DNA of 38,529 nt from Limisphaerales bacterium (lineage in GTDB: Bacteria > Verrucomicrobiota > Verrucomicrobiia > Limisphaerales > BOG-1460), in assembly GCA_003159675.1 (NCBI GenBank), contig PLQC01000149.1:1-38529 (forward strand). Direction: 5' to 3'. A program made the position numbers and the translations under genes. The notes beneath the pieces were generated by a model. That model saw nothing but the letters and a program-made list of their open reading frames with translations. It was not told where the DNA came from and searched no databases. Every line of letters begins with the position of its first letter. Within the stretch, counting starts at the first letter, position 1. Below, in pieces: positions 1 to 38,529 of this stretch.

Positions 1-116
1 AACCGAGGTTGGCGTGAAAAAATATGACTGCCAGAACTGCGATCGCTCTTAACCCATCAATTTCGGCGTGATATTTTAAGGAATTGCTCTTCGTTAAATT
101 CATAAATCGGGCAAGA
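1..116. other. Window edge, no gene seen
   Basis: This AT-rich stretch lies downstream of the glycosyltransferase gene, which runs on the minus strand. I see no convincing reading frame, tRNA or terminator hairpin in it. It may belong to the next gene of the polysaccharide cluster, beyond the window edge. Confidence 0.4.
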
Positions 117-1325
117 TCAAGTTGCGCCGTTTTTCAGTTCTGCATTGATGCTTTTGATCAAACTGTCTACGTGTCGCTCGTGACTGTGAATTGCGCGGGC
201 TTTTTCTGCGAAGGCCACCTTGTTTAGTGGCTCGCTCAACATTGCCTTGATGCCCTTGGCAACTTCTGAGGCAGTGTCCTGAACGAATGTAAACCCGGGC
301 TCCGGACGTGCAATTTCACCATAACCTATTCGAGCTTTCTGCGTTCCTGGATCAAGTAAAACAACCGGCAATCCGGAAACCAACGCTTCCATCACCACCA
401 TCGAATAACAGTCATAGTAGGAAAGGTGAACGAATACATCGGCCTGGGCATACAGATCGGGCATGTCCTTCCGACGCTCCAAAACTCTAACTTTTTCTTT
501 AAGCCCACGGTTGGCAACTTCTGTTTTCAACAGCGCGAGCTCAGCTCCGTCGCCCGCAATCCACCATTCAACATTCGGCTCCAGCAGAGGGGCCGCCTCT
601 AAAATTAGCCGCCAGTTCTTAGATCCCACAATTCGAATCGCCGACAGCACCACTCGCCTTGGGTTTTGAATTGATTGATTCCGCGTTCCCACGCCATAAT
701 GGCTGACATCCACACCATTCGGAATAATCTCCAAATGTTTTCGGTGATGATATCCGTATGTTTCACAAATAAGATTCGAGAAGAAATTGGAACTAACGAT
801 AATCTTGCGGGACAAGTTAAGCGCCCACTTCTCAAATTTCAAACTCATCCAACAGTTAAATTGCCTGCTCCACCGCCTGAACAGTCCTGACACGGATGGC
901 CCTGGATCCATCTTGATATCCATTGCCGCCAACGATCCCGGCAAAAAAAACCTCGGACTTTTACAGGTTGCCGCAGCCACTAGAATAGCCATAAAGTGGT
1001 TGGATATTATCACATCCGGCATTAACAGGTTTAACCGTTTCCGTGTGCTTCTGTATAGTTGAATTAGTAGGAAAATAGAGTAGAGGCTCCAGCAACCGCG
1101 TGGCAGCCATACCTCCGGAATTCGATACTTGTGGATTACACAATCTATCCCGTCAAGCGTAGATGTTCCATCTGGAACGAGAACGTGTAACTCCACGTTC
1201 CGCCTTGACAATAATCGTGCCGTATCGATCAGGTATGAGGTGTTGCCGCCGATCACATTAGCATTGCACCCATAGAACAATACGATTCGAAGTTTTCCGC
1301 CAGAAGGCGAGTGAGTATTAGGCAT
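117..1325 (-). CDS. Glycosyltransferase family 4 (GT-B fold), glycan biosynthesis
   Basis: The 402-residue protein should transfer a sugar from a nucleotide-sugar donor to a growing surface glycan in the cytoplasm. The N-terminal Rossmann half has a glycine-rich acceptor-side loop (VIGGNTSYL, about residues 25-33). The C-terminal half carries PNGVDVSHY (about 205), a WIAGDGAEL donor-domain strand and the conserved SMVVMEALVSGLPVV segment, which is the second half of the GT4 E-x7-E signature. The usual first glutamate position reads as part of YYDCYS, so this end of the motif is atypical. Its ATG overlaps the stop of the upstream acyltransferase gene by 8 nt, which implies translational coupling in an operon. 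Base composition is AT-richer than the polysaccharide genes at 12-16 kb. The family is clear; the sugar specificity cannot be read. Confidence 0.9.
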   Translation of the reverse strand: MPNTHSPSGGKLRIVLFYGCNANVIGGNTSYLIDTARLLSRRNVELHVLVPDGTSTLDGIDCVIHKYRIPEVWLPRGCWSLYSIFLLIQLYRSTRKRLNLLMPDVIISNHFMAILVAAATCKSPRFFLPGSLAAMDIKMDPGPSVSGLFRRWSRQFNCWMSLKFEKWALNLSRKIIVSSNFFSNLICETYGYHHRKHLEIIPNGVDVSHYGVGTRNQSIQNPRRVVLSAIRIVGSKNWRLILEAAPLLEPNVEWWIAGDGAELALLKTEVANRGLKEKVRVLERRKDMPDLYAQADVFVHLSYYDCYSMVVMEALVSGLPVVLLDPGTQKARIGYGEIARPEPGFTFVQDTASEVAKGIKAMLSEPLNKVAFAEKARAIHSHERHVDSLIKSINAELKNGAT

Positions 1326-1905
1326 GGTTATCTGGATGTTTTAGTTTTAGACCCGGATACCATTCAGGGTGCCCCTGCATCTGCCGCCTATGTTTTTCAA
1401 TGTAAGCCTCAATAGTGCAAATTACTCTGGCAGGATTGCCAGTCACAACCACACCAGAAGGAACGTCACGAGTGACGACAGATCCCGCTCCAACAATGCT
1501 TCTCGGCCCTACCGTAACACCGCCCATGATTATCGCATTGACGCCAACAAAACAATCATCCTTGATTTCGGTGGTGCGGGAAATCGAGATGCGGTCAAAC
1601 AACCCCTTCCCTTGGAGTTCGCGAATATACAATGCTGGGGAAGCGTCGTGGCCCAAAATAATGCATTTTGTCAAAACACAATTGTTGCCCACAATGATGG
1701 GATCTTTGCCGTCCTGTCCAAATGTTACGTCACTAATATAACAGTTTTCCCCGATCTTCATGCCTCGTCCTCGGTAAAGTTCAATACGTTGCTGCATTAT
1801 GCTGGCGTCGTCTTCTTCAGCAGAAGAGACTAAACGAAGAAAACGTCTCAACACTGCTGACAGCAAAGCTGTTAGCCTTTTACAAATAATATTTAAATAC
1901 TTCAT
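1318..1905 (-). CDS. Hexapeptide-repeat acyltransferase (LbH fold)
   Basis: This 195-residue protein of the left-handed beta-helix acyltransferase family probably O-acetylates (or otherwise acylates) a sugar of the exported glycan. The helix is visible as hexapeptide steps in two blocks, around residues 50-80 (KIGENCYISDVTFG, IIVGNNCVLTKCII) and 115-160 (CFVGVNAIIMGGVTVGP, SIVGAGSVVTRDVP, VVVTGNPARVI). The histidine in ILGHDAS is a candidate catalytic base. The N-terminus (residues 5-25) is hydrophobic and basic and may touch the membrane. It sits between the methyltransferase and the GT4 genes, overlapping the latter by 8 nt, so it is part of the same minus-strand operon. Acetyl-CoA as donor is the family norm, not something shown here. 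Confidence 0.87.
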   Translation of the reverse strand: MKYLNIICKRLTALLSAVLRRFLRLVSSAEEDDASIMQQRIELYRGRGMKIGENCYISDVTFGQDGKDPIIVGNNCVLTKCIILGHDASPALYIRELQGKGLFDRISISRTTEIKDDCFVGVNAIIMGGVTVGPRSIVGAGSVVTRDVPSGVVVTGNPARVICTIEAYIEKHRRQMQGHPEWYPGLKLKHPDNHA

Positions 1906-1969
1906 ATCATAAACCCTGCTGTGAAATGCCCTTGAGTCGCAGGGTTTGGGTTCTCAGTTTTTAACCTCT

Positions 1970-2656
1970 CTACCGCTGGTGTGGTTTTACACTTGTAGTC
2001 AAACGCAACCAAACCCGTGAGAGTCTCCTACAAACCCCGCTAAACTTTCCCTCAACAACCGGTAACATCTCGGGTCTTGCCACCGGGCACCGGGCCGAAA
2101 CTTTGCGGATTATGGCTATCTGCTTTTGGTCGTTGCTGCAAATGAAGAAGTTTGTCGCCCCAGTATGCTTCCACGCTATGAGGTTTATAAAGTTGTTCGC
2201 ACTCAGCGCGCACCGGTGTGTTTCCGCTTCATTGCCTCCCCACGCCCCTTGCGGTTGATTATAAGAAGGTGCTGTTGCGATTAGAACGGAGGATTTTTCC
2301 GAAAACTTGCGGATGAGTTGTTTAGCTTCTTGTTCCTCAAAATGTTCAAGAACATCGTTACACATTATGAGGTCATAGCACTCAAGACAATCGAGTTTTG
2401 TGCGCACATCTCCCATCAACACCTTATTGTAGGCATAATCCCAAACTGGATTGCGATAGCCCTCAAAGACTTCAATGCCATCAATGGTTACCAGCCACGA
2501 CTCCTTACGAATGCGCTCATAATTTATATCAAGGTTCTGTCTAAGCAAGAATCCATAGTTACCCATACCCACCCCAACATCAAGAACCCGCAATGGCTTG
2601 AGAGCAGTGATATAGTGCAGAACTGTTGGAATGTGCCAGTGGTTACTTATCGGCAT
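1970..2656 (-). CDS. Class I SAM-dependent methyltransferase
   Basis: The 228-residue protein has the class I SAM fold: motif I reads [15 protein letters not shown] (about residues 24-38) and the post-I/IV region reads [13 protein letters not shown] (about 95-108). VLEHF is typical of Methyltransf_11/23-type small-molecule methyltransferases. In a glycan export cluster the likely substrate is a sugar or a glycan terminus. In ABC-dependent O-antigen systems a terminal methyl group can serve as the chain-length and export tag read by the Wzt C-terminal domain; that role is inferred here from position only. The gene overlaps the 3' end of the wzt-like gene by 14 nt. The last 50 residues ([14 protein letters not shown] onward) do not match the core fold and look like a basic tail. 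Confidence 0.85.
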
Positions 2657-3989
2657 AAAACCTCCATGAATGATTTAGAAACATAATACCTTGATCTGGG
2701 TTTGGGATTACCCCAGAACCATAATAATCACCATCGTGCGAATTAAAAACCAATGCTTCCTCTACCCAGTCCTGAGTTGAATTATTGGTATGTGAAAAAA
2801 TATCTACTCGTATAGTGTGGGATCGAAATGGCCATTTCTCGATACAACAGTCTCCAAACCCAGCCATCGGGAGTCTTTGGCAATTCGCCGTAAACTCCGT
2901 ATGACAATTAGTCCATAAATTGGTCAACTTCTGACCATCGGAATATAACATCACCGAGAGAGATAAAGAGTCTATTGATCGGTCACTCACCCTCCGATAA
3001 TAAACGCGAATAATACAAGATTGACCAGCTTGGATGTTGGTTGACGGAATCCCATCCACGATAAGTTCAATGCGTCCGATTCGGACATCGTCTCCTGTGT
3101 GGCGTCGGCTCAACTGGAATGTAGACCCAGCAGTTGAAACCGCAGCGAGATATTTGTGGACGAGTTCATCAGCACGGCCTCGCGCACAAACCATACCATC
3201 CACCAACCAGATAGCAGAACCACAGAGGCCAGATACTGCCGCCATGTTGTGGCTCACAAAGAGCACCGTGCGTCCTCCATGCGCCACTTCAGACATCTTC
3301 CCCAAACATTTCTTTTGAAACTGCGCATCGCCCACGGCCAGCACTTCGTCCACAATCAGGATTTCAGGTTCCAAATGCGCCGCCACGGCAAAGGCCAGCC
3401 GCACATACATGCCGCTGCTGTAGCGTTTCACCGGGGTGTCCAGAAACTTTTCCACCTCGGCAAACGCCACAATCTCATCAAATTTCTTTTTAATCTCGGC
3501 GCGGTGCATTCCCAGAATCGCGCCGTTTAGGAAAATGTTTTCGCGCCCGGTCAGTTCCGGGTGGAACCCGGTGCCCACTTCCAGCAGGCTCGCCACGCGG
3601 CCTCTAATGCGGATGCGGCCTTCCGTCGGTTCGGTGATGCGGCTCAGGATTTTCAGCAGCGTGCTCTTGCCCGCCCCGTTCCGCCCAATAATCCCCACCA
3701 CCTCGCCCTGTTTGACCTCGAAGGAAACGTTGCGCAAAGCCCAGAAGTCTTCGGAGGACGGAGGTCGGAGGTCAGAGGTCGGATCGGAACCGGTGGTCGG
3801 AGGACGGAGGTCGGAGGTCGGATTCTGACTTCTGACTTCTGACTTCTGACTCCTTCTTAAAAATTTGAATCGAGCAGCAAATTTTTGCGCAATCACATCT
3901 CGCAGCGCCACATACCGCCTGCCTTCGGCCTGATGCTGAATCCGATACTTTTTACCGAGATTTTCGACCGAGATGATGACGTCACTCAT
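2643..3989 (-). CDS. wzt: Polysaccharide ABC transporter ATP-binding protein (Wzt-like) with C-terminal glycan-binding domain
   Basis: This is the ATPase that would power export of a lipid-linked glycan with the Wzm-like permease encoded upstream. The start is placed at the ATG giving [17 protein letters not shown] (448 residues). A longer frame to 4040 adds 17 residues unlike the family. Walker A is GRNGAGKST (residues 102-110), followed by a signature [12 protein letters not shown], Walker [13 protein letters not shown] and the switch histidine in LFVSHN. From about residue 285 a beta-rich domain follows, in the position where Wzt proteins bind their cargo glycan. Between residues 46 and 79 lies a low-complexity insert ([18 protein letters not shown] and similar) made of the same word repeats found in the neighbouring intergenic DNA. 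The 5' two thirds are GC-rich and the 3' third is AT-rich, which hints at domain replacement. Confidence 0.93.
3750..3855. repeat. Word-type repeat inside the wzt reading frame
   Basis: On the plus strand this reads as repeats of GGAGGTCGGAGGTCAGAGG type followed by three to four copies of TCTGACT. On the coding strand it gives SEVRSQ and TSDLRPP-type peptides. Related words (short purine/pyrimidine tracts spelling SEVRSQ or SEERRK-like peptides) are seen in the intergenic DNA of this cluster. It is in frame and sits in a linker ahead of the Walker A domain, so the protein probably tolerates it. Confidence 0.8.
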
Positions 3990-4082
3990 TGGAACAAGAA
4001 GAGCGGAGAGAGCAGAGTGGAGAGCAGGTTCATGCGGCAAGAGAACATTGTGCTTCGTTCTCCGTTCTTCTTTCTTCTCTCT

Positions 4083-4451
4083 TCATGCGGTCGTTGACTT
4101 GCGGGATTCCGTGAAGCGGATGAGACCGCCCACCAGTTGCCCGGTTCCCATCGCGTTTTTACGGAGTTCGACGGCTTCCGCCGCCTGCTTCGGATAGTTG
4201 TCCTCAATCACATAGGTCAAAGAGCGGACTTCGGCGGTTGAAGCGTGGGCCACATTGTAAAACTGTAACCTTTCTTGGACATGGCGACGCTCAAATCCTT
4301 CGGCCAGGTTCGACATCGCCGAAACTCCCGCACGTTGAATCTGGCTGCACAAACCAAAATCTCTTGCGATCACGTCCTCGCGTGTGACCGAATAAATTTG
4401 TCTGGTCAGTTGCCGGGCCTTTTGCCAGCCCTCCAAGTCTTCAAATGTCAT
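4083..4451 (-). CDS. Four-helix-bundle protein (23S rRNA-intervening-sequence protein family)
   Basis: The 122-residue protein belongs to the S23/IVP four-helix-bundle family. It begins MTFEDLEGWQKARQL and carries the conserved family block IQRAGVSAMSNLAEGFER (about residues 38-55), with helical segments before and after. Its molecular function is not established; homologues occur inside 23S rRNA intervening sequences and as free-standing genes. The start is the ATG at 4451. A longer open frame to 4625 runs antisense through the permease tail and the repeat, giving non-family sequence. It lies between wzm and wzt in the same orientation, an unusual place that separates two subunits of one transporter. 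DNA on both sides is word-repeat-like, suggesting that gene and repeats arrived together. Confidence 0.85.
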   Translation of the reverse strand: MTFEDLEGWQKARQLTRQIYSVTREDVIARDFGLCSQIQRAGVSAMSNLAEGFERRHVQERLQFYNVAHASTAEVRSLTYVIEDNYPKQAAEAVELRKNAMGTGQLVGGLIRFTESRKSTTA

Positions 4452-4522
4452 ATGCTTTCTCCTTTCTTCACTTTTTTCTTCGCTCTTCGCTCTTCTTTCT
4501 TTCCTCTTCGCGCCATAGGCGC
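4452..4522. repeat. Purine/pyrimidine word repeat between wzm and the four-helix gene
   Basis: On the minus strand this is a string of GAAGAGC-, GAAAG- and GAAAA-type words, and on the plus strand TTCTTTC and CTCTTCG. It is one of several degenerate short-word tracts that bound the small genes between 4.4 and 11 kb. Confidence 0.7.
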
Positions 4523-5368
4523 TCAGATCACGTCCGCAAACGTCCGTTCCATTTTGCGAAAATACCAGATGCCGCTCGCGCAAAGCGCGACGGTCAAAAC
4601 GATGGACAGTTGAATGCTGGGCCACCAGAAGTCGGTCTGGCCGCGCAGCAGCGCCCAGCGGAAGCCGTCAATGACGCCGACCATCGGGTTGAATGAGTAA
4701 AGCAGCCGCGCCGGGATGTCCAAACCGTGCCACAACCAGATGTCCGGCACGCGGTCACTGGTGTAGCCGACCGGCGATAGAAAGAAACCGAATTGCACGA
4801 TGAAGGGGATGATGTAACGGAAGTCGCGGTATTTCACATTCAACGCGCACAGCCAGAGTCCCGCGCCAAACGCCGCGCCAAAGGCCAGCGCTACGAAGAG
4901 TGGCAGAGCCAGCAGCCGCCAATCCGGCACGAAACGGAACCAGAGCATCATCGCCGCCATCAAACCCGTCGTGATGAGAAAATCCACAAAGCTGGTGATG
5001 ACCGAGCCTGCGGGGATGATTAGGCGCGGAAAGTAAATCTTAGAAATCAGGTTGGCGTTGCCGATGAGGCTGCTGCTGGAGGCGCTCAAGGAAGTGGAAA
5101 AGAACTGCCACGGCAGTTGCGCCGCCATCACCATCAGGAAATAAGGCACGCCAGCCGGGGCCGGCAGTTTGGCGACGCGATTAAAAACAAGGGTGAACGC
5201 CACCGTCGTCAGAAACGGCTGAATCACCGCCCAGGCAACGCCGATGACGGTCTGTTTGTAGCGGACGAGGATGTCGCGCCAAGCGAGGAAATAGAACAGT
5301 TCGCGGTAGCGCCACAGGTCACGCCAGTAATTTTTCTCGGCGCGCCCGGGTTCAATCAAGAGTTCCAT
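4523..5368 (-). CDS. wzm: Polysaccharide ABC transporter permease (Wzm-like, ABC-2 family)
   Basis: This 281-residue integral inner-membrane protein forms the channel of the glycan exporter whose ATPase is the wzt-like gene downstream. The N-terminus has the cytoplasmic interface helix typical of the family (YFLAWRDILVRYKQT, about residues 27-41), followed by VIGVAWAVIQPFLTTVAF and further hydrophobic segments, consistent with six transmembrane helices. The C-terminus reads GIWYFRKMERTFADVI, a standard ending for this family. I chose the ATG at 5368 (MELLIEPGRAEKNYW). An open frame extends 13 codons further but those codons fall in the word-repeat DNA. A four-helix-bundle gene intervenes before wzt. 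A diverged copy of the last 22 or so codons recurs at 6629-6703. Confidence 0.93.
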   Translation of the reverse strand: MELLIEPGRAEKNYWRDLWRYRELFYFLAWRDILVRYKQTVIGVAWAVIQPFLTTVAFTLVFNRVAKLPAPAGVPYFLMVMAAQLPWQFFSTSLSASSSSLIGNANLISKIYFPRLIIPAGSVITSFVDFLITTGLMAAMMLWFRFVPDWRLLALPLFVALAFGAAFGAGLWLCALNVKYRDFRYIIPFIVQFGFFLSPVGYTSDRVPDIWLWHGLDIPARLLYSFNPMVGVIDGFRWALLRGQTDFWWPSIQLSIVLTVALCASGIWYFRKMERTFADVI

Positions 5369-5740
5369 AAAATCAAAAACAGAAATTGGGAAACCAGAAA
5401 TTAACAAATCAAAAGCGAAAATCCTGAAAAACTGAAACGCTGAAAGCGACTACGGACTACGGACATTTTCAAAAGCTGACATGCTGAAATGCCGGATCAC
5501 CGACCACCGACTATGAGACAACAAGACCAAGGGACGACGGACAAATCGAAAGCGCTGAAGTGCTGCCCGGTGAAGTAGTAAAGCAAAGACTTCACGGGCC
5601 AAGGACTTCACGGGTCAGGGAAATCACAAAGTCAAAAGCTGCCAAATCAAAATTAGAAACGAGGAAAGCAGAAAACAGAAATTTATTTCATCTTTCTCTC
5701 CGAGCCAGAGGCTGCTCCGAGCTGGAGGCCGACACCCGAC
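5369..5740. repeat. Word-repeat spacer with a GTGAAGT/ACTTCAC hairpin
   Basis: No gene is seen here. The DNA is built from degenerate words: CTGAAACGCTGAAAG, GACTACGGAC, GCTGACATGCTGAAATG, then AAAGCAGAAAACAGAAA. Positions 5570-5595 can fold as a hairpin (GTGAAGT paired with ACTTCAC), preceded by GCTGCCCG. The same block recurs at 6731-6763. The last 60 nt, next to the toxin remnant, are less repetitive. Confidence 0.75.
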
Positions 5741-6036
5741 TCAATCTTTTTTCAATTGCGTGCGGATCCAGCCGGGATCACGGCGACAATCCAATACACG
5801 CCAAACGATGGCAACATCCGCTTCCATTTTATGGTAGATGGCATAGGAAATCTTTTGGCCAACAATACAAAATAACCAGAAGCCCGGCGATGGATACCAC
5901 CGTAGAGGGCGAGGGAATCAATGTCTGAAAACAGCGAATCACCGAAATAATTCCCCAATCCGGGGTTTTGCTGCTCGTAAAATCTCCAGCCATCGGCGAG
6001 GTCGCTTATGGCCGAAGGGAGGATTTTGATTCTCAT
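5741..6036 (-). pseudogene. ParE/RelE-type toxin, frameshifted
   Basis: The first 60 or so codons (MRIKILPSAISDLADGWRFY through GYFVLLAKRFP) match the ParE/RelE toxin fold, a small ribonuclease- or gyrase-targeting toxin family. The frame that starts at 6036 then continues as an unrelated, proline-rich tail ending at 5752. Moving by one base just after the FP codons, near 5845-5848, restores a canonical ParE ending: YAIYHKMEADVAIVWRVLDC followed by RRDPGWIRTQLKKD and a stop at 5741-5743. A single missing base therefore explains the break. The ATG overlaps the stop of the antitoxin gene by 4 nt (ATGA), the usual order for this toxin-antitoxin type. Whether the lesion is real or a sequencing error cannot be decided from one sequence. 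Confidence 0.8.
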
Positions 6037-6245
6037 GAGAACCGTTCACGCAACTCCTTTTTGGCGGTCTCCCAGTCAATGGCGGTTTCTTTCCCCTCGG
6101 CGACCCGCTGCGCGGTTTCGTGCAGAACATTCGCGTGCCAGGCAGGCAATTCCACCGCTGCTTCGTGCCGGCTCAAATCCGCCCACAGGGCTTCCATTAA
6201 TCGCAACTTTTCCGGGACGGTCATTTTATCGAGTGTGATCTCCAT
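6033..6245 (-). CDS. Antitoxin, addiction-module component family (TIGR02574-like)
   Basis: The 70-residue protein has the compact pattern of the putative addiction-module component family: MTVPEKLRLMEALWADL near the N-terminus (residues 8-24), a central helix (LPAWHANVLHETAQRV) and a C-terminal DWETAKKELRERF. Such proteins bind and neutralise the ParE-like toxin encoded immediately downstream, here with a 4-nt ATGA overlap. The toxin is frameshifted, so this antitoxin may now lack its cognate partner. An upstream paralogue lies only 4 nt away. Confidence 0.85.
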   Translation of the reverse strand: MEITLDKMTVPEKLRLMEALWADLSRHEAAVELPAWHANVLHETAQRVAEGKETAIDWETAKKELRERFS

Positions 6246-6249
6246 AAAG

Positions 6250-6468
6250 TTAAATCAATTGGTATGCGGTAATCCTGCGCTTGGCGGTTTCCCAGTCGGT
6301 AAACCGTGCTTTGCCGTCACGAATCAGCCGCTCGCGTTCATCCAGAAGATCCTTGTGCCACTGGAGCATGGGCAGGCATTCTTCGCGCCGGCATAAATTG
6401 TCCCACAAAGCCTCCATCGCGAGCAGCTTTTCTTCCAACGTCATCTGGTCAATTTGCATCACAGCCAT
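6250..6468 (-). CDS. Second addiction-module antitoxin-like protein without its own toxin
   Basis: This 72-residue paralogue of the next gene shares MTLEEKLLAMEALWDNL and the C-terminal FTDWETAKRRI. The ATG at 6468 (MAVMQIDQMTLEEK) is preferred over the TTG at 6486. An internal ATG at 6459 is also possible and I cannot separate them by ribosome-binding site. It is followed after 4 nt by the second antitoxin and then one toxin. It could be a duplicate, an orphan antitoxin from a module that lost its toxin, or a subunit of a mixed complex. The upstream boundary is repeat DNA. Confidence 0.75.
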   Translation of the reverse strand: MAVMQIDQMTLEEKLLAMEALWDNLCRREECLPMLQWHKDLLDERERLIRDGKARFTDWETAKRRITAYQLI

Positions 6469-6628
6469 GTCACGAATTTGCCTCAAGGAAATGAACTGGC
6501 AAAATTATTTTTATGACAATTTCCCAGCCTTTGCTTTTTGTCACCCGCCCGATTTTCCCGATTTCTGCTTCTTGCTTTCAGCATTTTAATTTCAGCGTTT
6601 CAGCGTTTTAGTGTTTCAGCTTTTGCCT
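6469..6628. repeat. Word-repeat spacer, TTTCAGCATTTT type
   Basis: Plus-strand words are TTTCTGCTTCTTGCTTTCAG, TTTCAGCGTTTCAGCG and TTTTAGTGTTTCAGC. Positions 6601-6630 are repeated exactly (30 nt) at 9482-9511. No gene is seen. Confidence 0.75.
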
Positions 6629-6703
6629 TCAGATGACATCGGCGAAAGTGCGTTCCATTTTGCGGAAATACCAGATGCCGCTGGCGCACAGCGCGATTGA
6701 CAC
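6629..6703 (-). pseudogene. Ghost of a second wzm-like permease 3' end
   Basis: Read on the minus strand this gives SIALCASGIWYFRKMERTF followed by ADVI and a stop at 6629-6631. That is the same peptide as the end of the permease at 4523-5368 (ALCASGIWYFRKMERTFADVI-stop), with several synonymous base differences. Nothing of the permease remains upstream: the sequence passes straight into CTGAAATGCTGAAATTGG words. It is therefore a 75-nt relic of a related but distinct permease gene trapped between repeats, not a recent copy of the neighbour. Confidence 0.85.
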
Positions 6704-6835
6704 AAAAGCTGAAATGCTGAAATTGGAAAAGCTGCCCAGTGAAGTAGCAAATCCAAACTTCACGGGCCGGGGAAATCAACCAAATCAAATGCTGAAATTT
6801 GGAAAACTGAAACACTGAAATCAATCTGCGAGGTT
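6704..6835. repeat. Word-repeat spacer with second copy of the GTGAAGT/ACTTCAC hairpin
   Basis: CTGAAATG, GGAAAAGCTG and GAAAACTGAAACACTGAAA words surround a hairpin at 6739-6763 that is preceded by GCTGCCCA, matching 5563-5595. No gene is seen. Confidence 0.75.
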
Positions 6836-7291
6836 TCAGACAGACAAAATCCGACTGGCATGACCGGATACACGCTCACAAATGGCGTCAAAAACCGGCT
6901 TTTGCTCCCGGCACCAGGCAAAAATCTCCGCCCCCTTCGCCCCAGCATAGTCATGCGCGATCATGTTGCGCACATCCTTCATCTCCCGCAATTCTTCGGA
7001 TCGATTCACGAACCCGCGCTTCTCGGCGCGGTTGACCACGTCCAGCAATGTGCCTTCGGGTTTCAACTCCATCCGATCCAGACTGCGGAGCACCTTGTTG
7101 ACCAGCAAATCCACCGAGCGGGCAAAACGTCCGGTGAATGCCTCGGCGCTTTCCAATTGTTTTTCCGTCGCGCCTTTCAAGGTATCCGGCAATCCGGCAA
7201 CCTGCTGGAAGGAATAGTCCAAGTGCCGCCGGGCGCTGGCCAATTCCGCCAGGCTCTGTTCGAGCAAGCTCCGGGCATGATCCCGTTTCAT
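6836..7291 (-). CDS. hepT: HEPN-domain ribonuclease toxin of a HepT/MntA module
   Basis: The 151-residue all-helical protein carries the HEPN catalytic motif R-x4-H-x-Y as RNMIAHDY (R108, H113, Y115). HEPN toxins of this kind are metal-independent RNases that in characterised HepT/MntA pairs act on RNA, including tRNA. The partner nucleotidyltransferase silences HepT by adding AMP to the motif tyrosine. That tyrosine is present here, so the same control is plausible. Its ATG overlaps the end of the nucleotidyltransferase gene by 4 nt (ATGA), so the two are translationally coupled with the antitoxin first. Both key residues are intact and the length is normal. The gene is flanked on both sides of the pair by word repeats. 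Confidence 0.88.
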   Translation of the reverse strand: MKRDHARSLLEQSLAELASARRHLDYSFQQVAGLPDTLKGATEKQLESAEAFTGRFARSVDLLVNKVLRSLDRMELKPEGTLLDVVNRAEKRGFVNRSEELREMKDVRNMIAHDYAGAKGAEIFAWCREQKPVFDAICERVSGHASRILSV

Positions 7292-7575
7292 AATTTTATT
7301 CCCGTTTCCTGCGCCATGGCCGCCAGCGGCTCGTCCATTTGATCCCGCCGCCGCACCACCAAGTCCAGTTGCTGCCAGCCAATGCGATCCAGAATCCGGG
7401 TGCGCAACCGCAACACATCGCGAAAACCAAGCTTGTCCGACACAACCAACAGATCAATATCCCCGCCTTTGGCCGAATCGTTTGCCCGCGAACCGTAGAG
7501 ATAGATTTCCGCAGCCGGGTCTGACTGCCGGACTTCTTCGCGGATCGTTTCCACTTCATTCGCGCCAAGTCTCAT
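7288..7575 (-). CDS. mntA: MNT-domain nucleotidyltransferase antitoxin (MntA-like)
   Basis: The 95-residue minimal nucleotidyltransferase has the polymerase-beta signature GSRANDSAKGGDIDLLV: G28-S29 and the metal-binding pair D39-x-D41. In HepT/MntA systems it AMPylates the HEPN toxin. The order antitoxin then toxin, with a 4-nt overlap, is standard for this family. The C-terminus (QLDLVVRRRDQMDEPLA) gives the third acidic strand. Nothing suggests decay. Confidence 0.88.
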   Translation of the reverse strand: MRLGANEVETIREEVRQSDPAAEIYLYGSRANDSAKGGDIDLLVVSDKLGFRDVLRLRTRILDRIGWQQLDLVVRRRDQMDEPLAAMAQETGIKL

Positions 7576-7811
7576 GATTGTAATATCCCAAGAAACCTCG
7601 TTGCCGTCAATTCAACCAAATTCCGCCTTTAAACTTAAAATCTGAAACATCCTTAAAATCTGAAACATCCTTAAAATCTGAAACATCCTTAAAATCTGAA
7701 ACGCTGAAATGCTGACATGCTGAAATATCCTTAAAACCTGAAAAGCTGACATTCTAAAACGCTGAAAAGCTGAAATCAACCAAATCAAAAGCAGAAAGAC
7801 GGAAATGATCG
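7576..7811. repeat. Word-repeat spacer containing an 18-nt tandem repeat
   Basis: Positions 7634-7702 hold three perfect copies of CTTAAAATCTGAAACATC and a partial fourth. They are followed by looser GCTGAAATGCTGACATGCTG and AAAGCAGAAAG words to 7811. The perfect copies suggest recent slippage or unequal exchange. No spacers are present, so it is not a CRISPR array. Confidence 0.85.
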
Positions 7812-8222
7812 TTATAGCAACGGGTCAATGATCTGCACGCCTGCGGGTTCGAAGTGTCGCTGGTTATGCGTGGCAAGCGTGTGGCCGTGAAACAGGGCGG
7901 TGGCTGCAATCAAGGAATCCTCACACGTCATCGTGTGGTTTCTGCGCTTGAGGTCGGCGAGCAGCCCCTTCCATCTCACCAGCACCGCCTCAGTCAGTTG
8001 TTCAGTGACCGGCAAAAACTTTTGCCGGGTCTCTTTGAGCCACGCCGCCAGGTCCGCACGATGCGTGGAGGGCGCTTGTCGCAGCCCATATTCGAGTTCA
8101 GCAACGGAAACCACGCTGACAAAAAGGTCTGAGTCGCGTCGCGCCAGCCACCGGACAAGTTTTGACGGCACGCGCTTGCGTTCCAAAAAAAACAGCAGGT
8201 CCGTGTCAATCAAGAAGCTCAC
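7812..8222 (-). CDS. vapC: PIN-domain ribonuclease toxin (VapC/FitB-like)
   Basis: The 136-residue protein starts at a GTG (VSFLIDTDLLFFLERKRV). This GTG overlaps the TGA of the antitoxin by 4 nt (GTGA), which fixes the start over a longer open frame. PIN-fold acidic positions are visible: D6 in LIDTD, the E of SVAELEYGL, the ED pair of CEDSLIAATA, and HNQRHFEPAGVQIIDPL at the end, where VapC proteins usually have RNxxDF. The final aspartate of that motif is H here, so the fourth metal ligand is atypical. VapC toxins are Mg-dependent RNases. The partner here is an AbrB-type antitoxin. Confidence 0.87.
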   Translation of the reverse strand: MSFLIDTDLLFFLERKRVPSKLVRWLARRDSDLFVSVVSVAELEYGLRQAPSTHRADLAAWLKETRQKFLPVTEQLTEAVLVRWKGLLADLKRRNHTMTCEDSLIAATALFHGHTLATHNQRHFEPAGVQIIDPLL

Positions 8223-8473
8223 TTGAACGGCAGTGGATGACGTTTCGGCGGGTGGAGAGGCCAGGGGCAGCGGAAAAACTGCTTGAGCAACGTTTTTCCG
8301 GAAATCCCGCGCCGTTTGTCTGGTTTGGGGGTCAGGATGATGCTGTTTCTGCCGTCGCGCAGGGGATGGACCTCCACCGCGCCGCCGCGCGACAAGCCCG
8401 AGGCATCGCGCCACCATTTGGGCAGCGTGCTCTGACCCACCCTGGAAACGGTCATCGTGTCTGAATCTTTCAT
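8219..8473 (-). CDS. vapB: AbrB/SpoVT-type antitoxin
   Basis: The 84-residue protein has a swapped-hairpin AbrB domain: MTVSRVGQSTLPKWWRDASG then GGAVEVHPLRDGRNSIILTP. The N-terminal part would bind the operator and the basic C-terminal tail (KTLLKQFFRCPWPLHPPKR) would wrap the VapC toxin. An AAGGA motif about 12 nt before the ATG may serve as a weak ribosome-binding site; an internal ATG six codons later is also possible. The stop overlaps the GTG of the toxin gene. Autoregulation by the complex is the family norm. Confidence 0.82.
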   Translation of the reverse strand: MKDSDTMTVSRVGQSTLPKWWRDASGLSRGGAVEVHPLRDGRNSIILTPKPDKRRGISGKTLLKQFFRCPWPLHPPKRHPLPFK

Positions 8474-8711
8474 ATTTTAAGGATTCCTTAAAAGCGGGGA
8501 TCCGTCAACAGCAAAGCTGAAATCACCAAAAAAACAGAAATTGAGAAAGCAGAAAGCAGAAATTCACATCAAGACCATCAAGACAAAAGCCGAAATTCGG
8601 AAAGTAGCTAAATCAAAATGAGAAATGGGGAAAACAGAAAGCAGAAATCACAAAGGCAAAGCTGAAAGTTGAAATATGGAAATCTGTAATGGATTTCTGC
8701 TTTCTGATTTC
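8474..8711. repeat. Word-repeat spacer, GCAGAAAGCAGAAAT type
   Basis: It contains AAAGCTGAAATCACC, AAAGCAGAAAGCAGAAATTC, CATCAAGACCATCAAGAC and ending TTTCTGCTTTCTGATTTCTC. The last part is the inverted complement of the earlier words, so the spacer can in principle fold on itself. No gene is seen. Confidence 0.75.
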
Positions 8712-8873
8712 TCAATTGTTGTTTTTCCCTTTGGTTTTGTTGATCATCGTGGTCATGATGGCCATGAGTTCATCGGCTTCCTTTTCCATGGGCAGAGTGT
8801 CAGCCGAGGCGATCCCACATTCTTCGCGGAGCAGTTCCAGCCAAAGCTGGGATTCGTCGGCCTCTTGCAGCGC
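8712..8873 (-). pseudogene. Truncated four-helix-bundle gene (C-terminal third only)
   Basis: On the minus strand the frame ending at the stop 8712-8714 reads ALQEADESQLWLELLREECG followed by a helical end (MEKEADELMAIMTTM). This closely parallels the intact four-helix protein at 10470-10838 (LLQEADESQLWIELLQEDCG ... LHQETGELLAIFTTM). The N-terminal two thirds and the start codon are missing: at 8874 the sequence becomes repeat DNA of GACTACTGACTAC type. It is a remnant cut by the repeat, and its partner gene shows what was lost. Confidence 0.85.
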
Positions 8874-8935
8874 ACCACCGACCAGGGACCACTGACTAGG
8901 GACTACTGACTACAAGACCACAGACTACGGGACGA
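8874..8935. repeat. GACTACTGACTAC word repeat at a gene end
   Basis: It is made of GGACCACTGACTAGGGAC, TACTGACTACAAGAC and CAGACTACGGGAC words. It truncates the four-helix remnant on its left and encodes the last residues (SRSLWSCSQ) of the four-helix gene on its right. Confidence 0.75.
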
Positions 8936-9346
8936 AATGCCGAGGACGAGCAGGCTCGTCAATACGGCAACGGCTTTGGCGAACTTTCCAGATTCCTTCT
9001 CGACTGCTTTGATCAAGCCATGCAGGCAGGCAAAGGTCTGTTTGGTCTGACCGATCAAAACATCAGCTTCTTGCGCGTTTAAATAGCCAAGCCGCTGCGA
9101 GAGATGGATGAAATACTGAGTCTCGCTCAACGAGCCGCGCGAGATATACAGGAAGTGCAGATAATCCTTCTTGCTCTCCCGCGAAGAGCCTTCGACAATA
9201 TTCGCCGGAACTGAGTAAGATGCCCTGCGCAACTGACTCGTCAGGCCGTAAATTTCCTCTCTCGGGAAAGATCGCGTCCGTTCATAAACCGCAACAGTCA
9301 AATCGTCGGCCAGCTTCCAAGCCTCAATCTTCGTATAGTCTCTCAT
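8903..9346 (-). CDS. Four-helix-bundle protein (S23/IVP family)
   Basis: The 147-residue protein starts MRDYTKIEAWKLADDL and has the family block LRRASYSVPANIVEGSSRES (about residues 39-58), a clear S23/IVP signature. A helix containing FLYISRGSLSETQYFIHLSQ follows. The last ten or so residues are encoded by word-repeat DNA, so the original stop was probably lost and the C-terminus extended. Function is unknown. It is related to, but in a different subgroup from, the four-helix genes at 4083 and 10470. Confidence 0.88.
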   Translation of the reverse strand: MRDYTKIEAWKLADDLTVAVYERTRSFPREEIYGLTSQLRRASYSVPANIVEGSSRESKKDYLHFLYISRGSLSETQYFIHLSQRLGYLNAQEADVLIGQTKQTFACLHGLIKAVEKESGKFAKAVAVLTSLLVLGISSRSLWSCSQ

Positions 9347-9555
9347 AGTATTGTGGTCTGTTGTCGGTGGTCTTATTGTCTTTTGGTCCGTAGTCTCGTA
9401 GTCTCGTAGTCCGTTGTCTCGTAGCTGCTCCGCAGATTTCTGCTTTCTGCTTTCTACTTTCTGTTTTCAATTTCAGCATTTCAGCGTTTTAGTGTTTCAG
9501 CTTTTGCCTTCTGATGCCTTGACATCAGAGTTCAATATGCCATGATGCTTTCAAT
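9347..9555. repeat. Word-repeat spacer, GTAGTCTCGTAGTC and TTTCTGCTTTCT types
   Basis: The left part reads GTCCGTAGTCTCGTAGTCTC and the right part TTTCTGCTTTCTGCTTTC, then TTTCAGCATTTCAGCG. Positions 9482-9511 are an exact copy of 6601-6630. The promoter for the plus-strand toxin-antitoxin pair would have to lie within the final 50 nt; none is obvious. Confidence 0.8.
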
Positions 9556-9834
9556 ATGAGAACGACATTGACGATTGACGATGATCTGGCCGGGATTCTC
9601 CACCGCCAATCGCGGGAACTCGAGAAGCCTTTCAAGGAGGTCGTCAATACGGCGATCAGAAAAGGGCTTGCAGAAAACTTGAAAGAAAAAAAACATACGG
9701 TGGTTGTCAGACCTCACGATTTCGGATCGTCCAGAGCCGGCCTTGACATGGACCGCTTGAACCAACTGGTTGATGAATTGGAAGTCGAAGATTACTTGAG
9801 AAAGGCGGCAAAGGATGATTCTGCCGGACATTAA
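9556..9834 (+). CDS. vapB: VapB-type antitoxin (ribbon-helix-helix)
   Basis: The 92-residue protein begins MRTTLTIDDDLAGILHRQSR, the start expected of a ribbon-helix-helix antitoxin (strand, then helix), with a second helix EKPFKEVVNTAIRKGL. The C-terminal part (MDRLNQLVDELEVEDYL) would bind the toxin. It overlaps the following VapC gene by 20 nt. It is one of the few plus-strand modules in this region, so it was inserted or inverted independently of its minus-strand neighbours. Confidence 0.85.
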   Translation: MRTTLTIDDDLAGILHRQSRELEKPFKEVVNTAIRKGLAENLKEKKHTVVVRPHDFGSSRAGLDMDRLNQLVDELEVEDYLRKAAKDDSAGH

Positions 9835-10252
9835 CCTTCTCATTTACGCGCACAATATTCGCGCTCCGAATCATCAAAACGCCCTCAAATGGTGGAATCA
9901 ATGTCTTCAGGGACATGAGGGCGTGGCCCTGGCCTGGGTGGTGATTTTGGGATTCGTTCGCATTGCCACGCATCCGAAAGTTTTTGAACGTCCCATGTCG
10001 GTTGAGGATGCAGTCGGGCGGGTGGAGGAATGGCTTGCCCTGCCGCACATTCATCTTGTTCATCCCGCTGAAACTCATTTTCAAACATGGTCTTCCCTGT
10101 TGAAACGATTGGGAACGGCCGGCGACTTGACGACTGACGCGCATCTGGCGGCGTTGGCAATTGAGCGCGGTTTGATCCTGCAAACCACCGATGCCGACTT
10201 TGCCCGTTTTCCGGGATTGAAATGGAATAATCCGCTGAAAAGCAAAAGCTGA
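9815..10252 (+). CDS. vapC: PIN-domain ribonuclease toxin (VapC-like)
   Basis: The 145-residue PIN protein shows MILPDINLLIYAHN (D5), a central helix region with WVVILGFVRIATHPKVF, LTTDAHLAALAIERG (the third acidic site, TDA) and TTDADFARFPGLKW (the closing D-x-D-F-x-R-F of the family). It is the TA-type VapC with a hydrophobic start typical of the MILPDxN subgroup. The last residues (NPLKSKS) merge into word-repeat DNA. It is translated with the upstream antitoxin through a 20-nt overlap. Confidence 0.87.
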   Translation: MILPDINLLIYAHNIRAPNHQNALKWWNQCLQGHEGVALAWVVILGFVRIATHPKVFERPMSVEDAVGRVEEWLALPHIHLVHPAETHFQTWSSLLKRLGTAGDLTTDAHLAALAIERGLILQTTDADFARFPGLKWNNPLKSKS

Positions 10253-10469
10253 AAGCAGCCAACGCAAAAGCTGAAACGCTGAAACGCTGACAGCTGAAAC
10301 TAAAATGTTAACATTCTAAAAATCGACAAGCTGATATTCTAAAAGCTGAAATGCTGAAAACTGAAATGCTGACACATCCTTAAATTCTAAAACGCTGAAA
10401 TGCTGAAAACTGAACCGCTGACGTGCTGAAATATTTTTGGCATTTTAGAGTTTCAGCTTTTCAGTTTTG
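10253..10469. repeat. Word-repeat spacer, GCTGAAACGCTGAAACGCTG type
   Basis: Nearly pure strings of CTGAAACGCTGAAACGCTG, TTCTAAAA, AAGCTGATATTCTAAAAGC and CTGAAATGCTGAAAACTG fill the interval. It closely resembles 7690-7800 in wording. No gene is seen. Confidence 0.85.
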
Positions 10470-10838
10470 TTAAAGGTCTCCGCGTTTCCTGAGTTTGGAC
10501 ACCATCGTGGTAAAAATTGCCAGAAGTTCACCCGTTTCTTGGTGCAGTTGGTCAATCGTTTCATTCCGGATTCCACAATCTTCCTGGAGCAATTCGATCC
10601 ACAGTTGCGACTCGTCCGCTTCCTGTAACAATCCGTCCAGTTTCGAACAAAACTCCGAGTCCGAGCGGGCACGGGAAGCTTCGCGGGCGTGGGCCGCCAC
10701 CGACGTGCCGGAACGGAGCAGTTGATGCCCCAAAACGTCGACTTCCTTGCGCGATTTTGGCAACTGCACATAGAGCCGGATAACCGCTGAAGCATAGCGT
10801 TTGGTCCGCACTCGTAATTCTTCCGATAGCCTGCTCAT
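10470..10838 (-). CDS. Four-helix-bundle protein (S23/IVP family)
   Basis: The 122-residue all-helical protein begins MSRLSEELRVRTKRYASAV, with the block LLRSGTSVAAHAREASRARS (about residues 40-59) and LLQEADESQLWIELLQEDCG. This is the S23/IVP subgroup in which SxxAN is replaced by SVAAH. It is the intact relative of the remnant at 8712-8873. The gene is bounded on both sides by word repeats. No biochemical role is known. Confidence 0.85.
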   Translation of the reverse strand: MSRLSEELRVRTKRYASAVIRLYVQLPKSRKEVDVLGHQLLRSGTSVAAHAREASRARSDSEFCSKLDGLLQEADESQLWIELLQEDCGIRNETIDQLHQETGELLAIFTTMVSKLRKRGDL

Positions 10839-11078
<240 letters not shown>

Positions 11079-11609
11079 TCACCTGCCATTGCCCAAAATT
11101 CTCAACACCAGCGGCAACATCCGCTTCGCGTTCTTCTCCCAACTGCGGAGCATCTTCACGCGCCCGATGGCGTGCTTCCGTTCTTCGCCGGGAAGTTTTT
11201 CGACCTGCGTGGTGATGTGGGCCAGACGGGCCCCGCTGTCCTGAAAATGTGTGAGAATCTGCTGGCGCAGGAAACGACCCGCCAGATTGCGCAGTTCGGC
11301 GACGGCCTCGTAATGTGTCCGCCGGTCGCCCGCCACATAAACCGTCCGCGCCGCGCCCAAATCCTGCAGATACCTCAAGCCCTGGCTGGCCGACCCCTTG
11401 CTCAATTCCAGACGCCCGATGAGTTCGTTCATGGGCAGCGGACGATGGGAGATGAAGAGCAGGCCGTAGATTTCAGCGACGGAGCGCGGCTGGCCGAGCG
11501 CGCGGGAAAACTGGACAAACAGGTGGATGACCTCGACCTCCACCGGGTTCAATGGCGCCATCCCCGGTCCGCCGGGCGCCACCGTTTTGTCTTGGAAACC
11601 GACGCTCAT
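11079..11609 (-). CDS. GbsR/MarR-family winged-helix transcriptional regulator
   Basis: The 176-residue regulator has a winged helix between about residues 45 and 100: SVAEIYGLLFISHRPLPMNE, then LIGRLELSKGSASQGLRYLQ (recognition helix) and a wing with VYVAGDRRTHYEA. This pattern is the GbsR branch of MarR-like proteins. The C-terminal helical region probably dimerises. It is divergent from the polysaccharide genes that start 285 bp away, so control of those genes is a reasonable inference. A perfect inverted repeat lies 26-49 nt upstream of its ATG. Confidence 0.83.
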   Translation of the reverse strand: MSVGFQDKTVAPGGPGMAPLNPVEVEVIHLFVQFSRALGQPRSVAEIYGLLFISHRPLPMNELIGRLELSKGSASQGLRYLQDLGAARTVYVAGDRRTHYEAVAELRNLAGRFLRQQILTHFQDSGARLAHITTQVEKLPGEERKHAIGRVKMLRSWEKNAKRMLPLVLRILGNGR

Positions 11610-11634
11610 GGGGGAAGTCTGGCAGGTTTTCCAA

Positions 11635-11658
11635 TTTGTTCAATAAAAAATGAACAAA
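11635..11658. promoter_or_regulatory. Inverted repeat, candidate operator for the GbsR-like regulator
   Basis: TTTGTTCA (11635-11642) and TGAACAAA (11651-11658) are perfect inverted arms separated by 8 nt (ATAAAAAA). The site is just upstream of the regulator start and in the divergent intergenic region leading to the beta-barrel gene. Winged-helix dimers bind such sites, so autoregulation is inferred. Confidence 0.45.
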
Positions 11659-11696
11659 AAAAATTCCCCCCGGAGGGGCATCCGTTTACTACCACC

Positions 11697-11764
11697 GGAA
11701 CGCCGCATTCATCCGGCAGCGCCGACGCGGGATGCAGCGCCCTGCCGGATGAATCCTACGTTTC
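11697..11764. repeat. Dispersed palindromic repeat, degenerate copy
   Basis: A left arm (11697-11719, containing ATTCATCCGGCAG) and a right arm (11742-11764, containing CTGCCGGATGAAT) form an imperfect inverted repeat with a 22-nt loop. The same unit occurs as a perfect 24-bp inverted repeat at 36791-36858, so this is a dispersed REP-like element. Confidence 0.8.
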
Positions 11765-11893
11765 TTCCCGATTCAAGCCCCTCCCTGATGGCAGTGTCAA
11801 GATGAAGCCCCCGGGAATGACGGCTGATTTGATTTGCCGTTTCACGGGCATCAGGCATTTTTTGGGTTTTAATCCGGTCGAGCATAATCGGGC

Positions 11894-13174
11894 GTGACAG
11901 GCAACCATCTCATCCAGACAGAGCTGCGCATTGGGTTTTGGACACTCATTGCGTTGGCGGGTTTCTTTTCCATCGTGGGCACCGTCCGCGGCCAGGAGGC
12001 GTTGCGGATTTCGATGGCGGGGGATCTGGCGGCGGCGACACGGCAGCAGGCGGAGAGTTCGATCGGCTATTACAACCTGCTGTGGGGGCCGGTCGCGTGG
12101 CGGTTTTCGCCCGGACTGGGAATGGATTACAACGACAACGTTCGTGACCAACAAAATGCCCAAGGCGATTTCATCCTTCGCCCGAACGTCAACGTGCAGA
12201 TGAACTGGCCGGTCACGCAACTCAATGATTTGAACCTATCCCTGACGGCGGGATATGCGGACTATCTGCGGTATCAGGATTTGAACCAGCTTTATGTCAA
12301 CCCGTCGGGAATTTCCTTCGACATTTACGCCGGCGATTTTGTCATCGATCTGCACGACCGAATTTCCGTCACGGAGAACGCCTACCAGAATCAGTCGGCC
12401 GGCGGGAACACCACCTATGCGTCCCTGCAAAACACGGCGGGCGTGAACGCGTTGTGGGATTTGAACAAGGCCGTGATGACATTGGGTTACGACCACGGCA
12501 ACTACCTGGCGCTGAATTCCAGCCAGGGGCTGCCGGACGCGGCCTCGGAAAATTTTTTCCTCAACGGTGGCGTGCGACTGGTTCCTGAAATCCTGGCCGG
12601 TTTGGAAGTGGGCGGCGGACTGATTCATTACTCCGGTTCCGGCGCCACCAATTCCGCCGTCACCCCGGACGCGACGCAGTGGAACGTGGGCGCGTTTTGC
12701 ACCGCCACCATCAGCGATTATATGGATGCGCGCCTGGACGCGGGTTATACCGTGTTCACGCCGGACACAACCTCCGCCAGCTTTTCCAGCGCGGGGATAT
12801 CGGGATTTTACCTGCAGTTCCTCCTGACGCACCGGGTGAACCAGTTCTTCAATTATTCGCTCTCCGCCGGCCGGAGCATCGATTTGCAATACACCGGGCA
12901 GCCTTACGACCGATACTTCGCGCGGTGGCAGCCCAACTGGAGTTTTTTGAGGAAATATACGATCAGCACGCCGCTGTGGTGGGAGCATGGCACGGAGGTC
13001 TATTTTCAGACCGTCAGTTACGATCAATACGGCGCGGGAATAGACATCAGCCGGCAATTGACGCAAAAGCTTTCCGGCGGCATTTCCTATCAGTTCGTCA
13101 AGGAAACGTCGGGCCAGCCGGGCCTGAATTACATCGACAACATTGTGAGCTTGAGTTTTTCCTACCAGTTTTGA
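11894..13174 (+). CDS. Outer-membrane beta-barrel protein of a polysaccharide locus
   Basis: The 426-residue protein starts at GTG and has a signal peptide (hydrophobic FWTLIALAGFFSIVGTV, cleavage near VRG-QEA, residue 33). The mature part alternates short amphipathic strands with glycine-rich turns and ends with SLSFSYQF, a terminal phenylalanine as recognised by the BAM machinery. This is the outer-membrane beta-barrel type that sits with wza/wzc in Verrucomicrobia and Planctomycetes exopolysaccharide loci. It may form or support the outer-membrane exit of the glycan. The Wza-like gene follows after only a few bases, so they are co-transcribed. No enzyme motif is seen. Confidence 0.8.
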   Translation: MTGNHLIQTELRIGFWTLIALAGFFSIVGTVRGQEALRISMAGDLAAATRQQAESSIGYYNLLWGPVAWRFSPGLGMDYNDNVRDQQNAQGDFILRPNVNVQMNWPVTQLNDLNLSLTAGYADYLRYQDLNQLYVNPSGISFDIYAGDFVIDLHDRISVTENAYQNQSAGGNTTYASLQNTAGVNALWDLNKAVMTLGYDHGNYLALNSSQGLPDAASENFFLNGGVRLVPEILAGLEVGGGLIHYSGSGATNSAVTPDATQWNVGAFCTATISDYMDARLDAGYTVFTPDTTSASFSSAGISGFYLQFLLTHRVNQFFNYSLSAGRSIDLQYTGQPYDRYFARWQPNWSFLRKYTISTPLWWEHGTEVYFQTVSYDQYGAGIDISRQLTQKLSGGISYQFVKETSGQPGLNYIDNIVSLSFSYQF

Positions 13175-13192
13175 ATACTGCCTGTGTTTATT

Positions 13193-13945
13193 ATGAAAAG
13201 CTTGTTGCGGCTCAATTCGTTATTTGTCCTTCTCGCGGGTGTCTGGGCAGCCAACGCGCAGTTGCCGGTGCCCATGCTGCCGATGGACCAACCCGCAGCC
13301 ATAACGCCCTGGCTCGCAACGCCCATACCCCCGGCCGCCGCCTCAACGCCTCAAGCGCCGCCGGCCGCCGCCGTGCCCGGCTTGCTCAATGGTTATGTGC
13401 CGGACGAGACCTACAAATTGCGCGTCGGCGACACGATCAGTTTTCGGATTTTGGAAGACCGGATTTGGAACCCGCAAAACGCGCCTCAAAGTCTGGTGGT
13501 GGTGGATTCGGGCGAGGTGGACGTGCCTTACATCGGGCGGGTGCAGGCCGTGGGCAAAACCAGCAAACAACTGGGCGGGGAAATAAAGGCGGCGCTGGAA
13601 AAAGATTACTACAAGCTGGCGACCGTGGTTCTGTCGCTCAATGTCGCCAGCCCGATTCTCGGACGCGTCTATATCTGGGGGCAGGTGCACAATCAGGGCT
13701 CCCTGGACGTCGGCGTCAACGAAAACTTGACGGCGGGCAAGGCCATTCTGCGCGCCGGCGGCTTTGCGGATTTTGCGAACAAGCGGAAGGTCAAGGTGGT
13801 GCGCAGCACGCCGGGCGCCGGGGGCAAGACCCAGACTTTTGAATTGGACATGCAGCAGATTCTCGAAGAGGGCAAGATTGACAAGGACGTCGTTTTGCAG
13901 CCCAACGACCTCATCATCGTGCCTTCCCGCCTGGTCAATTTCTAA
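13193..13945 (+). CDS. wza: Polysaccharide biosynthesis/export protein (Wza-like, SLBB)
   Basis: The 250-residue periplasmic/outer-membrane export protein starts at the ATG 13193 (MKSLLRLNSLFVLLAGVWA), preferred to a GTG nine bases earlier because it opens the signal peptide directly. After a proline/alanine-rich linker comes the export domain (YKLRVGDTISFRILEDRIWN, about residues 70-90, and VVVDSGEVDVPYIGRVQAVG). A soluble-ligand-binding beta-grasp segment follows (VYIWGQVHNQGSLDV) and the end is VVLQPNDLIIVPSRLVNF. No lipobox cysteine is visible, so membrane attachment differs from Escherichia coli Wza. Its role is passage of the polymer across the outer membrane with the Wzc-like protein encoded next. 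Confidence 0.9.
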   Translation: MKSLLRLNSLFVLLAGVWAANAQLPVPMLPMDQPAAITPWLATPIPPAAASTPQAPPAAAVPGLLNGYVPDETYKLRVGDTISFRILEDRIWNPQNAPQSLVVVDSGEVDVPYIGRVQAVGKTSKQLGGEIKAALEKDYYKLATVVLSLNVASPILGRVYIWGQVHNQGSLDVGVNENLTAGKAILRAGGFADFANKRKVKVVRSTPGAGGKTQTFELDMQQILEEGKIDKDVVLQPNDLIIVPSRLVNF

Positions 13946-13968
13946 AACGCAAATCCTGAACCCTACGC

Positions 13969-16104
13969 ATGAACGAGGAAACGTCCCCAGTGACGCATGA
14001 TCGTCCGGCATGGACGGCGAGATTTTTCGCCCGGCTGCAACGGTATCGCAACCTGCTGTTCCAACGCTGGTGGGTGCTGATCATCTGCATCGGGCTGGCA
14101 GTGGGGGGAGAGGCCGCTTACCTCAGGCTGGCGCCGCCGGAATACGTCTCGCTGGGACAAATGATCGTCAGCATCAAGCTCAACATTCAGCAAGGCTCGC
14201 TTTACACGGAGGAGCTGGGCAATTTTCTGGGCACGCAAGCCGCGCTGATGCAAGGCACGGAGGTGCTCGACCACGCACGCGACGGCGTGGCCGCCCAGAA
14301 TCCGGGCATCACGCCCCAGCCGGTTGTGCTGAATGTGTCCATTCAGCCGAGGACGACCATCTTTCTGCTGCGGGCGACCGGGCAGAGCCCGAAATACACT
14401 CAGGTCTTTCTTCAAGCCTGCATGGAGGAATACATCATTCTGAAAAAGGAAATGGCAGAACACACCTCCAGCACCACCATCGCCGGGTTGACCGACCAGA
14501 TGTTGCGGCTGGAGCCTGCACTGCAAAAGCGGGACGACGAGATGCAGTCCTTCCTCAGCACCAATGACGCCGCCCTGTTGCAGGAAGCCAACGGCGTCGA
14601 AAATTATCTGTCCCTGCTCTATCAGCAAGTGGCCGATGCGCGCTCGGAACGTGCCCTGCTCCAGTCCATGACGCTCGATCAAAACCTGTTGTTGGAACAG
14701 AGCGGAACGCCGGTAATGGCCGGCGCCAATCCGGCAGCGAATCAGGGAGTTGCCGGTGGTCTGTTGATCAACGCCGGCCTGGCCGGCCAATCCGGACTGG
14801 TTGCCCCCAACACCATCGGCATGGCGTATCTGACGATCAAACAACAAATCCTGTTGCTGCAGGCGGAGCAGAAACGGTTTGGCGAATACCTGAAACCCGC
14901 GCATCCGGGAATGGTCGCCCTGGCCCAGGAGATGGATCAATACGAACTGATGCTGGGCATTTATCGCGACCAGAGCGTCGAGCAATTGGACGCCAGGAAA
15001 AGCGCGTTGACCTTGCAAATCCAGAACCTGGAAACGCAAACCAAAGAATGGGGACAGCAAAACCTCGAACTGAGCCGCAAGAGCGCGCAATACCAGCGCT
15101 TGAAAAACAAGGCCGACCGCATTCAATCCCTTTACGATTCCCTGCTCGCCACCCTGGAAACGCTCGATATCAACAAGGACATCAGCCCGGAATCCGTCAC
15201 CATTTACCAACCGGCCAGCGACGCCTTTCCGGACAAAACGCTGCTTCAGAAAGGGCTGCCGATTGCCGGAGCGCTCGGCCTGATTTTAGGTGTGGTGGTG
15301 TTGATGTTCCTGGAGCGCGTGGACGACCGCATGAACAGCTTCACCGAATTGCAGGAATTCTTCGACGAAGAGATGCTGGGGCAGATTCCGCGTGAGAAAA
15401 AGGACAGTCGGGGCCGGGGCGGCAACCTGCCGTTCGTGCAGCCGGACGACCAGCGTCATCCATTCGTGGAATCTTACCGCAACCTGCGGTCGTCGCTGCT
15501 TTACATGGCCGCGATGGGCAAGGGCCCGCACACCCTGCTGGTGACCAGCGCCGTGCCCAACGACGGCAAGTCCGTCACCGCCGCCAACCTGGCCATCACC
15601 CTGGCGATGGGCGGCGCGCGCGTGTTGCTGGTGGACGCCGACCTGCGCAAAGGCACCTTGCACACCCGGTTCAACCTCCAGGCCGACACGGGACTGTCGG
15701 ACGCGCTTTCCCAAAACACCGACTGGCGTCCGGGGGTCAAGGACACCAACGTGCCGAATTTGCGTTTGCTCCCGCGCGGCGCGACGACGCAGCGTTCCAG
15801 CGAACTTTTCATCGGGCCGGTCATGGAAAAATTCCTGCAGGAGACGAACAAGGAATACGACTACGTGTTGATTGACACCGCGCCGGTCATGGCGGCGGAC
15901 GACGTGACCAGCCTCGCCCCGCGGGTGGGCGGCGTCATTTTCGTCATCCGCGCCGAATACACCTCCGCGCGCGTCGCGCGGGCGGCGCTGGACATGCTGT
16001 ATCAGCGCAAGGCGCGCGTCCTCGGCCTGGTCTTCAATTCCGTGCGCGCGACGGCGAGCGATTATTACTATTATTACCGTTACAAGGACTACTACAAGCC
16101 CTGA
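13969..16104 (+). CDS. wzc: Polysaccharide co-polymerase / tyrosine autokinase (Wzc-like)
   Basis: The 711-residue inner-membrane protein has an N-terminal Wzz domain with a membrane segment near residues 33-50, a long periplasmic coiled-coil (about 150-420) and a second membrane segment near 425-445. The C-terminal BY-kinase has Walker A SAVPNDGKS (527-535), Walker A' VDADLRKG (V555, D556, D558) and Walker B VLIDTAPV (D636). The C-terminus is a tyrosine cluster (SDYYYYYRYKDYY), the expected autophosphorylation tail. It regulates chain length and export by cycling phosphorylation. It begins 23 nt after the wza-like stop, in one operon. No defect is seen. Confidence 0.94.
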   Translation: MNEETSPVTHDRPAWTARFFARLQRYRNLLFQRWWVLIICIGLAVGGEAAYLRLAPPEYVSLGQMIVSIKLNIQQGSLYTEELGNFLGTQAALMQGTEVLDHARDGVAAQNPGITPQPVVLNVSIQPRTTIFLLRATGQSPKYTQVFLQACMEEYIILKKEMAEHTSSTTIAGLTDQMLRLEPALQKRDDEMQSFLSTNDAALLQEANGVENYLSLLYQQVADARSERALLQSMTLDQNLLLEQSGTPVMAGANPAANQGVAGGLLINAGLAGQSGLVAPNTIGMAYLTIKQQILLLQAEQKRFGEYLKPAHPGMVALAQEMDQYELMLGIYRDQSVEQLDARKSALTLQIQNLETQTKEWGQQNLELSRKSAQYQRLKNKADRIQSLYDSLLATLETLDINKDISPESVTIYQPASDAFPDKTLLQKGLPIAGALGLILGVVVLMFLERVDDRMNSFTELQEFFDEEMLGQIPREKKDSRGRGGNLPFVQPDDQRHPFVESYRNLRSSLLYMAAMGKGPHTLLVTSAVPNDGKSVTAANLAITLAMGGARVLLVDADLRKGTLHTRFNLQADTGLSDALSQNTDWRPGVKDTNVPNLRLLPRGATTQRSSELFIGPVMEKFLQETNKEYDYVLIDTAPVMAADDVTSLAPRVGGVIFVIRAEYTSARVARAALDMLYQRKARVLGLVFNSVRATASDYYYYYRYKDYYKP

Positions 16105-16201
16105 CCGGGCGCGGGAGGTTTTTCGTCCATGACTCCGCCCGAAAGTTCATTTTTCTCGTCAAGGAAGGCGAAGGCCCGGTGAAATGTTGTGAGCCAAGGT
16201 T

Positions 16202-17809
16202 TCACCGCCGCGAACCGCCCGGTCGCCGGCCCACGCTGAACAGCACCGCGCAAATCAGCAGGAAGAGAAAAACGATGGAATGGACCTGGAAGGGGAAATC
16301 AAAGCGCGCGTGAACCAGGCAACCCGCCAGCGCCAGCCAGGCCAGAATCACAAATCGCCGTCCGCCACGGATGCCACCCGGCACAAACCAGCGCAGGACC
16401 GCGCACGCCAGCGCCGCCAGCAATAGCGCCATTCCGAACCAGCCGAACGCGATGCGCGTTTCCAGCCAGTCGTTGTGCAACTGTCCCGGCCAGTAGGTCG
16501 CGTTGGAAATGCGATAGAGCTGGAAGACGGTCCCAAACGTTCCCGGTCCGGTGCCGAAGAGCGGATAATCCTCGGCCATGGGCCGTGCCGCGTCATACAT
16601 TTCTTCGCGGTTCTGAAAACCTTCCGGGATTTGTTCCATGCGCGGTTCCAGCGAATCCCATCCGAAATACCAGCCCAGCGCCACCGTTAGCGCGAAAAAA
16701 AGTCCGAGGATTGCGGTGGTTCCCCATCGCGTCCGGCGGTCGGGCAGCCGCCATGTCCGCGCAAACAGATTCGTCACCGTGAGGAATACCGCCGCCAAAA
16801 TCAATATGCCCGCGGCGACCAGCGCGCCGCCGCGGCTGGTCGAGATGACCGGGCAGGCCGCCATGATCGCCGCGCAGAGCAACAGAAGGTGATGGGCCTT
16901 GCCGCGCAAACCCCCGGTGCGGTGCAGCGTCCACCAAAAGCCGAGGCACAAGGGCCAGAGCAGGTTGAAGTATTGCGCGGCGTTGGACCGATAGGCGTAA
17001 GGACCGAATTGGTCCAGGGCTTCTTTATTGGTGTGCGTTTCCTCCACAAAGAGCAATTTTGCCGAACCCGACGCGCGCTGGACGATGGATTCCACGCCCA
17101 GCACCGCGCCGTTGACGCAAAGCAGCCAAAGCAGACGGCGCAACCGTTCCGGCAGCAGCGGCGAAGGTTTCTCGTTTTCTCCGTCGCGGTGAAGGGCGCG
17201 CTCCTCATTGACAGTCATGCCCAGCAGCCAGTCACGGATTCCCCAGAACGAACCGGCCAATCCCAGATACATCCAAAACGCGGACCAGGTGCGGTGGCTG
17301 TCCAGGCTGCGCGGCAGCCAGTGGAGATAATGATGATATTCAAAAAGCCACGTGGCGGGATTGTAAGTGGCGGCGGCATTCCAGGCGCTTGTCAGGCAAT
17401 AAAGCAAAACCACCACCGTCAATCCGACGAGGGTTCGCGTGAGCAGCCGCGCCAGCGGATCCAGGCGGCGCGAAGTCCACCCGGATCGCGCAGAGAAATT
17501 TTCCCAGCGCGGCGGGCGGAAACCTTTCACCCGCCGGATGAACAGTTTCGCCAGCAGCAAAATCCCCAGCGCGATGCCCGCCGCGTTCATCGTCCTGATG
17601 GACCAGGGTTGCGTTGTGCCGAAGGCCCAAGGACCGAAGATGACCATCGGGAAAATCAGCGCGCCGCTCAGATCATCACAGATGCGATAGAGTTGAACAT
17701 CCGCTGCCCGCAGCGTGAGAAGGCGCCCGGGAAATCGCCGCGCGTTCCCCTCCAGTTGAAAATTGTCAGCCACGCCAACAGATTGAAATCCAAGCAGGCT
17801 GGTTTTCAA
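16202..17809 (-). CDS. O-antigen ligase / polymerase-like multi-spanning membrane protein (Wzy_C)
   Basis: The 535-residue hydrophobic protein has about ten to twelve membrane segments with a large periplasmic loop before the end, as in the Wzy/WaaL family. Recognisable family features are a ligase-type segment STSRGGALVAAGILILAAVF (about residue 325), and then YPLFGTGPGTFGTVF with QLHNDWLETRIAFGWFG, the typical G-x-G-x-G...HN-D pattern. It would polymerise or ligate glycan repeat units. It is convergent to wzc with a 97-bp gap and probably belongs to the same exopolysaccharide system. The start is the first ATG; a later start before the first membrane helix is possible. Confidence 0.85.
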   Translation of the reverse strand: MKTSLLGFQSVGVADNFQLEGNARRFPGRLLTLRAADVQLYRICDDLSGALIFPMVIFGPWAFGTTQPWSIRTMNAAGIALGILLLAKLFIRRVKGFRPPRWENFSARSGWTSRRLDPLARLLTRTLVGLTVVVLLYCLTSAWNAAATYNPATWLFEYHHYLHWLPRSLDSHRTWSAFWMYLGLAGSFWGIRDWLLGMTVNEERALHRDGENEKPSPLLPERLRRLLWLLCVNGAVLGVESIVQRASGSAKLLFVEETHTNKEALDQFGPYAYRSNAAQYFNLLWPLCLGFWWTLHRTGGLRGKAHHLLLLCAAIMAACPVISTSRGGALVAAGILILAAVFLTVTNLFARTWRLPDRRTRWGTTAILGLFFALTVALGWYFGWDSLEPRMEQIPEGFQNREEMYDAARPMAEDYPLFGTGPGTFGTVFQLYRISNATYWPGQLHNDWLETRIAFGWFGMALLLAALACAVLRWFVPGGIRGGRRFVILAWLALAGCLVHARFDFPFQVHSIVFLFLLICAVLFSVGRRPGGSRR

Positions 17810-17973
17810 GCTTGAACCGCAGCCTTCATTGTTTTCTCACATGATGACCACAGCAGACAGCAGCACTGCGAAGAGCGAATCCGCGCCGGACGCGGAGTTT
17901 TTGTGCGTGTGACTGCCCGCACTCCGCGGAAGTGGCGATGGAACCAGAAAAGGAAAGTTGAGATCGGACCAAA

Positions 17974-18162
17974 ATGAAAGACATCAATAAAGCTCCCAGA
18001 ATATTCAGGGAACAACTGCTGGCGCTGAAGAAAGCCGGCGTGCTGGACGATCCGGCCTTCAAGCAGGCCGTTCTCGACGCGGTTAAGGAAGTAATGGCCG
18101 AACAGAAGGCCCTTGGCGCGAGGAGCCCTGTTCAAAATCCTCCCTCAACTCCGCGAGAGTGA
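17974..18162 (+). CDS. Small hypothetical protein, helical
   Basis: A 62-residue frame from ATG 17974 (MKDINKAPRIFREQLLALKK) would give two amphipathic helices and a proline-rich tail (SPVQNPPSTPRE). A weak AGGAAAG lies about 20 nt before the ATG. No family is recognised and nothing shows that it is expressed, so it is only a candidate. It lies between the ligase-like gene and the recombinase remnant. Confidence 0.35.
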   Translation: MKDINKAPRIFREQLLALKKAGVLDDPAFKQAVLDAVKEVMAEQKALGARSPVQNPPSTPRE

Positions 18163-18230
18163 AAGTGAGTGTTTCCGAACATTCCGCAAAGTTCCGCGTC
18201 AGTGATTACACCGTCCAGAAACATTAGTCT

Positions 18231-18278
18231 ATGAACACCGCAATTTACCTTAGAGTCTCGACTGAGGGCCAGACGACT
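18231..18278 (+). pseudogene. Serine recombinase N-terminal remnant
   Basis: ATG 18231 opens MNTAIYLRVSTEGQTT, the unmistakable start of a resolvase/invertase-family serine recombinase (catalytic serine in RVS). At 18279 the sequence passes into the terminal inverted repeat of a short mobile element; the frame then runs through unrelated residues to a stop at 18398. Nothing resembling the rest of the recombinase is found downstream of the element, so only the first 16 codons remain. Confidence 0.75.
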
Positions 18279-18498
18279 GGGCGCATCTCAGTTTTTGAGC
18301 ACCTCTCAGCGCGACTTCGAGAGGCGCAGCGCATGTCGCTGAAATTCAAGGAGCTGAGATCGGTTGGCGGATGCCTCGCGTTGCGCGCAGAGATATGATC
18401 TACCGGTCCGGTTCGTCGCACTGCACGTGGAAACGCCAATGATTTCGCATATTCCTGCTTTCCGCGCGTATGAGGTGTACAAAAACTGAGATGCGCCC
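18279..18498. mobile_element. 220-bp MITE-like element with perfect 19-bp terminal inverted repeats
   Basis: The left end GGGCGCATCTCAGTTTTTG (18279-18297) is the exact reverse complement of the right end (18480-18498). Similarity continues inward for about eight more bases with two mismatches (CACCTC against GAGGTG). The interior holds no transposase and no convincing reading frame, so it is a non-autonomous element. No clear target-site duplication is seen at the borders. The identity of the parent insertion sequence is not known to me. Confidence 0.8.
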
Positions 18499-18610
18499 TG
18501 CCGGGATCGCATGAAAACATTCGCCTTGAGTGGAAAATGAGACTCCCCAAAATGAAGGGAACAATGCCGCATCCCGCCGGAAGATGGAACAGGGCCGGTT
18601 CCTGGACTTT

Positions 18611-18637
18611 TGGAGCCAAAAACAGCTCCATTTTTTT
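18611..18637 (+). terminator. Rho-independent terminator-like hairpin
   Basis: TGGAGC (18611-18616) pairs with GCTCCA (18625-18630) around an 8-nt loop and is followed by seven thymines. It would stop transcription entering from the mobile-element region ahead of the PEP-CTERM gene. Confidence 0.6.
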
Positions 18638-18648
18638 AAGAAAAAAGC

Positions 18649-18676
18649 TTGACTTAGATCTTGAATGAGATAAAAA
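18649..18676 (+). promoter_or_regulatory. Possible promoter upstream of the PEP-CTERM gene
   Basis: TTGACT (18649-18654), a 16-nt spacer and TAAAAA (18671-18676) resemble a sigma-70 promoter with a poor -10 box. It is about 175 bp before the start codon, directly after the terminator hairpin. It is weak evidence on its own. Confidence 0.3.
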
Positions 18677-18851
18677 GAGTACAGTCACTGGGAAAACCAA
18701 ACCCGAGTCGATTCATAAACGTCGTGGCTGGGTGTGCAGCAGAGAGCAGGGTGTGGGATCGGATGGAAGCCATGGGGTTGACCGGGATACAAGTAAATCG
18801 GTTAACAATTTACAGGCTGTGCGAGATCAAAAGGTCTGCAGGAACGAGCGT

Positions 18852-19481
18852 ATGAAAACTAACTTTCTAAACCAACTGGGATGCGGTGCTTTTGCGGTGA
18901 TGATTGCTGCCAGCTTCAATCTGTCTGCGAAGGCGCAGGGGTACATCAACGGCACGATTTCATTCGATGGCGGTGCCTTGCTCAACGCTCCTCTGGGGAG
19001 CGCCAGCCAGTTCATTTCCATTTTTGGACCTGGAAGCGATCCTCTGCCGGAGGTGCTGGGAGGGTCCCAGACGGGGACGTACGCCTCCCCCTTGGTTCTG
19101 GCGGGAACGCCGGCCATTTTCCCGGCGTTTACCTTCATCCCCAGCCCGGTCTCGAGTTTTCCGTTGTGGTCGTTCAACTTTGGAGGAAACACCTATAGTT
19201 TCCAGGCTGACTCGATCACGTTCGTTTACCAGAATGGCATAGCCAATGGCTTCTTGGACATAGCAGGAACCGGCACCGCCAGCATCAGCGGTGGTGCGTA
19301 TTATGATACGCCCGGCACGTGGTCGATTGTTGACACCGGTCAGGGTTCTTCGGTTATTACTTTTGGTGCCGCCACCCAGGTGACGGGTCCCCCGGTGCCG
19401 GAGCCCTCGGCATTTGCGTTGCTGGCGAGCTTCGTTCCGGTTATTGGAGCCTTTGCATATCGGGCAAAGGCCAAGGCCTGA
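18852..19481 (+). CDS. PEP-CTERM sorting-domain exported protein
   Basis: The 209-residue protein starts at ATG 18852 behind an AGGA ribosome-binding site, with a signal peptide (residues 1-28, ending NLSAKA-QG). The C-terminus is a PEP-CTERM tripartite signal: VPEPS, a hydrophobic helix (AFALLASFVPVIGAFAY) and a basic end (RAKAKA). Such proteins are cut by an exosortase and delivered to the surface, usually with exopolysaccharide; no exosortase is in the window. The body is beta-rich (ISFDGGALLN, YSFQADSITFVYQNG, YYDTPGTWSIVD) and is paralogous to the gene at 19886. Together they are a tandem pair with different C-termini. Confidence 0.88.
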   Translation: MKTNFLNQLGCGAFAVMIAASFNLSAKAQGYINGTISFDGGALLNAPLGSASQFISIFGPGSDPLPEVLGGSQTGTYASPLVLAGTPAIFPAFTFIPSPVSSFPLWSFNFGGNTYSFQADSITFVYQNGIANGFLDIAGTGTASISGGAYYDTPGTWSIVDTGQGSSVITFGAATQVTGPPVPEPSAFALLASFVPVIGAFAYRAKAKA

Positions 19482-19885
19482 AGCCTTCCGATTCCCGTGC
19501 TTCTGATTCAGCGTGTTCTGCCCGAGCAGAGGGGGAACAAGACCCAATGGATCGCATCGAGGTTCACTTCGAATCTTCCATTTTTCCCTGATCGTCCCTC
19601 GCATCCGTCTGTTCGCTCGTTGTCCGCAGTCTCTCCCTTGTGTCTCAAATGCAGCAAGGGTGCGGGATCGTCGTCTGAAATTCCGTCCCGACGGCCGATC
19701 CTGTTTTCGAAGTGAACTTGCAGGAATAGCGGGCAGGCACCGGATGGAGAACGGAAAATCTGCCGTTTCAATTCGATTCTCATTGATTTTTCAAGATGAA
19801 TGTGGATAACATCGGTCGTTCAACAAAACCCATTGGGCGCGCTTAGGGGGAAGCCAGAAGTCAACACGTTCAAGATGTAACAAGT
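19482..19885. other. 404-bp intergenic region, nothing recognised
   Basis: There is no supported gene, hairpin terminator or repeat between the PEP-CTERM gene and its paralogue. Short open frames on both strands have neither ribosome-binding sites nor recognisable sequence. The final 60 nt must contain the signals for the paralogue but I cannot point to a promoter. Confidence 0.5.
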
Positions 19886-20605
19886 ATGAAAGGCAACCTT
19901 CTGCAACACATCGGTCTTCTGAGTCTTTGCTTGGTCACTGCTGGTTTGACTGAAGATACACGCGCGGGGCTGCCTTCGATTGAGGGGTCCCTTTCCTTCG
20001 TAGGTGTTCCGGCCCTCAACGGGCCAGTGTCCAACGCCACCGCAGTCGTCAGCTTTCCAAACGCCATTATCGTGTCAGGTGCACCCGGGAGTTATGCTGG
20101 CCTTGGCCAAATTGCCGTCAATTGGTCGCCTTTCGCGTTCTTCCCGACCGTGGTGCCGGTGGTTCCGTTGTGGAGGTTCATTACGAATGGGTTGACCTAC
20201 AGCTTTGACGCGACTTCGGTTCAGCTTGACTTTCAAAACACGAATTTCATCGACATCTTTGGAAGCGGCATTGCCCATCTTAGTGGGCACGCCGATACGC
20301 CGGGAACATGGAGCATCATAATAAGCCAGATCGGGTCGTCCGGGCTGTCCTTCGAGGCCTCCACATCTGTGAGCGCCACAAACCTGCCGTTGCTGCAATA
20401 CGTGCCGAAAACGAACGGCACAGTGGATTTCACGTGAAAGGCATTGTGGGGGCAACCCTATCAGGTGCAAACCTCGACCAATTTGTCTCAAACCAATTGG
20501 ATCAACCTCGGGGGTGTTGTAACGACGACAAACCCCGTGACCACCTTGTCGGATGTCATCGGCCCCGATCCAAACCGTTTTTATCGCGTCATCCTCGTCC
20601 CGTAA
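19886..20605 (+). pseudogene. Paralogue of the PEP-CTERM protein, interrupted by an in-frame TGA
   Basis: From ATG 19886 the first 183 codons encode a signal peptide and the same body as the upstream gene (GSLSFVGVPALNGPVSNA, LTYSFDATSVQLDFQN, HADTPGTWSIII). The frame meets TGA at 20435-20437 and, with no frame change, continues as QPYQVQTSTNLSQTNWINLG and DPNRFYRVILVP to a TAA at 20603-20605. This continuation is the same C-terminal domain that ends the other secreted proteins here. The residue at the TGA is normally tryptophan (FTW-), so TGG to TGA is the simplest reading. It could be a nonsense mutation, a sequencing error or, less likely, read-through. If repaired, the protein is 239 residues and lacks PEP-CTERM. 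Confidence 0.85.
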
Positions 20606-20992
20606 CTATTCAGCTCTTATCGTTTAACTGGCAGGCAGTATGAGGGGCGTGCGGGCTTCTCCCATCAAGTCACGCGCCGTCATCGGGGCGTTCGCAGGCG
20701 GACCCGCTACCAGCCCGGAGACTCCTGCATATTCGTTCCCCGGGATGAACTCACGGGAAACAGGCTGCGTCCGGTGGGCTTTCGCTCGGGACGCGGAAAC
20801 TTGTTCAGTTGCGGGATCAGGTAAAGCAGCAGGTCTTGCAGCTTCGTCAGAATGTTGTCGCTTTCAGCGATGCCATTTCTCTCCAAAAAATTCCACCGCT
20901 GCGCGGGCTTTGTTTCCGATCAGCCTGACCGCCACCACGGCAAAGCCTTACGCTCACCAGTTCAAAAGGGTTAAAAGGTAAAAGAGCAAAAA
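20606..20992. other. Decayed region between the broken paralogue and the FGE-like remnant
   Basis: It holds the Avd-like fragment described separately. Minus-strand positions 20624-20772 are also open in another frame (reading EFIPGNEYAGVSGLVAGPPA) without a start codon or recognised family. Positions 20940-20992 are the pyrimidine-rich tail after the variable-region stop on the minus strand (TTTTGCTCTTTTACCTTTTA). Confidence 0.5.
20707..20871 (-). pseudogene. avd: Avd-like (diversity-generating retroelement accessory) fragment
   Basis: On the minus strand the frame from about 20871 reads IAESDNILTKLQDLLLYLIP then QLNKFPRPERK. This resembles the N-terminus of DGR Avd proteins, small helical accessory proteins that bind the reverse transcriptase; their first helix typically ends in a ...LLPxLxKFPR motif. 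After KFPR the similarity is lost and the frame stops at 20707-20709, and there is no start codon in frame, so it is a broken fragment. Its place directly downstream of an FGE-type variable region on the same strand is the normal gene order in a DGR. Without a database search this assignment is moderate. A four-helix-bundle protein of another subgroup is the alternative. Confidence 0.5.
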
Positions 20993-21125
20993 CTAAAGCC
21001 CCCTCACACAACGAAACCCGATGTCGTTGAAGGCAAGCGACGGGTGGTAGATGAAGCGATGGGCGCAACGCGTGTTGCTGGCGTAGCTGCTCCAATAGCC
21101 GCCGCGCAACACACGGCCGCTCCCA
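20993..21125 (-). pseudogene. C-terminal FGE-sulfatase-like remnant, probable DGR variable region
   Basis: The minus-strand frame reads SGRVLRGGYWSSYASNTRCA, HRFIYHPSLAFNDIGFRCVR and ends GL-stop at 20993. RVLRGG(S/Y)W...RCAxR...GFRCVR is the C-terminal core of formylglycine-generating-enzyme-like proteins, a common DGR target. The residues that vary in DGRs are here encoded by NNY codons: TAT after GG, AGC, AGC, TAC, AGC, CAT, TTC, ATC, TAC, CAC, CTT, TTC. Each could arise from an AAY template codon by adenine mutagenesis. The upstream part of the protein is absent: at 21126 the DNA switches to a LuxR-gene copy. It cannot be functional alone. Confidence 0.7.
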
Positions 21126-21206
21126 GATGCCGAGGATGCGCGCGATAACAGCATTGGTCTTGCCTTCGCTGATCCGCCAGGCGACCTCAAACTGACGCGG
21201 ACTCAG
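21126..21206 (-). pseudogene. Fragment of a duplicated LuxR-family gene (HTH part)
   Basis: Positions 21126-21206 match 27718-27798 of the intact LuxR gene at 79 of 81 positions by eye. They encode LSPRQFEVAWRISEGKTNAV and IARILGI of the GerE helix-turn-helix. The rest of the gene is missing: the right edge (CTCAG) joins directly to sequence matching the start of the LuxR gene, a deletion of about 920 bp between two CTCAG repeats. The left edge abuts the FGE-like remnant. Confidence 0.9.
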
Positions 21207-21345
21207 TCACCAACGGGAGGTTCATAATACGCATTTATACGTATTGCAAGGCAAACTTTTTAAGATAGCGTGCCTGGATATCCCGCGGTTTGTCGAAGGA
21301 CCCACGCATTTCATGTGATCGGGAAAGGTTGTGCGAGCCGACAAA
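21202..21345. repeat. Duplicated regulatory region (copy 1)
   Basis: This region matches 28714-28857 upstream of the intact LuxR gene. The first 53 positions differ at only one base; similarity then falls but remains clear to about 21345 (TGCGAGCCGACAA shared). It includes the palindrome described separately. It lies directly upstream of the exported protein gene at 21457. Confidence 0.88.
21226..21245. promoter_or_regulatory. Palindrome, copy 1 of candidate LuxR-regulator site
   Basis: AATACGCATTTATACGTATT is an 8-4-8 palindrome with one mismatch. The other copy (28738-28757) is perfect. Its position between a LuxR start region and a plus-strand exported-protein gene suggests an operator shared by both copies. 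Confidence 0.5.
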
Positions 21346-21456
21346 ATGAGGAAGGTGGATTCAATCTAAAAACAGAGTTGGTGGCAAAACAGTCTTGGAA
21401 CCAGAAAGGCTGTGAGAGCTTGTCATTCAATTGGGAGCCTTATCCGAACATCAAAC

Positions 21457-22845
21457 ATGAACACTCGGCGCGTACTTTTTCTTCCGGCCGCAGCAATATC
21501 GGCCGCATTTATTCTGCTGGCAGGCCTTTCCATTGAAGCGGCCACCATCACCTGGACCAACACCAGCGGCGGCTACTGGAGCGCTGCCACCAACTGGAGT
21601 CCGAACCGGGTGCCCACGAACACCGATAACGCCCTGATCACGTCCTCGAATACCTATACCGTCACTCTTGACGTGGATGAAAACATCTACAGCATCATTA
21701 CCAATGTTGCCAATCTCACGCTGGGTGCCGGCGGCGGCGCTGCCGGTGTGCAAACGTTCGTCGTGACGAACCTGTCACCTTCCTCCGTGTTCTGCGTGAG
21801 TTCCCTGCTGCTGGTGACGAATGGCGGCGTGTTCCTGATGACGAACGGCAACATGAATGCGAATTCACTGATCATAGACAATGGCGGCGTGTTCAATATG
21901 GCAGCCAGTTCGCTCTATGGGGATGTTACGGTGGCAAGCGGCGGCGTGTTGAATGCAACGAACTTTAACTACATGTTTGGAGCGATGACGGTGGCCAGCG
22001 GCGGCGTGCTGAATCCGAGCCCATTGTTTTTATACGGTCCGGCGACCAACTCCGGGACCATCAATCTGACCAACGGACCCGGACTTTCCATCATAAACAA
22101 TGGAACGACCAACGCGCAGGGCAGCCTGGTCAATCAACCAGGTGGGTTGATCAATTTTTTGGGCGATAATTCGGGGATTGCCGGGGGTGAGGGCCATGAT
22201 TATTTCGTCAATCAGGGCCGGATCATCAAGAGTGCCGGTTCCGGCTTGAGCGTGATCGATGTTGAATTCGCCACGAACTCGGGCACGATCACCGCCCAAA
22301 CGGGACAAATGGTATTGGCCGGCCAGTGGACTCTGCTGCCCTCCGGCAGTTTGAATGTCGGCCTGAATAGCGCAACCAATTATGGCAATTTTTACTTCTC
22401 TGTCTATTCTGTCAATATCCCCGGAAATGCGGGCTTGGCCGGTGCCTTCAACGCCACCTTGAACAATGGTTATGTCCCGACCAATGGCACCCCCTTCAAC
22501 GTCGTGTCTTATGGCTCATTTACGGGGAATTTCAGCAGCCTCGGACTCCCGGCGGGCGTGATGTGGCAGTCCACCTACGGCAGCACGAATTTCACCCTGA
22601 TGGCCAAGAGCGGGAAACCGCAGTTTGGAACCTTCAACCTGTCAGGAACCAACCTGACCTTCAGCGGCCTGGGCGGATCGCCGGGCAGCAATTATGTGAT
22701 TCTGGCCAGTACCAACCTAACGCTGCCGTTGATCAACTGGACGGCTTTGACAACCAACACCTTTGATGGCACGGGCCATTTCAACTATACCAACAAGGTC
22801 ATTCCCGGCAAACCGCAACAGTTCTTCATCTTCAAATTACCCTGA
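21457..22845 (+). CDS. Secreted beta-helix (autotransporter-repeat-like) protein with shared C-terminal domain
   Basis: The 462-residue protein starts at ATG 21457 (MNTRRVLFLPAAAISAAFIL) with a signal peptide ending near SIEA-ATIT. It opens with WTNTSGGYWSAATNWSPNRV, the typical N-terminus of Verrucomicrobia autotransporter/beta-helix proteins, followed by glycine- and asparagine-rich beta-helix turns (for example VASGGVLN repeated at about residues 165 and 183). The last 75 residues (PQFGTFNLSGTNLTFSGLG ... QFFIFKLP) are the compact domain that also ends the neighbouring secreted proteins. No enzymatic motif is present; adhesion or surface display is inferred. It is preceded by copy 1 of the duplicated regulatory block. 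Confidence 0.83.
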   Translation: MNTRRVLFLPAAAISAAFILLAGLSIEAATITWTNTSGGYWSAATNWSPNRVPTNTDNALITSSNTYTVTLDVDENIYSIITNVANLTLGAGGGAAGVQTFVVTNLSPSSVFCVSSLLLVTNGGVFLMTNGNMNANSLIIDNGGVFNMAASSLYGDVTVASGGVLNATNFNYMFGAMTVASGGVLNPSPLFLYGPATNSGTINLTNGPGLSIINNGTTNAQGSLVNQPGGLINFLGDNSGIAGGEGHDYFVNQGRIIKSAGSGLSVIDVEFATNSGTITAQTGQMVLAGQWTLLPSGSLNVGLNSATNYGNFYFSVYSVNIPGNAGLAGAFNATLNNGYVPTNGTPFNVVSYGSFTGNFSSLGLPAGVMWQSTYGSTNFTLMAKSGKPQFGTFNLSGTNLTFSGLGGSPGSNYVILASTNLTLPLINWTALTTNTFDGTGHFNYTNKVIPGKPQQFFIFKLP

Positions 22846-22902
22846 CACTTGACCGCGCGGATGACGATTTGGAACTTTGAAGACCCAACCAAACGGACAA
22901 CC

Positions 22903-24270
22903 ATGAATACCAAATGTAACCTGATTCGGATCTGCCTGCTGTGCGCGGTGCTTTTTCATGCGGCCGACAGCGGAGCGCAAACCGTGACCCAGATTGCCGC
23001 AGGATTCTATCACAGCCTGTTTCTCAAGAGTGATGGCAGCCTATGGGCCATGGGCTATAACAACGATGGCCAGTTGGGCGATGGCATGGTTGATGGCACT
23101 TTTAATAGCACCAACCGCCCCGAGCAAATTGTGGCCACGAACGTTACGGCAATCGCCGCAAACTCCCACAGCTTGTTTCTCAAGAGCGACGGCAGTCTAT
23201 GGGGCATGGGCTATAATGGCGATGGCGAGTTGGGCGATGGCACTATAAACAATACCAATCGTCCAGAGCGAATTGTGATTACTAACGTGACGGCGATTGT
23301 GGCCAGCAGCGGCCACAGCTTGTTTCTCAAAAGCGACGGCAGCCTGTGGGCCATGGGCTTCAACGGTGATGGTAGTTTGGGTGACGGCACTTTCACCAGC
23401 ACCAACCAACCGGAACAAATCGTCGCTACCAATGTCACGGCCATTGCCGCCGGAGACAACCACACCCTGTTTCTCAAGCGCGATGGCAGTCTGTGGGCGA
23501 TGGGTCGCAACGTGGAAGGTCAATTGGGCGACGGCACTGTTAGTTCCACCACCAACCGGCCCGAACAGATTATCGCCACTAACGTCACGGCGATTGCCGG
23601 AGGCTCCTGGCACACCCTGTTTCTTATGAGCGATGGCAGTCTGTGGGCCATGGGCGACAACGACGATGGCCAACTAGGCGACGGTACTTTTAATAACACC
23701 AACCGGCCGGAACAAATTATAGCCAGCAATGTCACGGCCATTTCCGCCGGTCAACACCATAGTTTATTTCTCAAGGATGACGGGAGCCTATGGGCCATGG
23801 GCTTGAACAGTTCAGGCGAATTGGGCGATGGCACAAACTCCAGAACAAACCGTCCCGAGCAGATTGTCGCCAGTGGTGTCGCTGCGATTGCCGCTGGACT
23901 GGAACACAGCCTGTTTCTTAAGAACGACGGCAGTTTGTGGGCCATGGGCTACAACTTTTTTGGTCAATTGGGCGACGGCACCACTGATCACGGCCTCTAC
24001 ACCACCAACCTTCCCGAGCAGATTGTGGCCGGTTCAATCGTGCCGCCCAGCTACAAAATCTCCGCCCAGCTTTTGAGCGGGGGAGGTGTTCAGTTGTCCT
24101 TTGTGGGCATCGCCGGAACGAATTATGCGCTGGACCGCGCGTTCAACCTATCACCGGCCAACTGGATGCCGCAGGTGACCAATCCCGCCGGCGCGGGCGG
24201 GGTGCTGGTGCTCACCAACACGCCCAACCCGGCCACCAACAATTTCTGGCGCATCCGCTCCGTGCCATAA
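22903..24270 (+). CDS. Secreted RCC1-repeat protein 1
   Basis: The 455-residue protein starts at ATG 22903 with a signal peptide (residues 1-26, ending DSGAQ). Seven RCC1-type repeats of about 48 residues follow, with consensus VTAIAAGxxHSLFLKSDGSLWAMG...GQLGDGT...NRPEQIVATN, enough for a seven-bladed beta-propeller. The last 75 residues (from SYKISAQLLSGGGVQLSF to NFWRIRSVP) are the shared C-terminal domain. Extracellular RCC1 propellers have no known catalytic role; binding of a polymer or partner is inferred. It is the first of three tandem paralogues. Confidence 0.9.
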   Translation: MNTKCNLIRICLLCAVLFHAADSGAQTVTQIAAGFYHSLFLKSDGSLWAMGYNNDGQLGDGMVDGTFNSTNRPEQIVATNVTAIAANSHSLFLKSDGSLWGMGYNGDGELGDGTINNTNRPERIVITNVTAIVASSGHSLFLKSDGSLWAMGFNGDGSLGDGTFTSTNQPEQIVATNVTAIAAGDNHTLFLKRDGSLWAMGRNVEGQLGDGTVSSTTNRPEQIIATNVTAIAGGSWHTLFLMSDGSLWAMGDNDDGQLGDGTFNNTNRPEQIIASNVTAISAGQHHSLFLKDDGSLWAMGLNSSGELGDGTNSRTNRPEQIVASGVAAIAAGLEHSLFLKNDGSLWAMGYNFFGQLGDGTTDHGLYTTNLPEQIVAGSIVPPSYKISAQLLSGGGVQLSFVGIAGTNYALDRAFNLSPANWMPQVTNPAGAGGVLVLTNTPNPATNNFWRIRSVP

Positions 24271-24353
24271 CGATGGTTTCGTGGGGAACGAAGAACAATC
24301 CAGAAAACGCAGACCCAACACTGTGCCTAAAATCAAAAACGGAAAGCAAAACA

Positions 24354-25706
24354 ATGAAAACTAAACGAAACCTGATTCAAATTTGCCTGCTGTGTGCGGT
24401 GCTGTTGCAAGCACTGTCCAGCGGAGCGCAAACCGTGACCAAGATCGCCGCAGGAACATCCCACAGCCTGTTTCTCAAGAGCGACGGCAGTTTCTGGGCC
24501 ATGGGCGACAACACTTATGGCCAGTTGGGCGATGGCACTTACAACAACACCAACCGACCCGAGCAGGTTCTGGCCACCAATATCACGGCGATTGCCGCAG
24601 GATATGAACACAGCCTGTTTCTCAAGAGCGACACCAGTCTTTGGGCCGTGGGTGACAACAACTATTATGGCCAGTTGGGCGACGGCACTTACACAACCAC
24701 CAACCGCCCCCAGCAGATTGTGGCCACCAACGTTACGGCGATTGCCGGCGGATTCGGCCACAGCCTGTTTCTCAAGAGCGACGGCAGCCTGTGGGCCATG
24801 GGCTGGAATAACAATGGCCAGTTGGGCGATGGCACTTACAACACGACCAACCGCCCCGAGCAGATTGTGTCCAGCAACGTCACAGCGATCGCCGCAGGAA
24901 CATACCACAGCCTGTTTCTCAAGAAGGACGGCAGTCTGTGGGGCATGGGCGACAACTATTATGGCCAGTTGGGCGAAGGCACTTACCAAAACTGGACCAA
25001 CCAGCCCGAGCTGATTGTGTCCAACAACGTCACGGCAATTGCCGCAGGAGGCTTCCACAGCCTGTTTATCAAGAGCGACACCAGTCTGTGGGCCATGGGC
25101 TGGAATGAGTATGGCGAGTTGGGCGACGGCACTTCTGATAATGGCTACTATGAAACCAACCGCCCCGAACAAATTGTGTCCACCAACGTCACGGCGATTG
25201 CCGCAGGAACATATCATAGCCTGTTTATCAAGAGCGACGGCAGTTTGTGGGCCATGGGCTACAACCCAGATGGCGAGTTGGGCGACGGCACTATCAACAA
25301 TAAATTCAGTCCCGAGCCGATTGTGTCCAATAACGTCACGGCGATTGCCGCAGGAAGCTACGGCTACCACAGCCTGTTTCTCAAGACCGACGGCAGTCTG
25401 TGGGGCATGGGCCAGAACACCTCTGGCCAGTTGGGCGACGGCACCACCACCAGCACTAACCGCCCCGAACTGATTGTGGCCGGTCCACTCCAGCTCTCCA
25501 TCCAGCTTTTGAGCGGCGGAAATGTGCGTTTGTCTTGCGTGGGCCTGGTCGGAACGGATTACGCGCTGGATCGTTCCTTCAGCCTGTCACCGGCCAACTG
25601 GGTGCCGCAGGTGACCAATCCCGCCGGCGCGGGCGGGGTGCTGGTGCTCACCAACACGCCCAACCCGGCCACCAACAATTTCTGGCGCGTCCGCTCCGTG
25701 CCGTAA
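24354..25706 (+). CDS. Secreted RCC1-repeat protein 2
   Basis: The 450-residue paralogue starts at ATG 24354 (MKTKRNLIQICLLCAVLLQA) with a signal peptide and seven RCC1 repeats. It differs from the first mostly in the variable loops between the GQLGDGT and NRPEQIV blocks (for example NYYGQLGEGTYQNWTNQPEL). The C-terminal domain runs from LQLSIQLLSGGNVRLSCVG to NFWRVRSVP and lacks the PPSYKIS linker of copies 1 and 3. The 83-bp intergenic segment before it closely matches that before copy 3, so the unit duplicated with its spacer. Loop changes with constant scaffold suggest divergence of ligands, but this is not tested. Confidence 0.9.
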   Translation: MKTKRNLIQICLLCAVLLQALSSGAQTVTKIAAGTSHSLFLKSDGSFWAMGDNTYGQLGDGTYNNTNRPEQVLATNITAIAAGYEHSLFLKSDTSLWAVGDNNYYGQLGDGTYTTTNRPQQIVATNVTAIAGGFGHSLFLKSDGSLWAMGWNNNGQLGDGTYNTTNRPEQIVSSNVTAIAAGTYHSLFLKKDGSLWGMGDNYYGQLGEGTYQNWTNQPELIVSNNVTAIAAGGFHSLFIKSDTSLWAMGWNEYGELGDGTSDNGYYETNRPEQIVSTNVTAIAAGTYHSLFIKSDGSLWAMGYNPDGELGDGTINNKFSPEPIVSNNVTAIAAGSYGYHSLFLKTDGSLWGMGQNTSGQLGDGTTTSTNRPELIVAGPLQLSIQLLSGGNVRLSCVGLVGTDYALDRSFSLSPANWVPQVTNPAGAGGVLVLTNTPNPATNNFWRVRSVP

Positions 25707-25788
25707 CGATGGTTTCGTGCGGAACGAAGAACATTCCAGAAAACGCAGAAGCAACACTGTGCCCAAAATCAAAAACGAAAGCAAAACC

Positions 25789-27171
25789 ATGAAAACCACA
25801 CGAAACCTGATTCACATTTGCCTGCTGGGTGCGGTGCTGTTGCAAGCGCTCACCAGCGGAGCACAAACCGTGACCAAGATCGCCGCAGGACAATACCACA
25901 GCCTGTTTCTCAAGAGTGATGGCAGCCTATGGGCCATGGGCTACAACTTGAATGGCGAGTTGGGCGACGGCACTTACAGCACCACCAACCAGCCTGAGCT
26001 GATTGTGTCCAACAACGTCATGGCGATTGCCGCAGGAGGTTACCACAGCTTGTTTCTCAAGAGCGACGGCAGCCTGTGGGCCATGGGCGACAACTTTTAT
26101 GGCGAGTTGGGCGACGGCACTGACTTTAACAACACCAACCGACCCGAGCTGATTGTGTCCAACAACGTCACGGCGATTGCCGCAGGATTCGATCACAGCC
26201 TGTTTCTCAAGAGCGACGGCAGCTTGTGGGCCATGGGCTTCAACTTTTATGGCGAGTTGGGGGACGGCACCGCCAACTACTACATCGACCAACCCGAGAT
26301 GATTGTGTCCAACAACGTCACGGCGATTGCCGCCGGAACCGACCATAGCCTGTTTCTCAAGAGCGATGGCAGTCTCTGGGCCATGGGCTATAACAACTAT
26401 GGCCAGTTGGGGGATGGCACCGCCAACATCTTAACCAACCAGCCTGAACTGATTGTGTCCAACAACGTCACGGCGATTGCCGCCAGATACGACCAAAGTC
26501 TGTTTCTCAAAAGCGATGGCAGCCTGTGGGGTATGGGTTTTAATGGCGCTGGCCAATTGGGCGACGGCACTTACAACAACACCAACCTCCCCGAGATGAT
26601 TGTGTCCAACAACGTCACGGCGATTGCAGCCGGGGCCAGCCACAGCCTGTTTCTCAAGAGCGACGGCAGTCTGTGGGCCGTGGGCGGGAACGAGTATGGC
26701 GAGTTGGGCGACGGCACTTACAGTAGTAACGCCCCATACGATGCAACTAACCGCCCCGAGCTGATTGTGTCCAACAACGTCACGGCGATTGCAGCCGGGG
26801 CCAGCCACAGCCTGTTTCTCAAGAGCAACGGCAGTTTGTGGGCCATGGGCTGGAACAACGAGGGTCAGTTGGGCGACGGCACCACTGATCACGGCCTCTA
26901 CACCACCAACCTTCCCGAGCAGATTGTGGCCGGTTCAATCGTGCCGCCCAGCTATAAAATCTCCGTCCAGCTTATGAGCGGCGGCAATGTGCAACTGTCC
27001 TTTGTGGGCATCGCCGGAACGAATTATGCGCTGGACCGCACGTTCAACCTATCACCGGCCAACTGGGTGCCGCAGATGACCAATCCCGCCGGCGCGGGCG
27101 GGGTGCTGGTGCTCACCAACACGCCCAACCCGGCCACCAACAATTTCTGGCGCATCCGCTCTGTGCCGTAG
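25789..27171 (+). CDS. Secreted RCC1-repeat protein 3
   Basis: The 460-residue paralogue starts at ATG 25789 (MKTTRNLIHICLLGAVLLQA) with signal peptide and seven RCC1 repeats. Repeats use NVTAIAAG and QPELIVSNN or RPELIVSNN linkers, unlike the EQIVATN of copy 1. The last repeat and C-terminal domain (TTDHGLYTTNLPEQIVAGSI ... NFWRIRSVP) match copy 1 almost exactly, while the signal peptide and linkers are closer to copy 2. This mosaic suggests gene conversion or unequal exchange between tandem copies. Confidence 0.9.
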   Translation: MKTTRNLIHICLLGAVLLQALTSGAQTVTKIAAGQYHSLFLKSDGSLWAMGYNLNGELGDGTYSTTNQPELIVSNNVMAIAAGGYHSLFLKSDGSLWAMGDNFYGELGDGTDFNNTNRPELIVSNNVTAIAAGFDHSLFLKSDGSLWAMGFNFYGELGDGTANYYIDQPEMIVSNNVTAIAAGTDHSLFLKSDGSLWAMGYNNYGQLGDGTANILTNQPELIVSNNVTAIAARYDQSLFLKSDGSLWGMGFNGAGQLGDGTYNNTNLPEMIVSNNVTAIAAGASHSLFLKSDGSLWAVGGNEYGELGDGTYSSNAPYDATNRPELIVSNNVTAIAAGASHSLFLKSNGSLWAMGWNNEGQLGDGTTDHGLYTTNLPEQIVAGSIVPPSYKISVQLMSGGNVQLSFVGIAGTNYALDRTFNLSPANWVPQMTNPAGAGGVLVLTNTPNPATNNFWRIRSVP

Positions 27172-27411
27172 CGAATCTTCGTGTGTCAGCGACTATGTCG
27201 CTCAAGATCCATTCCGCGACGAAAGCAGTCGTTCATTTTGGCTGGGTTGGATTTATTATGTCCAACATGAAAGGTCTCTCTTGAATGCCGGCCGATTGGT
27301 ATTTGGCCAAAGAATGCCCTGGAAAGCGGCCCCAAAGTGGCGATAAACCCGTTCGGGCGCCCGATTCCAGACTTGTCGAGAGCTTGAGAAGCCCGTAAAC
27401 TCAGGGCGGAT

Positions 27412-27499
27412 CGCGGGGTGGAGCAGCCCGGCAGCTCGTCAGACTCATAATCCCGCCTGGGCGGAATCGCTGGTTCACAAATCCTGCCCCCGCAACCCA
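27412..27499 (+). pseudogene. Decayed initiator tRNA (tRNA-fMet-like)
   Basis: The sequence aligns with initiator tRNA: acceptor CGCGGGG (27412-27418) pairing with CCCCGCA before the end, D arm GAGCAGCCCGGCAGCTC and CTCATAA anticodon loop (CAU). It cannot fold correctly. The 3' side of the anticodon stem reads TCCCG instead of the complement of TCAGA, with an extra CCGCCTGGGCGGAA block, the T loop has two extra bases and the end is ACCCA. The expected length is about 77 nt; this is 88. The interval 27172-27606 contains no other supported feature; a minus-strand open frame through it has no recognisable product. Confidence 0.7.
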
Positions 27500-27606
27500 T
27501 TCGATCCTCCTGGTCGATGATAACGATACGTGTCGGATCACCACGAAATGGTTTCTGCATTCGATTTCGCTGGCGCTTGCCCCGATCCCATCCTCTTTTG
27601 CGGGGA

Positions 27607-28704
27607 CTAAATTGAAGGCGCTGACTTTTTGAGCAACCGTAAGATCACACCCACGCGCGTTTCGACGCCGAGCCGCTGAAAAATATTTTCCACATGCTTG
27701 TGGACAGTGCGTGGGCTGATGCCGAGGATGCGCGCGATATCAGCATTGGTCTTGCCTTCGCTGATCCACCAGGCGACCTCAAACTGACGCGGACTCAGGT
27801 TGAGCGCCGTGGAATTTTTCAGCCAGTCCCGCGATGGATCCAGCCTGAGACTCAATACCATTTGGCCCGAAATGGTTGATGGAACCCTTTGGATGGAAAG
27901 TTCTCCGTGAGCGCGGTTGAGCAGCAATGGCGGTTCCTTTGTTCTTAAATCACGAGACACTGCCAGCCTCCGCTGAGCCCAGTTCAACATTTCTGCCGGC
28001 AATTTTCCGTTCGGGCACGGGCCGATCCAATCCAGCGCCGCCCCCGTGTGATTGAGAATCCGGCCTTCCTGGGTGGCGGTGACTGTGGCCAGCGAGTGCT
28101 GGTGCATGGCCAGAGAGGCGTCGGTGGCTACCTGGCGCATCTGGTCGGCAACACGAAGGTTTTGGAGCGCAACGAGCAACTGGGCGCGAAAATGTTCCAG
28201 CACGGTACGGTCGCGATTGCTGTAGTCATGGGAGCGCCGGGACAACGCAAAGGCGGTGATTTGGTTCTGCTTCGTATGGAGGGCGGCGGAAATCTGGTAT
28301 TCGACGCCCAAAGGACGATAGACATCGGTATAAAGTTCCAGTTGATGAAATGCCTCTCGCGAGAGAAAGTCGGAGATTTTGAGGACCGACAAATCCTGCT
28401 TGTTCATCTGCCGGGTGATGATCGGATGCTGGTGGGCGAAGGCGGCGAATTTGGGTAGCAGCGCACCAATGGAACCCATGTCCGGCCGCAACAGCACAAA
28501 GTTCTTTTGCGGCGATTGAAAATCGACCTCGTTGTAGGAAAACCAGTCGGAGGGAACCAGTCGGGGAAAGGCGTCCTCGAGCAGCCAAAGCCGGAGGACG
28601 GACACGTCCCGAAACGAGTGCAGTTCGCGGATGCAATCCAGCAGCAAATCATAATCCTGCGAGCCAAGCCGGAACATGGACTTTGGGGTATTTGGAGCGG
28701 GCAT
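27607..28704 (-). CDS. LuxR-family (GerE HTH) transcriptional regulator
   Basis: The 365-residue regulator has a C-terminal LuxR/GerE helix-turn-helix (LNLSPRQFEVAWWISEGKTN, ADIARILGISPRTVHKHVEN then IFQRLGVETRVGVI) and a long N-terminal sensory region without a recognised receiver motif, probably GAF/PAS-like. ATG 28704 (MPAPNTPKSMFRLG) is chosen because GAGAGGAAG lies just upstream; longer starts at 28737 and 28746 would put the N-terminus inside the palindrome. It diverges from the NHL-repeat gene. A perfect palindrome lies 34-53 nt upstream, suggesting autoregulation and control of the divergent gene. A deleted duplicate of it lies at 21126. Confidence 0.88.
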   Translation of the reverse strand: MPAPNTPKSMFRLGSQDYDLLLDCIRELHSFRDVSVLRLWLLEDAFPRLVPSDWFSYNEVDFQSPQKNFVLLRPDMGSIGALLPKFAAFAHQHPIITRQMNKQDLSVLKISDFLSREAFHQLELYTDVYRPLGVEYQISAALHTKQNQITAFALSRRSHDYSNRDRTVLEHFRAQLLVALQNLRVADQMRQVATDASLAMHQHSLATVTATQEGRILNHTGAALDWIGPCPNGKLPAEMLNWAQRRLAVSRDLRTKEPPLLLNRAHGELSIQRVPSTISGQMVLSLRLDPSRDWLKNSTALNLSPRQFEVAWWISEGKTNADIARILGISPRTVHKHVENIFQRLGVETRVGVILRLLKKSAPSI

Positions 28705-28737
28705 TTTCTTCCTCTCAGTCACCAACGGGAGGTTCAT

Positions 28738-28757
28738 AATACGCATTTATGCGTATT
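28738..28757. promoter_or_regulatory. Perfect palindrome, candidate operator of the LuxR-family regulator
   Basis: AATACGCATTTATGCGTATT has perfect 8-bp arms and a 4-bp centre. It lies between the LuxR-family start (28704) and the divergent NHL-repeat gene. It is conserved in the duplicated region at 21226-21245 despite drift elsewhere in the copy. Confidence 0.6.
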
Positions 28758-28789
28758 GCAAGGCAATGTTTCTAAGATAGGCTGCCTCG

Positions 28790-30097
28790 ATGCCCTGCGG
28801 TTTATCGAAACACGAACGCATTTTATGCGATCGGGGATGGTCTGCGCGAGCCGACAACAGAATCCCTGGGAAACCTTTTTTTATCGTGGTGCTGACATTG
28901 ACGTTGCTTAACGGCACTTGTCAGCCCTTGCCCGAGCTCGATTACACACCTTATGCGTTCAGCACCGCAGCCGGGCTGGCGGGCTTTCCGGGCACCAATA
29001 GCGGACCCGGGAGCTTCGCGCGGTTCCATAATCCGGCCGGCGTGGCCGTGGACGTCAGCAACAACGTCTATGTGGCCGACACCTTTAACGGCGCCATCCG
29101 GAAAACGACGCCGGCTGGAACCAACTGGACGGTGTCCACGCTCGCCAGCGGTTTTAATTATCCTTACGGCGTGGCCGTGGACATCAGCAACAACGTCTAT
29201 GTGGCCGACACGTTAAACGGTGCCATCCGGAAAATGACGCCGCTGGGAACCAACTGGACGGTGTCCACGCTCGCGAGCGGTTTTAATTACCCCAACAGCG
29301 TGGCCGTGGACACCAATGGCAACGTCTATGTGGCGGACTCTTACAATTCCATTATTCGCAAAGTGACGCCGTTGGGAGGGGTCACAACTCTTGCCGGACA
29401 GTTGGGCAGCCCTGGCACCAATGACGGGACCGGGACCGCCGCGCGTTTTAATCTTCCCCTGGGCGTGGCGGTGGACAGCGCGGGCAACGTCTATGTGGCA
29501 GATACCTACAACGAAACGATTCGGAAAGTGACGGCCAGCGGGGTGGTGAGCACCCTGGCCGGAATGCCTGGCGTTTCTGGCGGCGTGGACGGGACCGGAA
29601 GCGTCGCACGGTTTGATTTTCCCAGTGGCGTGGCGGTGGACAGCGCCACCAACGTCTATGTGGCCGACACCGACAACGATACCATCCGCAGAGTCACTCC
29701 CGCGGGAGTGGTGACGACGTTGGGCGGACTGCTGGGCAATGCCGGGAGCACGGATGCGGCGGGGAACGGAGCGCGGTTTAACAATCCTCAAGGGGTTGCC
29801 GCCAGCGCCGACGGCATCAGCATCTATGTGGCCGACTCCGGCAACTGCACGATCCGGAGTGGGGTGCTGGTCAGCAGCGTGCCGGTGATTGTCCCCGGCA
29901 GCCTCGCCTTCAGCAGCAACCACTTTGGCTTCAATCTGACCGGCACGGCGGAGCAGTTGGTGGTGGTGCAAACGTCAACGAATCTCGTGAACTGGCTTCC
30001 CATCTGGACCAACACCTTCGGCACCGGCCTCCTTCCCTTCAGCGACCCGCAGAGCGGGGTTTCTTCCGAACGCTTTTATCGGGCGTTCACACCATGA
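28790..30097 (+). CDS. NHL-repeat secreted protein with shared C-terminal domain
   Basis: The frame of up to 435 residues contains six NHL repeats (for example AGVAVDVSNNVYVADTFNGA, LGVAVDSAGNVYVADTYNET), forming a six-bladed propeller. The last 75 residues (SLAFSSNHFGFNLTGTAEQ ... SERFYRAFTP) are the common C-terminal domain. The start is uncertain. ATG 28790 lies inside the duplicated regulatory region, which is non-coding in copy 1. The hydrophobic stretch FFIVVLTLTLLNGTCQP (about residues 30-46) is the probable signal peptide, so translation might begin later at a non-ATG codon. It is divergent from the LuxR-family gene and plausibly regulated by it. Confidence 0.82.
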   Translation: MPCGLSKHERILCDRGWSARADNRIPGKPFFIVVLTLTLLNGTCQPLPELDYTPYAFSTAAGLAGFPGTNSGPGSFARFHNPAGVAVDVSNNVYVADTFNGAIRKTTPAGTNWTVSTLASGFNYPYGVAVDISNNVYVADTLNGAIRKMTPLGTNWTVSTLASGFNYPNSVAVDTNGNVYVADSYNSIIRKVTPLGGVTTLAGQLGSPGTNDGTGTAARFNLPLGVAVDSAGNVYVADTYNETIRKVTASGVVSTLAGMPGVSGGVDGTGSVARFDFPSGVAVDSATNVYVADTDNDTIRRVTPAGVVTTLGGLLGNAGSTDAAGNGARFNNPQGVAASADGISIYVADSGNCTIRSGVLVSSVPVIVPGSLAFSSNHFGFNLTGTAEQLVVVQTSTNLVNWLPIWTNTFGTGLLPFSDPQSGVSSERFYRAFTP

Positions 30098-30220
30098 CCG
30101 GCACCCTCCTTATCACTTTGAAACAACCTGACAGGTTGGAATGTTTGCCCTGCTCCGGGCGGGTGCGACTGTCCATTTCAGGCTTCAGTCATCACAAAAT
30201 ATCAATCAGTTGGATCATTT

Positions 30221-32590
30221 ATGAATCGCTTAAAAACCATCTCTCTCACATTTAGCATCGCACTGCTGCTGGCCGCCAATGGCTTGGGCCAGCAATTGCA
30301 GATTCTGTACAGCTTCGGCCAGCCTCCCGGCAACCCCTCAGGCGGCGTGGTGCAGGGACCGGACGGCAACTTTTATGGCACGACGTATGAAGGCGGGGCG
30401 TTCGGTTTTGGCTCGGTGTTCCGAGTCGCCACCAACGGTGTTTTGACCGACCTGGTGGATTTCAACACCGTCAATGGTTCTTATCCTTATGCCGGGCTGC
30501 TGTCGGACGGCAACGGCAATTTTTACGGGACAACCCAACATGGCGGCGTCATCGGCTACGGCGCCGCGTTCCGCGTGACGACCAATGGCGTGTTCACCAA
30601 GTTAATAGACTTTTATCCCGCCATCGGAGCGAATCCCATCGCGGCCTTGATCTGGGGCAATGATGGCAACCTCTATGGCACCACCGTCTATGGCGGCACA
30701 AACAACGATGGCACGGTCTTCCAGCTAACCACCAACGGCGTGCTGAATACCTTGTGCTCCTTTGCGGGAAACAACGGCGCCAATCCCGAAGCGAGTTTGT
30801 TGCTGGCGCGTGACGGGAATTTCTATGGCACGACGCAACTGGGCGGAAACGGCCTGGGCACGGTGTTCAGCTTGACCCCCGGCGGAGTCCTCACCGATCT
30901 CGGGTCCTTCGACTACCTGTACAATGGCGCCTTTCCACTTTCCAGCCTGGTGGAGGACGCCGCCGGCAATCTTTATGGCACGGCCTCCAGCGGCGGGGGT
31001 CTCGGCACCGGTTCAGGCACATTGTTTGAAATTCCCGCGACCAACAACCAGGTGATCATCGGGCTGGCCACTTTCAGCGGGAGTTTGGGGACGTCGCCCA
31101 ATTCCGGAATGGTGGCGGGTGCCAGCAATGTTTTCTACGGCACCACCCTAGGCACCGTCTATCAATTCACCGCCACCAACGCGGCGCTGCGAACGCTTGT
31201 CGCGTTCAATGCTGCCAGTGGCGATGATTCTTACGCCGCCCCTGTGCTCGACTCCAACGGCAATCTCTACGGCACCACCTACCATGGCGGCACCAACGGG
31301 TACGGGACGGTGTTCGAGCTGGCCACCAACGGCACGCTCACCGCGCTCTATTCATTCAGCGCCTCCTCCGGCTCGCAGCCTCTGGGTAGCCTGGTGCCGG
31401 ATGCCAACGGCACCCTGTACGGCACCACCTCCAGCGGCGGCGGCGCCGACGACGGCACGGTATTCAGCCTGGCCACCAACGGCGTGTTCAACACCCTGGT
31501 CACGTTTATAACCAGCAACGGAGCCGTTCCCTGCGATGGCTTGCTACTGGGCACCAACGGCATTTTGTATGGAACATGCAGATTTGACAGCGTGTTCGCA
31601 GTCTCCACCAATGGGCAGTCGTTCGCCACGCTGGCCACATTCAATACCGATAACGGCGCCTATCCCACGGGTGGACTGATCAGCGACGCCAGTGGAAATC
31701 TTTATGGCACGACCTACGGTGGCGGCCTCTTTAACGACGGCACCGTTTTCAAGCTGGACACCAGCGGCGGCATCACGACCCTCGCCACCTTCGATTACAC
31801 GAACGGCGCATGGCCCAACTGCACGTTGACGTTGGACGGCGCCGGCAACCTCTGGGGCACGACTGCCGGCGGCGGCGGCGGACTCGGTGCTGGAACCATC
31901 TTTGTGGTTCCAACCAACGGCATACCCGCCAACACCCTGCTCACGCCCTTCGCATCATTTAATAACGGCGCAAACGGATCCATTCCCGCCGCCGGCCTCA
32001 CGCTCGGCCCCGACGGGGCCTACTACGGCACGACGCAAGCCGGCGGAGCACACAATGAGGGTGTCGTTTTCCGGGTAACCACCAATGGTGTCATCACCGC
32101 GCTGGTTTCCTTCAGCGGCGGCAATGGCGCCTATCCCATCGCCGGGCTGATTCTGGGCAGCAACGGCGTGTTCTATGGCACCACCTCCGGATTGGGCAGC
32201 AACGCAACCAACGGCTACGGCACGGTGTTCCGCGTGACCACCAACGGGGTGCTGACCACCTTTCTGGCCTTTAACGGCGCCAACGGCTCCGCCCCGAGCG
32301 CCCCGTTGCTCCAGGGCCGTGACGGTGCGCTCTATGGAACAACGCAATACGGTGGCCCGCTCGGCAGCGGCACCGTTTTCAAGCTGTTCCTGGGACCCAT
32401 CAACCCCATTCCCCTGAATATCCAATCGGTCAGCAATGTCGCCGTGCTGACCTGGACTAATCCCGTGTTTAATCTTCAAGCCGCCACAACCCCGGCCGGC
32501 CCATTCACAAACGTGCCGGATGCTTTCAGCCCCTATACGAATACGTTCACCAACCCGGTAACATTCTTCCGTCTGCAGGCAAACCCATAA
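30221..32590 (+). CDS. Secreted GloVer-repeat protein (large)
   Basis: The 789-residue protein has a signal peptide (MNRLKTISLTFSIALLLAAN, cleavage near GLG-QQ) and about fifteen tandem repeats of some 45-50 residues. The repeated motif is DGNFYGTT..GG....GTVFRVTTNGVLTxLxSF, the Gloeobacter/Verrucomicrobia (GloVer, TIGR03803) repeat. It should form a propeller-like or solenoid surface structure. The final 60 residues (LNIQSVSNVAVLTWTNPVF ... TFFRLQANP) are the shared C-terminal domain. No enzyme motif is present. A second GloVer gene follows 52 bp later, in the same orientation. Confidence 0.9.
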   Translation: MNRLKTISLTFSIALLLAANGLGQQLQILYSFGQPPGNPSGGVVQGPDGNFYGTTYEGGAFGFGSVFRVATNGVLTDLVDFNTVNGSYPYAGLLSDGNGNFYGTTQHGGVIGYGAAFRVTTNGVFTKLIDFYPAIGANPIAALIWGNDGNLYGTTVYGGTNNDGTVFQLTTNGVLNTLCSFAGNNGANPEASLLLARDGNFYGTTQLGGNGLGTVFSLTPGGVLTDLGSFDYLYNGAFPLSSLVEDAAGNLYGTASSGGGLGTGSGTLFEIPATNNQVIIGLATFSGSLGTSPNSGMVAGASNVFYGTTLGTVYQFTATNAALRTLVAFNAASGDDSYAAPVLDSNGNLYGTTYHGGTNGYGTVFELATNGTLTALYSFSASSGSQPLGSLVPDANGTLYGTTSSGGGADDGTVFSLATNGVFNTLVTFITSNGAVPCDGLLLGTNGILYGTCRFDSVFAVSTNGQSFATLATFNTDNGAYPTGGLISDASGNLYGTTYGGGLFNDGTVFKLDTSGGITTLATFDYTNGAWPNCTLTLDGAGNLWGTTAGGGGGLGAGTIFVVPTNGIPANTLLTPFASFNNGANGSIPAAGLTLGPDGAYYGTTQAGGAHNEGVVFRVTTNGVITALVSFSGGNGAYPIAGLILGSNGVFYGTTSGLGSNATNGYGTVFRVTTNGVLTTFLAFNGANGSAPSAPLLQGRDGALYGTTQYGGPLGSGTVFKLFLGPINPIPLNIQSVSNVAVLTWTNPVFNLQAATTPAGPFTNVPDAFSPYTNTFTNPVTFFRLQANP

Positions 32591-32642
32591 TGTACACAGG
32601 TGCCATCGCCAGAATTTGACCGGGTTTTGTTCCGGACAGTTG

Positions 32643-34127
32643 GTGTCAAAAAACCTCTCATCATTTATCAAAGCATTTATTAAAAAGCTATTCCTCCTGC
32701 ACGCGGTGATGGCCGGTCTGGGCTTGATACTGACGGGTCGGGTGACGGCGCAGACCATCTTCACAAACCTGCATAGTTTCACTTACAGCGACGGGATTAA
32801 TCCGTATGCCGGATTGGTTTTATCGGGCAATAGCATGTATGGGACGGCGAGTGCTGGTGCCAATTCAGGCGGCGTTAATGGCGATGGCACGTTGTTCGCC
32901 GTCAACACCAATGGCATCGTTTTTACGAGCCTGTACAGCTTTACGTCAGATGGTTCTCCTTATTTTACCAACAGCGACGGAGCTAATCCGCAGGCTGGTT
33001 TGATTGTGTCGAGCAACATCCTGTATGGGACGGTGCCTGAAGGCGGTACGTATGGCGCGGGCACAGTGTTCGCCGTCAGCACCAATGGCACGAATTTCAC
33101 GATCCTGCATGCTTTTACTGGCGGAAATGACGGGGGTGGTCCGTATGGCGGATTGATTTTATCGGGCACCAACCTGTATGGAACGGCATTGTATGGCGGC
33201 AGTTCGGGTTTTGGCACCGTGTTCGCCGTCAACACCAGCGGCACGGTGTTCACGAATCTGTATAGTTTTACCAACGGCAGCGATGGAGATGCTCCGACTG
33301 CCGGGTTGGTTTTATCGGGCAATACATTGTATGGGACAACGTCTGGCGGCAATGGCGGAGGCTTTGGCTCCGTGTTCGCCCTCAATACCGATGGCACGGG
33401 TTTTACGAACCTGCATAGTTTCACGGCAAACTCTGGTTATCCTTCTTATACCAACCGCGACGGGAGTAATCCGGAAGCCGGATTGATTTTATCCGGCCAC
33501 ACCCTGTATGGGACGGCGAGCCAAAGCGGCGTTAACGGATCGGGCGCTATATTCGCCGTCAGCACCAATGGCGCGGGTTTTACGAACCTTTATTCTTTCA
33601 CGGCAACTTCCGGTTCTCCTCCTGCCAACAGCGACGGAGCCATTCCGCGAGACGGATTGATTTTAGCGGGCAATACCCTGTATGGCACGGCGTATAATGG
33701 CGGCTTGTTTGGCTCCGGCACTGTGTTCGCCATTAACACCAATGGCACGGGTTTTACGACCCTGTATACCTTCACGTTTAATAGTGTTTTTCCTTATACC
33801 AACAGCGACGGAGCTCATCCGAATTCCGGATTGATTTTAGCGGGCAACACCCTGTATGGGACGGCGACCGGTGGCGGCAATCCGGGCGGCTTTACCGGCG
33901 ATGGCACGGTGTTCAGTCTTTCGTTAGGGACAGTCACCGCGCCGCAACTGACCATAACGCCTTCGGGAACCAGTGTTATTTTGACGTGGCTGACCAATGC
34001 CACGGGTTTCACTTTGCAATCCACCACGAACCTGGTTTCACCGGCGGTCTGGACCACCGTCAGCGGGCAATACGCCGTGACCAATCCCATCTCCGCCAAA
34101 CAAATGTTTTATCGGTTAAGCCGGTAA
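32643..34127 (+). CDS. Secreted GloVer-repeat protein (small)
   Basis: This 494-residue protein has about seven to eight GloVer repeats (motif LYGTA..GG..GSGTVFAVNTNGTGFTTLYSFT and variants). I take the GTG at 32643 (SKNLSSFIKAFIKKLFLLHA), preceding a signal peptide that ends near RVTA-QT; a TTG nine codons upstream is also possible and there is no clear ribosome-binding site. The C-terminal domain is PQLTITPSGTSVILTWLTNA ... MFYRLSR. Repeats are closer to one another than to those of the large GloVer protein, so they expanded separately. A terminator hairpin follows at 34174. Confidence 0.87.
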   Translation: MSKNLSSFIKAFIKKLFLLHAVMAGLGLILTGRVTAQTIFTNLHSFTYSDGINPYAGLVLSGNSMYGTASAGANSGGVNGDGTLFAVNTNGIVFTSLYSFTSDGSPYFTNSDGANPQAGLIVSSNILYGTVPEGGTYGAGTVFAVSTNGTNFTILHAFTGGNDGGGPYGGLILSGTNLYGTALYGGSSGFGTVFAVNTSGTVFTNLYSFTNGSDGDAPTAGLVLSGNTLYGTTSGGNGGGFGSVFALNTDGTGFTNLHSFTANSGYPSYTNRDGSNPEAGLILSGHTLYGTASQSGVNGSGAIFAVSTNGAGFTNLYSFTATSGSPPANSDGAIPRDGLILAGNTLYGTAYNGGLFGSGTVFAINTNGTGFTTLYTFTFNSVFPYTNSDGAHPNSGLILAGNTLYGTATGGGNPGGFTGDGTVFSLSLGTVTAPQLTITPSGTSVILTWLTNATGFTLQSTTNLVSPAVWTTVSGQYAVTNPISAKQMFYRLSR

Positions 34128-34173
34128 TTGTCCAAAGAGGTCAACGCCGCGGTCATCCGAAGCGACCAATGTC

Positions 34174-34208
34174 AACGGGTCTGAAAGTGATTTCAGACCC
34201 GTTTTCGT
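34174..34208 (+). terminator. Strong Rho-independent terminator
   Basis: AACGGGTCTGAAA (34174-34186) pairs perfectly with TTTCAGACCCGTT (34191-34203) around GTGA, followed by TTCGTTG. It closes the run of secreted-protein genes. Confidence 0.75.
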
Positions 34209-34242
34209 TGCCTAAAACTGCTTTCTCCCCCATTCTCATTCC

Positions 34243-35634
34243 ATGAAGAGGGCGGACAGTTATGACTTCGACGTGGCGGTCATCGGCGGCGGCAGCGGCG
34301 GTTATGCGGCGGCCCGCACCGCGGCCGGCGCGGGCCTGAAAACTGTCGTCGTCGAAGGGGGCGAGGAAGTCGGCGGGTTGTGCATCCTGCGCGGCTGCAT
34401 GCCCACCAAGGCGCTGCTGTATGCCTCGGAGATTCTGCACCTGGCCGGTCATCCCGAGCCGTGGGGAATCCATACGGCAAACGTGAGTTTCGACTTCGCG
34501 CGCGTCATGGCGCGCAAGAACGCGCTCATCGGGGAATTTGCGGAGGATCGGCGCCGCCAGCTCGCCGATGGCCGGTTCGGTTTTCTGCGCGCCAACGCGC
34601 GCTTCCGCGACCGCCATACCGTCGCACTGGACAACAACCGTATGCTCAGCGCCAGGCACTTCGTTGTCGCCACGGGATCGAGCGTGGCGCCGCCGCCCCT
34701 GCCCCAGTTCCGCGAAACGGGATACCTCACCAGCGACGATGCGCTGAGACTTTCGCAACTGCCCGAATCGCTCATCGTGCTCGGCGGCGGACCCATCGCC
34801 TGTGAGTTCGCCCAATTCTTCGCCCGTTTTGGAGTCAAGGTTTCCCTGTTTCAGCGCAGCGAACACGTTTTGCGCGAGTTCGACACCGATGCCGCGACGG
34901 TAATTGAAAAGGTGTTTCGTCGCGAAGGCATCGAGGTTTTTACCGGCACAAAACTCACCGGCGCGAGTCGCGAGGGCGGCTTGAAGACGGTTTCGTTCGA
35001 ACACGGCGGTGAATCCCGCTCCATTTCCGCCAGGGAAATCCTGTTTGCGCTGGGCCGCGTGCCGAACACAGCGTCGCTCGATCTCGACGCTGCCGGTGTG
35101 GCCACCGATCGCGGCCGCATCATCGCCAATGAATTCATGCAAACCAGCGCGCCGCACATTTACACCGCGGGCGATTGCACCGGACCGCATGAAATCGTTC
35201 ACATCGCCGTCCAGCAGGGCGAAGTTGCCGCCCACAACATCGCCACTCCGGCCGCGCCGCGCCGGATGGACTACCGGTTGCTGATCGCCGTGGTGTTCAC
35301 CGACCCGCAGGTGGCCTTCGTCGGGTTGACCGAAAAGGAAGCGAAGGCTCGCAACATCCCCTGTCGCGCCGCGAGTTACCCCTTCAACGACCATGGCAAA
35401 TCGTTGATCATGGAGGCGAAGGACGGCTTTGTGAAACTCCTGGCCGACGTGAAATCCGGCGAAATCCTCGGCGGCAGTTGCGTCGGTCCGATGGGGGGCG
35501 AGCTGATCCATGAAATCGTCGCGGCGATGGCCAAACGCATGACCGTTCATGAGCTGGCTGTGGTGCCGCATTACCATCCGACACTTGCGGAAATCTGGAC
35601 CTATCCGGCGGAGGAACTGGCCGGCCAAATCTAG
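34243..35634 (+). CDS. Pyridine-nucleotide-disulfide oxidoreductase (dihydrolipoyl dehydrogenase/mercuric-reductase-like)
   Basis: The 463-residue flavoprotein has the FAD-binding VAVIGGGSGGYAAARTAA (about residues 12-29) and the redox-active disulfide GGLCILRGCMPTKALL (about 45-60). It also has a NAD(P)-binding LIVLGGGPIACEFAQFF (about 183-199), a second FAD motif IYTAGDCTGP (about 304-313) and the dimer-interface active-site HYHPTLAEIW near the end. The CILRGC spacing equals the usual CxxxxC. It transfers electrons between NAD(P)H, FAD and a disulfide substrate. No E2 or lipoamide partner gene is nearby, so dihydrolipoyl dehydrogenase is only one candidate substrate class. Confidence 0.88.
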   Translation: MKRADSYDFDVAVIGGGSGGYAAARTAAGAGLKTVVVEGGEEVGGLCILRGCMPTKALLYASEILHLAGHPEPWGIHTANVSFDFARVMARKNALIGEFAEDRRRQLADGRFGFLRANARFRDRHTVALDNNRMLSARHFVVATGSSVAPPPLPQFRETGYLTSDDALRLSQLPESLIVLGGGPIACEFAQFFARFGVKVSLFQRSEHVLREFDTDAATVIEKVFRREGIEVFTGTKLTGASREGGLKTVSFEHGGESRSISAREILFALGRVPNTASLDLDAAGVATDRGRIIANEFMQTSAPHIYTAGDCTGPHEIVHIAVQQGEVAAHNIATPAAPRRMDYRLLIAVVFTDPQVAFVGLTEKEAKARNIPCRAASYPFNDHGKSLIMEAKDGFVKLLADVKSGEILGGSCVGPMGGELIHEIVAAMAKRMTVHELAVVPHYHPTLAEIWTYPAEELAGQI

Positions 35635-35683
35635 ATTGCGGTTCTAGGCTTGCGACAAGGAACTTCGGCTTTATTCTTGGCGC

Positions 35684-36769
35684 GTGCGCATCGTCAACGT
35701 ATCTCTGGGCCCCCGCAGCTATACAATCAAGGTGGGGTCCGATCTTTTGGCCCGTCTGGGCCCCGATTGCGCCCGGCTCGGCCTGGGCGCGCGTTGCGCC
35801 GTCATCTCGGACCTCAATGTGGCGCGGCGATTTGGCAAGGCGGCCCGGCACAGCCTGTCGAAAGCGGGTTTTGATCCCGTTTCAATCACGGTGCCGGCGG
35901 GCGAAACCTCCAAGAGCCTGAAATTCGTCCAGGGCTGTTACGACGAGCTTGCGCGCCACCGGCTGGAACGCAGTTCGTTCATCGTCGCGCTCGGAGGCGG
36001 CGTGGTCGGAGATCTGGCGGGATTCGTCGCGGCCACTTACCTCCGCGGCATCGCCTTCGTGCAGGCGCCCACGACGCTGCTCGCGCAGGTGGACAGTTCG
36101 GTCGGGGGAAAAGTCGGTGTGAATCTGAAAGCGGGAAAGAACCTCGTCGGGGCATTCCACCAGCCGCGGCTGGTGCTCTGCGATCTCGATGCCTTGCGCA
36201 CGCTTCCCTTGCGCGAATTTCGCGCCGGACTGGCGGAGGTGATCAAGTACGGGATCATCTACGATGCAACGCTGTTCGATCGGCTGGAACGTGAACTGCC
36301 GAAGATACTCGGGCGCGATCCAAAGACACTGGGAGCCCTTGTCGCGCGCTGCTGTGAAATCAAAGCCGTGGTGGTCGGCGAGGATGAAACGGAAAGCGGA
36401 GTTCGGGCAATTTTGAATTTTGGCCACACGATCGGCCATGCGCTCGAAGCCATCTCGAGTTACGGCAACTATCTGCACGGGGAGGCTATTTCCATCGGCC
36501 AGGTGGCCGCGGCTGAACTCTCGCGGCTTGCGCTCGGCCTGCCCGGCCGGGACGTGGATCGCATCCGAACCCTTTTTCGACGGGCGGGCCTGCCCACGCA
36601 AGTGACGTTGAACCCGGCGAGGCGACGGCGGCTGTTCAACGCGATGCGCCTGGACAAGAAAGTGAGCGGGGGCGAAATCAAATTCGTCCTGGCCAAACGA
36701 ATCGGCAAGGCCGTGTGGGGCCAGAAGGTGCCGGAATGGATGATTGAGGAGATCCTTGACCCGGGATAA
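35684..36769 (+). CDS. aroB: 3-dehydroquinate synthase
   Basis: The 361-residue shikimate-pathway enzyme converts DAHP to 3-dehydroquinate. It starts at GTG 35684 (RIVNVSLGPRSYTIKVG). The NAD-binding block ALGGGVVGDLAGFVAATYLR (about residues 103-122) is intact. So are GLAEVIKYG (metal-ligand glutamate), NFGHTIGHALE (histidine) and LHGEAISIG (histidine). The length is normal. It stands alone, with a hairpin repeat and then pabA-like gene downstream, so an aromatic/folate gene group is possible but the operon is not shown. Confidence 0.95.
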   Translation: MRIVNVSLGPRSYTIKVGSDLLARLGPDCARLGLGARCAVISDLNVARRFGKAARHSLSKAGFDPVSITVPAGETSKSLKFVQGCYDELARHRLERSSFIVALGGGVVGDLAGFVAATYLRGIAFVQAPTTLLAQVDSSVGGKVGVNLKAGKNLVGAFHQPRLVLCDLDALRTLPLREFRAGLAEVIKYGIIYDATLFDRLERELPKILGRDPKTLGALVARCCEIKAVVVGEDETESGVRAILNFGHTIGHALEAISSYGNYLHGEAISIGQVAAAELSRLALGLPGRDVDRIRTLFRRAGLPTQVTLNPARRRRLFNAMRLDKKVSGGEIKFVLAKRIGKAVWGQKVPEWMIEEILDPG

Positions 36770-36790
36770 ATGCCTTGGCGTGGCCACTCG

Positions 36791-36858
36791 CGGAACGCCG
36801 GATTCATCCGGCAGTCTTCCGGCTGTAGGCCCCTCTGCCGGATGAATCCGGCGTTCCG
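36791..36858. repeat. Dispersed palindromic repeat, perfect copy
   Basis: The left arm (36791-36814) and right arm (36835-36858) are a perfect 24-bp inverted repeat (core CGGAACGCCGGATTCATCCG) with a 20-nt loop. A degenerate copy is at 11697-11764. It has no T-tract, so it is a REP-like repeat rather than a simple terminator. Confidence 0.88.
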
Positions 36859-36926
36859 GACATCCCAGCCGTTCGCATTTTGACTTTGTAACGAGCGGCA
36901 CCCGGGATTACAGTCCGCACGAACCA

Positions 36927-37490
36927 ATGATCCTGGTCATCGACAATTACGATTCGTTCACTTACAACCTGGTGCAATACCTGGGCGAGTTGAACGTGGA
37001 GATGGCTATCCACCGCAATGACCGGATTTCACTCGATGAAATCCGCCGGCTGCACCCGGAGCGCATCCTGATTTCACCGGGACCCTGTTCGCCGCGCGAA
37101 TCCGGGTTGTCCAACGAGATCATCCGCGTCTTTGGACCGAACACCCCGCTGTTCGGCGTTTGTCTCGGGCACCAGTGCATCGGCCACACCTTCGGCGGCA
37201 ACGTGATCGTCAACTATCGGATGATGCACGGGAAAACCTCGCCGATAAAACACAACGGAAAGGATTTGTTCCTGGGAATGCCGAATCCGTTCGCCGCGAC
37301 CCGTTACCATTCGCTGGTGATTCAGCGCGATACCCTGCCGGACTGCCTCGAAGTCACCGCTGAAACCGAGGAGGGCGAAATCATGGGAGTGCGGCACAAG
37401 GAATTTCCCATCTGGGGGGTGCAATTCCACCCGGAAAGCATCCTGACGGAAAACGGCCGCCAGATCCTGAAAAACTTCCTGGCGTTGTGA
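36927..37490 (+). CDS. pabA: Glutamine amidotransferase of anthranilate/aminodeoxychorismate synthase (component II)
   Basis: The 187-residue class I glutamine amidotransferase provides ammonia for 4-amino-4-deoxychorismate (folate) or anthranilate (tryptophan) synthesis. It starts [20 protein letters not shown]. The triad is visible as C79 (GVCLGHQ), H168 and E170 ([11 protein letters not shown]). ISPGPCSP (about residues 49-56) is the oxyanion-strand region. The subunit-I partner gene is not in the window, so pabA versus trpG cannot be decided; many bacteria use one protein for both. Confidence 0.9.
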
Positions 37491-37515
37491 CCGGGAAAGA
37501 GCTTCCGGCGACCTT

Positions 37516-37842
37516 CTAACGCCGATATTCCCGGCGTTCACCCCGATCCCCACGATCTCCCCGATCCCCGCCTCCGCCGGTGCGCGGGCGATCTTCCCGC
37601 GGGCGCGCTTCGTTGACGGTCATGGCCCGACCGTCGATGCTCTTGCCGTTCAATGCCTGGATGGCGGCTTCCGCCGCTTCCTTGCTTTCCATCGTGACAA
37701 ATGCGAAGCCTCGCGGACGGCCGCTGACTTTGTCCATGATCAAGTCCGCTCCAATCACGGTTCCATGAGCCGCAAAGAGGTCCTGAAGCTGCTTCTGAGT
37801 TGTGTTGAAGGAAAGATTTCCGACAAACAATTTCGTATTCAT
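37516..37842 (-). CDS. RRM-domain RNA-binding protein
   Basis: The 108-residue protein is a single RRM with a glycine/arginine-rich tail. RNP2 is KLFVGNL (residues 4-10) and RNP1 is RGFAFVTM (44-51), with a C-terminal [20 protein letters not shown] tail. It belongs to the bacterial cold-inducible Rbp group that binds single-stranded RNA. It is convergent to the amidotransferase gene, 25 nt from its stop. No cold-shock leader is recognised in the 246-nt interval upstream. Confidence 0.92.
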
Positions 37843-38088
37843 GATGACTTTGATTTCATTGACCCACCCTTTCCTGGCTGTTCCCGACCTTCGGGTTTCA
37901 GATCATCACTGCACTGCGTCAATGCAAGATTCGCCAGGCTCAGGATTGGGGCTTTGTTTGCACCAGGAACTTATCGGCCCGCGACGGAAATGTAAATTTC
38001 ATTTTTTCGACGTGCGATCCGCTTGATCAATTGCGCCCCTCCAACGATACTGTAAACGAATACCGACACCCCTGAGGGCGTCCAATGA

Positions 38089-38442
38089 ATGTTTATGAAA
38101 GAGAAATTGCTGTTTCGAGGACTTTTGGCGCTCGCGGCCGGTTCGCTGCTGCTGGGCGGTTGCGTCTATCGCGAGAGGGTTGTGTACCGGCAGCCTGTTG
38201 CTGGTGAAACCGAAACCGAGGTCGAGGTGGGTGAAGCTCCGCCAGCCCCCATCGTCGAGGACATCAGCATAGCCCCTGCTCCGGGATTCATCTGGATCGG
38301 CGGCTTCTGGGCTTGGAATGGCCGCTGGATGTGGCAGGGGGGCCGTTGGGCCCATCCACCGCGTCACGGCGCCATGTGGATCGGCCCACGCTATGTCGTT
38401 CGCGGCGGAAGACACGTCTTCATCCGCGGCTACTGGCGGTAG
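38089..38442 (+). CDS. YXWGXW-type lipoprotein
   Basis: The 117-residue lipoprotein has a signal peptide (MKEKLLFRGLLALAAG) and lipobox LLGG-C (C25), so it is anchored by acylation. The C-terminal half is rich in W: FIWIGGFWAWNGRWMWQ then WAHPPRHGAMW, matching the YXWGXW repeat family. GAGGG at 38074-38078 is about 10 nt before ATG 38089, so this start is slightly preferred to the ATG at 38095. The function of the family is unknown. The acidic/proline linker (about residues 40-62) probably spans the periplasm. Confidence 0.85.
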   Translation: MFMKEKLLFRGLLALAAGSLLLGGCVYRERVVYRQPVAGETETEVEVGEAPPAPIVEDISIAPAPGFIWIGGFWAWNGRWMWQGGRWAHPPRHGAMWIGPRYVVRGGRHVFIRGYWR

Positions 38443-38529
38443 AAGCCGCAAGGCCAGCCCGTGCTCAAGGGCGCCAGGACCTTGCTGGATTCTCCCTGCC
38501 TCGCTAAAAGCCCGTCAAAAAAGAGCATG

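What the first reader, a model, noticed from the sequence alone, without database searches (positions are those of the whole stretch)
20707..21125. Possible remains of a diversity-generating retroelement
The minus strand holds an FGE-type C-terminal core (RVLRGGYWSSYASNTRCA ... GFRCVR) followed by a fragment reading LLLYLIPQLNKFPR, which looks like an Avd N-terminus. That is the gene order of a DGR. The positions expected to vary are all NNY codons (TAT, AGC, TAC, CAT, TTC, ATC, CAC, CTT), as adenine mutagenesis of AAY would give. No template repeat or reverse transcriptase is in the window, so this is a relic or a displaced remote target. The Avd reading is less secure than the FGE reading.
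Basis: partly seen in the sequence, partly recalled or inferred. Interest (0 to 1): 0.8.

Follow-up and report, generated by a model that had tools for sequence, protein, structure and literature searches.

The report
Deleted remnant of a gene-diversifying retroelement
This stretch is what is left of a complete gene-diversifying retroelement (a system that deliberately scrambles part of one of the cell's own proteins) after deletions removed its reverse transcriptase and its template; it is a known kind of thing, here caught dead, with intact relatives in other Verrucomicrobia.

Summary
Window 20671-21132 (minus strand) is an internally deleted diversity-generating retroelement (DGR). Intact DGRs of the order FGE target - avd - RT - TR - structured RNA occur in relatives (MAGs titled Verrucomicrobia, several 'subdivision 3'). 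The window matches both ends of that cassette and lacks the middle: 21116-20792 aligns to VR, spacer and the first ~27 avd codons (76.7%), then continues in the region just 3' of the TR (83.7%). About 1.55 kb (rest of avd, RT, TR) is missing there. The avd start codon is also mutated (ATG to ATC). Against six relatives' TRs the window VR differs at 14/28 template-adenine sites and 0/76 non-adenine sites (p = 5e-10). No DGR RT or TR is in the genome assembly; its only RT is unrelated. The FGE 5' end is deleted too, fused through a 7-bp microhomology to a deleted LuxR-gene copy whose intact version lies 6.4 kb away. Two other targets (C157, C141) survive as orphans, and genome G267 carries an independent deletion of the same kind. 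Degenerate DGRs and remote targets are already known, so this is a new example of a known kind. Less expected are the recurrent RT loss and the conserved RNA 3' of the TR.

The parts
20671..20792 (-). region that lies 3' of the TR in intact DGRs (3' part of the putative sp RNA)
   Evidence: 83.7% to L073 4382-4503 and 86.1% to L074 5538-5658; covariance model R1, built without the window, hits 20683-20792(-) at 94.7 bits, E 5.5e-23
20791..20793 (.). deletion junction: avd codon ~27 joined to post-TR sequence; about 1.55 kb (rest of avd, RT, TR) missing relative to L073; at most 1 bp of microhomology
   Evidence: L073 2511-2831 followed directly by L073 4382-4503
20791..20865 (-). avd fragment, 25 codons
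   Evidence: 24/25 aa identical to L073 Avd; 8 synonymous and 1 nonsynonymous codon differences
20869..20871 (-). dead avd start codon: ATC where relatives have ATG
   Evidence: alignment; C157 keeps ATG
20872..20992 (-). FGE-avd spacer, including the conserved tail GTTTTTGCTCTTTTACCTTTTAACCCTTTTGAAC
   Evidence: the tail pattern occurs in 27 of 320 genomes of the order, with 0 hits for the reversed control pattern
20993..21132 (-). 3' end of an FGE-type variable-protein gene, stop codon at 20993-20995
   Evidence: PF03781; 77% DNA identity to C141 and 74% to C157
20996..21116 (-). variable repeat (VR), ending in the IMH-like GGGTTTCGTTGTGTGAGGGGG
   Evidence: 80% to the TR of L074 and 79% to the TR of L073; 14/28 template-A sites changed, 0/76 other sites
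21126..21132 (.). deletion junction with 7-bp microhomology CGGCATC: LuxR-gene relic joined to FGE 3' end; FGE 5' part missing
21126..21206 (-). relic of a LuxR-gene copy, HTH part
   Evidence: 97.5% to window 27718-27798
21202..21344 (-). relic of the same LuxR-gene copy, start codon and upstream region; joined to the HTH part at CTGAG (5-bp microhomology)
   Evidence: 85.4% to window 28714-28857
27607..28746 (-). intact LuxR-type regulator gene, the paralogue of the relic
   Evidence: GerE PF00196 E 5.4e-17

Best explanation
The stretch is the scar of a complete DGR. The ancestor worked by mutagenic retrohoming: the RT with Avd copied the TR RNA, misreading adenines, starting from the structured RNA 3' of the TR; the cDNA replaced the VR at the 3' end of an FGE-fold gene and so scrambled about 18 codons of its C-type-lectin pocket. 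In this lineage deletions then removed (i) the rest of avd, the RT and the TR, (ii) the 5' end of the FGE gene and whatever lay before it, and (iii) the middle of an upstream LuxR-gene copy; two of the three junctions carry 5-7 bp microhomologies. The locus now makes nothing. Two other targets of the same DGR type, C157 (open reading frame) and C141, persist with frozen variable regions. Shown: the anatomy, the junctions, the adenine-restricted VR pattern, the intact relatives, the absence of RT and TR from the assembly. Inferred: the retrohoming mechanism (from the BPP-1 DGR), microhomology-mediated deletion, that the locus is silent, and that the surviving targets are frozen.
For: Both cassette ends found, middle missing, in L073, L074 and L072 comparisons. 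Avd fragment 24/25 identical to an intact Avd that passes NF033474 and PF22296 cut-offs. RT of the intact relatives matches chain 8ub7_A (reverse transcriptase) at 1.6e-42, best of all PDB chains and far ahead of group II RTs; that 8ub7 is the BPP-1 DGR RT is from my own knowledge. TRs predicted from the VR pattern were found with 0-2 mismatches right after those RTs. Window VR: 14/28 A sites changed, 0/76 others. C157 and C141 show the same pattern (16/27 vs 0/75; 18/28 vs 1/76). The window's post-TR region hits an independent RNA model at E 5.5e-23. The full-length orphan FGE resembles Treponema denticola variable protein 1, 2y3c (E 1.7e-22). Independent second deletion FGE-partial avd-post-TR RNA in G267:C47. 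No DGR RT or TR in G000.
Against: The genome is a 182-contig assembly, 96.7% complete, so an intact DGR could lie in the missing part. The TR that made this VR is not available; TRs of relatives stand in for it. The relic sits on one contig from one genome, so an assembly chimera at a junction cannot be excluded directly, although the parent sequences of the FGE/avd/post-TR pieces are absent from the assembly and the LuxR pieces differ from the intact copy. Homing was not tested.
Confidence: 0.95

Rival explanations
1. Remote target: the locus never had its own RT/TR and arose by duplication of a target gene plus the start of avd, diversified in trans by a DGR elsewhere.
For: Remote targets are common in other phyla (PMC7517822); C141 has FGE only and C157 has FGE plus about 13 avd codons.
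Against: The window also carries the region 3' of the TR, directly joined to avd, which a copied target with the avd start would not have; the FGE gene has lost its 5' part; no DGR RT or TR in the genome.
Confidence: 0.03
2. Ordinary FGE-family pseudogene with no DGR history; the NNY pattern is codon bias or positive selection and the Avd match is chance.
For: An FGE-domain gene with no DNA match to the relic exists in this genome (C105); the Avd profile match alone is weak.
Against: 14/28 vs 0/76; DNA-level collinearity with an intact DGR over 450 bp on both sides of a deletion; RNA model hit.
Confidence: 0.01
3. Assembly chimera: pieces of an intact DGR and a LuxR gene misjoined, with the real DGR missing from the assembly.
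For: Assembly of 182 contigs; short microhomologies at two junctions are also what misassembly uses.
Against: Three junctions within 700 bp; LuxR pieces are 97.5% and 85.4% identical to the intact copy, not copies of it; dead avd start codon; a different genome shows the same kind of deletion with other breakpoints.
Confidence: 0.03

Closest known systems
Diversity-generating retroelement with FGE/CLec target, avd and RT (BPP-1 type; TvpA of Treponema denticola as target fold)
   Same: VR with adenine-restricted changes, FGE-fold C-terminus, IMH-like VR 3' end, avd downstream of the target; intact relatives add RT and TR
   Different: RT, TR and most of avd deleted here; in the intact relatives the TR and its RNA structure lie 3' of the RT, whereas in BPP-1 the order is avd-TR-sp-RT (PMC12875486)
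Degenerate DGR loci of Thiohalocapsa PB-PSB1 (PMC10907252), Anabaena sp. 90 (PMC7517822) and those with inactivated RTs in the DiGReF survey (PMC3521204)
   Same: DGR loci with missing or broken RT/TR; in the DiGReF cases the VRs keep an A-only pattern
   Different: In Thiohalocapsa and DiGReF the described causes are transposon or MITE insertion, nonsense, frameshift and, in some strains, deletion; here internal deletions left both cassette ends, and no intact DGR remains in the assembly to act in trans
Verrucomicrobia (subdivision 3) DGRs L072, L073, L074 found here
   Same: VR, spacer, avd start and post-TR region collinear, 64-86% identical
   Different: They are complete; two of them lie behind IS66 transposase genes, of which the ORF list of the window shows no trace

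Membership tests
DGR (diversity-generating retroelement) | VR differing from a TR only or almost only at TR adenines | tested here: met
   14/28 adenine sites vs 0/76 others, p = 5e-10, using the TRs of six relatives
DGR (diversity-generating retroelement) | DGR-type reverse transcriptase | tested here: not met
   none in the window or genome; the only RT (C104) is Drt3a-like beside type I R-M genes. Present in relatives. Hence 'relic', not a functional DGR
DGR (diversity-generating retroelement) | template repeat | tested here: not met
   no TR in G000; present behind the RT in relatives
DGR (diversity-generating retroelement) | accessory protein Avd | tested here: met
   fragment only: 25 codons, 24/25 identical to an intact Avd; dead start codon
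DGR (diversity-generating retroelement) | variable protein of the C-type-lectin / FGE fold with VR at its C-terminus | tested here: met
   PF03781; orphan paralogue matches T. denticola variable protein 1, 2y3c
DGR (diversity-generating retroelement) | IMH at the VR end followed by an inverted repeat | tested here: inconclusive
   VR end GTGTGAGGGGG shared with the TR, conserved tail beyond it; no stem-loop was tested for
DGR (diversity-generating retroelement) | mutagenic retrohoming activity | not testable with these tools
   needs population reads or an assay
NF033474 DivGenRetAVD | curated score cut-off of 80 bits | tested here: not met
   window fragment 16.2 bits over 25 residues; intact relatives 97.7-101.1 bits

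The most novel reading that the evidence does not exclude
In this order of Verrucomicrobia DGR cassettes come and go (two sit behind IS66 transposase genes with similar ends) while their targets persist, so that lineages alternate between diversifying and locked targets; orphan targets might then be rewritten again in trans when a new cassette arrives.
Probability: 0.2. Interest if true: 0.65.

Novelty: new member of a known kind. Interest (0 to 1): 0.4.

Why it matters
It shows that a DGR can be recognised from about 450 bp after its enzyme and template are gone, and gives a concrete route to find such relics: search VR tails and the post-TR RNA rather than the RT. In the order sampled, 19 of 27 genomes with these VR tails have no related RT at E <= 1e-30, so surveys that start from the RT will miss many past targets. 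If it holds in finished genomes, loss of the mutator with retention of the mutated receptor would be a common end state for DGRs.

Tried and rejected
PF05635/NF033474 scans of the genome found four-helix-bundle proteins of the IVP type; none passes the Avd cut-off. The genome's one RT (C104:18215) was considered as the lost DGR RT and rejected: Drt3a-like, inside a type I R-M operon, no TR. The C105 FGE has no DNA match to the relic. Search for the RT on plasmids, phages and viral contigs to find a mobile trans-acting copy: best 49% (cyanobacterial plasmids), 37.5% (phages) and 34% (viral contigs) identity, so no vehicle close to this clade. Post-TR RNA against Rfam: no match. Target-site duplications of the IS66-linked cassettes: not found by eye in the flanks printed. 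C157 downstream sequence was searched for the rest of the cassette: only the avd start, no post-TR region.

Full report
What is in the window. On the minus strand, from 21344 down to 20671, four pieces follow each other: a deleted LuxR-gene copy (21344-21202 and 21206-21126), the 3' end of an FGE-type gene (21132-20993), the spacer and 25 readable codons of avd (to 20791), and 120 bp that belong, as shown below, to the region 3' of a template repeat (20792-20671). The FGE piece passes the PF03781 cut-off. The Avd piece alone is a weak profile hit.

Related sequences in the same genome. A DNA search of the assembly (4.11 Mb, 182 contigs, 96.7% complete) finds two paralogues of the FGE end: C157, where the similarity continues through the spacer to about avd codon 13, and C141, FGE only. 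It also finds the window's own LuxR gene at 27607-28746 in two separate blocks. The only reverse transcriptase (C104) resembles defence RTs and sits among type I restriction genes. A predicted template-repeat pattern has no match in this genome.

Intact relatives. The same pattern, searched over 320 genomes of the order, hit three, with 0, 1 and 2 mismatches. At all three the template follows an RT, which follows avd, which follows an FGE gene. The Avd proteins pass NF033474 and PF22296. The RT's best PDB match is 8ub7_A, 'Reverse transcriptase' (1.6e-42), which I know as the BPP-1 DGR enzyme. A broader scan names the carriers as Verrucomicrobia, several of subdivision 3, with relatives in Planctomycetes at about 50% identity.

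The deletion. Window 21116-20792 aligns to L073 2511-2831 (VR, spacer, avd start; 76.7%) and 20792-20671 to L073 4382-4503 (83.7%), which lies just 3' of the TR. L074 and L072 give the same junction. So roughly 1,550 bp, holding the rest of avd, the RT and the TR, are missing. The avd start codon reads ATC where relatives have ATG. The other two junctions lie in shared words, CGGCATC (LuxR to FGE) and CTGAG (inside LuxR). The avd fragment differs from L073 by 8 synonymous and 1 nonsynonymous codon, and the coding pieces of the LuxR relic are far closer to the intact gene than the upstream piece; both suggest that the decay is recent compared with the divergence of the parents. That is an inference from few sites.

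The variable region. With six TRs from relatives, 28 positions are adenine in all and 76 are adenine in none. The window VR has changed at 14 of the 28 and at 0 of the 76 (p = 5e-10); C157 16/27 and 0/75, C141 18/28 and 1/76. Several non-adenine differences from the G246 TR (ACG, CGT, GCC, CAT codons) are the codons of the G111 TR, as expected if the lost TR was a further variant.

The RNA 3' of the TR. In six intact loci the ~195 nt after the TR fold into a consensus of 53 pairs, 14 with changes on both sides (8.0 expected from shuffles, 0/500 as high; slid controls 0-4). Rfam has no match. In BPP-1 a structured spacer next to the TR recruits the RT-Avd complex and primes cDNA synthesis (PMC12875486); I assign the same role here by position, untested. 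A model of its 3' part, built without the window, finds the window relic at 94.7 bits.

How common is this. In the order, 27 of 320 genomes carry the VR tail, several in many copies (G118 9, G122 9), and 8 of these 27 have a related RT at E <= 1e-30, 5 of them a close one. Among the 16 tail-bearing genomes of good quality the count is 3. The cut-offs are mine, distant RTs could be missed, and the genomes are mostly draft assemblies. G267 carries FGE, about two thirds of avd and then the post-TR RNA: an independent deletion with other breakpoints. G240 and G109 carry the RNA with no TR in front.

Known or new. Inactivated DGRs with A-only VRs (PMC3521204), degenerate loci with missing RT or TR (PMC10907252), a lone RT remnant (PMC7517822) and remote targets are all published. 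This locus is a further example, in a lineage where I found no description of one in the papers searched. The interest lies in the clean two-ended scar, the RT-less genomes and the RNA.

Noticed in passing
L167 4131-9557 (G246:C125), L074 about 319-5712 (G249:C314): Two intact DGRs lie directly behind IS66 tnpA/B/C-like genes; the left end GTATGCGGCTGACGGTCCACGTC and the right end GTATCCGCCTGACGAGCCACATC form an imperfect inverted repeat (18/23), and the flanks differ beyond it. The DGR may be IS66 cargo; no target-site duplication was seen.
   Followed up: partly
L162 about 1516-1685 (G240:C18), L160 1491-1640 (G109:C424): Solo copies of the post-TR RNA without TR or RT; in G240 the copy starts in the middle of the RNA and is 98% identical to that of G246.
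   Followed up: partly
L163 (G267:C47, VR tail 135427, RNA 135813): Second, independent internally deleted DGR: complete FGE 3' end, about two thirds of avd, then the post-TR RNA.
   Followed up: partly
window 19886-20607 (+): The neighbouring secreted-protein gene has an in-frame TGA at 20435-20437; the frame beyond it reads on into a typical C-terminus (...FYRVILVP), so this gene looks decayed too.
   Followed up: no
L021 7334-9274 (G000:C104): A 646-aa RT, most like Drt3a (E 7e-18, below cut-off), sits between hsdM/hsdS-like and hsdR-like genes of a type I restriction system.
   Followed up: no
window 22849-27171 (+): Three tandem paralogues with RCC1-like repeats (SDGSLWAMG..GQLGDGT), about 77% identical in DNA.
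   Followed up: no
window 4152-4442, 9023-9331, 10515-10805 (-): Three 23S-rRNA-intervening-sequence type four-helix proteins (PF05635) within 7 kb, 13 such matches in the genome.
   Followed up: no
L073 3201-4301, L074 4359-5459: The RT frame reads on through the template repeat in these two loci, while in L072 the RT stops just before it.
   Followed up: no
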